From Lacimicrobium alkaliphilum (GTDB lineage: Bacteria > Pseudomonadota > Gammaproteobacteria > Enterobacterales > Alteromonadaceae), in NCBI RefSeq assembly GCF_001466725.1, contig NZ_CP013650.1:620001-684000 (forward strand): DNA of 64,000 bases, written 5' to 3'. The notes beneath the pieces are model-generated. The model saw only the letters and a list, made by a program, of their open reading frames with translations. It was not told the origin of the DNA and searched no databases. The position numbers and the translations under genes are program-made. Shown here one piece after another: positions 1-64,000 of this stretch; within the stretch, counting starts at the first letter, position 1; every line of letters starts with the position of its first letter.

Positions 1-789
1 ATATTGGGGAGCTTGTCCCTCGGGTATCTTTTTCATTGACTCGTGAACATTTATTATTGGATTATCAGATGTTATGAACGGTTGAGATGTCTCATTTATA
101 AGCAACACTTGTTTATCATCATGCTGGGTTGCTGTCAGATTAGCCCCTATGTTCATTCCGAACATGTAGCTAAGAAACCACCAGTTTTTTTCCATTAGTT
201 GACTGTACGTCTCGAATGAAAATGGAGGGTTGGGATGTCGCTCAAACGATTCTCTATCAACAGCAAAACTCATGGCCTTCTTCTTGAATGACTTTGTCCG
301 TGTCATCTGCATTGCAAAGAACTGTTTAAACTTGACTCTGCTTTCTGATGTCTCAAATACCGAAATGTCGCCTCTGTTAAGACACGCTAGGATTTCAATT
401 ACATCGGTTTCATGAGAACCATGAAGATTTTCCAAAACATTATATTGGAAGGCTTCTAGTCTCTGTTTGATGTGCTCTGGGGGTTGCATAGTCTCTGCAA
501 GTTTTGCTGCTCGAGATGCAATGCAGAAGTCGTTCAAATAGCCATTATGAATCTGACGAAGTTCATCTGGGCTTTTAGATGAGAAATTTCTTATGAAACG
601 AACATCCTCATCATTCAAAAAATTTATTTTATAGAAGTCTCTTTCAGCAGCGAGTCCATAAACGCTATCACAACGATAATTTCCTTTTTTCGTCGTGTAC
701 CAAACATTCAGATCATCTAATGACCAATGCTTTAGGTAATGCGCCCAAATATGATGATGTTTGCGCTTTAGTTGGAATTTCTTATCCAA
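1..789 (-). CDS. DUF4238 family protein, partial (C-terminus beyond left edge)
   Basis: This is an open frame of 263 codons without a stop that runs off position 1. I read it by translating the reverse strand line by line. It starts at TTG (789-787) behind AAAGGGA; a short upstream ATG is in another frame and stops at once. The N-terminus has the His cluster KRKHHHIWAHYLKHW and the far end has PFITSDNPIIN. A histidine-rich start and a T-S-D-N-P motif are the hallmarks of DUF4238, a family of unknown function often found in accessory regions. No signal peptide or membrane segment is visible. The region is more AT-rich than the housekeeping genes, which suggests acquired DNA. The family call rests on motifs only. 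Confidence 0.7.
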   Translation of the reverse strand, partial: MDKKFQLKRKHHHIWAHYLKHWSLDDLNVWYTTKKGNYRCDSVYGLAAERDFYKINFLNDEDVRFIRNFSSKSPDELRQIHNGYLNDFCIASRAAKLAETMQPPEHIKQRLEAFQYNVLENLHGSHETDVIEILACLNRGDISVFETSESRVKFKQFFAMQMTRTKSFKKKAMSFAVDRESFERHPNPPFSFETYSQLMEKNWWFLSYMFGMNIGANLTATQHDDKQVLLINETSQPFITSDNPIINVHESMKKIPEGQAPQY

Positions 790-983
790 ATGATATCCCT
801 TTAACAATCACCTTAACCATAGTTACCAGGCTGCCTCAACTCTATAAATGGCAGTATTAAAGCTAATAATCATCTCTTTCTAAGAATTGTTGATTATATG
901 GCTATGCCACAAAAGCAACCGGCCAATGTCCGCTCATCGCTCATTTCTGCCCTTCAGGATTTTGATGTGAAAATAGAAATTTC
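790..983. other. intergenic region, no gene seen
   Basis: This is AT-rich spacer between the DUF4238 gene and the hemJ remnant. The only structure I see is at 927-951, a 25-base segment that recurs in slightly shorter form at 1313-1335, on the other side of the hemJ remnant. Confidence 0.5.
927..951. repeat. imperfect direct repeat, left copy
   Basis: TGTCCGC, two extra bases, then ATCGCTCAT, one base, TCT, one base, CC. The same pattern without the two extra bases is at 1313-1335. The two copies flank the hemJ remnant. Confidence 0.4.
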
Positions 984-1229
984 AGTTTACTGCGCTCTCA
1001 GCAACCAGCATCAAAACCCGGCTTAAGTACCGCCAGCAACACCACGGCTAGTAATACCAGCACCGGGGCTTCGTCAAGAATACGGTAGAATTTTGGGAGT
1101 GGCGGTTACTGTCGGCGGCAAAGTCCTTTATCAGCCGGTAAAGATAGAAATGATAGCCGTAGAGCAGGGCAAAAGGGGTCACAAACCACCGAAGGCACCG
1201 CCCCATTATCTTAAAGGTATCGCGGGTGC
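984..1229 (-). pseudogene. decayed partial copy of hemJ (3' half)
   Basis: This segment matches the 3' half of the intact hemJ at 5151-5579 in the same orientation, and the match extends slightly past the stop codon. Translated pieces such as RDTFKIM, WFVTPFALL, YGYHFYLY and NRHS are shared. The remnant lacks the first ~40 codons. It also has an internal loss of 99 bases (33 codons) exactly between two copies of GAGCAGGGC, which are present in the intact gene at 5304-5312 and 5403-5411 and are fused into one at 1162-1170 here. Many substitutions and a frame change near the 3' end show that it is not functional. It marks the left side of the accessory segment that ends at the intact gene. Confidence 0.85.
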
Positions 1230-1312
1230 CCCGGAACAAAAAGGGTCGTATCTTAATCGACCGTCTTAATTAACACTCCTCTTCTGGAGAAAGCGACCAG
1301 GCTCCTAATAAG

Positions 1313-1335
1313 TGTCCGCATCGCTCATGTCTACC
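1313..1335. repeat. imperfect direct repeat, right copy
   Basis: Second copy of the 23-25 base element at 927-951. It differs by a two-base indel and a few substitutions. It lies between the hemJ remnant and the promoter of the hydrolase operon. Confidence 0.4.
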
Positions 1336-1377
1336 TACCGTCCCATTTATCTTGCCCGCTATCGGTACCGCGAAGTC

Positions 1378-1406
1378 TTGACAATACTTTAAGCGACACT
1401 TATAGT
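1378..1406 (+). promoter_or_regulatory. near-consensus sigma-70 promoter of the hydrolase-padR operon
   Basis: TTGACA at 1378-1383 and TATAGT at 1401-1406 are separated by exactly 17 bases. This is one mismatch from the full sigma-70 consensus. The hydrolase start codon is about 75 bases downstream. Confidence 0.75.
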
Positions 1407-1417
1407 GCGTCGTGCAT

Positions 1418-1430
1418 TGTGTGGCACACA
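1418..1430. promoter_or_regulatory. palindrome downstream of the promoter, candidate PadR operator
   Basis: TGTGTG-G-CACACA is a perfect 13-base inverted repeat just downstream of the -10 box, where bound protein would block transcription. Autoregulation by a PadR repressor in the same operon is common, but the link here is inference. Confidence 0.45.
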
Positions 1431-1479
1431 GTGTGTGATATACACTATGTTGACCTTACAAATACCATGGAGTGAATGA

Positions 1480-2484
1480 ATGAAGAATCTCTTAATCACA
1501 TGTCTGATGGCTCTAATGCCAGGCGGCATCTTAATGGCGTCGGAAGAGGTCAGTCTCCCCAGGATGTGCAACACTCCGGAAATTCAGTTCACTGAGAAGA
1601 ATGGCATCCGTTTGGCCTATATGGTTTCGGGAGCCTCAGTTGGCCGCCCTCTGATAATGGTAGGAGGGATAGATCAGCAAATGGCTGACTGGCCCGTGCA
1701 ACTTATTGAAGGCCTGACGAAGCTCGGCTATCAAGTGATTCGCTATGACGCAAGGGACGTGGGTTGTTCGACAATCCTCAGCAAAGCCGCTCCAATTGCA
1801 TGGCCCGCTGTCTTTGAGGCATTGGCCAAAGGAACGGCTCCATTACTGCCCTATACCGCGCAGGATCTCTCGCAAGATCTCCTGGCTGTAATGGATGCAC
1901 TGAACCTGTCGTCAGCAACTTTGATGGGAGCATCCGGTGGCAGCACCATAGCGTCTATAACTGCAGCAAGAAATCCTCAGCGAGTGGATGGTTTGGTTTT
2001 ACTGATGGCAAACTCAGGAAATCCGGCTCATCCGGTACCCGTGAATCCTGTCCGACTGGCGAGTGTGGGGGCGCCCCCGACTCCTGCGGCATCTCGTCAG
2101 GAGATCATTGAGTATCGTGCCAGGGCCGCACAAGCACTGGAGGGTACCTCTATTGTGAGAGATCCTGCAGAGATTAAATCCTGGGCAAGAACAGCAGCTG
2201 ACAGAGGTTACAGCGCAGAAGGAGTAGCACGCTCAGGAGCTGCTCTGCTGGCATTGGGCGATATACGCACTCAGTTAAAAAAAGTGAAAGTGCCGACATT
2301 AGTCGTTCACGGCTCCGATGATCCATTGATATCGCCAGATGCTGGTGCGGAAGTAGCAGAAGCGATTTCTGATGCAGAATTTATCGTTATAGATGGTATG
2401 GGGCATTCACTGCCTTCTGAAGGTGTGGCGCGTGTTTTAGAAGAAGTCGCCAGAACATTTCATACTTCTTCTACAGGGCGGTGA
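1480..2484 (+). CDS. secreted alpha/beta hydrolase
   Basis: A 334-residue alpha/beta-hydrolase-fold protein. The N-terminus (about residues 1-20) is a hydrophobic signal peptide, so export to the periplasm is likely. The nucleophile elbow reads LMGASGGS with Ser152, followed by an acidic pair at Asp280-281 (VVHGSDDPL) and His309 (GMGHS), a complete triad. The start codon has GGAG eight bases upstream. The GTG start of the PadR gene overlaps the stop codon by four bases. The substrate cannot be told from sequence; relatives include esterases, epoxide hydrolases and peptidases. PadR co-transcription suggests induction by a small hydrophobic compound (inference). Confidence 0.88.
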   Translation: MKNLLITCLMALMPGGILMASEEVSLPRMCNTPEIQFTEKNGIRLAYMVSGASVGRPLIMVGGIDQQMADWPVQLIEGLTKLGYQVIRYDARDVGCSTILSKAAPIAWPAVFEALAKGTAPLLPYTAQDLSQDLLAVMDALNLSSATLMGASGGSTIASITAARNPQRVDGLVLLMANSGNPAHPVPVNPVRLASVGAPPTPAASRQEIIEYRARAAQALEGTSIVRDPAEIKSWARTAADRGYSAEGVARSGAALLALGDIRTQLKKVKVPTLVVHGSDDPLISPDAGAEVAEAISDAEFIVIDGMGHSLPSEGVARVLEEVARTFHTSSTGR

Positions 2485-2834
2485 ATCTCATGGATGTTTC
2501 TGATAACCCACATTTTCTCGGACTTAAACTTGAACTTCGTCGCGGTACGCTGGTTCTGGCAGTGTTATCTGTATTACGTAAAGAAGGATATGGTGCGAGC
2601 ATTCAGGAAGAACTCGCATCTGTGGGAATCGACATTGAAACCGGTGCCCTGTATCCCATGCTCAGAAGGCTTGAAAGTCAGGGGCTGCTAAGTAGCACCC
2701 GGCGTCAAGAGGAAGGGCGAAACCGGCGTATTTATGTCTCAACTGAACTGGGAGAGAGTGTGCTGGAGACTCTCCTTGGGGAACTCGAACAACTTAGTGG
2801 CAGCCTGGCGGAACTTAAGAGAATTAAATTATGA
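2481..2834 (+). CDS. PadR family transcriptional regulator
   Basis: A 117-residue winged-helix regulator. Family features are ELRRGTLVLAVLSVL, the EGYGASIQEEL helix and GALYPMLRRLESQGLL, followed by a basic wing (RRQEEGRNRR) and a short C-terminal dimerisation helix, as in PadR subfamily 2. GTG at 2481 overlaps the hydrolase stop. An in-frame ATG at 2490 is also possible and is better spaced from AGGG at 2474. It overlaps the next gene by four bases, so the three genes are probably translationally coupled. It is likely the operon's autorepressor. Confidence 0.9.
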   Translation: MNLMDVSDNPHFLGLKLELRRGTLVLAVLSVLRKEGYGASIQEELASVGIDIETGALYPMLRRLESQGLLSSTRRQEEGRNRRIYVSTELGESVLETLLGELEQLSGSLAELKRIKL

Positions 2835-3292
2835 ATAGCATTGATATGTACCTTAGAAGAGTAAACTTCTGGCTCTCACATCGGGACCGGGAAAGTATTT
2901 CATCTTCGATTCGGGAAGCGTTAGAAGATCAGGTCCAGGCTAAAGAGATACAGCTCGGCAGGCAACTGACGGATACAGAAATCAGCCAGGTAGTTAAGCA
3001 GTTCGGACCGCCTGCTCTTGCTGCATCAAGGTACAAGTTATATCGGCCCTTAATTGCCGGATCACTTATGCTCGTTTTTCTCAGGATCATTAGTATGGGG
3101 CTTATGGCAATTCTGCTTGTTCAGGGAGTATTGGTCAGTGTGGCTATTGTAAATGATGTGCCAATCGGTGAGGCGTTGGTTGAGGGGTTAGGGCGCGCCG
3201 TCATCGGATTTTGCATTGGATTCACCTTAACTACGCTGGTTTTCGCGTGGTTAACCCGAATCTATCCATGTGCAGGGGATGAGGCAATCTGA
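2831..3292 (+). CDS. HAAS-domain membrane protein, PadR partner
   Basis: A 153-residue protein. The N-terminal ~70 residues form a soluble helical domain of the HAAS type (MYLRRVNFWLS, REALEDQV, LTDTEISQVVKQFGPPALAASRY). Two hydrophobic membrane segments follow, near residues 75-105 and 120-145. HAAS or permease-prefix domains commonly sit directly behind PadR genes and are thought to link membrane state to the regulator. The start overlaps the padR stop (ATGA). The exact role is unknown. Confidence 0.75.
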   Translation: MNSIDMYLRRVNFWLSHRDRESISSSIREALEDQVQAKEIQLGRQLTDTEISQVVKQFGPPALAASRYKLYRPLIAGSLMLVFLRIISMGLMAILLVQGVLVSVAIVNDVPIGEALVEGLGRAVIGFCIGFTLTTLVFAWLTRIYPCAGDEAI

Positions 3293-3480
3293 TTAGGTCG
3301 GAACACATTCACACTCAATAGATGGGCCCGCAAGCTAAGGTGGATCTAAATCAAAGTAATGCAATTTCTTATGTAAAGCTAAGCAACATTAAGGGTGTTG
3401 TCGATTTTAATACCCAGGATTCGACTAAGTTAGGCAAACCAACAATTTAACCGCTGCGAAATGAAAAACCGGAGTCTGAA

Positions 3481-4149
3481 GTGGGGCCAATAATTACTAC
3501 CTTTGAACGTTCGCCTGACTGTGGCAAAGGGTTGGCCCGTGATATGCCCGTGAGGTGGGCATTAGAAGAAGTGGGCCGACCTTACACAGTTCGGTATGTT
3601 TCATTTGCGGCGATGAAAGAAAAAGAGCATCTCGCGCTCAATCCGTTTGGACAAATACCAACCTTTGAAGAAGGTGATCTTATCTTGTTTGAATCGGGCG
3701 CCATCGTTTTTCACATAGCAAATGGCGGTACGATTCTTTTACCTGATGAAGCTAATGCCAGATCACGTGCAATCACATGGATCTTTGCAGCGCTTAACAC
3801 CATAGAGCCCCCCATCGTGCATCGCGAAACAATCTCTTTTTCCGGGCGTGATGTAGATGGATACGTGCAGTGGAAAAGTGTGGTCGAAAATATTGTTCGT
3901 CGTAGGTTAAGTGAGTTGTCTGGCCAGCTTGGTGAATCCGATTGGCTCGACGGCGAGTTCAGTGCAGCAGATCTTCTGATGGTACAAGTCCTGCGACGGT
4001 TAGCCGGTTCAACTTTACTGAGTGAGTATCCAAATCTTATCGCTTACGTTGCTCGTGGCGAAGACCGACCCGCCTTTAAGCGTGCATTCGATGCTCAGTT
4101 AGCGGATTACCTGGGGAATAATTCAACAGAAGCTTACAAAAAGAAGTGA
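3481..4149 (+). CDS. glutathione S-transferase family protein
   Basis: A 222-residue GST with a thioredoxin-fold N-domain (residues 1-80: VRWALEEVGRPY, LNPFGQIPTFEEGDLILFESGAI) and a helical C-domain (WLDGEFSAADLLMVQVL). It would conjugate glutathione to electrophiles. The N-terminal motif SPDCGKGLARDMPVRW has Cys in the region that often holds the catalytic Ser/Cys. Start GTG at 3481 has GGAG at 3472. Only five bases separate it from arr, so they are co-transcribed. The ~190 bases upstream hold no gene. Confidence 0.88.
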   Translation: MGPIITTFERSPDCGKGLARDMPVRWALEEVGRPYTVRYVSFAAMKEKEHLALNPFGQIPTFEEGDLILFESGAIVFHIANGGTILLPDEANARSRAITWIFAALNTIEPPIVHRETISFSGRDVDGYVQWKSVVENIVRRRLSELSGQLGESDWLDGEFSAADLLMVQVLRRLAGSTLLSEYPNLIAYVARGEDRPAFKRAFDAQLADYLGNNSTEAYKKK

Positions 4150-4153
4150 TGAG

Positions 4154-4582
4154 ATGAGTAAAAATCAGAAACTTAAGGCGAGTCCTTTTGCACAGACATT
4201 TTTTCATGGAACCAAAGTTGAGCTCGAAGTCGGTGGCTTAATTGAAGTCGGTCATAACTCGAATTTTGAAGAAGGAAAGAAAGCGAAATACATTTTTCTG
4301 ACCGCGACACTGGATGCGGCTATATGGGGAGCCGAGCTTTCGCTCGGAAAAGGGCCTGAGAGAATTTATGTGGTAGAGCCTACCGGACCAATTGAAGACG
4401 ATCCCGATTTAACGGACAACCGGTTCCCTGGTAACCCTACAAAATCTTATCGCTCTGTTCACCCCTTTAAGGTCGTAGGCGAGGTAACCGGCTGGAAGGG
4501 ACATTCAGCCGAACAGATTCAGGAAATGAAGCAAGGAATTGCAAAACTTAAAGAAGAAGGCATCGGCTCTTTAAACAACTAA
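4154..4582 (+). CDS. arr: NAD+-rifampin ADP-ribosyltransferase (Arr)
   Basis: A 142-residue cytoplasmic enzyme with the typical Arr length and layout. His18 lies in FFHGTK, Tyr46 in KAKYIFLTATLDAAIWGAE, and the acidic segment IEDDPDLTDNRFPGNPTKSY (about residues 80-99) carries the catalytic Asp region. Arr enzymes transfer ADP-ribose from NAD+ to the C23 hydroxyl of rifamycins and inactivate them. Arr genes occur both in integrons and in environmental chromosomes. Here it sits between a GST and a VOC gene, with no integrase or attC site visible. Activity is inferred from family membership. Confidence 0.92.
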   Translation: MSKNQKLKASPFAQTFFHGTKVELEVGGLIEVGHNSNFEEGKKAKYIFLTATLDAAIWGAELSLGKGPERIYVVEPTGPIEDDPDLTDNRFPGNPTKSYRSVHPFKVVGEVTGWKGHSAEQIQEMKQGIAKLKEEGIGSLNN

Positions 4583-4617
4583 TCAAGACTCAAAAACTGA
4601 AGCTCTAGGAAAAAATT

Positions 4618-5013
4618 ATGAAAATTAACCCTGTTGTTCATTTTGAAATTTACGTACAAGATATGGATCGTGCCAAAGCATTCTATGAAGCATTATTTGA
4701 TGTAAAGCTTGAAAATATGCCATCTCCGACACCGGAAATTGATATGGACATGTGGTTTTTCCCGATGGATAAAGATGACCCGATGAGCGGTTATGGCGCT
4801 GGTGGAATGCTGGTTAAAATGGAAGGCTTTACGCCCGGCGCAGGCGGTACGCTGGTTTATTTTGGCTGCGATGATTGTGCTGTGCAAGCCGCCCGCGCGG
4901 CAGCGAATGGAGGCAGTATACATCAGGAGAAAATGTCTATCGGGGAACACGGTTTCTGCGCAGTTGTCCGGGATTCGGAAGGTAATTTAATCGGATTGCA
5001 TTCAATGACATAA
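4618..5013 (+). CDS. VOC family (glyoxalase/bleomycin-resistance fold) protein
   Basis: A 131-residue protein with paired beta-alpha-beta-beta-beta modules: VVHFEIYVQDMDRAKAFYEALF at the start and CAVVRDSEGNLIGLHS at the end. The family includes glyoxalases, dioxygenases and antibiotic-binding proteins, and metal-ligand positions vary, so the substrate is open. It begins 35 bases after arr and probably belongs to the same operon, adding to a stress/detoxification theme. Its 3' end converges with hemJ. Confidence 0.85.
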   Translation: MKINPVVHFEIYVQDMDRAKAFYEALFDVKLENMPSPTPEIDMDMWFFPMDKDDPMSGYGAGGMLVKMEGFTPGAGGTLVYFGCDDCAVQAARAAANGGSIHQEKMSIGEHGFCAVVRDSEGNLIGLHSMT

Positions 5014-5150
5014 GCTCAGAATAACATGCGGCACCTGACACCGATGCTAAATCATAATGAAACCAAATAGCTGATCCTGATTGTGCTTCATCTCTGCCAG
5101 TCTGTGGATGTTTCCGGCTTTTTGGTTCACTGCGCTTTGAGCAACCACCA

Positions 5151-5579
5151 TCAAAACCCTGGTTTAAGCACGGCCAGCAGCACCACTGCCAGCAATACCA
5201 GCACCGGGGCTTCGTTAAGAATACGGTAGAATTTTGGGGAATGGCGGTTATTGTCTGCGCCAAAGTCTTTCAGTAGTTTGTACAGATAGAAATGATAGCC
5301 GTAGAGCAGGGCTACCAGAGCCAGTTTGATATGCAGCCAGACTGAGACTTTCAGCCACTGCATACCATAAAGGTGGATCAGGCCCAGACCGAATACCAGG
5401 GTGAGCAGGGCAAAAGGGGTCACAAACCACCAAAGGCGCCGCTCCATTATCTTAAAAGTGTCGCGGGTGGCCTGATCTTTGGTTTCGGCGTGGTACACAA
5501 ACAGCCTGGGCAGATAAAAAATACCGGCGAACCAGGCCACCATAAAAAACACATGCAGGGCCTTAAACCATAACAACAT
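5151..5579 (-). CDS. hemJ: protoporphyrinogen IX oxidase, HemJ family
   Basis: A 142-residue, four-helix inner-membrane protein. It has the conserved start with His and WFAGIFYLPRLFVYHA, the middle ERRLWWFVTPFALLTLVFG and the end RILNEAPVLVLLAVVLLAVLKP. HemJ oxidises protoporphyrinogen IX to protoporphyrin IX in haem synthesis and replaces HemG or HemY. The ATG shares its A with the stop of the upstream ClC gene. A decayed copy of the 3' half lies at 984-1229, so this gene borders the accessory segment. Confidence 0.88.
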   Translation of the reverse strand: MLLWFKALHVFFMVAWFAGIFYLPRLFVYHAETKDQATRDTFKIMERRLWWFVTPFALLTLVFGLGLIHLYGMQWLKVSVWLHIKLALVALLYGYHFYLYKLLKDFGADNNRHSPKFYRILNEAPVLVLLAVVLLAVLKPGF

Positions 5580-7261
5580 CAGTATTGCTCCTTGAGTAAT
5601 TCGGCGTGCAGCCGGTTCCAGGTAATAATGCCGACGATCTCTTCCGGGCTATCTTCATAGATATACACGGCACCATCCCGGCTGGCCTGCAATTCTTCAT
5701 ACACTTCGGCCAGGGTGGCCTGAGAAGGCAGGCCCTCCATGGTGAAAAACTTCAGCGGCGGGCTGCCTTCATAGCCAAGGCTGGTGTCATATTGAACCAG
5801 GGCAAACTGTTTGCCAATTTCAAAGTCCCGGGCCTGTACCACCAGCTCTGTGGGGTATTCCTGCAGGTGGGCCAGAAGCTGACTTTCCATGGGGTCGTTA
5901 AAGAGTTTGAAATCTGATTTCATCTCCGCCAGCACACCGGTTTTTTGCAGGTGCTCGCGAATAGAGGAGCTGGTGTAAGACAGCTTCTGAAAATCCAGCT
6001 GGCGGATAAAGATGGAGCGGTTACCCAACAACTGTGTGGAGGTAACATAGGCCGGTACAATCACCATCATCGCCGGCAGGATCACCTGGGGTGAAAATGA
6101 CAGTTCCATCACCGCAGACAAGGCTGCCAGCGGCGCGTGCAATACGGCGGTAAGCAGCCCGGCCATGCCCAGCAGAGCGAAACTTCCGGTCAGTTCGGTG
6201 GTGTCCTCTATAAATACGCCCAGCGGCAGTAATAATATGGCCCCGGCTAGTACGCCCATACCGATAACAGGGCCGATAATACCACCGGGAATGCCAAGAC
6301 CCAGTGCAATCAGGGTCAGGGCCAGTTTGGCGGCGAGTATGGCAAACAGCAGTACCAGATTGTCAGGGGAGTTGACCAGAAACTGAATGGAACTCATACC
6401 CGAACCCATGGCCTGTGGCAGCAGATAACCGATCACACCGGTCAGAAGCCCGGCAAGTAATAAGCGGCTGACCATATTCAGTGGCCGGAACCAGCGGATC
6501 AGATTCATCAGTTGATTATTAAATAAGGTTGCGAGCGCGCCCAGAACCATGCCCACAGGGATCAGATACAGGTAAATCCAGTAGCTGAAATTCACAAAAT
6601 GCAATAAATCCAGTTCACTGCCTTCACCAAACACCAGCCGGGTCAGTACAGAGCCACAGGCGGCCGCCAGCATTACCGGAATAAAAATATGAATCTTGTA
6701 CTCTCGGAGCACCACTTCCATCACAAAGATAACCGCCGCAAAGGGGGTGTTAAAGGAGGCGGAAATACCCGCTGCGATCCCGCAGCCAGCCAGAATGCGA
6801 ATACTGTTATAGGGCAGTTTCAGCCACTGGCCGAGAAAGCTGCTGCCTGCTGCACCGAGGTGCACCGATGGGCCCTCCCGGCCGACCGAAAAGCCTGATG
6901 CCAGTGCAATGACGCCGCCGAAGAACTGATTGATACTGGTGCGCAGCGGGATCAGGCCATAGCGGTGCTTGACCCGGTGAATGACATAAGGGATACCCAT
7001 GCGGTAATGCTTAAAACCGGTGAGATAGGCAAAGAACAGGATCAGTACGGCACCGATAATTGGCAGAATAAATCTGTCCACGGCGGCTAAAGTGGTAAAA
7101 TTGTCGAACTGTTGAATATACAGGTGCTGTATGGTTTCAATACTCAAACGAAACAGTATGATAAGCAACGCGGCGCAGCTGCCGCCCACGATGCCGAGCA
7201 GGCAGAGTTGAACCGAAGTTCGGGGGTGTGCAAGTTCCCGGCGCAGTCCCTGTAATGACAT
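5579..7261 (-). CDS. ClC family chloride channel/transporter with CBS region
   Basis: About 560 residues. The core (roughly 1-430) is a ClC membrane domain with the gating glutamate in GREGPSVHLGA (Glu129) and GIPGGIIGPVIGMG. A cytoplasmic CBS-like region makes up the last ~110 residues (IREHLQKTG, YIYEDSPEEIVGIITW). The first conserved motif, GSGIP in E. coli ClcA, reads RMGIP. The second glutamate of ClcA (Glu203) aligns by eye with Val in VMEVVLREY. I placed the start at ATG 7261 (MSLQGLRREL); the frame stays open to a TTG at 7318, which adds 19 unlikely residues. It is coupled to hemJ by a one-base overlap. Confidence 0.88.
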   Translation of the reverse strand: MSLQGLRRELAHPRTSVQLCLLGIVGGSCAALLIILFRLSIETIQHLYIQQFDNFTTLAAVDRFILPIIGAVLILFFAYLTGFKHYRMGIPYVIHRVKHRYGLIPLRTSINQFFGGVIALASGFSVGREGPSVHLGAAGSSFLGQWLKLPYNSIRILAGCGIAAGISASFNTPFAAVIFVMEVVLREYKIHIFIPVMLAAACGSVLTRLVFGEGSELDLLHFVNFSYWIYLYLIPVGMVLGALATLFNNQLMNLIRWFRPLNMVSRLLLAGLLTGVIGYLLPQAMGSGMSSIQFLVNSPDNLVLLFAILAAKLALTLIALGLGIPGGIIGPVIGMGVLAGAILLLPLGVFIEDTTELTGSFALLGMAGLLTAVLHAPLAALSAVMELSFSPQVILPAMMVIVPAYVTSTQLLGNRSIFIRQLDFQKLSYTSSSIREHLQKTGVLAEMKSDFKLFNDPMESQLLAHLQEYPTELVVQARDFEIGKQFALVQYDTSLGYEGSPPLKFFTMEGLPSQATLAEVYEELQASRDGAVYIYEDSPEEIVGIITWNRLHAELLKEQY

Positions 7262-7347
7262 CGTTATACTGACTTGGAGGCTTATGTGCCAGAGTCTAAC
7301 ACAAGCAACTGTAATCAAAGAAAAAATGAAAATATCTGGAGTATGGC

Positions 7348-8079
7348 TTGTTAAGAGGAAGTGAGATTAAACAGAGGCTGGGCGCCATGCGCTTCTATCT
7401 GTTGATGGCCACATTATTGGCGGTGGCCCTTTATGCCGGGGTGCGCCTTGGCAATGTGCAGTACAGCTACCAGAAAGATAAGATCGCCGGCCTGGAACAG
7501 ACGATAGAATCCATTACCGAGGAGAACCATCAGCTGACTAAAGGCATGAATATCGTCGGCGTCGAACTCGAAGTGGAGCGCCTGGCCAATCAGAAGCTGC
7601 AGAGCAGCCTTAAGCAGGCGATGGAGGGAGAAGCGGATCTGCGTCAGGAGCTGGCGTTCTTCCAGAAGATCATGGCCCCTGAGCTGGAAGAGCAGGGCGT
7701 GGTTATAGACTCAATGGATATCGAGGCCAGCAACAGTGAGGGTTACTACCGATTTGCGCTGGTATTGATGCAAAAAAGTCAGCAAAAAGGTCTGGTGCAG
7801 GGAAATGCCAGACTGAGGCTGCAAGGAACCCTTAACGGAGAAACACAGGAGCTGGATCTGTTGTCGTTGATGGAAGATCCCCCTTCACAGATGGGCTTTA
7901 GTTTTAAATACTTTGAGGTGCTGTCAGGCACCTTCCGCCTGCCGGAAGGCTTTGTGCCCCAGCGGCTGCAGGTTGCCTGTGATGTGACCAAGCCTAAGCG
8001 TGGGCGGCTCGAGCGCAGCTTCCGCTGGGTATTGGAGGATACAGGTGATAACGTTGACAGCACTGAAGGGAATACTTGA
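7348..8079 (+). CDS. DUF6776-like membrane-anchored coiled-coil protein
   Basis: A 243-residue protein with one N-terminal membrane helix (residues ~15-35, RFYLLMATLLAVALYAGVRLG). A coiled coil follows (about 45-115, DKIAGLEQTIESITEENHQL), then a C-terminal beta-rich domain (about 120-235) with FRLPEGFVPQRLQV. It resembles the family annotated DUF6776, found upstream of erpA in several gammaproteobacteria. The function is unknown; the topology suggests a periplasmic domain. The TTG start has GGAG seven bases upstream; an ATG 13 codons in is the alternative. Confidence 0.75.
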   Translation: MLRGSEIKQRLGAMRFYLLMATLLAVALYAGVRLGNVQYSYQKDKIAGLEQTIESITEENHQLTKGMNIVGVELEVERLANQKLQSSLKQAMEGEADLRQELAFFQKIMAPELEEQGVVIDSMDIEASNSEGYYRFALVLMQKSQQKGLVQGNARLRLQGTLNGETQELDLLSLMEDPPSQMGFSFKYFEVLSGTFRLPEGFVPQRLQVACDVTKPKRGRLERSFRWVLEDTGDNVDSTEGNT

Positions 8080-8148
8080 TTGAAATAGTCAGGTATTAGA
8101 TAATGCCCGCCGTATCATTCTGTACATCCCGCATTCACTGAGGTAATC

Positions 8149-8493
8149 ATGTCCGTTCAAACAGCCTGTCCGATAGAATTTTCTGACGCCGCAGCCCGCA
8201 AGGTAAAAGAGCTGGTAGCAGAGGAAGAAAATCCGAACCTCAAGCTCAGGGTTTTTGTGACCGGCGGCGGGTGTTCCGGCTTCCAGTATGGATTTACATT
8301 TGATGAGAAAGTGAATGAAGGCGACACCACCATTGAAAAAGACGATGTGACTCTGGTGGTAGATCCCATGAGCCTGCAATATCTTGTCGGTGGTGTGGTG
8401 GACTATCAGGACGGTTTGCAGGGCAGCCGCTTTTTGATTGATAATCCCAATGCGACTACTACCTGCGGCTGCGGTGCCAGCTTCAGCGTATGA
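8149..8493 (+). CDS. erpA: iron-sulfur cluster insertion protein ErpA
   Basis: A 114-residue A-type carrier. The three cluster-ligand cysteines are in [11 protein letters not shown] and in the C-terminal CGCGASF, at the expected spacing and length. ErpA delivers [4Fe-4S] and [2Fe-2S] clusters to apoproteins such as IspG and respiratory enzymes. It is a stand-alone gene between the DUF6776 gene and a GST family gene on the same strand. Confidence 0.94.
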
Positions 8494-8529
8494 TCCCTGA
8501 ACCCAATCCTTAACGCACGGAGAACGGTA

Positions 8530-9111
8530 ATGCTTAAACTCTACGGCTCGACCACCTCACCATTTGTCAGACGTCTGCGTTTATGGCTGGCCAATGTGGA
8601 GCATGAATTTATCAATATGCAGATCTTTTCCGGCCCGGATCGTGAGCTGTTGGCGAGCATGAATCCGACCCTGAAGATCCCCATGATCGAAGATGACGGC
8701 AAAGTGATCTATGACTCCAGGGTGATCTTCCGTTACCTGAGTGACAAGTTCTCTGAAAAGGCCTTAAGCTGGCAACAGGAAAACCTGTTGACCCTGATCG
8801 ACTCGGCCAACGATTCACTGGTGCAGTCTTTGATCCTTAAGCGCTCAGATATTGAAGAAGATAACAGTAAGCTGATTTTCAGATTGCAGAATGAACGTGT
8901 TCAGACCATTCTCGAGCACCTTAACCGGCTGGTGGAAGAAGGGGAATTTTCAAACTGGCACTATCCGGAAATTTGCCTCTATTGCCTGGTGGACTGGATT
9001 GAGTTCCGCGAACTGCACGATCTCTCGGCAATGCCGGCGCTGCTCGAGTTTCAGGCCAGGCACAATGATCGTATCGAAGTCACCACCACGAATCCAAGAA
9101 ACCCTGACTGA
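8530..9111 (+). CDS. glutathione S-transferase family protein
   Basis: A 193-residue protein with a thioredoxin-like N-domain (LKLYGSTTSPFVRRLRLWLA, NPTLKIPMIEDDGKVIYDSRVIFRYL) and a helical C-domain. The TSPFVRR motif has Ser/Thr where glutaredoxins have CPYC, so it is a GST rather than a Grx2. It lies 36 bases after erpA and 11 bases before the TPR-hydroxylase gene, probably in one transcription unit. Confidence 0.85.
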   Translation: MLKLYGSTTSPFVRRLRLWLANVEHEFINMQIFSGPDRELLASMNPTLKIPMIEDDGKVIYDSRVIFRYLSDKFSEKALSWQQENLLTLIDSANDSLVQSLILKRSDIEEDNSKLIFRLQNERVQTILEHLNRLVEEGEFSNWHYPEICLYCLVDWIEFRELHDLSAMPALLEFQARHNDRIEVTTTNPRNPD

Positions 9112-9122
9112 CAGGAAACAAT

Positions 9123-10295
9123 ATGAATCAGGCGCAAGCATCACAACAATTACAACAAGCTATCACCGCGCTGCAACAGGGCCGTGCCCAGGAAGCCAGA
9201 TCTCTGTTTAACACTGTGGTACAGCAAGTGCCACAAGCGGCACAGGCCTGGCTGGGGCTGGCATTCAGTTGCTCCAATCTGGGTGACACCGAGGCGGCCA
9301 TGGCGGCCATTGAGCGTTGCCTCAAGCTGGAACCCCGCAATATCAGGGCCTTGCTGTTTAAGGCTGAACATCTTGACGGTGCCGGTCAGAGTCGCAAAGC
9401 ACTGAGCTTTTTTGAAGCCGCTCTGGGCCTGGCAGCAAACATTCAGGAGCCGCTGCCAGCGGATATTCAAAAAGGTTTGCAGCGGGCCCAGCAACTGAGC
9501 GATAAGTTCTCTGCCGAATACGGCGATTTCTTGCTCAGTAAGCTCAAAGAAAAAGGCTATCAGGCCGACCAGGCCAGTGATCGTTTTAACCTGTCACTGG
9601 ATATTTGCCTGGGTCGCAAACAGATCTACCACCAGCAGCCTAATCGCTTCTATTTCCCCGGTCTGCCGCAGCGCCAGTTTTATGAGCGCAGCGAGTTTGA
9701 ATGGATTGAGCAACTGGAAGCGCAAACGGACAGTATCAGAACCGAGCTGCAGGCGCTGCTGGAAACCCCGGAACGCTTTGCTCCCTATCTGCAGTCAGAT
9801 GCGGATATCCCCGAGATCAATGAATCCGGCAAAGATATTATCAATAATCCCGACTGGGGGGCCTTGTATCTGTGGGAATATGGCCAGCAGGTCGCAGAAA
9901 ATGCCCGTGCCTGCCCTCAAACCATGGCAGCAATGGAACAGGTGCCACTGCCTCATGTGACCAGCCAGACTCCCATCGTGCTGTTTTCGCGCCTGGCGGC
10001 CAATACACATATTCCGCCCCATCATGGCATGCTCAATACCCGGCTTATCTGCCATTTGCCGCTGATTGTACCTGAAAATTGTGGCGCGCTGCGCTGTGGC
10101 AGCGAGCAAAGGGAATGGGTTGAAGGCCAGACCCTGATCTTCGATGACAGCATTGAGCACGAAGCCTGGAATAACAGTGATCAGGACAGAGTCGTATTGC
10201 TGTTTGATATCTGGCGTCCTGAACTGACACAAGACGAAAGAGCGCTGGTCTGTATGATGCTCGAATCAGTCAAAGAATATCAGGGCAGCGAATAA
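9123..10295 (+). CDS. TPR protein with aspartyl/asparaginyl beta-hydroxylase domain
   Basis: A 390-residue fusion. Residues 1-115 form tetratricopeptide repeats (AWLGLAFSCSNLGDTEAAMAAIERCL). Residues ~220-375 form an Asp/Asn beta-hydroxylase (cupin, 2-oxoglutarate/Fe(II)) domain with HIPPHHGMLNTRLICHLPL and IEHEAWNNSDQDRVVLLFDI, which supply the two Fe-binding histidines and the arginine for 2-oxoglutarate. Relatives hydroxylate protein Asp/Asn side chains or, as in LpxO, lipid A acyl chains. The TPR half suggests a protein target (inference). A strong hairpin follows the stop. Confidence 0.88.
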   Translation: MNQAQASQQLQQAITALQQGRAQEARSLFNTVVQQVPQAAQAWLGLAFSCSNLGDTEAAMAAIERCLKLEPRNIRALLFKAEHLDGAGQSRKALSFFEAALGLAANIQEPLPADIQKGLQRAQQLSDKFSAEYGDFLLSKLKEKGYQADQASDRFNLSLDICLGRKQIYHQQPNRFYFPGLPQRQFYERSEFEWIEQLEAQTDSIRTELQALLETPERFAPYLQSDADIPEINESGKDIINNPDWGALYLWEYGQQVAENARACPQTMAAMEQVPLPHVTSQTPIVLFSRLAANTHIPPHHGMLNTRLICHLPLIVPENCGALRCGSEQREWVEGQTLIFDDSIEHEAWNNSDQDRVVLLFDIWRPELTQDERALVCMMLESVKEYQGSE

Positions 10296-10309
10296 CACCA
10301 AAAATTTTA

Positions 10310-10327
10310 GCGCCCTGTTCAGGGCGC
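10310..10327. terminator. GC-rich hairpin after the TPR-hydroxylase gene
   Basis: GCGCCCTG-TT-CAGGGCGC is a perfect 8-bp stem 15 bases after the stop codon. There is no U-tract on the plus side, so it may act as an mRNA 3' protector or Rho-assisted terminator. On the minus strand it would be followed by TAAAATTTTT. Confidence 0.5.
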
Positions 10328-10478
10328 AAATCCCGCACCTTCGCTGCATTTCATCTCCGTTTTTCTGCAATTTATCGCTCTCAAAGACAAAAAATATCGC
10401 CAAAACCGATTGAAATTACATTCTGTAACATTTAGATTGGTTGCCACCTGGTCGATTTTTGGTCGGCCTTAAGGTCTT

Positions 10479-10517
10479 ATTCAGAATATAATTCAATAAA
10501 AATAAATTATTCTGAAT
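10479..10517. promoter_or_regulatory. promoter-embedded inverted repeat before the subtilase
   Basis: The arm at 10479-10493 (ATTCAGAATATAATT) and the arm at 10505-10517 (AATTATTCTGAAT) pair with a single bulged base across an 11-base AT-rich centre. The left arm contains a perfect -10 hexamer TATAAT at 10487-10492, so a protein bound here would cover the promoter. No good -35 box is visible, which would suit activation. Confidence 0.5.
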
Positions 10518-10556
10518 TAAGTGCGTTCCTATAATAAATTGTTGAAGGTGGTAGAA

Positions 10557-12428
10557 GTGAAAACAAGAATACTAAAACCCGTGGTAGCCGCCACATTAAT
10601 GGCATTGGGTACAGCCTCGGCCCAGGCGGCCAATGATCGTTATATTATCCAGGTAGATAATGCCGGCAAAGGAATTGTTAAAGCACTGAGCAAACAGCTC
10701 GGTGGTCAGATTGAAGTGGACTCAGATGGTTTTATCGCCGTGACCTTCGCAGGTAAGAGCCTGGATCAGGTTCGCGGCGTTCTGAATAATCCTCACGTGA
10801 CATTGATTGAAGAGGACCATATCCGTAAGCCTATGGCGCTGTTCAATGATGATCCCGGTAATCCGGAAGTGGAGCAACTGACGCCTTACGCCGTGTATCA
10901 GTCACAGGCTGATCAGGTTGCACTGCAACTTAACAATGCCAAAAAGGTCTGTGTGATCGATTCTGGTATCGCCAGAGAAACTGGTGAAACCGGTGGTTAT
11001 AATCCTGACTTTGACTGGAACAGTATCACTGGTGACAGCGATTCAGGCACCGGAGACTGGTTCCGTGACGGCGGCCCCCATGGTACTCATGTTGCCGGTA
11101 CTATTGCTGCCGCCGATAACAGCTATGGTGTAGTGGGTATGGCGCCGGGTAACCCCCTGCATATTATCAAGGTGTTCAATGACGCCGGTTGGGGTTACTC
11201 CTCAGATCTGGCCCATGCGGCGAATAAATGTAGCCAGGCTGGTGCTGAAATTATCAGCATGAGCTTAGGTGGCGGTGGTGCTAACAGCACCGAAGAAAAT
11301 GCCTTCAATGCCTTTACCGATGCCGGTGGCCTGGTGGTTGCAGCGGCCGGTAACGACGGCAATACAACCCGCTCCTATCCTGCCGGTTACTCTTCGGTAA
11401 TGATGATCGGTGCTAACGACGCAGACAACAATATTGCGGACTTCTCTCAATACCCCAGTTGCAGCAGTGGACGAGGAAAGAATGCCACAACAGATGAAAC
11501 TATCTGTGTTGAAGTCACAGCCGGTGGTGTGAATACCCTTTCAACTTATCCCTCAGGTGGTGCTTCAATTGCCAGCATGAGTGCCGATAATGTTGCCTAT
11601 GCGACTTCGGCGATGGAAAACACCGGTTACGCCAGTGCCGGTGCCTATTTTATGGGTACGGCCGAGTCCACTGATGCCGGTGCCAATGGCATGGTCTGTA
11701 TGATTGACCGGGGTGTTATCAGTTTCCATGACAAAGTGGCGAACTGTGAGAACTCGGGTGGTGTCGGTGCGATTATTATCAACAATGAACCGGGTATGCT
11801 GTACGGCACACTGGGTGATACCAACAGCACCAGTATTCCGGCTGTAGGCGCTGCTCAGGAAGACAGAAGCGCGCTACTGTCTGCCTCTGCCGCTGAGATC
11901 AATATCTCAGTCAGTGACTATGGCTATATGAGCGGCACGTCTATGGCTACGCCAGGCGTATCGGGAATGGCAGCACTGGTATGGTCTAATCATCCTCAGT
12001 GTACAGGAACTGAAATCCGTGAAGCACTTAAGGCAACCGCAATGGATGCCGGTGCCGCAGGTAAAGATGAGTTCTTTGGCTATGGTATTGTTAATGCTTT
12101 GGATGCCCATAACTATCTGACTGCCAACGGTTGTGCCGGTGGCAATGATGGTGGTGACGGTGGAGATGGCGGTGACGGCGGTACTGCTGATATCCAGTTA
12201 GGCGCATCCGGATATAAAGTTAAGGGCACGCACTATATCGATCTGAGCTGGTCTGGTGCAGGCAGCACCAATGTGGATATCTTCCGCAATGGTGCACAAC
12301 TTACCACCACTTCCAACAGTGGTAGTTTTACTGATGCAACCGGCAATAAAGGTGGCGCGGTATACGACTATCAGATCTGTGAAGCCGGAACCACAGTTTG
12401 TTCTGAGATAATCACGGTAGTCTTCTAG
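10557..12428 (+). CDS. secreted S8 subtilisin-like serine protease
   Basis: 623 residues from GTG 10557, which has GAAGGTGG just upstream; an in-frame GTG at 10521 lies too close to the inverted repeat. In order: a signal peptide (about 1-25, ending SAQAA), an inhibitor-I9-like propeptide (about 28-92), and an S8 catalytic domain with Asp135 (VIDSGI), His175 (HGTHVAG) and Ser462 (GTSMATPG). The catalytic domain is split by a protease-associated insert (about 360-450). A Gly-Gly-Asp repeat linker and a C-terminal Ig/Fn3-like domain (about 540-623) follow. The enzyme is probably exported by type II secretion to digest extracellular protein. A strong terminator follows. Confidence 0.93.
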   Translation: MKTRILKPVVAATLMALGTASAQAANDRYIIQVDNAGKGIVKALSKQLGGQIEVDSDGFIAVTFAGKSLDQVRGVLNNPHVTLIEEDHIRKPMALFNDDPGNPEVEQLTPYAVYQSQADQVALQLNNAKKVCVIDSGIARETGETGGYNPDFDWNSITGDSDSGTGDWFRDGGPHGTHVAGTIAAADNSYGVVGMAPGNPLHIIKVFNDAGWGYSSDLAHAANKCSQAGAEIISMSLGGGGANSTEENAFNAFTDAGGLVVAAAGNDGNTTRSYPAGYSSVMMIGANDADNNIADFSQYPSCSSGRGKNATTDETICVEVTAGGVNTLSTYPSGGASIASMSADNVAYATSAMENTGYASAGAYFMGTAESTDAGANGMVCMIDRGVISFHDKVANCENSGGVGAIIINNEPGMLYGTLGDTNSTSIPAVGAAQEDRSALLSASAAEINISVSDYGYMSGTSMATPGVSGMAALVWSNHPQCTGTEIREALKATAMDAGAAGKDEFFGYGIVNALDAHNYLTANGCAGGNDGGDGGDGGDGGTADIQLGASGYKVKGTHYIDLSWSGAGSTNVDIFRNGAQLTTTSNSGSFTDATGNKGGAVYDYQICEAGTTVCSEIITVVF

Positions 12429-12448
12429 ATTTCCCTGTGACGACCTGA

Positions 12449-12473
12449 AAGCGGGCTCAGGCCCGCTTTTTTT
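12449..12473 (+). terminator. rho-independent terminator of the subtilase
   Basis: Stem AAGCGGGC / GCCCGCTT with loop TCAG, followed by a run of T, 21 bases after the stop codon. Confidence 0.9.
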
Positions 12474-12601
12474 GTGTTTTGATTAAACCAGGAGTAAAGA
12501 ATACTTTGCTCTGATGTTAAAAAATATCAGCCAAACCGCTTTGTTATAGAATAATATTCGGTATAACCTGCATTAAATCATCACATGTACGGGTTGTTTT
12601 A

Positions 12602-14395
12602 ATGTATACCAAAGAGCAAATTGATCAGGCCAAGATCCTCTCTCCGCGCCGCAACACCTCAGAATCTTCAAGTATGGAGGCTTTAGCCGCTGAGCAGCTG
12701 AAGCACTTTGGTATTGATGCACGGACGGATTATGGTAAGGCGTTATACGATACGGCCTTGCACTTATATCAGGCGCAGGTCGATGTCAGTCAGCTTTGGG
12801 CGGTGACCACAAAAACCCTGAATAGCCTCAGTCATGAAGACAAGATTGCCCGCTTTAATGCGAAAAAGTTTCTGTCGTTCCAGTTGGCGAAGATTCTGGA
12901 TACGCTGCAGAATCCGTTCAGGGCAGTGCATCAGAGTCTGCACAAACAACATGGTTCACATCTGGTCAAGAGCCACTATCCCCTATTTGATAATGTGACG
13001 GCGCTGTTTTCGGCCACACCGGTGATCGTGCGCACTGCCACCTATGTGTATGCCTGTACCGAATGGATAGATGATGCGTTTCAGGGTAAGGAATTTACCC
13101 ATCAGATCTATTCAAGATTGCTTAACCCTACTGCCATTTCTCTGGCAAATGCCATCGTCGACCTGGAGGCCGGCAAGTATTCAGCCGACTACCTGGCCTG
13201 GAATTTCAACTCGGGAATGGCGGCCATCGATGGCGTGCTGTCCAATGTACTCAGCCATGGTGATGTACTGGTGGTGTCACGTAACGTCTACGGTGGTGTG
13301 TTCCAGTTGTTGCAGGATTATTTTGCCCGCAGTAACCGTATGGATATCCAGCTTGAGTGGTTTGACGGTTACGATGAACAGAGCTTCAGCGAGTTTTTAG
13401 CCAGGGTTAAACAACGTCATGCACAGCGTCTGAATCAGGGCAGTGAGCTGCATGTTTATATTGAGTCACCCTGTAACCCTCATGGTTATGTACTGGATGT
13501 ACCCGGCATTTGTCGTATAGCTCATGAAGAGAATCATCTGGTGATGCTGGATGCCACCCTGGCAACGCCGATTTTGAGCCAGCCCCTGCAACGTGAAGAT
13601 AAGGCAGAGCGGCCCGATTACGTGATCCACAGCTATACCAAAGATATCTGTGGCAGCGGAGCCACCACAGCCGGTGTTGTGATTGGCGAGACCTGGCGTA
13701 TGTTCCAGCCCAAAGGCGATAAGGCGAACGGGCTGGACTGGTCAAAGACCATGTTCTGGGATGTGTTCTATATTAAAGGCGCGTTTCTGGATTCTGAGAA
13801 GGCCTTCGATGTGCTCAACGGTATGAAAACCCTTGAGCAGAGGGTGATGAATAAAGTCATCAATACTCAGGTTCTGACCCGGGTGCTGGCGGCTCATCCT
13901 GATTTTAACGTTAACAGTCATGCGCTGCCCGAACATACTAATGCAGGCCTTCGTGAGAAGCAGCACCGTCATGGCTGGCCATGTGCGCTGTTTACGGTGG
14001 ATATGGAAAATGCGGCGCTGGACAGAGATACGTTTGTGCGTTTCTTCGATGCCCTGGAGCCGGGTTTCAGTCATCAGGTTTCTATCGGTCAGAACAATAC
14101 TATTATTTTGTGCCCGGCACTGACCTCTCACTCTGAGCTGTCTGAGAAGGACCAGCATGCGGCCGGTATCTATCTGACCACTATGCGGATTGCAGTGGGC
14201 ACCGAGAGTATTAAAGAGCTGATTGCGCACTTTATCCACTCAGCCAGAATGCATATCGATCCGATACGTCCGGGCTTCAGTGATAAGTTTATGGCCGGGG
14301 AAGAGATTGATGCCCTGTATTTACAGATCAGCACCGAAGTGTGCCGCCAGCACTATGGCTCCAGCGCAAGTATGGTAGACCTTCTGGCAGAGTAA
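12602..14395 (+). CDS. long PLP-dependent enzyme of the Cys/Met metabolism (trans-sulfuration) family
   Basis: 597 residues, about 180 longer than typical members. Core motifs are IYSRLLNPT (about 169), FNSGMAAI (about 202), YIESPCNPHG, LDATLATP (Asp317) and the Schiff-base lysine in IHSYTKDICGSGATT (Lys347). The N-terminal ~110 residues are an extension not seen in cystathionine synthases or methionine gamma-lyase. The reaction is probably an elimination or replacement at the beta/gamma carbon of a sulfur amino acid, but the substrate is unknown. An Lrp/AsnC regulator is encoded nearby on the other strand and may control it (inference). Confidence 0.83.
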   Translation: MYTKEQIDQAKILSPRRNTSESSSMEALAAEQLKHFGIDARTDYGKALYDTALHLYQAQVDVSQLWAVTTKTLNSLSHEDKIARFNAKKFLSFQLAKILDTLQNPFRAVHQSLHKQHGSHLVKSHYPLFDNVTALFSATPVIVRTATYVYACTEWIDDAFQGKEFTHQIYSRLLNPTAISLANAIVDLEAGKYSADYLAWNFNSGMAAIDGVLSNVLSHGDVLVVSRNVYGGVFQLLQDYFARSNRMDIQLEWFDGYDEQSFSEFLARVKQRHAQRLNQGSELHVYIESPCNPHGYVLDVPGICRIAHEENHLVMLDATLATPILSQPLQREDKAERPDYVIHSYTKDICGSGATTAGVVIGETWRMFQPKGDKANGLDWSKTMFWDVFYIKGAFLDSEKAFDVLNGMKTLEQRVMNKVINTQVLTRVLAAHPDFNVNSHALPEHTNAGLREKQHRHGWPCALFTVDMENAALDRDTFVRFFDALEPGFSHQVSIGQNNTIILCPALTSHSELSEKDQHAAGIYLTTMRIAVGTESIKELIAHFIHSARMHIDPIRPGFSDKFMAGEEIDALYLQISTEVCRQHYGSSASMVDLLAE

Positions 14396-14473
14396 AAGTA
14401 ATCCGGATGGATGGGTATCAGGTATTTATCCTTGTTGCCGATACAGGGGCAGCAGTTATAACGGAAAAGACTT

Positions 14474-14893
14474 ATGCATGAAGTAAAACTGGAAATTAAG
14501 TTTGATGCCCCTGTTGAAGCTCTGTATCAAGCCTGGTACAAGCCAGAGCTGTTATTGCAGTGGTTTGCCCCCGGTGAGATGATCCTGACCCAGGCCATGT
14601 CCAGCTTTAGCGTGGGTGGTAAGTACCGCATGGTAATGCAGGATCCCGATTACCAGCAGTATCTGATCACCGGCGAATACCTTCAAATTGAGGAAAACCG
14701 GTATCTGGTGTTTACCTGGCAGGTAGATGAACAAGAGCCTGTCAGTCAGGTTCGGCTGACATTTGAACGCTTAAATGACTCAACCTCATCCCTGACTCTG
14801 GTGCATAGTGAACTTCCTGATCAGGCGATGCAGGAGCATTATCAGGCACACTGGATTGCCAGCCTGGAGAAGCTTTCCCTACTTACCCTCTGA
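14474..14893 (+). CDS. SRPBCC (AHSA1-like) domain protein
   Basis: A 139-residue START/SRPBCC fold protein with the AHSA1-type opening VKLEIKFDAPVEALYQAWYKPELLLQWFAPGEM and the closing helix HYQAHWIASLEKLS. Such proteins bind hydrophobic ligands or act as cochaperone-like or polyketide-cyclase-like enzymes; the ligand is unknown. It follows the PLP enzyme by about 80 bases. Its last 15 bases overlap the 3' end of the convergent Lrp gene. Confidence 0.82.
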   Translation: MHEVKLEIKFDAPVEALYQAWYKPELLLQWFAPGEMILTQAMSSFSVGGKYRMVMQDPDYQQYLITGEYLQIEENRYLVFTWQVDEQEPVSQVRLTFERLNDSTSSLTLVHSELPDQAMQEHYQAHWIASLEKLSLLTL

Positions 14894-15364
14894 GGTTGTC
14901 AGTACGAACTTCGGCATGGTGTCACTGAGTCTGAAGTCATACACCAGTGCCGTCTCGACATGGCTGACTTCATTGCGGGCGGTAATGGTGTTGAACACAA
15001 AGTCTCTCAGATGCTGTGTATCCACTACGGTAACGTGAATCAGCAGGTCATTTTCACCGCCCAGATGATAGAGGCTGAGTACTTCAGAGGCCGGTTGTAC
15101 CGCCTGCATAAAGTTCTCGACAGTTTCTCTGTTGTGGTTGGAGAGGCGCACAGCGATCATCGCCTGAATATGGGCGCCAAGAGCGTTCATATTGAGTTTC
15201 AGGGTACTGCCCTGGATCACCCCATCGTTCTGTAGTCGTTTTACGCGCTCCAGGCAGGAAGAGGGCGCCAGCCCCACCAGCTTTGCGAGGTCTTTATTTG
15301 ACAGACGGGCATCCCTGAAAAGGTTCGCCAGTATTTGCAGATCCGTGTTATCCAACGCACGCAT
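14879..15364 (-). CDS. Lrp/AsnC family transcriptional regulator
   Basis: 161 residues. The N-terminal helix-turn-helix is LDNTDLQILANLFRDARLSNKDLAKLVGLAPSSCLERVKRL. The C-terminal RAM domain (about 65-150) has VENFMQAVQPASEVLSLYHLGGENDLLIHV. Lrp/AsnC proteins are octameric, amino-acid-responsive regulators. It converges with the SRPBCC gene and is 18 bases downstream-adjacent to the M23 peptidase start region on the same strand. The nearby PLP enzyme is a plausible target. Confidence 0.92.
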   Translation of the reverse strand: MRALDNTDLQILANLFRDARLSNKDLAKLVGLAPSSCLERVKRLQNDGVIQGSTLKLNMNALGAHIQAMIAVRLSNHNRETVENFMQAVQPASEVLSLYHLGGENDLLIHVTVVDTQHLRDFVFNTITARNEVSHVETALVYDFRLSDTMPKFVLTTSEGK

Positions 15365-15382
15365 GCAATGTTTCCTTTCCTG

Positions 15383-16669
15383 TTAGTTCATTGCCAACAT
15401 GATACGTCTGTTGGTGTCCAGGTAGCCCATATACTCCTGTGCAATAGCAGCGAATTTCACTTTTTCACTGCTGGCAATAGGCTCAGCCTTTGGCAGTTCT
15501 ACTGTGCGGGGATTGCGGTGGGTACCGTTGACCAGAAATTCGTAATGCAGATGGGGCCCTGAAGCCAGACCTGTGGCACCAACATAGCCTATGATCTGGC
15601 CCTGCTTAACGCTTTGCCCTTTTTTAACCGCCCGCCTGGTGAAGTGCAGGTATTTGGTGGTGTATTTCTCGCCATGCTGGATAAAGACATAATTACCATT
15701 GTAGCGATTATACGATGCGGCAATTACCTTACCATCACCCGCAGCCATAACCGGAGTGCCTGTGCTGGCCGCGTAATCAATACCATTATGTGGGCGCACA
15801 CTTTTTAAAACCGGATGCAGACGTTTGGGGTTGAAACTGGAACTGATGTATTTGAAGTTCACCGGCGCACGTAAAAAGCTTTTGCGCATGCTTCTGCCTT
15901 CAGGGGTATAGTAGTTGCCGTCTTCGTAGCGTATTGCTTTAAAGGTTTCACCGCGATTCGTGAACTCTGCGGCAAGGATCCGGCCTTTGCCGATGAATTC
16001 ACCATCAATATATTCTTCTTCAAAGACCAGATTGAAATTGTCACCGGCGCGCAGTTCCAGCGCAAAGTCAATATCCCAGCCAAAGATGCCGGCCAGGTTC
16101 ATAATCTGTGCTTCACTTAAGCCTGCGGCGACACCGGCATGCCAGAAGCTGCTGTTAATCGTGCCACTGGCATAACCAAGGCGGGTGTCAACCGGGCGTG
16201 ATTCGATACGACTGATAATTTCATTGTCGTCATTTTTGTCGATTCGCACTGACTCAGTGGGGGAGTAGGCATAGCTAAGAGCTAGAAATCGGCCCTGGTC
16301 ATCTTTCGCCAGTTGCAATTCGTCACCAGGCATCATTTTCAGAAGTTTCTTTGCTGCCTTGCCAGCCCGGCTTACCTGATAGGTTTCCTGTGGTGTCAGA
16401 CCGGCGCGATCAAATATTCTGGCCAGATTGTCACCCCGTTTGACCTGATATTTGGACCAGCTCGGGCCCTCTTCACGGGCTATGCTGAGGCCAGTGTCAT
16501 CCAGTTGCAATTCCAGCGGATAACGCTTACCGGGTTCCAGCTCTGCGGTATGACGGGACGCGCTTGCCTGCTCCGATGGAACAACGGACAGCACTATACC
16601 AACCAGCGCCAATGATAGTATCAACAGCTTATGGGGTTTTGGCAGTTGTTTTATGGTTTGTTTTACCAC
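15383..16669 (-). CDS. M23 family metallopeptidase with LysM-like region (MepM/OapA type)
   Basis: 428 residues with an N-terminal membrane anchor (about 13-32) and an OapA/LysM-like region (about 70-120, YQVKRGDNLARIFDRAGLT). A Csd3-type middle domain is next, then a C-terminal LytM domain with zinc ligands in HNGIDYAAS and HLHYEF. Such enzymes cleave peptidoglycan cross-links during cell elongation. It is divergent from tyrS, an arrangement common in gammaproteobacteria. The catalytic His/Asp set is complete, so it is likely active. Confidence 0.9.
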   Translation of the reverse strand: MVKQTIKQLPKPHKLLILSLALVGIVLSVVPSEQASASRHTAELEPGKRYPLELQLDDTGLSIAREEGPSWSKYQVKRGDNLARIFDRAGLTPQETYQVSRAGKAAKKLLKMMPGDELQLAKDDQGRFLALSYAYSPTESVRIDKNDDNEIISRIESRPVDTRLGYASGTINSSFWHAGVAAGLSEAQIMNLAGIFGWDIDFALELRAGDNFNLVFEEEYIDGEFIGKGRILAAEFTNRGETFKAIRYEDGNYYTPEGRSMRKSFLRAPVNFKYISSSFNPKRLHPVLKSVRPHNGIDYAASTGTPVMAAGDGKVIAASYNRYNGNYVFIQHGEKYTTKYLHFTRRAVKKGQSVKQGQIIGYVGATGLASGPHLHYEFLVNGTHRNPRTVELPKAEPIASSEKVKFAAIAQEYMGYLDTNRRIMLAMN

Positions 16670-16949
16670 CTACAGCAACCTCTCAGATGACGGCTCACAC
16701 AACAAAACTATCTGACAGAATAACAGAACAATAGTTCTGAATAATGTCAGGTTGCAGAATATCTGCTTCTGCGCAGAATTTCTACTCCCGCGCCGGTGCA
16801 TAGGTATACATTAACAGTCTCAATGTGGCCAGGTGTCTGCATAAGTTGCGCCGGGGTGGTTGTCAGATGGCTGATCATAAATTGTGTGTCGGGATGCGAC
16901 AGGATAGAATGGCCGACTTATTTTTAGCGGGTAGTGAAGAGAAATACAG

Positions 16950-18149
16950 ATGAATGACTGGCAAAGTGCACTGGCAGAAATCAAGCGGGGGGCAGAAGAA
17001 ATCCTGATTGAAGAGGAACTGGCAGAAAAGCTCAGACTGGGCAGGCCTTTGCAAATCAAGGCGGGCTTCGACCCCACCGCGCCGGATCTGCATTTGGGAC
17101 ACACTGTACTTATCAATAAGCTGCGTGCATTTCAGCAACTCGGCCACGAAGTAACCTTTCTGATTGGTGATTTCACCGGCATGATTGGTGACCCCACAGG
17201 TAAGAATGTTACCCGTAAACCTCTGACCCGGGAAGAAGTGCTGGCCAATGCTGAAACCTATAAACAACAGGTCTTTAAGATTCTTGATCCACAGAAAACC
17301 CGCATTCGCTTTAACTCTGAATGGATGAACGAAGTGGGCGCCGCGGGCATGATTAAGCTGGCGGCCCGTCAGACCGTGGCCAGAATGCTGGAGCGGGATG
17401 ACTTCAAAAAGCGCTATGCCAGCGGTCAGCCTATTGCTATCCATGAATTTCTCTATCCTTTGGTACAGGGCTGGGATTCTGTAGCCCTGCAAGCCGATGT
17501 CGAGCTGGGCGGTACAGACCAGCGCTTTAATCTTTTGATGGGCCGTGAGCTGCAAAAAGACGAAGGACAAACGCCACAGACAGTACTGATGATGCCTCTG
17601 CTCGAAGGTCTTGATGGTGTGCAGAAGATGTCTAAATCTCTGGGCAATTATATCGGCATCACAGATAACCCCACCGAGATGTTCGGCAAGATCATGTCAA
17701 TATCTGATGAACTGATGTGGCGCTACTATGATTTGCTCAGCTTCAGGCCGGTTGAGGACATCGCAGAACTTAAACAGCAGGTGGCACAAGGCGCAAATCC
17801 CAGAGATATCAAAATTCAGCTCGCCAAAGAGATTATTGAGCGCTTCCATGATGCGCAGGCCGCTGAAGCGGCTCATGCTGACTTTACCCGGCGTTTCTCG
17901 AAAAACGCCATACCTGATGAGATGCCAGAATTGGATATTGTCATGCCGCAAGAGGGTATCGCCATCGGCAACCTGCTCAAACAGGCGGATTTGGTTGGCT
18001 CTACTTCGGAAGCGGTGCGCATGATCAAGCAAAGTGCGGTAAAGATAGATGGTGAAAAAGTCTCCGACACCAAACTGGTGTTGACGGAGAAAGGACAGGC
18101 GGTCTATCAGGTGGGTAAGCGAAAATTTGCCCGCATAAGCCTTTGCTGA
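16950..18149 (+). CDS. tyrS: tyrosyl-tRNA synthetase
   Basis: A 399-residue class Ic synthetase of the TyrRZ-like type. The HIGH motif is HLGHT (about 48-52), the KMSKS signature is in [11 protein letters not shown], and a C-terminal S4 RNA-binding domain ([18 protein letters not shown]) is present. It charges tRNA-Tyr in the cytoplasm. Length and motifs are complete. A strong terminator follows. Confidence 0.97.
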
Positions 18150-18166
18150 TAACGCTATAAGTTGTT

Positions 18167-18200
18167 ACCTCCGCCATAATTGGCGGAGGTATAATTTTTT
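18167..18200 (+). terminator. rho-independent terminator of tyrS
   Basis: Stem ACCTCCGCCA / TGGCGGAGGT with loop TAAT, then ATAATTTTTT, 17 bases after the stop codon. Confidence 0.92.
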
Positions 18201-18235
18201 GTTTATGTAACTGCCTGAGTTTATATTCAGTGACA

Positions 18236-18250
18236 ACTGTTCTGAACAGT
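18236..18250. promoter_or_regulatory. palindrome upstream of the Tyr-rich protein gene
   Basis: ACTGTTC-T-GAACAGT is a perfect 15-base inverted repeat about 135 bases before the start codon at 18386. It resembles a repressor half-site pair, but the CTGT/ACAG spacing of 5 bases is wrong for LexA. The regulator is unknown. Confidence 0.35.
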
Positions 18251-18385
18251 GTTCATTTTTCCGGTCTTAATAAAATCCTCGTGATCCTCAAAAACTCCTT
18301 GTGAAATCGGCAATCAAGGTGTATTTTTTTCATGCTGTTCCCGTTTTGTAGTAGGGATAAATTCGGATAAACAAGGAGTTGGGAT

Positions 18386-18718
18386 ATGCGACGCTCGCCT
18401 TTGGCTTGTCTCAAGCCGCTTTTCGTTTTGTCTGGGATCTTATTGTCGGCTTCTGCTTTAGCCGAGGATGAGGATGATGCGCTTGCCAAAGCGCAGGCTC
18501 AGATGAATGCGGAAGTCATGTCAAAACCCTTTCTGGCTGAGAAGCCGGAAGAGGTAGATAAGTATATTGAAAGTATGCTTAAGCAAAATGTCAAACCCAA
18601 GGAGTATCAGGGGCAACACTGGCGCCCTGGTTACACCTGCCGGGATTTACTTCGTTATAACTGGACTGAATACAGAAATTGTCGCTATTACTACCGCTAC
18701 TATGGCCGGTATTACTAG
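18386..18718 (+). CDS. small secreted protein with Tyr/Arg-rich C-terminus
   Basis: 110 residues. A signal peptide (about 1-26, ending ASALA) is followed by an acidic stretch (EDEDDALAKAQAQMN), a middle part, and a C-terminal tail dense in Tyr and Arg with two Cys (YTCRDLLRYNWTEYRNCR then YYYRYYGRYY). AAGGAG stands upstream of the ATG. I do not recognise a family. The aromatic-cationic tail could bind the cell surface, polysaccharide or nucleic acid (inference). It lies 46 bases upstream of the TraT-like gene on the same strand, so the two may be co-expressed. Confidence 0.7.
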   Translation: MRRSPLACLKPLFVLSGILLSASALAEDEDDALAKAQAQMNAEVMSKPFLAEKPEEVDKYIESMLKQNVKPKEYQGQHWRPGYTCRDLLRYNWTEYRNCRYYYRYYGRYY

Positions 18719-18764
18719 AACGTCAGTTTTGAAAATGTAAGATGTTGATAATTAGGGTATTAAA

Positions 18765-19511
18765 ATGAAAAAATGGATGCACACCTTCAAAATTTTTATG
18801 CTTGGGATGGTCATGTTGGGGCTGACAGGTTGTGCTGCCATGCACACCTCCATTGCCAAGAAAGATCTGGATGTTCAGACTAAACTGAGCACCTCTATTT
18901 TTGTTGACCCTGTGCCTAAAGAGAAACGTAAAATTTATCTTGAGGTCAGAAGTGCGGTGATGGAATTTGATCGCAATGCGTTCCGGACTGCGCTGCATAA
19001 TCAGATTGGTCAGAGCGGTAATGGATACACTTTTACCGAGGATCCTGAAGAGGCACAGTACACTATGAGTGTATTTGTGCGTCAGTTGGAAAAGGCCTCT
19101 CCTTCCGCGGCAGAGAATGCCCTGCGTAGTGGTTATGAGGGAGTAGCTGTGGGAGCCGCGGCCTCTTATGCTACTGGCGGCAGTTATCGTGGTGCAGCAG
19201 CAGCTGGGCTGGTTGGTGGTCTGGTGTCTACTGCAGCGAATGCGTTTGTTAAAGATGTCACTTATCTGCTGGTGGCAGATATTCAGATTCAGGAGCGGGC
19301 TAAGAAAGGTGTGATTGTCAGAAAGGATTCCAAAGTGAATGCGAAAATCTCTGATGATGGCGCCACCACCACAACCTATTCTGAAGCCAGTAATCTGAAA
19401 GAATACCGGACTCGCGTAGTGACAACGGCTAACAAGGCAAATCTTGAGCTGGCAGAAGCGCAGCCGATGATGTTTGATAAGACGGCCTACGCGATGGCGT
19501 CTTTCTTCTGA
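18765..19511 (+). CDS. TraT family lipoprotein
   Basis: 248 residues. Lipobox LTGC gives an acylated Cys at about residue 23. The body matches the TraT complement-resistance/surface-exclusion family: KTKLSTSIFVDPV-like strand, a glycine/alanine-rich hydrophobic segment (VAVGAAASYATGGSYRGAAA) and VTYLLVADIQIQERAK. F-plasmid TraT forms an outer-membrane oligomer that blocks mating-pair stabilisation and complement. Here no conjugation gene is nearby, so a general envelope role is more likely. A bidirectional terminator follows. Confidence 0.88.
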   Translation: MKKWMHTFKIFMLGMVMLGLTGCAAMHTSIAKKDLDVQTKLSTSIFVDPVPKEKRKIYLEVRSAVMEFDRNAFRTALHNQIGQSGNGYTFTEDPEEAQYTMSVFVRQLEKASPSAAENALRSGYEGVAVGAAASYATGGSYRGAAAAGLVGGLVSTAANAFVKDVTYLLVADIQIQERAKKGVIVRKDSKVNAKISDDGATTTTYSEASNLKEYRTRVVTTANKANLELAEAQPMMFDKTAYAMASFF

Positions 19512-19526
19512 TCCTGAGCTGGGTTA

Positions 19527-19557
19527 AAAAAACCGGTGCCCTGAGCACCGGTTTTTT
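19527..19557. terminator. bidirectional terminator
   Basis: Stem ACCGGTGC / GCACCGGT with loop CCTGA, flanked by A-tract and T-tract, so it can end both the TraT gene and the convergent FAD-oxidase operon. Confidence 0.9.
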
Positions 19558-19641
19558 ATGCGCTATAGCTTTTAAAACTCCCGCTTCTGAAGCTACTCAA
19601 ACACCCTTCAGGCGTTTCGGTGTATCAGGCCTTCAGTATTA

Positions 19642-20991
19642 TTACCCAAAAAGACTGGTATTGTCTTTTAACCTGCCCCAGTGATAAAAGGCCCACAGGC
19701 CCAGGCGTCTTGCACTTGCCAGTGGAAACTTTGGTAAGGGTGAATCAAAAAAGGGTAGATCAGGCAGGCTGTGATCACCTGCCACCAACTGCGCCAGTCG
19801 TTTGCCCGCCTGAGTGGAAAAGGATACGCCGGAGCCACAATAGCCCATGCTGTAATACACTGAGCCGGTATCGTCCGCCTTGCAGATACGCGGGTAATCA
19901 TCCAGCGAGACACTGACCCAGCCACTCCAGAAATGCTCAGCTTGCAAGCCCTTCAATTGTGGGAAGCTCTGTAACAGTGCATTCAGCAGCCGTTGCCGAT
20001 AAACAAGGTGTCCGGCGTCTTTACCGCGAATGGCTCCGCGGCCACCAAACAGAATACGATTGTCAGGCAGCAACCGGTAATAGTACTTGAGTGCCCGGGT
20101 GTCCATCACCATCAGGCCGGGTTTAAGGCCACAGGCCTCAAGCTGCTGTTCAGTCAGAGGCTCGGTGACAATCACACTGGAGAGTACCGGAAAGTGGCGA
20201 TTATCCACTGCGCCGTTAAACTGTCGCGGCGTGTAGCCATTGGTGGCGATTACCACCCTGTCGGCTTTAATTGTGCCGCCTGGTGTGGTCAGTAAATGTT
20301 TACCTTGTTGGTTTTGCCATTGCCTGACCGGAGAATGAGAACAAAGGCTCACTCCCTGAGCTTCAGCCAGGCTGGCATAGCCCATCGCCAGTTTTAACGG
20401 CTGTACGCCAAAACAATAGGGAAACAACAGGGCACCATAAGCTTCCTGGCTATGCAGGTACTGTTGTTGCAATGTGCGGGCATGAATAAAGTGAACCGGA
20501 TCCTGAAATTGCTTTTGCAATAACTCCGCCTGTTGCTCAAGGCCATTGACCAGAGAGGCCTTGTGCGCAACTTTCAGGTATCCGCCGGTGCTTTTATCGC
20601 AATCAATATTGCCTTGTTCGATCAGCTCGCTGACAGTATTGATGCCTGCTCGATACTCGGCATAGATCCGGGCGGCAGTCTGCTCGCCCCATTTTTTCTG
20701 AATCTGCGGCCAGGAAAGTCGCCCCGTGCCATTCAGCACAAACCCTGCATTGCGGCCACTGCAGCCCCAGCCAATCTGATTCGCTTCCAATACTATCGAT
20801 GGGATGTTGTGTTCTATAGCCAGATGGTAAGCACAGGACAAACCTGTGTATCCGGCGCCGATAATGGCCACAGGTGTGTTGATATGTCCTTCAAGCGGAT
20901 TGGGCGCCGGCGCCTGTATTTCCGACGCCCAGTAGCTTTGTGGATAGGGTTCGCCGATACCCGGTGAAGACGAGGTCAGGGGATCATACAT
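19642..20991 (-). CDS. FAD-dependent amino-acid/amine oxidase (DAO family)
   Basis: 449 residues. The N-terminal Rossmann motif is VAIIGAGYTGLSCAYHLA, with the second dinucleotide strand VVIATNGYTPRQFN and the DAO C-terminal region WSGWVSVSLDDYPRI. It resembles gamma-glutamylputrescine oxidase (PuuB) and other FAD-dependent amine oxidoreductases by its leading region and WGCSGRNAGFV, but no other puu genes are present, so the substrate stays open. It is the last gene of a tight minus-strand run that begins at the rhodanese. Confidence 0.87.
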   Translation of the reverse strand: MYDPLTSSSPGIGEPYPQSYWASEIQAPAPNPLEGHINTPVAIIGAGYTGLSCAYHLAIEHNIPSIVLEANQIGWGCSGRNAGFVLNGTGRLSWPQIQKKWGEQTAARIYAEYRAGINTVSELIEQGNIDCDKSTGGYLKVAHKASLVNGLEQQAELLQKQFQDPVHFIHARTLQQQYLHSQEAYGALLFPYCFGVQPLKLAMGYASLAEAQGVSLCSHSPVRQWQNQQGKHLLTTPGGTIKADRVVIATNGYTPRQFNGAVDNRHFPVLSSVIVTEPLTEQQLEACGLKPGLMVMDTRALKYYYRLLPDNRILFGGRGAIRGKDAGHLVYRQRLLNALLQSFPQLKGLQAEHFWSGWVSVSLDDYPRICKADDTGSVYYSMGYCGSGVSFSTQAGKRLAQLVAGDHSLPDLPFFDSPLPKFPLASARRLGLWAFYHWGRLKDNTSLFG

Positions 20992-20999
20992 GGCGGCGG

Positions 21000-21566
21000 T
21001 CAGTCAAAGCGCAGTAACATCTCTGCAGCGACACAGTCACAGCCTGTGTCGCAAACCGGGCAGTCATAACCGTCATTGATGACATTTTCCAGCCATTTAC
21101 CCGGATGCTCTTTGACCAGTTCTCCACCACACTTTGAGAAGTATTTAAAGGCGCTGTTGCCGGGACTGGCCATCCAGATATGAGCCAGGCCACCACGGGC
21201 ACCCTGTTTCCCGGCATTTTGTACCGATAGCTTAAGCATTTTCGAGCCGATGCCGTAAGCCCGGTAGTCAGCATCTACGGTGTTGCATTTGAAATAACAC
21301 ACTTCGGTGGCAGGAATGGGCCATAACTCAGGTGAACACCATTTATCCGGCTGCCAGTTTCCGGCCGCCAGGGTCAGACGAAAACCTACCAGTTTGTCAC
21401 CGTCCAGAGCTACCCAACTGGCGTTTATCTGATTAGTAAAACCTGCGTGCCAGTATGCTTCCAGCGCCGCAGGGTCCATATAATTATCGCCATGCACGGT
21501 GTTGGCGAGGAGCAAGAGACGTTCAAAGTGTTCGGGCTGTAATTCCCGATAATCAATATTTTTCAT
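21000..21566 (-). CDS. GNAT family N-acetyltransferase with C-terminal Cys cluster
   Basis: 188 residues from ATG 21566; the frame is open upstream but those codons overlap the DUF2721 gene's end. The acetyl-CoA binding region is YRAYGIGSKMLKLSVQNAGKQGARG. The C-terminus carries four Cys within DCPVCDTGCDC, a pattern that could bind a metal or form disulfides and is not part of the GNAT fold. The substrate is unknown. It ends eight bases before the FAD-oxidase start and is surely co-transcribed. Confidence 0.83.
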   Translation of the reverse strand: MKNIDYRELQPEHFERLLLLANTVHGDNYMDPAALEAYWHAGFTNQINASWVALDGDKLVGFRLTLAAGNWQPDKWCSPELWPIPATEVCYFKCNTVDADYRAYGIGSKMLKLSVQNAGKQGARGGLAHIWMASPGNSAFKYFSKCGGELVKEHPGKWLENVINDGYDCPVCDTGCDCVAAEMLLRFD

Positions 21567-21579
21567 TTTTTGTCTGTAG

Positions 21580-21972
21580 TTATTTGGTTTTTTTGACCTG
21601 AATATTAACGCTGTCCAGATGCACATCAAGGGCTTCTACTGAAATGCGGATTTCCAGCACAGACAGCCACAAAGACCATAGCAATAGCACCAGGCTGCCG
21701 GCGAAGATCCAACTGCCGACACTCTGGTATTGCAGATAGATGGCAAGCATGGACAGTACGCACAGAAAGAAACTGGCGGCGCCGCCTTCCTGCATACGTT
21801 TAATCAGTTGAATGCGTTTACGCAGGTTAGTGACTTGTTTATGGGTGCTGTCACTGTCATCTTTAAAGTTACGGATAATGGAGGCCAGAGTCACAAATCT
21901 GTTGGTATAAGCCAGCAGCAGCAAGGAAATCGCTGGAAACAGCATAGCCGGGGTAGTCAGGGTAATATCCAT
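21580..21972 (-). CDS. DUF2721 family membrane protein
   Basis: 130 residues with three hydrophobic segments (about 8-30, 65-85, 88-108) and the conserved FPAISLLLLAYTNRF and LASIIRNF of DUF2721. It is an inner-membrane protein of unknown function. It lies in the middle of the five-gene minus-strand operon, with gaps of 3 and 13 bases to its neighbours. Confidence 0.82.
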   Translation of the reverse strand: MDITLTTPAMLFPAISLLLLAYTNRFVTLASIIRNFKDDSDSTHKQVTNLRKRIQLIKRMQEGGAASFFLCVLSMLAIYLQYQSVGSWIFAGSLVLLLWSLWLSVLEIRISVEALDVHLDSVNIQVKKTK

Positions 21973-21975
21973 AGT

Positions 21976-22419
21976 TTAAGAGGAGCAGGAAGGAAGGTTT
22001 TCTAACAGACCCAGCGCCGCGGCTTCGGCTTCCTGCACTGAAGGATAAATGCGTTCATCTATTGCGCTGTCAATGCCGCACTGGTGACGAATTTTTGCCA
22101 GTTGGGCAATCCCCATTGCAGAGCTGATGCAGTAGGCGTCGCCGACACAGCCGGATTTTAATGCCCCTTCGTATGCCTGACGCAAGTACTCAGCGGCCTC
22201 CGGAATTGAGGCCTGGTACTCAGTACAATCTGCTATGTAGGCCCAGGGCTGAGGAGCGATTTTAGCTGCCAGTTTCAGCAAGTCATTCTTATAGTGGCGG
22301 GCCAGGCCCGAGCCGAGCGCGCCGACGAAGGTTGCCTTGACCACTTTGCCGTGCCGGTGGTTATGACATTGCAGTTTGTAGCTGCCATATTTATCTTTTC
22401 TGCTCACCGGTTCAGTCAT
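21976..22419 (-). CDS. hypothetical protein, possibly STAS/SpoIIAA-like
   Basis: 147 residues, soluble, no signal peptide. The alternation of strand and helix (YGSYKLQCHNHRHGKVVKATFVGALG, PWAYIADCTEYQA, then PEAAEYLRQAY) resembles a SpoIIAA/STAS-like fold, but I see no diagnostic motif. Six cysteines are spread along the chain. It overlaps the rhodanese stop by eight bases, so translation is probably coupled. Confidence 0.7.
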   Translation of the reverse strand: MTEPVSRKDKYGSYKLQCHNHRHGKVVKATFVGALGSGLARHYKNDLLKLAAKIAPQPWAYIADCTEYQASIPEAAEYLRQAYEGALKSGCVGDAYCISSAMGIAQLAKIRHQCGIDSAIDERIYPSVQEAEAAALGLLENLPSCSS

Positions 22420-22801
22420 GGCTGATGTCGAATCCTTTTTCTGTCCAGCCAGGCATATCGCCTTGCATCAAAAACAGATTGTCATAACCCATGCTTTCCA
22501 GTTCTGTGGCCGCTAATCCGGCTCTGCGACCAGTGCGGCAATAAAGCACCACAGGTGCGTCTTTGTCTTGCGGTAAGGATGATATTTTAGCCTGAATGCT
22601 GTCATGGGGAATATTTACCGCGCCGGGTACATGGCCTTCGGCATACTCCTCACTACTGCGTACATCGAGGATATGAAAATTTTCAGCGTTGTGCTTTACC
22701 TGTTCTGGTGTCAGTTGCTCAGGGGCGGTGGTTTGCTCAGGAGGCAGGGCCCAACCAGGGGAAGCCAGCAATAGCAGCAGGGAAAACAATAAGAATTTCA
22801 T
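22412..22801 (-). CDS. periplasmic rhodanese-like protein
   Basis: 129 residues. A signal peptide (about 1-18) precedes a single rhodanese domain with ILDVRSSEEYAEGHVPGAVNIP and the active-site loop YCRTGRRA (Cys88). The six-residue loop fits a sulfurtransferase. Export suggests a role in periplasmic thiol or cyanide chemistry. It is the first gene of the five-gene minus-strand operon that ends with the FAD oxidase. Confidence 0.88.
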   Translation of the reverse strand: MKFLLFSLLLLLASPGWALPPEQTTAPEQLTPEQVKHNAENFHILDVRSSEEYAEGHVPGAVNIPHDSIQAKISSLPQDKDAPVVLYCRTGRRAGLAATELESMGYDNLFLMQGDMPGWTEKGFDISHD

Positions 22802-22971
22802 AACCTGTAAGGCCTTATTCTGTCTGATGCTTTGATGGTACGTCTACCGGGCTGTTGAGTAAATAGGTAGCGCCTAAACATAGGAGTAAATGACCGATCC
22901 AAGTGGATTTAAAGGTCTTTTGCAACGCGATTGTTGGTTAAACCTGTTATTTGCTCTGTGTTCAGCTATTA

Positions 22972-22997
22972 GAAAAAGACCGCCATCAAGGCGGTCT
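22972..22997 (-). terminator. rho-independent terminator of ahcY
   Basis: Read on the minus strand: stem AGACCGCC / GGCGGTCT with a five-base loop, then TTTTTCT, 30 bases past the ahcY stop. Confidence 0.9.
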
Positions 22998-23027
22998 AAA
23001 TCAGATGCAGACTCATCCACAGTTACA

Positions 23028-24419
23028 TCAGTATCTGTAACTGTCGTCTTTGTAAGGGCCCTCTACAGGCACATGAATGTAATCGGCCTGCTGTTGAGTC
23101 ATTTTAGTCACCACACCACCAAAGCCCTGCACCATATAACGGGCCACTTCTTCATCCAGTTGCTTAGGCAAGACCTCAACCCGCATGGCATTGTTCTTTT
23201 CAGCGTCACTCATACTGGCGAAGCCCTGTTTAAACAGGTGAAGCTGAGCCATAACCTGGTTCGCAAAGGAGCCGTCCATGATCCGTGATGGGTGACCTGT
23301 GGCATTACCCAGGTTCACCAGCCGACCCTCTGACAATAACAGCAGATTGTCATGGGGATCATCGCTGCGCAGAATCTTGTGTACCTGAGGTTTAATCTCA
23401 TCCCATTGCCAGTTTTTACGCATAAAGGCGGTATCGATTTCATTATCGAAGTGGCCAATGTTGCACACCACGGCGCCAGCTTTGAGGCTTTGCAGCATGC
23501 TGGCATCACAGACATTCACATTGCCTGTGGTCGTTACCAGCAGGTCAGTGCTTTGTAACAGGGGCTTGTTGATGTCTTCAACCTTGCCGGTATTGATACC
23601 ATCGTTATACGGGGATACCACTTCGAAGCCATCCATACAGGCCTGCATGGCACAGATAGGGTCGATCTCGCTGATCCTTACAATCATGCCTTCCTGACGC
23701 AATGACAAGGCCGAACCTTTACCCACATCGCCATAGCCTATGACCAGCGCTTTTTTGCCGGCCAGCAGATGGTCCGTGGCCCGCTTGATAGCGTCGTTCA
23801 GGCTGTGTCGGCAGCCGTATTTATTGTCATTTTTGGATTTGGTTACCGCATCATTGACGTTGATGGCCGGCACTTTCAGTGTCCCGGCTTTGAGCATTTC
23901 CTGCAGGCGGTGAACGCCGGTGGTGGTCTCTTCGGTAATGCCATGCACGTTTTCCAGCACTTGCGGGTACTTTTGATGCAGCATGGCTGTCAGATCGCCT
24001 CCATCATCAAGCACCATGCTGGCGTTCCAGGGCTGGCCGTCTTTGAGAATAGTCTGCTCCAGGCACCAGTCGTACTCTTCTTCGGTTTCGCCTTTCCAGG
24101 CAAACACCGGCACACCAGCGGCAACCATGGCGGCGGCGGCATGATCCTGCGTAGAAAAAATATTACAGGAAGACCAGCGTACTTCTGCACCTAATGCCAG
24201 CAGCGTCTCAATCAGCACACCTGTCTGAATGGTCATATGAATACAACCGAGGATGCGGGCACCGGCAAGAGGCTTTTCGGCGCTGTACTTTTCACGAATG
24301 GCCATCAGTGCGGGCATCTCGCTCTCGGCAATGGTCAGTTCTTTACGGCCCCATTCTGCCAGCGCCAGATCCGCTACTTTATAGTCACCACTTTTTACTG
24401 TCATATTGTCGTATTGCAT
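23028..24419 (-). CDS. ahcY: adenosylhomocysteinase (S-adenosylhomocysteine hydrolase)
   Basis: 463 residues with all family features. The NAD-binding motif is [10 protein letters not shown]. Catalytic regions include [30 protein letters not shown] and [21 protein letters not shown], and the C-terminus is KDDSYRY. It splits SAH to adenosine and L-homocysteine, removing the inhibitor left by methyltransferases. The adenosine kinase gene lies only nine bases upstream, which gives direct adenosine removal and pulls the reversible reaction forward. Confidence 0.97.
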
Positions 24420-24428
24420 AGTGATCCT

Positions 24429-25433
24429 CTATTGATTGAATTCTTCCAGAATATCCCGTTGCAACTGAAAAGGCAGCCTCGGGCCAAAACTGGCAACGCA
24501 TTCGGATGCGGCGCGGCTGGCGAGATCGCCGGCCTGCTGCAAGTTCATGCCCTGCGTAATCGCATGTAAAAAGGCGCCGGCAAAGGTATCACCTGCACCT
24601 GTGGCATCTACCGCCTTGACCTTGTACGGCATCACTGGCAGATAATCCTCAGCACCATTATAAATACGGGCGCCATGTTTGCCATGGGTGACCACGATCA
24701 GTTCAGCGATTTGTCTGAGTTTGCCAATACCGGTATCCAGATCCTGATTATCGGAATAATCGATCACTTCGTCCTTATTGCAAAACAGCAGGTCAACACC
24801 ATCATCACCGATAACCTTCTCCAGGTTTTCGCGGGCATATTTTACCACTGCCGGATCGGAGAAGGTCAGCGCCACTTTTACCCCTGCCTCTCGGGCGATG
24901 CGCTTCGCTTCAAGTATGGCTTCTACTGCCGTATCTGAATATACCAGGTGCCCTTCGATATACAGGTAGCGGGCTTTTCTCAGCTCTGATGCATGCAGTT
25001 CAGCAACCGAGAAGTCTGTGGTGACCCCAAGAAATGTACACATGGTACGCTCAGTATCCGGGGTAATCATCACCACACAGCGTCCGGTATCACCTTTTGT
25101 GGCTTGCTCTTTTAAGCGGTTATCGACCCCGGCATCAGCCAGATCCTGACGATAGAACTGGCCCAGCTCGTCATCACCCACCTTGCAGCAGCAGAATACT
25201 TTGCTGCCAAACTGTGCCGCCGTCACCATAGAGTTTACCGCAGAACCACCTCCGGCAAGTTTTCTCAGATCACAGTGCTGATAGAGAGCCTCCAGTAATT
25301 TCAGCTGCGCCTCTCTGTCTACCAGCGTCATGACTCCTTTTTCAATGCCCTGCTCGGCGAGAAAAGCATCACTGACCTGAAACTCTTTATCCACCAGGGC
25401 ATTGCCCAGCGCCACTACATCGTATTCTGACAT
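24429..25433 (-). CDS. adenosine kinase (PfkB family)
   Basis: 334 residues of the ribokinase/PfkB fold. The substrate-binding N-terminus has GNALVDKEF and AGGGSAVNSMVTAAQFG. The C-terminal anion-hole and catalytic base motif is DATGAGDTFAGAF. It would phosphorylate adenosine to AMP. Its placement directly upstream of ahcY supports adenosine rather than a sugar as substrate. Confidence 0.87.
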   Translation of the reverse strand: MSEYDVVALGNALVDKEFQVSDAFLAEQGIEKGVMTLVDREAQLKLLEALYQHCDLRKLAGGGSAVNSMVTAAQFGSKVFCCCKVGDDELGQFYRQDLADAGVDNRLKEQATKGDTGRCVVMITPDTERTMCTFLGVTTDFSVAELHASELRKARYLYIEGHLVYSDTAVEAILEAKRIAREAGVKVALTFSDPAVVKYARENLEKVIGDDGVDLLFCNKDEVIDYSDNQDLDTGIGKLRQIAELIVVTHGKHGARIYNGAEDYLPVMPYKVKAVDATGAGDTFAGAFLHAITQGMNLQQAGDLASRAASECVASFGPRLPFQLQRDILEEFNQ

Positions 25434-25548
25434 TAATTTAGCTATCTGTTAAAAAATCAAAGGGCGGATTGTACATGACAAAACAGGGCCCTGGCTATTG
25501 GGCAACAGGTGTACAGGCTGATATATACAGATGAATTTATGTTCTGGT

Positions 25549-26364
25549 TCATCTGAGTGTGTGCAGATGTTGGCACATTGCTTCTGCACCATCACTCAGG
25601 CGCAATGAAAATCGATGCAACCTGTCAGGATCGACCCTGATGATATCGTCTTTATTCAGCCTCAGCATTGGCAGCCAGGGCTGCCAGAAACCTTTAATTT
25701 GTGGCATTTCCTGATGCTGTGCGGCAACGATGGCCTGAGGCTGGCGTTTAATCACTTCTTCCATGGTGACTTCCGGATAATCATTGATCGCATCGGCGAA
25801 AATATTGGTGCTGTTACACAACTCAAGCAGGTGATTGGCCCAGGCACCGCTTCCGATACTCATCAGCGGCTTGGGATGCATATAGTAGAACACCTTAAGC
25901 GGTGTTGTTTGCTCATAGCGTTCTGAGATCTCTTGCAGAGCCTGGCGATGTTGTTGTGCCAGTTTTCTGGCCAGGGTGCGCTGGCCAAGTAATTCGCCCA
26001 GAGCTTCCACTTCATCGGCAATATCGGCCGGTTGCTGAGGGCTTGAGATAAACAGCTTATACCCCAGCGCTCTGATCCTCTGGATATCCTGAGGTTTATT
26101 GCCGCCCTGCCAGACCAGTACCAGATCCGGCTGCAGTTTTACCAGAGCCTCGAAGTTGACGCCCTGATAGCTGGCGATGCGGGGTAAGACTTTGGCGGCC
26201 TCGGGATAATCGCTGTAATCACTGACCGCCAGCAGACGGTCATCGGCTTTAAGGGAATAGATCAACTCGGTAGTATGAGGCGCAAGACTGACGATCCGCT
26301 GGGGCACCTCAGCCCACGCGACTGATATAAACAGGTATAGCAAGGCTGATAGTGTTTTTTTCAT
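25549..26364 (-). CDS. btuF: cobalamin-binding periplasmic protein BtuF
   Basis: 271 residues from ATG 26364; a longer frame upstream overlaps cobD and is rejected because the ATG begins a signal peptide (MKKTLSALLYLFISVAWA). The body has class III binding-protein features: PQRIVSLAPHTTELIYSL, NFEALVKLQPDLVLVWQGG and KPLMSIGSGAWANHLLELC. It captures vitamin B12 for the BtuCD importer, whose genes are not in the window. Start and cobD stop overlap by four bases (ATGA). Confidence 0.88.
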   Translation of the reverse strand: MKKTLSALLYLFISVAWAEVPQRIVSLAPHTTELIYSLKADDRLLAVSDYSDYPEAAKVLPRIASYQGVNFEALVKLQPDLVLVWQGGNKPQDIQRIRALGYKLFISSPQQPADIADEVEALGELLGQRTLARKLAQQHRQALQEISERYEQTTPLKVFYYMHPKPLMSIGSGAWANHLLELCNSTNIFADAINDYPEVTMEEVIKRQPQAIVAAQHQEMPQIKGFWQPWLPMLRLNKDDIIRVDPDRLHRFSLRLSDGAEAMCQHLHTLR

Positions 26365-27323
26365 TGACCTACCTTCAGGGCAAACAGGCCGACGCTGAGT
26401 AGCAGTATCAGGCATAGCAGGATCGCCGTGCACTTGTGCGTGGCCAGCCTTGCCCGGCGAATATCCCCGATTTGCGGTAATCGGTTGCCACCACATTTCG
26501 GTGTACGACGCTTTTGTCCGCCATAGTATGCCGGGCCGCCCAATTGCAGCTTTAAGGCGCCACCGGCCAGTGCCAGAATGCGGCTGTGAAAACAGCTGCC
26601 TCTGGTGAGGGATCTGCGCCCGGCAAGGGCGCCGGAGATATTCTCAGCCAGCATCAGGGTGGACAATGCCAGGTACACCGGCAGCATCTGAAGTGCCGTA
26701 ACAATCATCCCCACGGGCTGACCGAAATAACGAAAGCGGGGCTGGCGTGTGTTCCAGGCCTGGCTGAACTCATAGAGTATTCTGTAGCTTAGCGCGGCTA
26801 ATCCGCCGCCAATAAAATACCAGAACAGCGGGGTGCAAAACTGATAGAAAAAGCGCAGCAAGGTGGTTTCTGTGAGGGCCTTGCTCAGGCCCATGGGAGA
26901 GAGGCTATCTGTCTGGCGCAAAAGTAATGTGGCGCCAAGATCCCTGGCCAGGGCTTTTTTATTATTTTTAAGCGCATTTTCCGCCCGTTTAAGGTTTTGC
27001 AGCACAGGTTTGAAATAGATCGCCATCAGCAGCAGGATGCCATCAAAAAATACCGGGTATTCGGCCAGTGTAATAAACAGGCCAATACAGATCAGTATGG
27101 GGGCCAGCAGCACCAGTGGTGCCAGAGTGCCGGAGAGACGCTGTTGATAAACAGAGTCTGTGCCGCGGCGATTGACCTTGTCGGCCATGCGACTGGCCAG
27201 CAGGCGAAAGAAGCTGAGCGGATGATACGCCACCGGCCATAACCACAGCCGTTCAATCAGTATGGCCAGCAGCATCACCCACAGAGGTTGTAAAAGGGGT
27301 TCAGAAAACAGCCAGGTGATCAT
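26361..27323 (-). CDS. CobD/CbiB family adenosylcobinamide-phosphate synthase
   Basis: A 320-residue inner-membrane protein with several hydrophobic helices and CbiB-family stretches: DLGATLLLRQTDSLS, SKALTETTLLRFFYQFCTPLFW and GAPAYYGG-like LGGPAYYGGQKRRTPKCG. CbiB attaches the aminopropanol linker in late cobamide synthesis, fitting cobinamide salvage together with BtuF. It is flanked by four-base overlaps with mtnN upstream and btuF downstream. No cobalamin riboswitch was recognised. Confidence 0.82.
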   Translation of the reverse strand: MITWLFSEPLLQPLWVMLLAILIERLWLWPVAYHPLSFFRLLASRMADKVNRRGTDSVYQQRLSGTLAPLVLLAPILICIGLFITLAEYPVFFDGILLLMAIYFKPVLQNLKRAENALKNNKKALARDLGATLLLRQTDSLSPMGLSKALTETTLLRFFYQFCTPLFWYFIGGGLAALSYRILYEFSQAWNTRQPRFRYFGQPVGMIVTALQMLPVYLALSTLMLAENISGALAGRRSLTRGSCFHSRILALAGGALKLQLGGPAYYGGQKRRTPKCGGNRLPQIGDIRRARLATHKCTAILLCLILLLSVGLFALKVGQ

Positions 27324-28018
27324 CTGGCCAGAGTTTTTATCATGTCCATTACCAGGCTGGCGGAGTTTTTTGCCGCCTTGTCCAGATACTGGCCGAAAGA
27401 TACCGATGAGGTTTTACCGGCAATATCCGATAGCGAGCGGATCACCAGAAAAGGGGTGTCGAGCATGTAAGCGGTCTGGCCGATGGCGGCGCCTTCCATT
27501 TCCACCGCGCACATATCGGGAATAAGGTTACGCAATCTGCCCGCAGCCTCATCGCAACCGATAAAGGAATCACCGGTACAGATCAGCCCTTTTTTACAAT
27601 TCAGGTGCAGCACATCTTTGGCAGCGTGCTCAGCCGCCGCAATCAGAGCCGGATCACAGGCATAGCGGGCGGGCATGCCATATACCTGACCCAGTTCATA
27701 ACCGAAATGAGTGACGTCCACGTCATGGTGTTGCACATGGGAGGCAATCACGACATCGCCAATATTCAGGCTGGTGTCGAAACCACCGGCCGAGCCCGTA
27801 TTCACTACATAATTTGGGGCGAAGCGGTCGATCATAATGGTGGTGGCGATGGAGGCGGCTACTTTGCCAATGCCGCATTTAACGACAATGACTTCCACCC
27901 CGTGCAAGGTGCCATCATAGAAATCAAGATGACCATAACGGGAGTGGGTAACGTTTTTCATGGTTTGTTTAAGCAGTGCCACTTCCTGATCCATGGCACC
28001 CAGAATTGCGATTTTCAT
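27320..28018 (-). CDS. mtnN: 5'-methylthioadenosine/S-adenosylhomocysteine nucleosidase
   Basis: 232 residues with the PNP/UDP fold. Motifs are IAILGAMDQEVALL, NTGSAGGFD, TGDSFIG and VEMEGAAIGQ (catalytic Glu) plus RSLSDIA (catalytic Asp). It removes adenine from MTA, SAH and 5'-deoxyadenosine. It leads the mtnN-cobD-btuF operon, an order also known from vibrios. With ahcY 3 kb away the cell has two SAH routes. Confidence 0.96.
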   Translation of the reverse strand: MKIAILGAMDQEVALLKQTMKNVTHSRYGHLDFYDGTLHGVEVIVVKCGIGKVAASIATTIMIDRFAPNYVVNTGSAGGFDTSLNIGDVVIASHVQHHDVDVTHFGYELGQVYGMPARYACDPALIAAAEHAAKDVLHLNCKKGLICTGDSFIGCDEAAGRLRNLIPDMCAVEMEGAAIGQTAYMLDTPFLVIRSLSDIAGKTSSVSFGQYLDKAAKNSASLVMDMIKTLAR

Positions 28019-28293
28019 TACTGCGCAGCTCTAACATGGCGAATAGGGGATAGTGTACTGATAGCCGCAGGACAGGCCAACTACTAATATCAGTGCTGCT
28101 TATTCCTGCTTTTGTTTAGCTTGTCATTATCAATGATGAAAAATTAACCTACACCACTGTCAGTATACTTTACGTTTGCTGTAGAGGATTATTGAAAATC
28201 ATATTTAAATTCATAAAAAACAAATAGTTATAGACTGGCATGAATATGGCTTGATGGACAAGATATATTTTATTAACTTACGGGAAGTTTCAA

Positions 28294-28896
28294 ATGCATA
28301 AAGCTGTAGTATTTAAGTCACTATTCGTCGCACTATTGTTGACCATCGCCTCAACGGCGAACGCCGCACTTATATTTGATAATGCCGATCCGTCACAACA
28401 GTCAAGCAACCGTTCAGCCGAATCCTCTCCTGGCGCGCTTATCAGCGTATCTGTTGATACAACTATTAATCAGATCGCGGTAAAGAATGACCTGAATGCG
28501 GATGGCGATTTACGCTTTTTGATTTTTGACCACGACTCTCATGCACTGCTTTTTGACTCTGGTGCTCAATCTTTTGTGGATGACGGAATGACATGGAAAA
28601 CTTCCGGGCTGTTTTCCTTTACCCTGTTAGCCGGGAACTCCTACGACATTGGTGCAATAGCAAATGTTGGCGGACTCTGGGCCTTTGATACAACGGGGAA
28701 TACACAGAATGGCCTGACATCCATTGTCCAGAACCCTAATTTCACAAACTTTGCCGCGCCGGTATCTGGTGGTCACGCAGGCGGAGATGCACATGTTCGT
28801 TTGTTTGCTGCTGATGCGCAGGCGATTCCTGAGCCTTCAACGTTAGCTTTGTTAGGCCTGGTGCTTGTCGGCATGGGTTTACGTCGCCGGGTTTAG
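28294..28896 (+). CDS. PEP-CTERM sorting domain protein
   Basis: 200 residues with a signal peptide (about 1-25, ending ANA) and a beta-rich passenger. The C-terminus has the tripartite PEP-CTERM signal: IPEPSTL, a hydrophobic helix (ALLGLVLVGMGL) and terminal RRR. Such proteins are processed by exosortase and EpsH-type systems and sent to the surface or biofilm matrix. No exosortase gene is in the window. The passenger has no recognised domain. A strong terminator follows. Confidence 0.88.
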   Translation: MHKAVVFKSLFVALLLTIASTANAALIFDNADPSQQSSNRSAESSPGALISVSVDTTINQIAVKNDLNADGDLRFLIFDHDSHALLFDSGAQSFVDDGMTWKTSGLFSFTLLAGNSYDIGAIANVGGLWAFDTTGNTQNGLTSIVQNPNFTNFAAPVSGGHAGGDAHVRLFAADAQAIPEPSTLALLGLVLVGMGLRRRV

Positions 28897-28915
28897 TTCT
28901 GAGTATTCGCACAAT

Positions 28916-28949
28916 AAAAAAAGCGACTCGGCGAGTCGCTTTTTTTTTG
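28916..28949. terminator. bidirectional terminator
   Basis: Stem AGCGACTC / GAGTCGCT with loop GGC, with A7 before and T9 after. It serves the PEP-CTERM gene and the convergent DUF2726 gene. Confidence 0.92.
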
Positions 28950-28984
28950 TGCTTTTTAAACAGTAACAACTTTGGGATATATAA

Positions 28985-29557
28985 TCAGGCCGTAACAGGT
29001 CTGCGCATACCGGGTTTATCCTGACTTTTATTGGTACCCTGAATCAGCGGCTTGGCAGGCTCTTTATACCTGACCGGTGCCAGTTTGGCCTCAATACAGT
29101 TGCGGATTTCTTCTTTGCTGTAGCCGGATTTGATTTTAATCCGCAGGTGAGGGATGCGGGCCGCGTCCAGGGTACTGCTGACGAACCAGTCACGCTGGCC
29201 CTTGTACCCTTCTTTACCTTTGGGGCTGACCAGATCGATAGCCACGACAGGGCTTAAGTCTTCGCGGTCACAAAGTACAAAATCCAGGTGCCGGCTGCCA
29301 GCTCTTGACATGGCACTACGGGCGGTTTTTTTGTCGGTTCCCTGGCGCAACGCTACCACATCACTGAGCTTTACCCGACAGATGACGCGATATTGATCAC
29401 CTATGGCTTTTTCCAGCATATCCAGAAAAGAGCGTTCAACGGGAGTAAACAGGTTGGTACGTTTTTTAAAAGGAAAGGCCAGGGTTTCACCATTGAGCTT
29501 AACAGCAGCTACGCCTATCACTATCAAGATCATCAGTAAAATTAATGTCAGTTCCAT
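28985..29557 (-). CDS. DUF2726 domain protein, membrane anchored
   Basis: 190 residues: an N-terminal membrane helix (about 3-20) and a DUF2726 domain (about 37-160) with LFTPVERSFLDMLEKAI, RVICRVKLSDVV and the nuclease-like patch HLDFVLCDREDLSPVVAIDL. The D-x-V...AIDL pattern resembles restriction-endonuclease-like cores, which is a family-level suggestion only. The C-terminal tail is basic and disordered. Confidence 0.8.
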   Translation of the reverse strand: MELTLILLMILIVIGVAAVKLNGETLAFPFKKRTNLFTPVERSFLDMLEKAIGDQYRVICRVKLSDVVALRQGTDKKTARSAMSRAGSRHLDFVLCDREDLSPVVAIDLVSPKGKEGYKGQRDWFVSSTLDAARIPHLRIKIKSGYSKEEIRNCIEAKLAPVRYKEPAKPLIQGTNKSQDKPGMRRPVTA

Positions 29558-29663
29558 TTATCACTCCGGTATGTTGCATAACAAGCTTTTGACGCCTGAT
29601 TAGGTTACCGGAAGAACTGCAAAAACAGTGCCAGTGCGACTCTGTGTTGCTCTTTTCTTTACC

Positions 29664-30035
29664 TCACTCCTCACCACTCTTCTTGACCAGGATATCTATC
29701 TGGCTGCCTTCGCCATCGGCTGATATCACTAACACCCAATCCCCGCCGGGCGCTTGCAATACCTGGCGTCCTTTAATGGCGGTTTGCTGTACATCGCTGA
29801 ATTGCTCAAGGTAAAAGCTAAGCGCCGCATCGGGTGAAACAATGGAATGAAAACTAAGGGTAGCGGGCAGTTTATCGTCAAATTGCTGACAGAATCTGGC
29901 GTCCCCGGTCAGCGGGATAGTGCGAAAGTGCTCGGGGCATTCAGACTGGGCCATGGCACCAGGGCTCAGCAACATCAGGGCTGCTGCCAGCCCTGTTAGA
30001 ATCAGAGTTGATAATTGTTTTTGCATTACTTTCAT
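29664..30035 (-). CDS. hypothetical periplasmic protein
   Basis: 123 residues with a clear signal peptide (residues 1-29, ending AMA). The mature part of about 94 residues has two Cys (SECPEH and RFCQQF) that could form a disulfide, and a mixed alpha/beta pattern. No family was recognised. It is a single gene between the DUF2726 gene and the divergent CBS gene. Confidence 0.72.
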   Translation of the reverse strand: MKVMQKQLSTLILTGLAAALMLLSPGAMAQSECPEHFRTIPLTGDARFCQQFDDKLPATLSFHSIVSPDAALSFYLEQFSDVQQTAIKGRQVLQAPGGDWVLVISADGEGSQIDILVKKSGEE

Positions 30036-30202
30036 GCCATAACCTTTTGATAAAACTGAGCTTGCCGGATAACAGAACCATCACCAGGGAGTCTGTTGTC
30101 ACAGAGGATTGATATACTATAGGTGTTGGTGGTGCCTCGGGCAATAATGCCCGGGTTCTGTTAGGTATGGCATCACACCCGCCGGTATAAAGGAGTGTTT
30201 GA

Positions 30203-30628
30203 ATGAGTCTGAAAAAATTTCTTACCAACAGGCTGGCAACAGTGGGGCCGGATACCAGCCTGGCTGAGGTACAGCGTATTTTCCAGGCGGCGGCGTTTCA
30301 TCATCTGTTGGTGGTGGAAAATAAGGTGTTGGTGGGTATAGTCTCTGACCGCGACCTGTTTAAGGCGCTCAGCCCTAATCTGGGAACGGCATCTGAGACC
30401 ATCAGGGATACAGCCACCCTGAATAAGAAAGTACATCAGATTATGAGCCGGCAGCTGTGGACATTGCAGCCTGATAAGAGCGTATATGATGCCATTGATC
30501 TATTCCTGCAGCAGAAGATTTCCTGTATTCCTGTGGTGAATGAGCATAAACAGCCCGTCGGCATTATCAGCTGGCGGGATATTCTGCGACTGTTGGCTCA
30601 AGGTAAGAATCGTCGTGAACAGGGATAA
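30203..30628 (+). CDS. tandem CBS domain protein
   Basis: 141 residues made of two CBS domains (about 1-60 and 75-135): HHLLVVENKVLVGIVSDRDLF and IPVVNEHKQPVGIISWRDIL. Stand-alone CBS pairs bind adenosine nucleotides and act as energy sensors for partners. The partner is unknown. The UMF1-type transporter starts 24 bases later, so they probably form an operon. Confidence 0.87.
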   Translation: MSLKKFLTNRLATVGPDTSLAEVQRIFQAAAFHHLLVVENKVLVGIVSDRDLFKALSPNLGTASETIRDTATLNKKVHQIMSRQLWTLQPDKSVYDAIDLFLQQKISCIPVVNEHKQPVGIISWRDILRLLAQGKNRREQG

Positions 30629-30652
30629 GGTTATGTATTTAAGGGCAATGCT

Positions 30653-31978
30653 ATGAGCGTGACCCGGCTGGCTCCGAAGCGGGAGATCTTTGGCTGGTCG
30701 ATGTTTGATTTTGCCAACCAGGCTTACACTCTGCTGATTATCACGGTGATTTACGGGGATCTGTTCACCCGGGTGATTGTAGCTGACGGGCCAGATTATC
30801 GTATGGGTAATCTGTTGTGGAGCATTGCTCTGGCGATCAGTTACATGATGGTAGTGGTGGCGAATCCCTTATGCGGGGCGGTGATGGACTACTCTGCCAG
30901 TCGCAAAGGCTTTTTGTTTGCCAGCTACCTGCTGACGATTGTCAGTACCGCCATGCTCTACTGGGTTGAACCTGGCTGGATTTGGCCAGCCATGTTGCTC
31001 GTCATTATCTCTAACTTTGCCTATTCCATTGGTGAGGGATTTATCGCCAGCTTCCTCACTGATTTAGGTCCTCGCAAGGCGCTGGGCTGGATTTCCGGTC
31101 TGGGCTGGAGTTTGGGTTATATCGGCGGGTTGGTGGCTACCGCCTTTGCGCTGTTTTTTTTAGGCGAAGTGTCGGCAGAAAACTACCAGACCATACGCTG
31201 GGTCGGGCCTTTTGCGGCAGTATTTTTCCTGTTAGCGGCTATTCCCACTTTTGCCTGGTTACAGGAGCGCGGGCAAAAACGTACGCCACCGCCAGGCAGT
31301 ACCCTGGTAAAAATGGGCTGGCAGCGACTAAAAGGCACCTGGGCGGCAATTCACCACTTTGGCGACTTGCGCTTGTTGTTGATCTCCGTGTTCTTCGCCA
31401 TGGCCGGGGTTTATATCATTATTGCCTTTTCTTTTATTTATGGTGCGCAGGTGATCCGCTGGGATGAAAACGTGCGGGTACTGATGTTTGTGATAGTGCA
31501 GATCACCGCCGCTATAGGCGCCGTGGGCTTTGGTTTTTTGCAAAGTAAAATCGGAGCCAGGGTCACTTATATTGTTACCCTGATACTGTGGCTGGTGGCC
31601 ATACTGGCGATCTGGCAGACGCCGCTGCTCACCGAATTATGCCAGACGTGGTTTGGGGTTAACTGGCAGGCCCAGTATGTGTTTTTATTTGCCGGTTTGC
31701 TGGCCGGGCTCAGTCTGGGCTCATCTCAGTCGGCGGGCCGCGCTCTGGTTGGGGTGCTGACACCCCAGGGTAAAGCCGCAGAATTCTTCGGTTTCTGGAG
31801 TATGGCCAGCAAGCTGGCCGCCGTATTCGGCATGCTGGGGCTGGGGCTGATGCAATGGGCCTTTGGTCTGGCCGATGCGATTGTTTTCTGTTTACTGCTG
31901 TTTGTGCTGGCCATTATCAGCGTAATACCCATTAATGAGCAGCGCGGCAGTGACGCCGCCGATAGCTGGCGGGAGTGA
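30653..31978 (+). CDS. MFS transporter, UMF1/Atg22 family
   Basis: 441 residues, about 12 membrane helices. The family motif FGWSMFDFANQAYTLLI is at the start, with DYSASRKGFLF in the first cytoplasmic loop and GSSQSAGRALVGVLTPQGKAAEFFG near the end. Relatives export amino acids or other metabolites; the substrate is unknown. It is coupled to the CBS gene upstream. Confidence 0.87.
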   Translation: MSVTRLAPKREIFGWSMFDFANQAYTLLIITVIYGDLFTRVIVADGPDYRMGNLLWSIALAISYMMVVVANPLCGAVMDYSASRKGFLFASYLLTIVSTAMLYWVEPGWIWPAMLLVIISNFAYSIGEGFIASFLTDLGPRKALGWISGLGWSLGYIGGLVATAFALFFLGEVSAENYQTIRWVGPFAAVFFLLAAIPTFAWLQERGQKRTPPPGSTLVKMGWQRLKGTWAAIHHFGDLRLLLISVFFAMAGVYIIIAFSFIYGAQVIRWDENVRVLMFVIVQITAAIGAVGFGFLQSKIGARVTYIVTLILWLVAILAIWQTPLLTELCQTWFGVNWQAQYVFLFAGLLAGLSLGSSQSAGRALVGVLTPQGKAAEFFGFWSMASKLAAVFGMLGLGLMQWAFGLADAIVFCLLLFVLAIISVIPINEQRGSDAADSWRE

Positions 31979-32106
31979 CAGCCCCGAATACAGCAATTGA
32001 GAGGTGGTGTTGTTGCGATTTGGAAAACTCCACAGCATGGGGGCAGTGGCGGAGCGTCCAGGGAAGGATTCACAGCGTGTTCCGAACCGAGGCAACGCTA
32101 CCCGGG

Positions 32107-32907
32107 CTAATTGTTTTGTCGGGCGATGGCTTTTTGCAGGCTCAGAATATTATCGGTAAAGATCCAGTCAATATCGCGATGAGCCTCGCGGTTAGCGATC
32201 AACGGGTGTTCCACCTGACCCGTACCCACCCGTCTGCCTGCGGCTTTTAACTCTTGCACCAATGCCGGCGTCAGCAGGGCAAAAGAGCCAGCCACGGCGC
32301 CATGACCCAGTTCGAGATTCTGTCTGACGATGGATTTGGTGTTGGTCAGCGCCACATCAATAAAGGTTGCAGGGGGAAGTGCGGTAAAACCGCAAAGATG
32401 ATCAGGCTCAAGGCTCAGCAGATGATATTCTTTATCCGGCTCAAGCGAACTCAGGGACTTTTGTATACGGGAAACTAATGCAGTTTTCTCACGCCATGAT
32501 TCTTTAATCTCCAGCATCAGGTGCATTTGTCCGCCATAGCGACTGACTATTTCATCCAGATGCGGGATCTCCGGCACTGCCTGACGTAAGTGCTCAAATT
32601 TGGTTTCGCCGATCACTAAATCCGGACGCTCAAACAAGCGCCCGCAATGGTCGTCATGAGCAATCACCGGCTCACCATCCAGGGTTAACTGAATGTCCAG
32701 CTCAATCCCCCAGACCTGATTTTGCAGGCAGAGATCGAAGGCGGGCAGGGTATTTTCCACTATCACGCCGGCTTCATTGCGGCCATGGGCGCCGCGATGG
32801 GCTACCAGCTTTGTGCACTCAAGATCGGCAGACTTATAACACCCCGGGCTCAGCAGCCAGAGATAGTTAGCCAGCTTGTTTAAGTAGTGAGTGGTATCCG
32901 CCATCAA
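32107..32907 (-). CDS. glycerophosphodiester phosphodiesterase
   Basis: 266 residues of the GDPD TIM barrel. Catalytic motifs are AHRGAHG (His37), ENTLPAFD, GIELDIQLTLDGEPVIAHDD and, toward the C-terminus, the IDWIFTDN strand. It hydrolyses glycerophosphodiesters to glycerol-3-phosphate and an alcohol. There is no signal peptide, so it is cytoplasmic like UgpQ. Its 3' end converges with the transporter. Confidence 0.9.
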   Translation of the reverse strand: MMADTTHYLNKLANYLWLLSPGCYKSADLECTKLVAHRGAHGRNEAGVIVENTLPAFDLCLQNQVWGIELDIQLTLDGEPVIAHDDHCGRLFERPDLVIGETKFEHLRQAVPEIPHLDEIVSRYGGQMHLMLEIKESWREKTALVSRIQKSLSSLEPDKEYHLLSLEPDHLCGFTALPPATFIDVALTNTKSIVRQNLELGHGAVAGSFALLTPALVQELKAAGRRVGTGQVEHPLIANREAHRDIDWIFTDNILSLQKAIARQNN

Positions 32908-33032
32908 TGTTCAGTTAAATACAAAATACAGAAATTCATCATAGCGCAGCAAACAGCAACTACAGAGCCGAAATTGGAATGTGTAAATCTATTGTGTATT
33001 CTGTTTGTGTATAAGTGTTTCAGGAGAAACAG

Positions 33033-33278
33033 ATGAATTCCGTGAAATCTCTCACTAAAGTAAAAAAACGCACTAACCTTTCACTGGACGGTGCGCTGTT
33101 GCAGGAAGCAAAACACCTTGGCATAAACATCTCTAATTCTGCAGAGAAAGGGATCGAACAAGCCGTCAGGGAGCGCAAGCAAGCGCTGTGGCTGGAAGAT
33201 AATGCTCAGGCCATTGAAAGCTCTAATGAATTTGTGAACAAGCAGGGTTTGCCTCTGGCTAAGTACAGAAACTTCTGA
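33033..33278 (+). CDS. ccdA: CcdA family antitoxin
   Basis: 81 residues from ATG 33033, which has AGGAG at 33022; an upstream in-frame GTG at 33015 lacks a ribosome site. The N-terminal half is a ribbon-helix-helix DNA-binding domain (KKRTNLSLDGALLQEAKHLGINIS). The C-terminal half is the flexible toxin-binding tail (WLEDNAQAIESSNEFVNKQGLPLAKYR). It overlaps the toxin start by one base (TGATG), giving coupled translation. It should autoregulate the pair together with CcdB. Confidence 0.88.
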   Translation: MNSVKSLTKVKKRTNLSLDGALLQEAKHLGINISNSAEKGIEQAVRERKQALWLEDNAQAIESSNEFVNKQGLPLAKYRNF

Positions 33279-33577
33279 TGGCACGATACGACGTTTACCG
33301 CAACCCTCATGGCGCTGGCTATATGCTGGATGTGCAAACCGATCTGCTTTATGGGTTAAACACCCGTGTAGTTGTTCCCCTCTTGCCGGAAGCAGAATCG
33401 CCGCGACCAGCCAGCCGGCTTAATCCCATTTTTGAGATTCAAGGGCAGCAGACGGTGATGGTGACGCAATTTATGGCCGCTGTACCTGTTACTGAGTTAA
33501 AAAAGGTTGCAGGCAATATCGGCGGGCATCACGACCAGATTTCCGAAGCATTGGATATGTTGTTTAAGGGCTTTTAG
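33278..33577 (+). CDS. ccdB: CcdB family DNA gyrase toxin
   Basis: 99 residues with the CcdB start RYDVYRNP and strand MLDVQTDLLYGLNTRVVVPLLP, plus the VTQFMAAVPVTELKKV core. CcdB poisons gyrase through its three C-terminal residues, WGI in the F-plasmid protein; here they are KGF. V. fischeri CcdB ends TGI, so loss of Trp is tolerated in the family, but Lys is unusual. The pair lies alone next to a repeat-rich stretch, which suggests acquisition. Confidence 0.87.
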   Translation: MARYDVYRNPHGAGYMLDVQTDLLYGLNTRVVVPLLPEAESPRPASRLNPIFEIQGQQTVMVTQFMAAVPVTELKKVAGNIGGHHDQISEALDMLFKGF

Positions 33578-33624
33578 GTTTCAAAAACCGATCATGGGGT
33601 CGTAGTTGTTGAAACCACTAAACT

Positions 33625-33655
33625 CCGGATTCCGCTGTGCTACATCACGGGCTAC
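33625..33655 (+). repeat. CCGGATTCCGCT element, copy 1
   Basis: Shares about 24 of 30 positions with the copy at 33941-33970, including CCGGATTCCGCT and GGCTAC. Confidence 0.65.
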
Positions 33656-33940
33656 AGGATCTGCGTTGTTCGTGATTTTAGTGTTTTTCGTGGTTGAGAG
33701 CTTTTTTACCACGAACCTGTAAATACCTCTCGCAGAGTCGCAGAGGACGCAGAGACTATGCGGTTAGCATTCTCAGCGCCCTCTGCGTCTTTGCGGTGAA
33801 AAGCTTTTTAAACCTCTGTGTTCTCTGTGCCTCTGTGGTTATTTTTGTTTTTCTCAAAGGGCGCCGGATGCCCGATTACTGCATTCGGGCATGACCAGGA
33901 TTCGGATATGGATTTAATCTGTACATAGGCGAGGGTATCC

Positions 33941-33970
33941 CCGGATTCCGCTTCGCTGCATCCAGGCTAC
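33941..33970 (+). repeat. CCGGATTCCGCT element, copy 2
   Basis: Second copy, same orientation, 48 bases from the gltD stop codon. Confidence 0.65.
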
Positions 33971-34018
33971 TTCTGTTTGGATGGATCAGATACCGCATCC
34001 TTGCGGCACTGGTGTTCT

Positions 34019-35449
<1,431 letters not shown>

Positions 35450-38400
35450 TTACTGGGCCTGAATGCGTAATTCAGCGGTTGAACGACTGATATGACCTAA
35501 CAGGTTCTTCACATCACTGGTTTTGGGTTTCACCAGTCTGAATTTCTTCAGATAGCTGGCAAACTCGCCCAATATCACCAGTGAGTGCTCACTACCGGTC
35601 TCTTCATAATGCTGATTTACCAGTCCGCGTAAATGCTCGGCCAGAATCGGCTTATCTTCGATCTCCATGGCTTCTACCAGATCGCTGTTGACCCGGCGCT
35701 CGAAGTCACCGGCCACATCCAGCACATAGGCGAAGCCGCCGGTCATACCGGCACCGAAGTTCACCCCGGTCTGGCCGAGAATCGCCACAATGCCACCGGT
35801 CATATATTCACAGGCGTTATCACCTGTACCTTCCACCACGGCGATGGCGCCGGAGTTACGTACTGCAAAGCGTTCACCTGCGCGTCCTGCTGCAAACAGC
35901 TTACCGCCGGTAGCGCCGTACAGGCAGGTATTGCCCATAATGGCACTGTCCTGACTGGCGAAGGATACGCCCAGTGGCGGATGAATAACCAGCTTGCCGC
36001 CGGTCATACCTTTGCCCACATAGTCATTGGCATCACCGACAAGGCGCATTTCCAGGCCACCGGCATTCCAGACCCCGAAGCTCTGACCGGCGGTGCCGGT
36101 AAAACTAAGCCGCAGTGGATGGTCAGCCATGCCCTGATTGCCGTGATGGCGTGCAATATAGCCCGAGGCCAGGGCACCAACGGATCTGTCCGTGTTGCGA
36201 ATCAGATAGTGCCAGTTGCCCCCTTTTGCGCTTTCAATGGCCTCTTTCGAGTTTGCCAGAATACGCAGGTTTAACTCGCCTTTATCCAGCGGCGCATTGG
36301 TCACCTCTGAGCAGAACAAACGGGTATGTTCTGCTGCCTGGGGTTTAGCCAGCAGCGGTGACAGATCCAGGCGGCTCTGACGGGCGCTGATGCCTTCGAT
36401 CACTTCCAGCAATTCGGTGCGGCCGATCAGTTCATCGAGCTGACGCACACCTAAGGCTGCCAGCCATTCACGCACTTCCTGAGCAATAAACTTAAAGTAG
36501 TTCATCACCATTTCCGGCAGACCAATAAAATAATTATCCCGCAGGTTTTCATCCTGAGTTGCTACACCAGTGGCGCAATTATTGAGATGGCAGATACGTA
36601 AGTACTTACAACCCAGTGCCACCATTGGCCCGGTACCGAAGCCAAAGCTTTCGGCACCGAGAATAGCTGCCTTGATCACATCTAAGCCGGTTTTGAGGCC
36701 GCCGTCTGTCTGTACCCGTACTTTATGCCGCAGGCCGTTTTCAACCAGTGCCTGCTGGGTTTCTGCCAGTCCCAGTTCCCAGGGGCAACCCGCATACTTC
36801 ACCGAGGTCAGCGGGCTGGCACCGGTGCCGCCGTCATAGCCGGATACGGTTATCAGATCCGCATAGGCCTTGGCCACACCCGTGGCCACTGTGCCCACAC
36901 CAGGCTCAGATACCAGTTTGACCGAGATCAGCGCATCGGGATTAACCTGTTTAAGGTCAAAAATCAGCTGGGCCAGATCCTCTATCGAATAGATATCATG
37001 GTGAGGTGGCGGCGAAATCAGGGTCACGCCGGGCACCGAAAAGCGCAGCTCGGCAATATACCGATTGACTTTATCGCCTGGTAACTGCCCGCCTTCTCCG
37101 GGCTTGGCGCCCTGAGCGACTTTAATCTGGATCACATCGGCATTGACCAGATAATGGGGGGTGACGCCAAAGCGACCGGATGCCACCTGTTTGATCTTCG
37201 AGTTACGCTCAGTGCCGAAACGTTTCGGATCCTCGCCGCCTTCGCCGGAGTTAGACTTGCCCCCTAAGCGGTTCATGGCAATGGCCAGGGCCTCATGGGC
37301 CTCGGGGCTGAGTGCGCCGATACTCATGGCGGCGGTATCAAACCTCGGGTAGAGATTTTCCGCCGGTTCCACCTCGTCAATGGATATCGGGTTATCACTG
37401 AGTTTCAGCGCCAGCAAATCCCGTAACTGGGCCACAGGACGTTCATTCACCAACTGGAAGAACACCCGGTAATCTTCATAGTTACCACTGACCACGGCTT
37501 TTTGCAGGCTGGTGACCACATCAGGGTTATAGGCGTGGTACTCGCCGTCATGCACATATTTAAGCAGGCCGCCGTGAGAGAGCTTTTTGCGCTTAAGCCA
37601 GGCGATGCGATTCAGGTTCATCACATCCTGCTCGAAATCATCGAAGTTGGCACCCTGAATGCGGCTCGGTATACCCTGAAAGCAAAGATCCATCACGTCT
37701 TTGTTGATGCCGATGGCTTCAAACAACTTAGAGCAACGGTAGCTGGCCACCGTACTGATGCCCATTTTCGACATGATCTTGTACAGGCCTTTATTGATGC
37801 CCTTGCGATAGTTGAGCATGGCATCCATGGCGCTCATTTGCAGTTCGCCGTTATCCACCATCTGTTCAATGGTTTCATAGGCAAGGAAAGGATACACCGC
37901 GGTGGCACCTAAGCCGATCAGCACGGCAAAGTGATGAGGGTCGCGGGCCGAGGCAGTTTCGATGACGATATTAGCATCACAGCGCAGCGCTTTTTCAACC
38001 AGACGGCGCTGCACGGCACCCACTGCCATAGGCGCGGGAATGGGCAGACGATCGGCTTTGATCTTACGATCCGACAGCACCACAAAGGCGGCGTTTTTCT
38101 GTTTCACCAGATACTCGGCTTCATCACAGATGCGCTTAATGGCCGCTTTCAGACCCTCTTCAGGACGATAGTTGATATCAATCACTTCAGAGTAATAGTA
38201 CTCCGGGTCAAATTCTCTTAGCTGTTTCAGATCCGTGTACACCATGATCGGCGATTCAAACAGTACCCGGTTGGCATAACCAGAGGTCTCGCTGAAGGGG
38301 TTCTGTTCGCGGCCAATGCAGGTGGCCAGTGACATCACATGGTTTTCCCTTAAGGGGTCGATAGGCGGGTTGGTAACCTGGGCAAACTGCTGGCGAAAAT

Positions 38401-39916
38401 AATCGTAGATCACCCGGTGTTTGGTGGACAGTACCGCCATAGGTGTGTCATCACCCATGGAGCCAACGGCCTCCTGACCATCTTTGGCCAGCACCCGCAC
38501 GATCTGCTGAATTTCTTCATAGCTGTAATTAAACTGCTTGTGGTAGGTGGCCATCATGTCATCGTCAAACATGCGCACGCCAATCTGACTGGCATCGCAG
38601 TCCTGAATCGGCTTAAGCCGGCGAATATGCTTGTCCAGCCATTCTTTATACGGATGACGGGCTTTAAGTTCTTCATCGATCTGATTAGAGCGCCAGATCT
38701 TGCCGGTGTAGATATCCACTGCCAGCATTTCACCGGGCCCCACCCGGCCTTTTTCGATCACATCCTCCTGCTTGTAGTCCCAGATTCCCACTTCCGAGGC
38801 CAGGGTAATCAGACCGTCTTTGGTGATCACATAACGGGCCGGACGCAGACCATTTCTGTCCAGGTTACAGGCCACATGCCGGCCGTTTGTCATAACGATG
38901 CCGGCCGGGCCGTCCCAGGGCTCCATATGCATGGAGTTAAACTCATAGAAGGCTTTGAGGTCCTCATCCATAGTCTGGTTGTTCTGATAGGCTGGCGGCA
39001 CCAGCAGACGTATAGCACGGAACAAATCCATACCACCGGCCAGAAACAGCTCCAGCATATTATCCAGCGATGAGGAATCCGAGCCCTCAAAATTCACAAA
39101 AGGCGCGGCATCATGGAGATCCGGCAGCAGTGGGGTGCGGAACTTATAGGTCCTCGCTTCAGCCCATTCCCGGTTGCCACGAATGGTATTGATCTCGCCA
39201 TTGTGGGCCAGAAAACGAAACGGCTGGGCCAGTGGCCACTTGGGCAGCGTATTGGTGGAGAAACGCTGATGAAATACGGCGATGGCCGACTGCATGCGCT
39301 CATCAGCCAGATCCTGATAAAAGTTAGGCAGATCTTTGGGCATTACCAGCCCTTTATAGATGCTGACCAGGTTCGACAGGCAGGCGATATAGAATTCACT
39401 GTCATCAGCCAGGCGCTTTTCGGCACGGCGGCGGGCCATAAACAGGCGCCGTTCCATGTCCTTTTTACGCCATCCGGGCGGAGCGTTAACAAACACCTGT
39501 TCGATTTGCGGCAGGCCGCTTAATGCCAGCTCACCCAACACAGAAGCGTCGGTGGGCACTACGCGCCAGCCAACCACTTCCAGGGTTTCTGCCTGGAGTT
39601 CTTCATTCAGTATGTCACGGGCTTTCTCTGCCAGGTTGTTGTCCTGGTTCAGGAAAATCATGCCAACGCCGTACTTTTTGCCCAGCTTCCAGCCATTTTC
39701 TTCGGCGATAGCGCGGAAAAACGCATCGGGTTTTTGCAATAGCAGGCCGCAACCGTCACCGGTTTTACCATCGGCAGCAATACCGCCTCGGTGCTGCATA
39801 CGATCCAATGCGTGGATAGCGGTTTTTACCAGATGATGACTGACTTCCCCTTGTGTGTGGGCGATCAGACCAAAACCACAGTTATCCCGTGAATCGTTCG
39901 GGCTGTATAGTCTCAT
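35450..39916 (-). CDS. gltB: glutamate synthase (NADPH) large subunit
   Basis: 1488 residues, full length. A 12-residue propeptide precedes Cys13 (NCGFGLIAH), the N-terminal nucleophile that releases ammonia from glutamine. In order: the class II amidotransferase domain (to ~400), central domain, FMN-binding synthase barrel (~840-1210) with the 3Fe-4S cysteines in [15 protein letters not shown], and the GXGXG beta-helix domain (~1240-1470). AAAGGAG precedes the ATG. Together with GltD it is the main ammonium assimilation route at low ammonium. Confidence 0.98.
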
Positions 39917-40616
39917 TACTCATGACTCCTTTAGTAAGGGCGCTTTTACCTCTCATACCTGTTTCTGTTGAGAGCTAACTACACTCTAACGACTGGGCAG
40001 GGTGATGTTCTTTCTATGGTGGCACAGGTGAACTTCTGATTGGTTCGTTAGGTTGTGCACCATTGTCGTCAGGCAGACCTTTGACAGGTTCGATTTATAA
40101 GGGATTTACCAGTCTTTCATACCACATCAGAATAATCTGATGTCTCATCTATATTGTTTCCGGCGTGTTATCGCGGGTTATTATTATTGGCTTCTGGCCT
40201 GTACTGAGCAGGCCATTTTTCCGAATTTTTATGCACTCATCGCGAGCGGCTATAGAACATACCCACAAAGCGATCAGAAATCAATTCCTCCGCACCTTGA
40301 TGAATGAAATAAAATGCGCTCATTTACGACGCAAATAGGATAACTCTTTCATATGGGTGAAAATTAACACAGTTAATAGGATTTTATTTTGCGTTATAAC
40401 AAAAAGGTCGATACGCCACAGCAGCCCTGATGAAAGGTCCTGAGGCAGTCTGCAGGCCTCAGTCAGCGGATATCTCAAGCATAAATATCGATTTTATATT
40501 GGATATTTACCCACTTCTTCAATGAAAGACAGGGTGCGTCAGTACAGAGATTGCTTTTATCCCGGGTGGTTTTTTAATAGCATTGCCTGCAATTCAATCA
40601 GCTTAAGCCTCTCTGC
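39917..40616. other. 700-base gltB/arcB divergent intergenic region
   Basis: No credible gene is present; the short plus-strand frame at its end overlaps arcB. Structures seen: a stem GGCCTG / CAGGCC followed by ATTTTT at 40196-40219; the palindrome ATTAAC-ACA-GTTAAT at 40363-40377; and a stem CTGAGGC / GCCTCAG at 40440-40462. The promoters of gltB and arcB must lie here, but I could not assign them. Confidence 0.6.
40363..40377. promoter_or_regulatory. ATTAAC-ACA-GTTAAT palindrome
   Basis: A perfect 6+3+6 inverted repeat in the divergent gltB/arcB spacer, in AT-rich sequence typical of operators. The regulator is unknown. Confidence 0.4.
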
Positions 40617-42962
40617 ATGCAGCCATCTTCCTCGCAAAACGATCACTGGGCGATACGTTTCGCCCAGTTTGTGGCCCGTTTCGGCACTGTCAGAATCAGC
40701 ATCTTTTTTGTGTTTCTTACCCTGCTGTTTACCATCGCCGGTTCATACTTTATCCGCCTGTATATGACCGGTGAAGTGCATATCGAGGATTTTGTTTCGG
40801 CGATTATGCTGACCCTGCTCAGTGCCCCCTGGGTGTTGTATTTTTTCAGTGAACTGGTCAATCAGTTGCAACAGAGTCGCAATAATCTCAAGGAAGTGGT
40901 GGCTCAGCTGGAGCGGCTCAGAGAAGAGGACGTACTGCTTAACCGCGAACTGCAAAATCATGTCAGACAACTCAACGTAGAGGTTGAGGAGCGTCGCAAG
41001 GCCCAGGAAGACAGAGAGAAGGTGTTCACGGAGCTGGAGCAGGAGATCAACAAAAAATCTGAACAGGAGCAGCAGGCCCAGCGTTTATCGACTTTGCTGC
41101 GCTCTATCATTGATGCTTCACCGGATCTGATTTATTACCGCAACGAAGAGGGACGTTTTGCCGGGTGCAACAGGGTCGCCGAGCAGATGACCGGCAAAAC
41201 TGAGGCAGAACTGATCGGTCTCACCCCGCATCAGGTGTATGACGAAGAACTGGCCCGCCAGGTGGTGGAAAGTGATCATGAAGTACTGGAGAGCAATGCC
41301 GGTATCACCGAGGAGTTATGGCTACGCTTTGCCGATGGCCGTAAGCGTTACTATGAGATGCGCAAGGTGCCGTTTTTCGATAAAGAAGGCAATCGTCTGG
41401 GATTGCTGGCCTTTGGCCGGGACATTACTGAACGCAAGCAATCCCAGGTGGCGCTGGAAAAAGCCAGCCGTGACAAGACCGCCTTTATCGCCACCATCAG
41501 CCATGAGCTGCGCACACCTCTGAACGGTATTGTGGGCTTAAGCCGCATGCTGCGGGATACACAACTGACCGATGAACAGTATGGATGGGTCAGCACCATT
41601 TACGCCAGCGCCATTACCCTGGGCAATATCTTTAATGACATTATCGATCTCGACAAACTGGGCCGGGATAAGCTCGAACTGTCATTAAAAACTGTCAATC
41701 TGAAGGATTTCTTTGCCGAACTCAGCAGCATTATTCAGTTGCTGGTAGCAGATAAGAATCTGAGTTTTCAGACCCACATGGACGAACCCTTACCGGATTT
41801 TGTTGAGGCAGATGGCACCCGCTTGCGTCAGGTGTTGTGGAACCTGCTGTTTAATGCGGTCAAATTTACCCAGAAAGGCTCCATCAGTTTCAGCATGACA
41901 GCTGCAGCGCCAAAGCAGGGGATTTGTGAGGTGGTGTTTAAAGTGGCCGACACCGGTGTGGGGATCCCGGAGCAGGAGCTGGACAAAATTTTTGCCATGT
42001 ATTATCAGGTGCAGCACCCTGACCACCAGAGCGCTACGGGTACTGGCATTGGCCTGGCTATCTGCAAACAGATGGTAGATTTGATGGGGGGTGAGATCAG
42101 GGTCAGCAGTGAAGTGGGCAAGGGCACCTGTTTCAGTGTGGTGTTGCCGTTGGCAGTCAGTACCCGTCCGGCGCAATTGGCGGAGCTGAAGGTCAGTGGC
42201 CTCAAGATATTGCTGGTTGAGGATATTGAGCTCAACGTGATGGTGGCCAAGGCACTACTGGAAAAGCTCGGTCAGTCAGTCGAAGTGGCCATGACCGGGC
42301 AGGAGGCGCTGGATATGGCCCGTAAGCAACAGTACGATCTGATTCTGCTGGATATTCAGTTGCCGGATATGAATGGTTTTGATGTGGCGTCAAAGCTGCA
42401 TGAAGAGGAGCTGGTCACAGGAACGCCTATCGTTGCCCTGACGGCCAATGTGATCAAGGCCCGCCAGGAATACCTGGATCAGGGCATGGATGATGTGATT
42501 TCCAAGCCAATTAAAAAGAGCCGCGTTATAGAAGTGTTTAACAATCTTTTCTGTGACAGCGAACAGCTTCCGCAACTGGAAGAGAAGGCGCAGCAGAGCA
42601 AAGCCGAATCGGTGCTGGATCTGGAAATGTTACAAATGCTGGTGGATACCATAGGCGCGGAAATGCTGACCACCAGTGTCAATGTGTTTAATCAGAGTAT
42701 TCCCCAGTATATGGAAATTCTGATGACCAACTTAAGCGCTAAAGATAAGGAGGAAGTCTGCTCCCAGGCACACAAGATCAAAGGGGCGGCCGGCTCAGTG
42801 GGCTTGTCCCGGGTTCAGAAAATCGCTAATCAGATACAGCAGGGGGATCACCCTGCCTGGTGGGAGAACGTGTATGACTGGGTGGAGGAGCTGCAACAGG
42901 CCCTGAAACTGGACATGCAGTCTCTGCATAACTGGCTGGCAGACCAGAGTATTGATGATTAA
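40617..42962 (+). CDS. arcB: aerobic respiration control hybrid sensor kinase ArcB
   Basis: 781 residues, clearly ArcB: two membrane helices (about 25-50, 58-78), a leucine-zipper-like linker, PAS domain (~155-270), HisKA with His296 (ATISHELRTPLNG), HATPase, receiver (LLVEDIELN, LLDIQLPDM) and C-terminal HPt (AHKIKGAAGSVG). It senses the quinone redox state and phosphorylates ArcA. Of the two redox cysteines of the E. coli protein, Cys180 is kept (GCNR, Cys184) but Cys241 is Tyr here (DGRKRYYEMRK versus DGRKACFEIRK). Its position near gltB is as in E. coli. Confidence 0.94.
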   Translation: MQPSSSQNDHWAIRFAQFVARFGTVRISIFFVFLTLLFTIAGSYFIRLYMTGEVHIEDFVSAIMLTLLSAPWVLYFFSELVNQLQQSRNNLKEVVAQLERLREEDVLLNRELQNHVRQLNVEVEERRKAQEDREKVFTELEQEINKKSEQEQQAQRLSTLLRSIIDASPDLIYYRNEEGRFAGCNRVAEQMTGKTEAELIGLTPHQVYDEELARQVVESDHEVLESNAGITEELWLRFADGRKRYYEMRKVPFFDKEGNRLGLLAFGRDITERKQSQVALEKASRDKTAFIATISHELRTPLNGIVGLSRMLRDTQLTDEQYGWVSTIYASAITLGNIFNDIIDLDKLGRDKLELSLKTVNLKDFFAELSSIIQLLVADKNLSFQTHMDEPLPDFVEADGTRLRQVLWNLLFNAVKFTQKGSISFSMTAAAPKQGICEVVFKVADTGVGIPEQELDKIFAMYYQVQHPDHQSATGTGIGLAICKQMVDLMGGEIRVSSEVGKGTCFSVVLPLAVSTRPAQLAELKVSGLKILLVEDIELNVMVAKALLEKLGQSVEVAMTGQEALDMARKQQYDLILLDIQLPDMNGFDVASKLHEEELVTGTPIVALTANVIKARQEYLDQGMDDVISKPIKKSRVIEVFNNLFCDSEQLPQLEEKAQQSKAESVLDLEMLQMLVDTIGAEMLTTSVNVFNQSIPQYMEILMTNLSAKDKEEVCSQAHKIKGAAGSVGLSRVQKIANQIQQGDHPAWWENVYDWVEELQQALKLDMQSLHNWLADQSIDD

Positions 42963-42992
42963 TCTGATGTAAATCGTTAGTTAATAATAAAT

Positions 42993-43006
42993 TGCAATCG
43001 ATTGCA
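42993..43006. promoter_or_regulatory. LacI-type operator, copy 1 (TGCAATCGATTGCA)
   Basis: A perfect 14-base palindrome 47 bases before the lipoprotein glycosidase start. The central CG and the arms fit LacI/GalR family operators. Confidence 0.82.
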
Positions 43007-43053
43007 GGTGCTGGCACTATCTCTTAAAAGTCAGACTGACAGGAGCATGTGCC

Positions 43054-45120
43054 ATGAAATCTATTACAGTAATATCGCTGATTCTGGTGTTGGCGGCAGG
43101 TTGCAGTGACACAGAGCAATCTGCGGCAATAAGCAACGAACATTGGGTAAGCAGTGGGGGCCTTGCTGAAGCCGTTACGACACAGCCGGTCCTGGCCTTT
43201 GAAGTGCAGGAAGGCAGAAATCTGAATGCATTCTACCGTCAGGGACCTGTCGCTGCACATTTATCACTCACCGAAGGCCTTGCTCCAAGGCTGATTGCCG
43301 CTTTTCCCGCAGGAAACTCTGGTGTAGGGATATGGTTTGATTCAACCACAGATATCGACTGGGACTGGCAGCGGCCACTTAGCCCCTTGTCTGCAGAGCG
43401 GGCCGGACAGAGGTATTATGGCATCCAGGGGCAAGCTGAGGCCGTCGGCGGCAGCCTGCGGATTACCAAGGTGCTATTGGGCAGTATCCGGGTGCTGCGG
43501 AATTATCATCAGCAAAGTGAGATCCCGGAGATTGTGGACAATGCCGAAGTGTACCCCGGGGATAATCAGATCAGCTGGAAACGACAACGCCTTGATGGTC
43601 AGGCGGGCTATCTTCTGAACCTGAAAATTACTGAAGGGAGTCTGCAGCAGGACCAAAGCAGCGGGGAGTGGATCCTTAATGCATCTGATCGGGGCAAGCT
43701 GGCTTTTAGTATTCAGGCAATGACATCGGAGACAGCTTTAACGCCGCTCGACAACATCCTCAGGGCAGAGGTGACAGAAGTCGATAACACTCATCTTCAG
43801 GCACTGCGTTTTCTCAGCTATGAAGAAAAACTGTTGGCCGGATCCTGGCGTTTTCTGACCTATTTTGGACGCGATACCCTGCTATCTTTAAGGTTGCTGA
43901 TGCCGGTATTGAGCGATGATGCCATAGAGTCAGCCTTAGGCTCAGTTTTTGAACGCATGTCGCCAAAGGGCAGAGTGGCACATGAAGAAGATATAGGTGA
44001 GTTTGCCTTGCTGCGGAGTCTGCAACAGAGTCAGAAAGCGGACGACAGCCCGCAGTATGATTATGAGATGCTCGACGATGATTTGATGCTGCTGCCAATA
44101 GTGGCCGAATACCTGCTGGATGAGCGAACCGGACAACAACGCAGAGAGGCTTTTATAGCGCGCCGGAGAACAGACGGCAAAAGCTATGCTGAAATCCTGG
44201 GTGCCAATATCGACTATCTGTTATCTGTAACCCGGCCATTTTATCAGCAGCCCAGCTTGTCGAACCTGATTGGTCTGGCTGAAGGCCATTATGATGGTAA
44301 CTGGCGGGATAGTGAAGAAGGTCTTGATGGCGCCCGCTATCCTTACGATGTCAATGCCGCACTGGCACCTGCAGCATTGCGCGCAGCGCTGAAACTGCAT
44401 CAGAGTGGTTTGTTAAATGGGCATGGGGAATCAATTCAGAATCTTGCAGAATTGGAAGATATAGCCAGGCACTGGCAACAAAAGGTACCGCCATTATTTT
44501 TTGTAAAAATGGAGCCGGAGCAGGCCAGAAAAGCTGTTCTGCAGTACAGTAAAAAAATCGGCCTGCCTGCAGCAGTTACTGAGGAGGACATTTCACCCGA
44601 GTTTGCTGCCCTTGCACTCAACGCCGATGGTGCCCCTGTTCCTGTTATTCATTCTGATACCGGCTTCGATCTGCTTTTCAGTGAACCCGATGCGCACAGA
44701 CTGCAACAGATACTCAGGAACCTGAGTGCAGACTTTCCGCTGGGACTTTATACGTCAGTCGGCATGTTGGTGGCAAATCCTGTTTATGCATCAGTGGACA
44801 CTCAGGAACGATTCGGATCGGGAAATTACCATGGCACAGTGGTATGGAGCTGGCAGCAGGCGATGGTGCTCAGTGGTATTGAAAGGCAGTTACGTCGGAC
44901 AGATTTGCCGGAATCAGTGCGCGCACAACTGAGACAGGCGCAAGATAAATTGTGGCAGACAGTCAGTGCTACTGAGGATCTTAAGACTTCTGAGCTATGG
45001 TCATGGTCTTTTGCAGATGGCCACTTTCAGATGAAACCATTTGGCCAGAGTCGGGGGGATATTACCGAATCTAACCCTATCCAGCTTTGGAGCACGGTCT
45101 ACCTTGCTGTGCGCCCCTGA
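43054..45120 (+). CDS. lipoprotein, six-hairpin (alpha,alpha)6 glycosidase-like
   Basis: 688 residues. A lipoprotein signal peptide ends at LAAGC (Cys17). The C-terminal ~420 residues have the look of an (alpha/alpha)6 glycoside hydrolase: YEEKLLAGSWRFLTYFGRDTLLSLRLLMP, GRVAHEEDIGEF, EGHYDGNWRDSEEG and YHGTVVWSWQQAM. This is the fold of GH15, GH63 and amylo-1,6-glucosidase-type enzymes. The acidic residues in HEEDIGE and NWRDSEE are candidate catalytic groups. It is the first gene of the sugar locus, behind an operator. The substrate is unknown; an alpha-glucoside is likely, given the GH65 enzyme. Confidence 0.72.
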   Translation: MKSITVISLILVLAAGCSDTEQSAAISNEHWVSSGGLAEAVTTQPVLAFEVQEGRNLNAFYRQGPVAAHLSLTEGLAPRLIAAFPAGNSGVGIWFDSTTDIDWDWQRPLSPLSAERAGQRYYGIQGQAEAVGGSLRITKVLLGSIRVLRNYHQQSEIPEIVDNAEVYPGDNQISWKRQRLDGQAGYLLNLKITEGSLQQDQSSGEWILNASDRGKLAFSIQAMTSETALTPLDNILRAEVTEVDNTHLQALRFLSYEEKLLAGSWRFLTYFGRDTLLSLRLLMPVLSDDAIESALGSVFERMSPKGRVAHEEDIGEFALLRSLQQSQKADDSPQYDYEMLDDDLMLLPIVAEYLLDERTGQQRREAFIARRRTDGKSYAEILGANIDYLLSVTRPFYQQPSLSNLIGLAEGHYDGNWRDSEEGLDGARYPYDVNAALAPAALRAALKLHQSGLLNGHGESIQNLAELEDIARHWQQKVPPLFFVKMEPEQARKAVLQYSKKIGLPAAVTEEDISPEFAALALNADGAPVPVIHSDTGFDLLFSEPDAHRLQQILRNLSADFPLGLYTSVGMLVANPVYASVDTQERFGSGNYHGTVVWSWQQAMVLSGIERQLRRTDLPESVRAQLRQAQDKLWQTVSATEDLKTSELWSWSFADGHFQMKPFGQSRGDITESNPIQLWSTVYLAVRP

Positions 45121-45192
45121 ACCGGTTACAGCATACTACCCTAATCTATTGCCCCGGCCCATTTTGCCGGGATTGCAATCCATTCCATGTTA

Positions 45193-45221
45193 TTTCAGTC
45201 TGACCCCTGTTCAGACTGAAA
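45193..45221. repeat. REP-like perfect hairpin
   Basis: TTTCAGTCTGA and TCAGACTGAAA form a perfect 11-bp stem with a seven-base loop CCCCTGT. There is no T-tract, so it is not a standard terminator. The shape resembles a solitary REP element. Confidence 0.5.
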
Positions 45222-45360
45222 CAGCATCTCCTGAAAGAGCGGACTTAATACCAATCCGCATGGATAATCCTCCTGAACCCGCAGATGTGTTACATAAGTT
45301 GTAAATAGAATCAGCACAAAAGCACAAAATTAACAAAATTTTAATAAACTTCACTCAAAA

Positions 45361-45382
45361 CTATTGCAATCGATTGCAATAG
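45361..45382. promoter_or_regulatory. LacI-type operator, copy 2 (22-base palindrome)
   Basis: The core TGCAATCGATTGCA is extended by four matching bases on each side (CTAT/ATAG) to a perfect 22-base palindrome, about 120 bases before the receptor gene. It is the strongest of the three sites. Confidence 0.87.
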
Positions 45383-45503
45383 ATTCTATTTTTAATCTGT
45401 CGACAACGAGCACAGCAATGATGTAGTCAGTTGCAGCCTTGCTGAAAGTGCACATAAACCAGAAAGCACCATGTAAATCAGTTAGTAAATCGGGGACCAG
45501 AAA

Positions 45504-47762
45504 ATGAAAACGAAAAAGTTAGCTTTGGCACTGGCGGTATCAACGGTATTCGGTACCAGCTACGCGCAGCAAGAACCAGCCGCACAGGAAAAAAAGGATA
45601 AGGACTTTGAACAAATCATCGTCACAGGTACGCCCACGGGTACCGCAATGCGTAAGGTTGATGCCAGTTTTGCAGTCACCAATCTTTCCGCCGAAGCAAT
45701 AAAAAAACTGGCACCAAAAAGCACTGCCGATTTGTTTAAGGCGGTACCCGGGGTCTGGGCCGAGAGCTCCGGCGGTGTGTCCGGTGCTAACGTGTTTGTG
45801 CGGGGTTTCCCCGGCGGCGGTGATGCGCCTTTTCTGACCGTACAGATGGAAGGGGCGCCATTGTTTCAGCCACCGACCTTGTCTTTCCTGGAAAACTCCA
45901 CACTGTTTCGTATTGATGAAACCGTCTCTTTTATGGAAGCCCTGCGGGGCGGACCCAACCCGGTTATCTCTAACGGGCAGCCGGGCCTGACCACTAACTT
46001 TATGCTTAAAGAAGGTGGTGATTACACCGAGGGTACCTTCAAATACACCACCTCAGATTATGATCTGCAACGGGTTGATGCGGTTGTAAGCGGGGCCCTG
46101 GCCGATGATCTTTACTATATGATTGGCGGCTATGTATCCAGTTCCCCGGGCATTCGCGATGCGGGGTTTAACTCGGAAAAGGGCCATCAGTTTACGGTCA
46201 ATATTACCAAGGTACTGGATAACGGTAAGATGAACTTCTACAGCCGGGTCACGGATGATCACGGCGTCTGGTACTTGCCTACGCCTTTGGTGGAGGGCGT
46301 AGACAATGGTTATACCCAGATGGGTACGCTGACCCGCCAGGGCACAATTCAGTATGGCCCTGAAGGCACAGAGCAGGCCTTTGATTTCGGAGAAGGACGG
46401 GGCTGGGATGGCTCGGTATCCGGCGGTAAGATCCAGCTCGAATTTGGCGATGGCTGGCAGTTCAGCGATCGATTCAATTTTACCAAGGGTGACGCCAATA
46501 CCTTAGGTCTTGTACCCGACGGTGCGCCGGTGAGGTTGTCTGAGGTGGCAGACAATGGTGTAAGTGCTGATGGCGCAGTAACAGGTGATACTTATGATGG
46601 TGATACCCTGGTGCAGCAGGTCGGTCGCTGGGTGGTGCTGAAAGAGATCGAGTCTTTTACCAATGATTTGGCTTTAACCAAAGAGTTTGATGCCCTGAAA
46701 TGGACTTTTGGCTTATATACCTCCAACTTTTCAGCCAATGACTGGTGGTCACTGGGGAACCAGTCCTATCATGTTATCGCGCAGGGCGGAGAAAGTCTTA
46801 CCGGCATAGATTGTAATGACAATGCCGACAGCTGTGGCTGGAACTATGATATCAATTCCACCGGTGATGGTTCTACCAGGGCTTTCTATACGGCTTTTGA
46901 ATATCAGGTCAGCGATGCGCTGACGCTGGATCTGGGCCTGCGCCGTGAAAACCATAAGATAGAATACACCGTCGATGAAGGCCTGGATGGTGTTATCACC
47001 AAAGCGGTGCAGTATGACGAAGACACCACCTCCTGGACTGCCGGTGTCAACTATATGCTGACCGATAACTCCGGTCTGTTCTTCCGGGCTAATGACGGCA
47101 GCAAGATGCCCTACTTTGATGACTTCAGGGATAACTTTGGTTCATATTCCAATGGTGATGACCTGATTTTTGATATACAGCAATATGAACTGGGATATAA
47201 ACATGCCGGTGACAATTTCAGTTTCTATGCCACCAGCTTTTTCAATGAAGTAGAGAGCAGTAATGTCAGCCAACCCGGCGCGCCGGCAACACTGTCAGTG
47301 ACCGAAGCAAAAGGTGTGGAACTGGATGCCAACTATACCTTTGATTTCAATCTGAACCTGAACCTGAATGCGACGGTACAGGATACCGAAATCACCAAGA
47401 GTGGTGACGCCAGTCAGATTGGCAACGAAGGGCAGCGTCAGCCTGGCTGGCAGTTACGTTTCACGCCAAGTTACGATCTGGAGCTGGCAGGCGGTAACTT
47501 CCTGACAATGTACGGTACGGTGAGTATGGTTGATGATCGCTGGTCAGATAATGGCAACACTGTGGTGCTGGATGGTTACACCAAAGTGGATCTGGGCGCC
47601 TACTGGGAAGTCTCGGAAAACCTGAATGTCAGGTTGTCGGTGGATAACCTCACCGATAAGGACGGGCTGACTGAAGGAGATCCGAGAAATCCGGCGGCGC
47701 CTAACGGCAGATTTATCATGCCGCGCTCGGTGAAACTCAGCATCGGCTATAACTTCTTCTGA
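45504..47762 (+). CDS. TonB-dependent outer-membrane receptor
   Basis: 752 residues. A signal peptide (about 1-21, ending SYA) is followed by a TonB-box-like FEQIIVTGTP, a plug domain (about 50-165, TADLFKAVPGVWAESSG, ANVFVRGFPGGG, YLQMEGAP-like VQMEGAPLF) and a 22-strand barrel. It ends in an aromatic residue (IGYNFF) as outer-membrane proteins do. In this locus it probably imports an oligosaccharide rather than iron. It is preceded by operator 2 and followed by a terminator. Confidence 0.93.
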   Translation: MKTKKLALALAVSTVFGTSYAQQEPAAQEKKDKDFEQIIVTGTPTGTAMRKVDASFAVTNLSAEAIKKLAPKSTADLFKAVPGVWAESSGGVSGANVFVRGFPGGGDAPFLTVQMEGAPLFQPPTLSFLENSTLFRIDETVSFMEALRGGPNPVISNGQPGLTTNFMLKEGGDYTEGTFKYTTSDYDLQRVDAVVSGALADDLYYMIGGYVSSSPGIRDAGFNSEKGHQFTVNITKVLDNGKMNFYSRVTDDHGVWYLPTPLVEGVDNGYTQMGTLTRQGTIQYGPEGTEQAFDFGEGRGWDGSVSGGKIQLEFGDGWQFSDRFNFTKGDANTLGLVPDGAPVRLSEVADNGVSADGAVTGDTYDGDTLVQQVGRWVVLKEIESFTNDLALTKEFDALKWTFGLYTSNFSANDWWSLGNQSYHVIAQGGESLTGIDCNDNADSCGWNYDINSTGDGSTRAFYTAFEYQVSDALTLDLGLRRENHKIEYTVDEGLDGVITKAVQYDEDTTSWTAGVNYMLTDNSGLFFRANDGSKMPYFDDFRDNFGSYSNGDDLIFDIQQYELGYKHAGDNFSFYATSFFNEVESSNVSQPGAPATLSVTEAKGVELDANYTFDFNLNLNLNATVQDTEITKSGDASQIGNEGQRQPGWQLRFTPSYDLELAGGNFLTMYGTVSMVDDRWSDNGNTVVLDGYTKVDLGAYWEVSENLNVRLSVDNLTDKDGLTEGDPRNPAAPNGRFIMPRSVKLSIGYNFF

Positions 47763-47772
47763 GCCGTCAATT

Positions 47773-47803
47773 AAAACTGGTCGGCTTTTACCGGCCAGTT
47801 TTT
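47773..47803 (+). terminator. rho-independent terminator of the receptor gene
   Basis: Stem ACTGGTCGG / CCGGCCAGT (one G-T pair) with loop CTTTTA, then TTTT. Confidence 0.87.
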
Positions 47804-47865
47804 CATTCAATACCCGCCGCCGATTTGCTAGTCTAGCGGCACCTCTTATCAATAAATTCACTTCA

Positions 47866-48891
47866 ATGCCCGAAAAAATGGCGAAAAGTATTGCCGATAT
47901 TGCCCGTATTGTCGGTGTGTCAGAATCCACTGTGTCACGGGCGCTGAATGATAACCCGCTGATCGCCGAAAAAACCCGTCACAAGATTCAGAATGTGGCG
48001 CGGGAGCATAATTTCAAAATTAACGCCAAGGCGCGGGCGCTGCGGACCCAGAAGACCAATGTGATTGCGGTGGTGGTGTTATTTAAGGAGCGCACCGAGC
48101 GCGGTATTTCCGACCCCTTTTTGCTGGATATTCTCGGCGCCATTGCCGATGAGCTGACCTTGCATGGTTATGATATGTTGCTCTCCAATACCCGCACTGC
48201 CTCTGATGACTGGCGGGATTATTATTTTGATTCCAAACGGGCCGATGGCCTGATTGTGATAGGCCAGGGCGAGCATGACGCCCGTATCGATCGTCTCGCC
48301 ACAGAAGATCTGCCCTTTGCGGTCTGGGGGGCGGCCCTGCCGGACAGTCAGTATTGTACGGTTGGCAGTGACAATAAAATGGGCGCCTATCTGGCGGTAA
48401 CGCATCTTTTAAATCAGGGCTGTGAACATATCGCTTTTTTCGGCGATATAGCCCACAGCGAGATGGAGCAGCGCTGGCAGGGGTATTGCCTGGCCCTGCA
48501 GCAGGCCGGTAAGGACATCGACGAGTCACTGCGGTTTGCCACGGATTTCACCAGCGAGTCAGGTTATTCCAGTGCTAACCGTATGCTTAAGCAGCAGCCA
48601 CTTAAGGTGGACGGTTTGTTTGCAGTGTCTGATGTGATTGCCCTTGGGGCGATGAAAAAACTGGTGGAGTCAGAGATCGCCATACCCGATGATATTGCTG
48701 TGGTGGGTTTTGACGATGTGGCCATGTCGATGTTCTGTCATCCCTCACTGACCACCATTCGCCAGCAAACCATGGAGGGCGGCAAACTGCTGGTCAATAA
48801 AGTTCTGGATAAACTGGCGGGCAGACCAGCCCGCTCACAGGTGCTGGATGTGCAACTGATAGTGCGGGAGTCGAGCAGAAAGGCCCATTGA
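47866..48891 (+). CDS. LacI family transcriptional regulator
   Basis: 341 residues. The N-terminal helix-turn-helix and hinge are SIADIARIVGVSESTVSRAL, then NDNPLIAEKTRHKI and KARALRTQKTN. A periplasmic-binding-type sugar domain (about 60-335) follows. A start at the internal ATG 47878 (MAKSIADIA) is also possible; no ribosome site decides. It is the obvious binder of the three TGCAATCGATTGCA sites in the locus and should release them on binding a sugar or sugar phosphate (inference). Confidence 0.92.
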   Translation: MPEKMAKSIADIARIVGVSESTVSRALNDNPLIAEKTRHKIQNVAREHNFKINAKARALRTQKTNVIAVVVLFKERTERGISDPFLLDILGAIADELTLHGYDMLLSNTRTASDDWRDYYFDSKRADGLIVIGQGEHDARIDRLATEDLPFAVWGAALPDSQYCTVGSDNKMGAYLAVTHLLNQGCEHIAFFGDIAHSEMEQRWQGYCLALQQAGKDIDESLRFATDFTSESGYSSANRMLKQQPLKVDGLFAVSDVIALGAMKKLVESEIAIPDDIAVVGFDDVAMSMFCHPSLTTIRQQTMEGGKLLVNKVLDKLAGRPARSQVLDVQLIVRESSRKAH

Positions 48892-48903
48892 GAGAGGTGT
48901 CAG

Positions 48904-48917
48904 GCGTGAAGCGTGAG
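48904..48917 (+). repeat. two-copy heptamer (GCGTGAA GCGTGAG) in a convergent junction
   Basis: The second unit is an exact rotation of GTGAGGC, the minus-strand unit of the 11-copy array at 60813-60889; the first differs by one base. It lies in the 33-base gap between the convergent LacI and binding-protein genes. Confidence 0.6.
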
Positions 48918-48924
48918 GTGAAAA

Positions 48925-49773
48925 CTAGAGACTAAACTCTGTGCCATAGACCTGATTGTAGTAATGGATCAATTCTTTATGCATATCAGCATCAAACCAT
49001 TGCAGATGAATATCGAGATATTCACGTCTGCGGGAGAGCTGTGCAATGCTTTTTGAGATGGCATCTATGGCCTGTTTGCCTGCCTCTGAGCGTGAACAAA
49101 GTACGTAACCGGCAATAAAAGCCGGGGTTTCTTCTAGCCTGATATGAGCGATAGCCGGTTTTTCGGTGAACTGCTGGCTATACAGCTTAAATACATTGGG
49201 GTATTCGAATATGCCATCGACACGGCCTGTCATTAACATGGCCACCAGGCCTGAGCCCATATCTGTACCGCTGCGCTGCCAGATGCGCGGTTGCCACCGA
49301 GGGGCTTCTAATATCTGATCAAGCTCGTTGCCATATGAGCGGCCCTGCATGGTGCCTAACTGGATTTCGGGCGCCTTTTGCAATAGCTGATTCAGACTGA
49401 GCTCAGATGATGTCTCTGTGTTCAGTCCGATTTGTATTGCCAGCTCTTCGCGCAGATAAAGACGTAATCCGGGCACCACTGCCTGGGGCAGGGCGCTGGC
49501 AAGGCTGTAGTGCTGTCGTTCGGCATTATAAATCTTGTCGCCCACGCAGATATTGGGCTCCTGCTGCAAGCGCTTCAGGCCCCGTTGGGGATTGGTGGGC
49601 TCGACCTGAAACGCAACGCCATCCAATCCTTCAAGAATCAGGTCACGGAGCTGCTCGTCCATTCTGATGGATTTCTCAAATCCTGGGCTGGATTCTGCCA
49701 GCCAGATCATGGGAGCAGAGCTGACCGGCAGGGCGACAAATATCAGGATTAATACAAGACGTAACGACAACAA
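48925..49773 (-). CDS. periplasmic substrate-binding protein (family 3-like)
   Basis: 282 residues with a signal peptide (about 1-19, ending SSA) and a family-3 solute-binding-like body (QLRDLILEGLDGVAFQVEP, LYLREELAIQIGL, VAMLMTGRVDGIFEYPNVF). No ABC permease genes are nearby, so it may be a stand-alone binding or sensory protein. Start is TTG 49773. It is separated from pgmB by a hairpin and is not clearly part of the sugar operon. Confidence 0.78.
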   Translation of the reverse strand: MLSLRLVLILIFVALPVSSAPMIWLAESSPGFEKSIRMDEQLRDLILEGLDGVAFQVEPTNPQRGLKRLQQEPNICVGDKIYNAERQHYSLASALPQAVVPGLRLYLREELAIQIGLNTETSSELSLNQLLQKAPEIQLGTMQGRSYGNELDQILEAPRWQPRIWQRSGTDMGSGLVAMLMTGRVDGIFEYPNVFKLYSQQFTEKPAIAHIRLEETPAFIAGYVLCSRSEAGKQAIDAISKSIAQLSRRREYLDIHLQWFDADMHKELIHYYNQVYGTEFSL

Positions 49774-49795
49774 CGATCACCTGCACAAAAATTGG

Positions 49796-49817
49796 TCGCG
49801 TATGCTACGCGATTTTT
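49796..49817. terminator. hairpin between pgmB and the binding-protein gene
   Basis: Stem TCGCGTA / TACGCGA with loop TGC, followed on the plus side by TTTTT and on the minus side by CCAATTTTT. It probably ends the GH65-pgmB transcript. Confidence 0.65.
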
Positions 49818-49868
49818 GTCTGATTGACCAAGTGCCGGCAGAGAAACGCTGACAATTTTAGTTTACAG

Positions 49869-50548
49869 TTAATCTTCTGGTGACGGACTGCCCTTATCCG
49901 CAGCGTTGTCCAGTATCTCGCCGGGTTTCAGTTCGCGAATATGAGCATACACTCTATCGGCCTGGTGCAGTACTCTGTCATCGCCAATGCCCACCGAATA
50001 CATTCGGGCGTCAACAATGGCCTGCAGACCCGCCAGAGAATCTTCGACACCCACACACTGAGCGGGGGGATATTCAGCGCATCAGCCACGGTCAGAAAAA
50101 TTTCCGGGTGGGGTTTGCCTTGTTTTATCTTGCCGGCATCGGCCACATAGTCAAAAGCATCTGTAATCCCCAGCCGGTCCAGTACCATCGCCGCATTTTT
50201 GCTTGCCGAGGCCAGGCCGATGGCAATGTTTCTGGCTTTCAGTGCATTAAACAGTTCAGTCACGCCCTCAAACAGGTCGGCTTTACTCATGCCGGCGATT
50301 AACTGCTGATAATGGCGATTTTTCTGTTCCGCCAGCTCCAGTATCTGCTTTTCCGGTAACCTTAAGCCGCCTTTTTGCAGAATAAACTGCAATGAGCCCA
50401 TCCGATCAACGCCCTTAAGCTGTTCGTTGTCTGTTTTATCAAATTCTACACCGAGCTGATCGGCCAGGGCTTTCCAGGCCAGAAAGTGGTACTCGGCGGT
50501 ATCGGTGAGTACACCATCGAGATCAAATATAAAGGCTTTGATGGTCAT
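49869..50548 (-). pseudogene. pgmB: beta-phosphoglucomutase with a frameshift
   Basis: A HAD-superfamily gene. The first frame (from 50548) has FIFDLDGVLTDT (nucleophile Asp), SASKNA and KQGKPHPEIF, then loses homology after ALNIPP. The expected continuation GVEDSLAGLQAIVDA is in the next frame and runs to a stop at 49869. The switch is at the C6 tract on the coding strand (G6 at 50064-50069); a seventh C restores one 226-residue protein. PgmB turns beta-glucose-1-phosphate from the GH65 enzyme into glucose-6-phosphate. The cause may be true inactivation, slippage at the tract, or a sequencing error. Confidence 0.85.
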
Positions 50549-52890
50549 GGCTGTTTCTCCGCTTGAGTCTCAAGGGTGATGCTTTGTTGCAATGCCAGTT
50601 CAACGGCCTGGCCATGATGGAAAATGCTGATATTTTCGCCCTCAAGCAGATGATAGTGGCAATGCTGCCGGGCGACGCTGATTTTCAGGCGCCGCCCCAG
50701 GCAGTTAAGGTGAAAGCTGAAGCTCTGCCAGTTTGCCGGTAAGTGGGGCTCAAAATGCAACTGCTGATTGCGAATACGCAGGCCACCGAAACCATTGACG
50801 ATGCCCATCCAGGAACCCGCCATACAGGCGGTATGAATACCGTATTCGGTGTTGCCATGACGATTGTCGATATCCATGCGCACCGTATCTTTGAAAAACT
50901 CATAGGCTTTTTGATATTGGCCGGTTTCTGCAAATTCGATGCTGTGTATACAGCTGGATAAGGTCGAGTCATGGGTTGTCAGTGGCTCGTAATAGTCCAG
51001 ATTGCGCTTCTTCAGATCCTTTGAGAAGGCATCATCCAGCAGGTACATGGCCAGTATCACATCGGCCTGCTTGAGTACCTGATGGCGGTAAATCACCAGC
51101 GGGTGATAATGCAGCAGCAACGGGTAGTGATCGGCCGGAGTATTGGCAAAGTCCCAGGGCTTTTTATCCAGAAAGCTGTCGTCCTGCTTGCTGATACTTA
51201 AGTTGTTGTCATAGGGCAGGTACATCTTTTCAGCGGCCTGGCGCCAGGCGCTGATTTCTTCCATGTTAAGCGCCAGTTTGTCGCACAGCGCACTAAAGGC
51301 GTGTGGTGTTTCCTGCTTCAGCTTATCCGCCACCTGCACCGCAAACTGCAGGTGAGCGCGGGCCATGGCATTGGTGTAAAAATTGTTGTTAACAATGGCG
51401 GTGTATTCATCGGGGCCGGTCACGCCATCGATGCAGAACAGCCCGTTCTTGCGGGGGTTAAAATGCCCAAGGTCCAGCCACAGCCTGGCTGTTTCAAACA
51501 GCATTTCTGCGCCACAGTCCTGCATAAACTGCCAGTCGCCACTGGCCTGATAATAATTACGCAGTGCATGGGCGATGGCGGCATTAATATGGTACTGAGC
51601 GGTACCGGCCGGGAAAAAGGCTGAGCACTCATCACCGCCTATGGTACGCCAGGGGTAAAGTGCGCCTGTTTTGTGTGACATCTGTCTGGCTCGCTTTCTG
51701 GCGCCATCCAGGGTGTGGTAACGAAACTCCAGACATTTGCGGGCAATATCCGGATTGGTGGCAGACAAAAATGACAGAATATAGATTTCCGTATCCCAGA
51801 AGTAATGGCCGTCATAGCCATGGCCGGTAAGGCCCTTGGCGCCCATATTGCTGCGGCCATCCTTACCTGCAGACATAAACAAATGCAGCAGGTTAAAACG
51901 TATGCCTTGTTGCAGGCCTGCATCACCCTCAATTTCCACATCGCTGGATTGCCAGAACGCTGTGACCTTGCTGCTGTGCTGATCAAGCAGAGACTGCCAG
52001 CCCTGAGACCTGACTTCCTGCATGTCTTGTTTCAGTGCGGTTTCGATAGCGGCAAAATCCTGATCGCTGTTGTGGTGGTAGAGAATGTATTTGTCGATGA
52101 CCAGCGTCTCACCCTGTTGCAGGTCAAATTCATACTCCAGCGCGGGACAGGGATCAGAATGGATCTCGCGCACCGACAACGGCGTATGGGAGAGCTGATG
52201 GCTGACTGAGGTACCGATGGCAAAAGGACTGTTGTTCACCTTGTGCAATAGTTGGATCTGCTGATTCTGCACAGTGGATTTTTGCAGCGTCAGGCTGTCT
52301 GCCATATTCAGCTGTCCCGCGCGGGGGTCGGCTTTATTGGCACTGAAGGAATAGTCCGCATCCACAGCGGATGAGAGGCTAATACGGCCGCAGAAATTCT
52401 CGGCGGTAATGTACGAGCGCAGCGCCAGCAGATTAGGGTGCGCCAATGACGCAAAGCGGCGGCTGGTGACACTGATTTGTTTGCCAGATTCACTTTGCCA
52501 GCGCATATCCCGGTTGAAGCTGGCATCTTTAAAATTCAGCCAGCGGCGGCCGGATTGGGCACTGCTGAAGCTGACTTTCTGGCCGTCCAGCGAGAATTGC
52601 ATCACCTTGCCATTGGGCACCTGAAGCATCTTCTGATTGTGGCTGGCATAGCCATAGGCCACTTCACCATAGGTGATAGGCTCAGCATGATAAACGCCAT
52701 TCAGGTAAGTGCCCTCACAGCTTGTTCCTTTGCCATCATGGCCTTCTTCCAGCGTACCTCTGGTACCCAGATAGCCATTGGCCAGGGCGAACAGGGTTTC
52801 TTCCAGCATGCTGTTGCTACTGTCAGTCTGTGTGCTGGTTAATTGCCAGGGTTCGGGAGCAAACAAATAATCCGTGCCTCTCGGTTGCAT
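50545..52890 (-). CDS. GH65 family disaccharide phosphorylase
   Basis: 781 residues, full length. In order: an N-terminal beta-sandwich (about 10-260), linker, (alpha/alpha)6 barrel (about 320-700) with YDGHYFWDTEIYILSF and the general acid Glu in VTGPDEYTAIVNN, and a C-terminal beta-sheet domain. Family members phosphorolyse maltose, trehalose, kojibiose or nigerose with inversion to beta-glucose-1-phosphate. The exact disaccharide cannot be told from sequence. It overlaps pgmB by four bases (ATGA), a typical pairing. Confidence 0.92.
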   Translation of the reverse strand: MQPRGTDYLFAPEPWQLTSTQTDSSNSMLEETLFALANGYLGTRGTLEEGHDGKGTSCEGTYLNGVYHAEPITYGEVAYGYASHNQKMLQVPNGKVMQFSLDGQKVSFSSAQSGRRWLNFKDASFNRDMRWQSESGKQISVTSRRFASLAHPNLLALRSYITAENFCGRISLSSAVDADYSFSANKADPRAGQLNMADSLTLQKSTVQNQQIQLLHKVNNSPFAIGTSVSHQLSHTPLSVREIHSDPCPALEYEFDLQQGETLVIDKYILYHHNSDQDFAAIETALKQDMQEVRSQGWQSLLDQHSSKVTAFWQSSDVEIEGDAGLQQGIRFNLLHLFMSAGKDGRSNMGAKGLTGHGYDGHYFWDTEIYILSFLSATNPDIARKCLEFRYHTLDGARKRARQMSHKTGALYPWRTIGGDECSAFFPAGTAQYHINAAIAHALRNYYQASGDWQFMQDCGAEMLFETARLWLDLGHFNPRKNGLFCIDGVTGPDEYTAIVNNNFYTNAMARAHLQFAVQVADKLKQETPHAFSALCDKLALNMEEISAWRQAAEKMYLPYDNNLSISKQDDSFLDKKPWDFANTPADHYPLLLHYHPLVIYRHQVLKQADVILAMYLLDDAFSKDLKKRNLDYYEPLTTHDSTLSSCIHSIEFAETGQYQKAYEFFKDTVRMDIDNRHGNTEYGIHTACMAGSWMGIVNGFGGLRIRNQQLHFEPHLPANWQSFSFHLNCLGRRLKISVARQHCHYHLLEGENISIFHHGQAVELALQQSITLETQAEKQP

Positions 52891-52949
52891 GGGCAGACTG
52901 TCCTTTTATCGGGATACTTGTGCCAAGGATAAGATTATTTACAAATAAA

Positions 52950-52963
52950 TGCAATCGATTGCA
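52950..52963. promoter_or_regulatory. LacI-type operator, copy 3 (TGCAATCGATTGCA)
   Basis: A perfect 14-base palindrome in the divergent spacer between the GH65-pgmB operon and the MFS gene, 60 bases from the GH65 start, so it could govern both directions. Confidence 0.82.
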
Positions 52964-53155
52964 ATAATGTTAAATTAAGGTAAACTGCGTTTAAACTGTT
53001 AGCCTGCCTGGCAAAGGAATTTTCCTTGTGGCCGCGACTGGCGGGGCAACAATAATCCTGGATTCCGCAGTTGCGCGCGAGGTGAGAGTGCTATCGCCCG
53101 TGGGTCGACTGCCGAATTTAGGATAATTCTTTGGATTCAATACAGGTAGCCGTTT

Positions 53156-54391
53156 ATGATTGCCAACCGCGTCAGGGTCAAGTACTCGCTGTTTCTTACC
53201 TATTTTGTGTTTGCCATATTGCTGAACAGTGTCGGCACTGTGATCCTGCAGGTGATCAACAGCTATGGAGTAAGCAAGGAAGCCGCCAGTGTGCTGGAGG
53301 GCTTTAAGGATCTGCCCATCGCCTTTGTGTCTTTTATCTTTGCCGCCTATCTGCCGAGATTCGGCTACCGCCGGGCCATGCTCACAGGCACCGCCATTGT
53401 TACGCTGGCCTGTTTACTGATGCCGCTGGTACCACAGTTCTGGATGAGCAAGCTGTTATTTCTGGCGGTGGGCTCGGCCTTTGGGCTGGTCAAGGTGTCG
53501 CTGTATTCCACAGTGGGCCTGATCACCGATGATCGTCAGCAGCACGCCTCTGTGATGAACACCATCGAGGGGCTGTTTATGGTGGGTGTGCTGTCGGGCT
53601 ATTGGCTGTTCAGCGCTTTTATTGACGGCAGTAACCCGGGCTCAATGGCCTGGCTGAATGTGTACTGGTGGCTGGCAGCCCTGGCCGGCGCCAATTTTCT
53701 GATGATTTTGTTTACCCCTTATTCCAACCCGGTGCCAGAGCAGCACAGCCGACCCCTGACTGAATTTCTGGCCATGCTCAGACTGGCTTTTAAACCTCTG
53801 GTACTGGTGTTTATTCTGTCGGCTTTTTTGTATGTGCTGATTGAACAGGGCATAGGTACCTGGCTGCCTACTTTCAATAACGAAGTATTACACCTGCCGG
53901 CGGATATGAGTGTGCAGGCCACCAGTATTTTCGCCGCCTGTCTTGCTATCGGGCGGCTGGGTGCAGGGCAACTGATGCGCTTTATCAGCTGGTATCCGCT
54001 GTTAAATATCTGTCTGATTGCGATGGCGGCACTGATTTTAGTTTCTATGCCACTGGCCAGCCTGGCCGAAGTGAACCCGGGGATAAGTTGGGCGAGTGCG
54101 CCGGTCGCCGCCTTTTTGTTCCCCCTGATAGGCCTGTTTATGGCGCCAATCTATCCGGCGATTAATTCCATTATGTTGTCTTCATTACCCAAAGTGCAGC
54201 ATTCGGCCATGACCGGGCTGATTGTGATCTTCTCTGCTTTGGGGGGGACGACAGGCTCAGTCATTACCGGGCTGGTATTCGGCCGCTTCGATGGCCAGAG
54301 TGCCTTTTACTTCTCGTTGTTACCGATTGTCGCGATTGCCATCACGCTGTTTTTCTTCTGGCGGGGAACAAAGAAGAGCTATATCAGTTAG
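53156..54391 (+). CDS. MFS sugar transporter
   Basis: 411 residues, about 12 membrane helices (VKYSLFLTYFVFAILLNSVG, LVKVSLYSTVGLITDDRQQHASVMNTIEG, PIYPAINSIMLSSLP). The pattern resembles FucP/sugar:cation symporters of the major facilitator superfamily. It is divergent from GH65-pgmB around operator 3, so it should bring the disaccharide across the inner membrane. Confidence 0.88.
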   Translation: MIANRVRVKYSLFLTYFVFAILLNSVGTVILQVINSYGVSKEAASVLEGFKDLPIAFVSFIFAAYLPRFGYRRAMLTGTAIVTLACLLMPLVPQFWMSKLLFLAVGSAFGLVKVSLYSTVGLITDDRQQHASVMNTIEGLFMVGVLSGYWLFSAFIDGSNPGSMAWLNVYWWLAALAGANFLMILFTPYSNPVPEQHSRPLTEFLAMLRLAFKPLVLVFILSAFLYVLIEQGIGTWLPTFNNEVLHLPADMSVQATSIFAACLAIGRLGAGQLMRFISWYPLLNICLIAMAALILVSMPLASLAEVNPGISWASAPVAAFLFPLIGLFMAPIYPAINSIMLSSLPKVQHSAMTGLIVIFSALGGTTGSVITGLVFGRFDGQSAFYFSLLPIVAIAITLFFFWRGTKKSYIS

Positions 54392-54474
54392 ATAGATAAA
54401 AACCTTGATATAATTGTGTTTATTCGGAACAGCTTTTAATATGTGCTGTAACTGATTCTGACAACAGGCTACAT

Positions 54475-55341
54475 GTGAGAGCTTATTGGATACTGCTGGT
54501 ATTTCTGATCAGCGCGTGCAGCCCCGGCCCGGAACTGAATATAGCCGGGAACCACTGGCTAGGTTACCAGCCTTATTATCTGGCAGCAGATAGCCAGTGG
54601 TCAGAATCCGGTACCAGAGTACGAGCCAACTTTACCCAACTTTCTTCCACTACCCACGTACTGCGAGTATTAGCTAATGGCCAGCTTGATGGCGCATTAC
54701 TGACTCTGGACGAAGCTATCACCTTTGAGCAGCGGGCCGATTTGGGCCTGTGCGTGGCCATGGTGCTCAGCGCCTCAAAAGGGGCCGATGCGCTGGTGGT
54801 CAATCCTGACATTGTCGATCCGGACAGTGGCGATTTCAGCAATCTGAAGACCATAGGTTATGAGTCATCAGCCCTGGGCGGCTATATGTTCCGCAGAATT
54901 AAAGAAAAGCTTGCGCTGGATGAAAACAGAGTTGTTTCCAGATTATTGCAACCTGCCAGTCATTTTCGGGCCCTTAGTGAGGGGCAGGTGGACGGAGTGA
55001 TTACCTTTGAACCATATCTGAGTAAATTATTGCAGGCGGGCTTTAAAGTTGCTTTCGACAGTACCGATATCAGCGGCGAGATCATCGATATTCTGGTCAT
55101 GCGTGAAGATGTATGGCGTAACAATAAACGCAGCGTGCAACAGGTTATATGGCAGTACTGGCCGGTAGGATTGAATCTTCTTGAGCAGCGCCGCGCGTCT
55201 GATACCACCACTGCGGCGTTGCAGGCCAATACCGGGCTGCAGGAGCCCGCGCTTAGCCTGGCACTGAACAAAATGAGCTTTTACAAAGTAAAGGAGAGTC
55301 AGGCTTATTTACGGACTGAATTGAAAACACTGTCAATCTGA
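54475..55341 (+). CDS. NMT1/THI5-like substrate-binding lipoprotein
   Basis: 288 residues from GTG 54475. A lipoprotein signal ends at LISAC (Cys15). The body has the NMT1/SsuA-type binding-protein layout: HWLGYQPYYLAADSQW, TTHVLRVLANGQLDGALLTLDEA, GADALVVNPD and GQVDGVITFEPYLSKLL. Such proteins bind pyrimidines, sulfonates or nitrate, but no permease or ATPase gene is nearby. It is followed 61 bases later by a membrane EAL protein and is probably its ligand-sensing partner (inference). Confidence 0.83.
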   Translation: MRAYWILLVFLISACSPGPELNIAGNHWLGYQPYYLAADSQWSESGTRVRANFTQLSSTTHVLRVLANGQLDGALLTLDEAITFEQRADLGLCVAMVLSASKGADALVVNPDIVDPDSGDFSNLKTIGYESSALGGYMFRRIKEKLALDENRVVSRLLQPASHFRALSEGQVDGVITFEPYLSKLLQAGFKVAFDSTDISGEIIDILVMREDVWRNNKRSVQQVIWQYWPVGLNLLEQRRASDTTTAALQANTGLQEPALSLALNKMSFYKVKESQAYLRTELKTLSI

Positions 55342-55402
55342 TGACAGATTATCTTATCGAGCAGCAGGTTATCAGTTCGTCACCAGGTCTGGAGGCGTGC
55401 CC

Positions 55403-57463
55403 ATGACCGCCTATCAGCAGGGCCGTATGCATTCTTTGCGGACTCAACTCACATTGATTTCTCTGGCAACCAGTATTCTGATTCTGATTATCATCGCTTT
55501 TGCGTTTGCCAGAGAGCAGCAGCACAGGGCCAGAACTCAGGCTCTTGGTGAACTTAAGACGACCAGTGCGCTGACCCAGGCCACGATCAACAGAGTTTTG
55601 CGCTTCGACATGCCTGAAGTGTTCGATGAGGTCTTTAGTGAACTGCACGTGCATCCAAAGATTAAAGCGGTGGCGATTGTTAACCAACAAGGCCGGTTCT
55701 TATATGGATATGGTAAGCAAAACCGGGACCGGCCGATCAAAGAACTGATGCCCCTGGTCGAACTGGAAAAAGTCAGGCAGGCAGCATCTACGTCACTAAG
55801 CGACTATGTGTTTCATTACAAGCAGGACAGATTGCTTGCTTATGTACCCGTCATTGCTGCTCAGGGCAATCTGATGGCCAATGAGCACTATGTTTTGCTT
55901 ATTGAATATTACCATGCAAGTGGTTTCAGCCAACTGTTTGCAGCCCCTGTAACTGAAGTCTTCGTGCCGTTGGCCCTTATTCTCGGGGTCAGTTGGGGAT
56001 TCTGGTTGCTGTTAAATACCATCATCACCAAACCCATCGGCAGACTGGTAGCCAGAGTCGAGCAGGCCGCTAAAGAGCCCGAGGCGCCGATAAATTTTGA
56101 ACTGCGGACCGGCGGGAGTGAGATTCGTTTGCTGGCAGACGCCCTGGGGAATCTGCATAGAGAACGTCTGGCCTATGAAGACAATATCCGTCAACTGGCG
56201 TATTACGACACCCTCACTGGTCTGGCTAATCGGGTTGCTATTATTGAGCGCCTTGAAGAGTTCTCGGCTCAGCCAGAGGGCTTTGGGGCGGTTATTCTGA
56301 TTGATGTGGATGGCCTGAAAAATATCAATGATGTGCGGGGCTTCAATTACGGCGATCAGGTACTGGTGTATATTGCCAACAAGCTGAGAGACTTAGGAGG
56401 CGAAAAATTGTCAGTGGGCCATCTGGGCTCTGATCTCTTTGTGATTATCTATCCGCCTGATTTTGATGATCCCGATATTGCAATTGCACAGGCAAAACAG
56501 TTTTCTGTAAAGCTGCAGGCTGAATTTCAGGCGCCGGTATGGCTGAAGGACGAATGGTTCAGCATCAATCTATCCATTGGTTTACTGTCTTACCCACAGA
56601 ATCAGGGGCGGGCCGATGATATATTGCGCCATTGTGAAGTGGCAGTGCATCAGGCGAAAGAGAAAGGCGGAAATCAGATTACTCTCTATGATGATCAGTA
56701 TAAGGCCCATCTGGAGCAGAATTTTATTATTCACTCAGGGTTATTAAATGCCTTAAAAGAAGATCAATTGAGTCTGTTTTTACAGGCAAAATATAATGCC
56801 GATACCAGCCTGGCAGGGGCCGAAGCGTTGTTGCGCTGGCAGCACCCTGAAAAAGGTATGATCAGCCCGGGGCTGTTTATTCCCATCGCAGAGAAATCCG
56901 ATCTTATCGTTGACTTAGGTGACTGGATATTAGCTCAGTCACTGGCCTGGCTGGAGTCCACTCCTGTTGAAGACAGCTTTCAGCTATCGGTCAATATCAG
57001 TCCCCGTCAGTTTATGCGGACTGACTTTGTGACCAAGCTGGAAGCTCTGATGGCCAAATATCATACCCGGCCCAGCCAACTGGTGCTGGAGGTGACTGAA
57101 AGCCTGTTTATTGATGATATCGATGAGGTTAAACAGAAAATGCTCAGCCTGACCGAACTGGGCGTGCAATTTTCTATCGATGATTTTGGTACCGGCTACT
57201 CATCTCTGGCTTATATCAGGAGCCTCCCTGTGCAGGAGTTAAAGATAGATCGAAGCTTTATCAGTGAGATTGGCCAGGATAAAGGCGCCAGAGCTTTGGT
57301 GGAAGTGATAGTGGCGATTGCCCGGCATATGGGCTTTCGTATTGTGGCTGAGGGTGTTGAAACCAGGGAGCAGGTTGAACTACTCAACAGCATGGGCGCC
57401 ATGGTGCTTCAGGGCTTTTACTTTGCCAGGCCGCAAGCCGCTTCAGATTGGTCTGTTAAGTAG
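55403..57463 (+). CDS. membrane GGDEF-EAL protein, likely c-di-GMP phosphodiesterase
   Basis: 686 residues from ATG 55403 (GGAGG seven bases upstream). There are membrane helices at about 15-38 and 195-217 around a ~155-residue periplasmic sensor region, then a HAMP-like linker. The GGDEF domain (about 265-425) is degenerate: the signature reads HLGSDLF. The EAL domain (about 435-680) keeps GAEALLRW, the Asp pair in DDFGTGYSSLAYI and KIDRSFI. Cyclase activity is unlikely and hydrolysis of c-di-GMP likely. The binding lipoprotein upstream may feed its periplasmic domain. Confidence 0.9.
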   Translation: MTAYQQGRMHSLRTQLTLISLATSILILIIIAFAFAREQQHRARTQALGELKTTSALTQATINRVLRFDMPEVFDEVFSELHVHPKIKAVAIVNQQGRFLYGYGKQNRDRPIKELMPLVELEKVRQAASTSLSDYVFHYKQDRLLAYVPVIAAQGNLMANEHYVLLIEYYHASGFSQLFAAPVTEVFVPLALILGVSWGFWLLLNTIITKPIGRLVARVEQAAKEPEAPINFELRTGGSEIRLLADALGNLHRERLAYEDNIRQLAYYDTLTGLANRVAIIERLEEFSAQPEGFGAVILIDVDGLKNINDVRGFNYGDQVLVYIANKLRDLGGEKLSVGHLGSDLFVIIYPPDFDDPDIAIAQAKQFSVKLQAEFQAPVWLKDEWFSINLSIGLLSYPQNQGRADDILRHCEVAVHQAKEKGGNQITLYDDQYKAHLEQNFIIHSGLLNALKEDQLSLFLQAKYNADTSLAGAEALLRWQHPEKGMISPGLFIPIAEKSDLIVDLGDWILAQSLAWLESTPVEDSFQLSVNISPRQFMRTDFVTKLEALMAKYHTRPSQLVLEVTESLFIDDIDEVKQKMLSLTELGVQFSIDDFGTGYSSLAYIRSLPVQELKIDRSFISEIGQDKGARALVEVIVAIARHMGFRIVAEGVETREQVELLNSMGAMVLQGFYFARPQAASDWSVK

Positions 57464-57468
57464 TCCGG

Positions 57469-58827
57469 CTACATCAGCATCAGGGTCGCAGTACCTAAAA
57501 AGGCAAAGATGCCCACTACATCGGTAATAGTGGTCAGTATCACACCGCCTGCCAGGGCCGGGTCGATTTTCATCTTCTTAATCAGCAGGGGCAGGGTGGC
57601 CCCGGCCAGACCAGCGGCCACCATATTGATCATCATGGCAAAGGCAATCACGGCGCCAAGCATCAGATCATCTTTCCAAAGGGCTACCACACCGGCGATC
57701 AGCACAGCCCAGATGACGCCATTCAGCGCTCCCACCGCCAGCTCTTTGCCGATCAGCCAGCGACTGTTGCCACCGCTGACATGACCTAATGCCATGCCGC
57801 GGATCACCAGCGTCAGGGTCTGGCTGCCTGCGACACCGCCCATACTGGGTACTATGGTGTTGAGAATAGCCAGTACGGCGAGCTGACTTAAGGTTTCTTC
57901 AAACATATCACTGACCATGGCGGCCAGCAGCGCGGTGACCAGATTTACCCCCAGCCAGATGGAACGTTTCTGAGTACTTTTGAGCACCGGGGCAAAGGTG
58001 TCTTCTTCATCATCCAGACCCGCCATGCTCATCATGCTGTGTTCGGCTTCTTCACGGATAATGTCCACCACGTCATCGATGGTAATGCGCCCCAGCAGAT
58101 GGTTCTCTTTGTCCACTACCGGTGCTGACACCCAGTTGTAACGCTCAAACATTTTCGCTACTTCACCTTCTGGCATATCCACCGGGATGCGCTCGGCGTC
58201 TTCATCCATCAGCTCTTCCACTGTCATATCGGCGGTGGCGGTTAAGAGTCGGATCACCGGTACCAGTCCAATCAACTTGTCATGGCGGTTTACCACATAG
58301 AAGGCATCGGTATCTTCAGGTATCTCTCCTTTTAAACGCAGATAGCGCAGAATGACATCCACTGTTACCTCGGGTCTTAAGGTAATAGTGTCGGTGTTCA
58401 TAATCGAGCCGGCGGTATCTTCACCGAAAGACAGCGCCTGTTCTGCCCGCTGTCTGTCCTGCTCGTCCATGGAGCGCAATACTTCCTGGAAGATGGCATC
58501 CGGCAACCCGCGCAGCAGCTCGGCCAGATCGTCGGTGTCCATGTCTTCCAGCGCATCGGCGAGTTTTTCCGGCATCATCTGGCGGATAATGCCGTTACGC
58601 ACATCTTCTGAGAGCTCTTCGAGAATGTCGCCGTGGAATTCGGGGTCAATCAGTTGCCATAATACGGCGCGGCTTCTGGCCGGGGTGGACTCGAGCAAAA
58701 ACGCCACGTCCGGGGCCGGCATATGGTGCAGCATCTTGCGCACATGCACATACATACCGCTGCTCAGGGCATTATTGATGGTCTGAAGCTGTTGGTACGG
58801 AGATTGACTCTCGAAGGCTTGTTCCAT
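57469..58827 (-). CDS. mgtE: magnesium transporter MgtE
   Basis: 452 residues in the standard order: N-terminal superhelical domain (about 20-130), two CBS domains (about 135-255), a plug helix and five membrane helices (about 285-450). The pore helix motif PSMGGVAGSQTLTLVIRG is intact. It admits Mg2+ and closes when cytoplasmic Mg2+ is high. Six bases separate its stop from that of the EAL gene. Confidence 0.95.
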   Translation of the reverse strand: MEQAFESQSPYQQLQTINNALSSGMYVHVRKMLHHMPAPDVAFLLESTPARSRAVLWQLIDPEFHGDILEELSEDVRNGIIRQMMPEKLADALEDMDTDDLAELLRGLPDAIFQEVLRSMDEQDRQRAEQALSFGEDTAGSIMNTDTITLRPEVTVDVILRYLRLKGEIPEDTDAFYVVNRHDKLIGLVPVIRLLTATADMTVEELMDEDAERIPVDMPEGEVAKMFERYNWVSAPVVDKENHLLGRITIDDVVDIIREEAEHSMMSMAGLDDEEDTFAPVLKSTQKRSIWLGVNLVTALLAAMVSDMFEETLSQLAVLAILNTIVPSMGGVAGSQTLTLVIRGMALGHVSGGNSRWLIGKELAVGALNGVIWAVLIAGVVALWKDDLMLGAVIAFAMMINMVAAGLAGATLPLLIKKMKIDPALAGGVILTTITDVVGIFAFLGTATLMLM

Positions 58828-58988
58828 GGTCCCTTATGCAACTTATTGATTTTCAGCTTAGTTTAGTGGATGTGAACGCGGAGATCAGCAGTTATCTGAG
58901 TCTGATTAGTGACTAAAGTACCATGGTTATTTATGGCCGGTAACGGTAAAGTCTGCGCAGGACATTTATTTACGACCGTTGTACTGGA

Positions 58989-59900
58989 ATGGAAAACTTT
59001 TTCCTTGTTCTGATCTATCTGTTGATCGGCACGCAATTGCGCCGGGTCAGGCAGTTTCCGGCTGAGACCGGTATTGTCCTGAACCAGTATGTGCTTTATG
59101 TGGCCCTGCCGGCACTGGTGCTGCAAAAAATGCCATTACTGGAATTTTCCGCTCAGCTATGGATGCCCGCCGTATTGCCCTGGATGTTGTTGCTGATCAC
59201 CGCCGGGGCGGTGTTGCTGGCCGGTAAGCTATGGAACTGGGAGCGCGGCGTGATTGGCGCACTGTTGGTGGTTCTGCCGCTGGGTAATACTTCATTTCTC
59301 GGTTTTCCCATGGTCGAAGCCTTCTACGGCGATACCGGTTTGCCCTTTGCAATTATCTACGATCAGGCCGGTTCGTTTCTGGCCCTTGCTACCTATTCCA
59401 CCATTCTGGCTGCCTGGTTTAATCCTGCAACGGAAAAGCCGGGGGGCAAACAGATCCTGGCCAAGGTGCTGTTGTTCCCGGCCTTTATCGCCATGCTGCT
59501 GGGCCTGGCATTAAAAGGCTGGAGTTACCCGCCTTTTATGGAATTGTTGCTGGACTCTCTGGCCTCTACCCTGGTACCTGTAGTGATGATTGCGGTGGGC
59601 TTTCAGTTCCGCCTGCAACTGGATGGCGGGCAGAGTGCGCCATTGGCCTTTGCACTGGTATTTAAACTTGTGCTGATGCCGGTAATGGCACTGGGACTAT
59701 TATGGCTGTTCCAGCCGCATCCCCTGTTAATTCAGGTGGCGGTATTTGAAGCGGCCATGCCGCCTATGGTTTCTGCGGGTGCACTGGCCATAGGCGCGGC
59801 GCTGGCGCCGAGATTTGTGGCGGCGCTTATTGGCCTTGGACTGTTTTGCAGTTTTCTGACCCTGCCGCTATGGTACTGGCTGTTAGGGGCGCTACAATAG
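58989..59900 (+). CDS. AEC family (auxin efflux carrier-like) permease
   Basis: 303 residues with about ten membrane helices in two halves. Family motifs are LNQYVLYVALPALVL, GNTSFLGFPMVEAFYG, YDQAGSFLALATYS and the C-terminal FEAAMPPMVSAGALAIG. AEC proteins move organic acids or similar solutes; the substrate is unknown. It is 30 bases upstream of rluF on the same strand. Confidence 0.88.
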   Translation: MENFFLVLIYLLIGTQLRRVRQFPAETGIVLNQYVLYVALPALVLQKMPLLEFSAQLWMPAVLPWMLLLITAGAVLLAGKLWNWERGVIGALLVVLPLGNTSFLGFPMVEAFYGDTGLPFAIIYDQAGSFLALATYSTILAAWFNPATEKPGGKQILAKVLLFPAFIAMLLGLALKGWSYPPFMELLLDSLASTLVPVVMIAVGFQFRLQLDGGQSAPLAFALVFKLVLMPVMALGLLWLFQPHPLLIQVAVFEAAMPPMVSAGALAIGAALAPRFVAALIGLGLFCSFLTLPLWYWLLGALQ

Positions 59901-59930
59901 CGGCTCGTTTGGGTATGGCAGGACCAGCAA

Positions 59931-60674
59931 GTGAGTGAAGTCAGGTTAATCAGGTTAAATAAATTTATCAGTGATTCGGGCTATTGTTCGCGCCGTGAAG
60001 CGGACAAACTGATTGAACAGGGCAAAGTCACCATCAATGGCGTGGTGCCTGAACTGGGCACTAAGGTGGCCCCGGGCGATAGCGTTGAGGTCAATGGTAG
60101 ATCCATCGGCAGCAGCGCCGCCGATAAATCAGACCGGGTGTATATCGCCTATCACAAGCCGCCGGGCATTATCTGCACCACTGAGCGAAATGTACGGGGT
60201 AATATCGTCGATGCCATCAACCATCCCCAGCGTATTTTCCCGATTGGCAGACTGGATAAAGACTCTGAAGGTCTGATTCTGCTCACTACAGATGGTGATA
60301 TCGTCAATAAAATTCTGCGTGCCGGCAATCGTCATGAAAAAGAGTATATTGTCACCGTCAACCAGCCTGTCAGTGAGCGGTTTGTGCGCCAGATGAGCAA
60401 AGGCGTGCCCATATTAGGCACCGTCACCCAGCCCTGTCAGGTGATCCCGCAAAGCCGTTTTGTGTTTAAGATTATTCTTACTCAGGGCCTGAACCGCCAG
60501 ATCCGCCGTATGTGCGAATTCCTGGACTATGAAGTGACCAGACTAAAGCGCGTGCGGATTATGGATATTAATCTTGGCAATCTTAAGGCTGGAAAATGGC
60601 GTAATTTAACGGACCAGGAAATGGCCCGCATTAATCAGGCAGTACAACATTCTAAAAAGACGGTGGATGAGTGA
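59931..60674 (+). CDS. rluF: 23S rRNA pseudouridine synthase RluF
   Basis: 247 residues. An N-terminal S4 domain (LNKFISDSGYCSRREADKLIEQG) is followed by the RsuA-family catalytic core with the Asp in FPIGRLDKDSEGLILLT. The specific stretches NKILRAGNRHEKEYIVTV, MSKGVPILGTVTQPC and GLNRQIRRMCEFLDYEV match RluF (U2604). It is shorter than the E. coli protein because the basic C-terminal tail is missing. The stop codon runs straight into the GAGTTAG array. Confidence 0.9.
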   Translation: MSEVRLIRLNKFISDSGYCSRREADKLIEQGKVTINGVVPELGTKVAPGDSVEVNGRSIGSSAADKSDRVYIAYHKPPGIICTTERNVRGNIVDAINHPQRIFPIGRLDKDSEGLILLTTDGDIVNKILRAGNRHEKEYIVTVNQPVSERFVRQMSKGVPILGTVTQPCQVIPQSRFVFKIILTQGLNRQIRRMCEFLDYEVTRLKRVRIMDINLGNLKAGKWRNLTDQEMARINQAVQHSKKTVDE

Positions 60675-60770
60675 GTTAGGAGTTAGGAGTTAGGAGTTAG
60701 GAGTTAGGAGTTAGGAGTTAGGAGTTAGGAGTTAGGAGTTAGGAGTTAGGAGTTAGGAGTTAGGAGTTAG
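60673..60770 (+). repeat. perfect (GAGTTAG)14 heptanucleotide array
   Basis: 98 bases, 14 exact copies, beginning inside the rluF stop codon. 42 bases separate it from the second array. Confidence 0.97.
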
Positions 60771-60812
60771 GAAAAATTTTGACTAATCAAACACCTGAGT
60801 CAAGCTTTTTCT

Positions 60813-60889
60813 GCCTCACGCCTCACGCCTCACGCCTCACGCCTCACGCCTCACGCCTCACGCCTCACGCCTCACGCCTCACGCCTCAC
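60813..60889 (+). repeat. perfect (GCCTCAC)11 heptanucleotide array
   Basis: 77 bases, 11 exact copies, ending directly at the stop codon of the convergent npr gene (60890-60892). Read on the minus strand the unit is GTGAGGC, which matches the other array's GTTAGGA at five of seven positions. Confidence 0.97.
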
Positions 60890-61171
60890 TCACTGCTCTT
60901 CATTAAACTTCTTCTGAATCAGCTGTTCTACGGCGGCCATGGCCGCTTCGGCGTCCTGGCCTTCGCTGACTACCCTGACTTCCTTGCCCATGCTGCTTTC
61001 CAGCATCATCAGGCCCAGTACACTGGTGGCAGACGCGGATTTATCGCCCTGATGGATGGTGACTTCGGCATCAAACTGATTGGCCAGTTTGGCCAGTTGA
61101 GTGGCGGCTCTGGCGTGCAGCCCGAGCTTATTCTGGATCAGCAGGATCTTTTCCAGTTTATCGGTACTCAT
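60890..61171 (-). CDS. ptsO: HPr-like phosphocarrier NPr of the nitrogen PTS
   Basis: 93 residues. The phosphorylated His19 lies in [17 protein letters not shown] and the regulatory region [13 protein letters not shown] is present. NPr carries phosphate from PtsP (EI-Ntr) to PtsN. It starts inside the last codons of rapZ (four-base overlap) and is the last gene of the rpoN cluster. Confidence 0.92.
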
Positions 61172-62016
61172 TCCCGCGATAACTCCCGGTGCCGGATCTG
61201 CACATCAGGGTGTACCGCGCGAAAGGTTCTGGCCAGGCTCTCTGCCACATACACTGAGCGATGCTGGCCTCCTGTACAGCCGATGGCAATGGTCACATAA
61301 CTGCGGTTATTGCGCTCGAGATGCGGCAGCCAGGTGGAGATCAAATTCTGTATCTGCCAGATAAATTTGGTGACGATGGCCTGTGAGCCGAGAAAGGTTT
61401 CTACCTGCGGATCTAACCCGGTCAGGTGTTTGAGCTCTGGTTCCCAGTGGGGATTTGGCAGAAAGCGGGCGTCAAATACGTAGTCGGCATCTTTAGGAAT
61501 ACCGTGTTTAAAGCCAAAGGACTCAAATACCAGCACCAGACGCGAGCTTTTCTTGCCCAGAATACGTTCACGCACCAGTTCGGCCAGTTGGTGTACTGAC
61601 AGTTCACCGGTATCGATATAAAGATCGGCGCGTTCGGCGATAGGGGCCAGTAACACCGCTTCAGACTGGATGGCGTCAGTCAGGGACTTACTGCGCTTGG
61701 ACAGAGGATGCAGACGGCGGGTTTCGCTGAAGCGCTTGATCAGCACATCGTCGCTGGCATCTAAGTATAAAATCATCAGTTCCCAGGTGGCAGGCAGGTA
61801 ATCGAGTATCTCTACCAGCTCTTCGGGATCTTTGGGCAGGTTACGTACATCAATGCTCACTGCTACCTGATCGTATTCATCCACCACTGTATGGGTGAGG
61901 GTGGGCAGCAGGTTGACCGGAATATTATCCACACAGTAGTAGCCCAGGTCCTCCAGAGAGCGCAGCACGATGGATTTACCGGAGCCGGAGCGGCCACTGA
62001 TGATAATGAGTTTCAC
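61168..62016 (-). CDS. rapZ: RNase adapter protein RapZ
   Basis: 282 residues. Walker A is SGRSGSGKS at the N-terminus, then DNIPVNLLP. The C-terminal domain carries [14 protein letters not shown]. RapZ delivers the sRNA GlmZ to RNase E and senses glucosamine-6-phosphate in enterobacteria. It has four-base overlaps with ptsN upstream and npr downstream. Confidence 0.96.
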
Positions 62017-62456
62017 ACTATGGCCTCGTACAGTTCCTGATTGGTTTTAGCGTGGCGTAAGCGTTTTACCACGTCCTTGTCATTGAGTTTGGCGGCGATG
62101 GTGGCCAGGGTCTGCAAGTGGCCCTGGGCTTGTTCTTCAGGCACTAAAATGGCGAAGAAAATATCCACCGGCTGGTTGTCGATGGCGTCATAGGCCACGG
62201 GCCCGTCACTGGTGATCAGCACGGCCATGACTTTGTCCAGCCCGGCCAGGCGGCCATGGGGAATGGCAATGCCATTGCCAATGCCTGTGCTGCCCATTTT
62301 TTCGCGGCATAGCAGGCTGGTAAGAATAGGGTCGAGGTCAATGTCGGGCAGATGTTGATCGGCCACATCGCTGATGGTCTCGAAGATGCGTTTCTTGCTG
62401 GTGCCCTGAACTGCACAGATGGTGCAGTCAGGGGTCAGGATGTCTTTAATTTCCAT
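62013..62456 (-). CDS. ptsN: PTS IIA-like nitrogen regulatory protein PtsN
   Basis: 147 residues. The active His67 is in [10 protein letters not shown], and the fructose-IIA fold motifs [18 protein letters not shown] are present. Its phosphorylation state adjusts potassium uptake and nitrogen/carbon balance. It lies between hpf (12-base gap) and rapZ (overlap). Confidence 0.95.
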
Positions 62457-62468
62457 GCGGAGTCAGTT

Positions 62469-62756
62469 TTAGTGTCGCTTGATCTTTTCTTTGTGTTTGA
62501 TCACCTGTCGGTCAAGCTTGTCGATCAGGCCATCAATAGCGGCGTACATATCAGTGTGTTCGGAAGTGGCAAAGACTTCCGCGCCATGCAGGTGCAGTGT
62601 CGCTTCGGCTTTCTGATTGAGCTTTTCGACGTTCAGTATCACATGCACATTATTGATATGATCGAAATGTCGCTCCAACTTTGTAAACTTTGAGTCAACG
62701 TAATCTCGAAGAGAGTCGGTAATTTCAACGTGGTGTCCAGTAAGGTTGATTTGCAT
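62469..62756 (-). CDS. hpf: short ribosome hibernation promoting factor
   Basis: 95 residues with the beta-alpha-beta-beta-beta-alpha fold: INLTGHHVEITDSLRDYVDSKF and AEVFATSEHTDMYAAIDGLIDKL. The basic C-terminus and short length identify the short HPF form that supports 100S dimers together with RMF. It lies 22 bases after rpoN. Confidence 0.92.
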   Translation of the reverse strand: MQINLTGHHVEITDSLRDYVDSKFTKLERHFDHINNVHVILNVEKLNQKAEATLHLHGAEVFATSEHTDMYAAIDGLIDKLDRQVIKHKEKIKRH

Positions 62757-62778
62757 AATGCCTCTTCCTCTTGTTCGC

Positions 62779-64000
62779 CTATAACAGGCTTTTGCGTTGG
62801 TTGGACGGGGGAATCGACAGGGATTCCCGGTATTTTGCTATTGTTCGCCGGGCAACTTTAATACCTTGCTCGGCCAACAACTGTGCAATTTTGCTGTCGC
62901 TCAGGGGTTTGGCGGGTTTTTCTGCCGCCACCAGTTTTTTGATCAGAGCACGAATGGCGGTGGAGGAACATTCGCCGCCGCTTTCTGTGGCCACATGGCT
63001 GGAAAAGAAATACTTGAGCTCAAAAATGCCTCTTGGTGTGTGCATATATTTCTGCGTGGTCACTCTGGAGATGGTGGACTCGTGCATATCCACCATTTCA
63101 GCAACATCGTTGAGCACCATAGGCTTCATGGCCTCGGGGCCGTATTCGAAAAAGCCCTGTTGCTGCTGCACAATACAGTTTGCCACTTTCAGCAGGGTGT
63201 CATTGCGGCTTTCCAGGCTTTTAATAAACCACTTGGCTTCCTGCATATGGGAGCGGATAAACTGGCTGTCGCTGGCGTTCCTGGTATTCTTGCTCATCGC
63301 CGCGTATTGCTGATTGATACTCAGTTTAGGCAAGCTGTCGGGATTCAGTTCTACGGTCCAGCGGCCATTTTTCTTGGCTACCGATACATCGGGGATCACA
63401 TATTCCGGTTCACTGGTAGCGATGGCACTGCCTGGCCTGGGGTTCAGGGTTTGTAATAAACGTAAGGCTTCACGCAGTTCATCCTCTTTAAGCCGGGCTT
63501 TGCGCATCAGGGTGCGGTAATCTTTGCTGGCCAGCAGATCACTGTATTCGAGGATCAGTGATTTTGCCTGCTCCAGCCATGGCGTTTCAGGGGGGAACTG
63601 ACGTAATTGTACCAGCAGGCATTCCTGTACGCTGCGACTGCCGACGCCAACAGGGTCGAACATCTGAATGCGTTTAAGTACACAATCTACTTCATCCAGT
63701 TCTACTTCTTCATTGTCCAGGCTTTGCAGGATGTCTTCAGTGGTGACGGTCAGATAACCGACATCGTCAATAGAGTCGATAATGGCCATGGCAATGGCCT
63801 GGTCGGTGTCACTGAAATGGGTCAGACGCATTTGCCAGAGCAAATGATCCTGAATGCTGTCCGAGGTTTCCCCCTGATAGATATTGTCATCGGCGGCACT
63901 GACCGCAGAAGAACCGGGTGCCGATGAGGCGCTGTAATATTCATCCCAGGTAGTATCCATCGGCAGATCTTCGGGCAACTCCTGCTTTTCCAGGGCTTCG
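62779..64000 (-). CDS. rpoN: RNA polymerase sigma-54 factor, partial (N-terminus beyond right edge)
   Basis: The frame is open to position 64000, so about 407 codons are seen and the N-terminal activator region is missing. The core-binding domain has [20 protein letters not shown] and DDVGYL; the HTH region and the C-terminal RpoN box [10 protein letters not shown] are complete. Sigma-54 directs transcription from -24/-12 promoters with enhancer-binding proteins. It heads the hpf-ptsN-rapZ-npr cluster. Confidence 0.96.

Follow-up and report, generated by a model that had tools for sequence, protein, structure and literature searches.

Inward-facing heptanucleotide arrays around a conserved palindrome at the rluF/npr junction of Lacimicrobium alkaliphilum: a probable small dispersed repeat

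The gap between the converging genes rluF and npr of Lacimicrobium alkaliphilum consists of (GAGTTAG)14, 42 nt and (GCCTCAC)11, which raises the question of what such a pair of seven-base arrays is: two independent microsatellites, a device that ends transcripts, or one copy of something that occurs elsewhere. The locus lies in the window studied here, that is, the whole stretch of 64,000 nucleotides at positions 620001-684000 of one 4,378,835-base contig.

The rluF/npr gap and other heptamer arrays of the genome

TRF and the sequence itself bore out the composition of the gap described in the initial annotation and the perfection of both arrays (period 7 and 100% match in each, with 14.3 copies and a score of 200 for array 1, and 11.0 copies and a score of 154 for array 2). 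As 14 whole units were counted in array 1, 42 nt are left as the spacing between the arrays (Table 1). Both arrays meet stop codons, as had been noticed, the TGA of rluF (60672-60674) sharing two bases with array 1 and the end of npr (60890) being the immediate neighbour of array 2. They are also inverted relatives of each other, the minus-strand unit of array 2, GTGAGGC, agreeing with GTTAGGA at five of seven positions. The Rfam search returned nothing up to E 1 at 60400-61200. A plus-strand ORF of 173 aa with HASRLTP repeats (window 60779-61300) is probably spurious and due to array 2 being read antisense to npr.

Table 1. Features of the rluF/npr junction, in window positions
Feature	Positions	Strand	Basis
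rluF-like pseudouridine synthase gene	59931..60674	+	PF00849, PF01479 (PseudoU_synth_2 and S4 domains)
Heptamer array 1, (GAGTTAG)14.3, i.e. (GTTAGGA)14 running 5'->3' towards the core	60673..60772	+	TRF; 14 units counted
Conserved 44-bp imperfect-palindrome core, A-tract / TTGACT ... AGTCAA / T-tract	60769..60812	-	alignment
Heptamer array 2, (GCCTCAC)11 on +, i.e. (GTGAGGC)11 on -, towards the core	60813..60889	-	TRF; 11 units counted
npr (HPr-like PTS protein) gene, its stop touching array 2	60890..61171	-	PF00381 (PTS-HPr domain)

Chance can be ruled out for perfect runs of this length. Exact runs of three copies of GAGTTAG or GCCTCAC were found nowhere else in the 4.38-Mb genome, and these exact-unit searches suggested a one-off locus; that idea was abandoned when the degenerate unit GTKAGGM, in three copies, revealed three more loci in the same genome, one of them a second twin. 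The same degenerate search, applied to 98 genomes (this one and its relatives), detected arrays in five of them, and the expected recurrence of the arrays in this genome and in relatives was thus found. In a sample of 2.064 Mb (47% of the genome, partly picked for known arrays), the perfect arrays with at least three copies and at least 18 nt had period 7 in seven cases, period 6 in six, period 12 in two and periods 8 and 9 in one each, and none had periods 2-5, 10, 11 or 13-15; the surplus of period 7 over period 6 is therefore modest (7 vs 6). At several loci of this genome an array starts at a stop codon or a few bases from it. At 3621176-3621209 of the genome (L416), (TGATGAG)4.9 begins 1 nt past the end of a plus-strand ORF and has no recognised core. 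Other arrays without a recognised core are L052, L054 and L057-L059. In L052 (~2974-3114) the heptamer array stands immediately beside a sequence which we take to resemble a REP doublet of the GTAGCCCG... type.

A palindromic core shared by two genera

When the spacers of four elements, taken from three genomes, were aligned, the middle proved to be conserved, the 42 nt at rluF/npr belonging to an imperfect palindrome of ~44 bp with the consensus AGAAAAATCTTGACTTAACnnATTGATATnTCAAnATTTTTCC. A model (R1) built from these four elements, with core and flanking units, was run on 295 family genomes with strict filters, under which weak matches may be lost. Matches at E < 0.002 were confined to the genus of the window, Lacimicrobium (Alteromonadaceae; 3 genomes), and to one other genus of the same family (4 genomes), and the best match outside these two genera in the 295 genomes had an E of 0.0027. 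The R2 match to the window core (genome 680770-680812, E 4.2e-7) concerns a core that belongs to the training set. A core-only match that was new and carried an array (genome 574742, E 3.2e-4) is the orthologue of a training sequence; as R1 moreover includes array units, no match is fully independent of the discovery of the family. One core, compared with a plasmid collection, gave no match.

With L101 and L107 left out as doubtful (22 reduced to 20), 20 cores from the two genera align over 44 columns, almost gapless. Their median identity is 26/44, and some weak members of the family may be chance matches because the cores diverge; one core of G183 is a perfect 19+1+19 palindrome, near the consensus. 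Of the 20 cores, 14 have a flanking perfect array of 18 nt or longer, and six of these have one on either side. All 12 arrays on the left are G-rich and all eight on the right are C-rich, so that 20 of 20 point inward. The six cores without an array of this length (L095-L099 and L111) all come from G183. Beside the cores we also found units unlike those of R1, namely GAATGAT/GCACTCA, GTGCTGA/TCATTCA, CTGACAA, GTTGTCA and GTAAGGC, as well as GTTAGGT.

The suggested location at convergent 3' ends holds for 12 of the 19 classifiable elements and fails for the other seven, which lie between tandem genes; none is divergent and the twentieth lies at a contig edge. Other gene pairs of the same stretches were 6 convergent, 33 tandem and 14 divergent (Fisher p 3e-5, convergent vs rest). 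These element counts take in four orthologous-looking pairs, and removing one member of each leaves 10 convergent and 5 tandem. Genes were defined as long ORFs and single calls may err, npr (93 aa) being below the cut-off and the left ORF of L100 entering the repeat. Array edges lie at or inside the last codons of genes.

Turnover between related genomes and the nature of the element

Among 30 family genomes examined, arrays 3' of npr occur in two only, the window's genome (G000) and G002. The anticipated variation in length was observed between these species, with 11 vs 9 units on the npr side and 14 vs 5 on the other side, where the array of G000 enters the rluF stop. In G002 a DUF1194/PEP-CTERM gene lies between the element and rluF; it is not there in G000. 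Orthologous-looking pairs elsewhere differ likewise in copies (L102/L104, 5 vs 9 and 10 vs 1; L103/L105, 8 vs 7). Inspected by eye, the alr/rpiR junction has the element in G000, another inverted repeat in G002 and neither in G001. The argR/endonuclease junction, also by eye, has the element in G002, another inverted repeat in G000, a heptamer-like sequence in G183, hairpins in G102, G163 and G016, and another repeat in G135; the G002 core at this junction is identical at 40 of 44 positions to the core of another G002 locus. The terminal few codons of rluF and alr are, by eye, unlike those of G002. The idea that the element alters the adjacent stop codon was tried and rejected, six npr loci without the element using TAA (4), TGA (1) and TAG (1) by eye.

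Two of the other inverted repeats, at argR/endonuclease in G000 (L312) and at alr/rpiR in G002 (L320), have ends like GTGGGGTCAGAGTAAACTTTT and AAAAAGGGGTCGTAGTTAATTAT, and the convergent gaps that hold them carry the heptamer element in the congener. In G135 two gaps (L316 and L323) carry repeats resembling CACCGCAGAGGCG / CTCTGCGGTG, which seem to form a further dispersed family. Judged from these sequences, convergent gaps look like sites where several kinds of short inverted repeats come and go.

A fourth locus has the element in all three Lacimicrobium genomes. G001 has GTTAGGA / (GCCTCAC)12 there, and G002 and G000 have a few GTTAGGA / GCCTCAC units outside and GAATGAT / GCACTCA inside; the cores of G001 and G002 are identical at 30 of 44 positions. 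This could reflect unit switching beside the core, or the insertion of a second element into the first. The G000 core at this locus (L363, ~573487-574742) is split by an IS of ~1.25 kb with HTH_Tnp_1 and rve ORFs, with TCG on either side of the IS. In G183 the core-like match L101 lies directly against a similar IS end.

Taken together, these data make it probable that the window feature is one copy of a small repeat that is dispersed and non-autonomous and has unstable heptamer arms. The element itself is best described, with comparable confidence, as a ~44-bp imperfect palindrome with two 7-bp arrays whose G-rich strands run 5'->3' into the palindrome. The supports are the core that separate loci in two genera have in common, inward arrays of several units at 14 of 20 cores, presence and absence between congeners, changes in array length and unit, the enrichment at convergent junctions and the edges at last codons. 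Copies would spread by duplication or transposition, and their arms would grow, shrink and change unit via slippage or unequal exchange. They would persist mainly at 3' ends, since a copy does least harm there, and each copy may be a weak two-way transcript end or functionless.

Concerning a mobile origin, half-cores were searched in eight genomes (17-mer, two mismatches) and none were found around a candidate transposase gene; the 10 matches comprised seven in known elements and three others with two mismatches. An autonomous partner was accordingly not retained as a candidate, none being seen with this one half-core pattern in the eight genomes. No target-site duplication was readable, the sites of relatives carrying other inverted repeats or rearranged spacers. 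REP/BIME elements and MITEs are short palindromic intergenic dispersed non-autonomous repeats; the window element differs from them by its heptamer arms, and one half-core search of eight genomes identified no matching IS ends. Elhai et al. reportedly described in 2008 small dispersed repeats (SDR) of 21-27 nt embedded in Nostoc heptamer repeats. According to that description, SDR resemble the window element in being short and dispersed within heptameric arrays, and differ from it in sequence.

The main rival to a dispersed mini-element tolerated at gene ends, which we regard as most likely, is a functional two-way terminator or insulator, in which converging transcripts would read G-rich heptamers and then the A-/T-tract palindrome, and end there. 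The location of 12 of 19 elements between convergent genes speaks for it, and that of 7 of 19 between tandem genes against it. The window element occupies the entire gap, so that no other terminator fits; the terminator scan found no standard terminator at 60500-61100, as first remarked, nor is there a GC-rich stem followed by a T-run in that interval. Ordinary terminators were however found at 2/12 element junctions vs 49/178 other convergent junctions of this genome, which is not clearly different, and their scarcity was therefore discarded as a proof of function. A long imperfect RNA hairpin had been proposed, and folding predictions yield one for each strand (-74.1 and -68 kcal/mol, z -3.2 and -2.1) as the arms are roughly complementary, which would suit such a role. 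The cores alone fold weakly (median -5.6 kcal/mol, median z -0.99, z < -2 in 13 of 40 strands) and their paired columns show no covariation beyond shuffles in the 20-core alignment, which argues against it and led us to drop the idea that the core has a conserved RNA structure. Among the slides, the palindromic register nevertheless pairs best (66.6% of cells paired vs 37-51%), and we take the core to be a conserved DNA dyad, which may decay from a perfect palindrome, rather than a conserved RNA. The absence of the element at orthologous junctions also weighs against a terminator. For the G4-forming heptamer repeats of Rehm et al., transcripts are stated to start or stop within them more often than within control repeats (PMC4692102), which favours this explanation. 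On balance, we consider a terminator possible but doubtful.

Facing arrays in other phyla and the origin of heptamer pairs

A scan for four copies of GTKAGGM in one genome per species gave at least 119 stretches in Cyanobacteria, Bacteroidota, Planctomycetes, Clostridia, Proteobacteria and others (organism titles being listed for 80 of the 119). GTKAGGM arrays were also detected in viral contigs, in 31 stretches. Neighbouring perfect 7-bp arrays at most 150 nt apart formed 46 pairs among the stretches listed, of which 15 had the G-rich array followed by the C-rich one (convergent) and none the reverse, the rest being same-type or balanced. For 11 of the convergent pairs the gene context is known in the stretches listed, with genes convergent in 2, tandem in 7 and divergent in 2. 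Because these contexts are mixed, the facing arrangement belongs to the array pair and holds whichever way the genes run; since it characterises the pair rather than convergent genes, it constrains every explanation. Among the 97 arrays with enough flank in the stretches listed, 21 lie inside long ORFs, some perhaps spurious, and the remaining 76 are convergent (20), tandem (49), divergent (6) or unplaced (1). The gene on the 5' side lies at a median distance of 10 nt where it ends there (43 cases) and of 44 nt where it starts there (32 cases), again among the stretches listed. Perfect arrays of period 7 number 221 in these stretches, which were picked for period 7, vs 3, 5, 6 and 8 for periods 5, 6, 8 and 9.

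These counts bear on the view that the arrays are plain heptanucleotide microsatellites, produced by polymerase slippage at each site, with incidental pairing and core. Many bacterial genomes have an excess of heptamers, and the slippage idea has been cited for them (PMC4692102); arrays without a recognised core (L052 and L054) and cores without arrays also fit. Independent slippage predicts neither the 15 to 0 ratio of near opposite-type arrays among the stretches listed nor the inward direction of all 20 core-side arrays, and unlinked loci share the core, for which significant matches are confined to two genera. We thus judge this explanation unlikely.

A paired form at stop codons, initially held to be unknown, has in fact been published for Xanthomonas. 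Rehm et al. (2015, PMC4692102) described GGGAATC and GGGGA(C/T)T heptamer repeats in Xanthomonas and Nostoc, with 70 and 75 convergent plus/minus pairs in two Xanthomonas genomes, a preference for stop codons, few repeats between divergent genes, and length and sequence differing among related species. The window element likewise has G-rich 7-bp units in two tandem arrays on opposite strands that face each other. Their repeats contain GGG runs, whereas the window units GTTAGGA and GTGAGGC contain only GG and so lack the G-tracts of three or more for a G-quadruplex. The available parts of that paper mention no shared core, unlike the palindrome between the arrays in our family, and place 16% of the repeats between convergent genes, compared with 12/19 here (PMC4692102). 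The TAACTGA repeats of Beggiatoaceae, Cyanobacteria and Bacteroidetes (MacGregor 2015, PMC4679880) are similarly 7-bp, mostly intergenic, with stops in three frames of one strand, and patchy across phyla. Their unit differs from those of the window, in the BOGUAY genome most of them lie shortly before start codons and one set is inverted, and the available text mentions no core (PMC4679880).

It is also conceivable, although in our opinion improbable, that the core generates heptamer arrays with fixed polarity on both sides and with unit switching, newer units being inside and older ones pushed outward. This was suggested by one orthologous locus in three Lacimicrobium genomes, where the outer units are kept and inner GAATGAT / GCACTCA are present in two. 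Growth at the core is disfavoured as a general rule, because degenerate units are about equally common on both sides: on the gene side vs the core side they occur in 44 vs 48 arrays (threshold 4) and in 34 vs 39 (threshold 5), and the comparison of neighbouring units gave 41 vs 43 and 32 vs 35 arrays (p 0.64-0.91; 130/137 arrays). A general polarity of array ageing was rejected on these grounds. If this explanation were true, a process of this kind would also have produced the convergent heptamer pairs of several phyla, and would account for the frequent occurrence of seven-base repeats in bacteria. Finally, perfect repeats are prone to assembly errors, but an artefact is refuted as to the existence of the element, since the architecture recurs in separate genomes of the genus and in a second genus, the npr copy is common to G000 and G002 and the window lies within a single contig; copy numbers are as assembled.

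What is new here is the core, the turnover at the species level and the facing arrangement across several phyla; no description of the core or of this cross-phylum arrangement was found in the open-licence literature, as far as it was available, subscription literature being outside the scope. In 2015 the role of over-represented bacterial heptamer repeats was described as open (PMC4692102). With its recognisable core, its comparable loci in three congeneric genomes, and its gains, losses and unit changes, the family provides a system for tracing the origin of such arrays.
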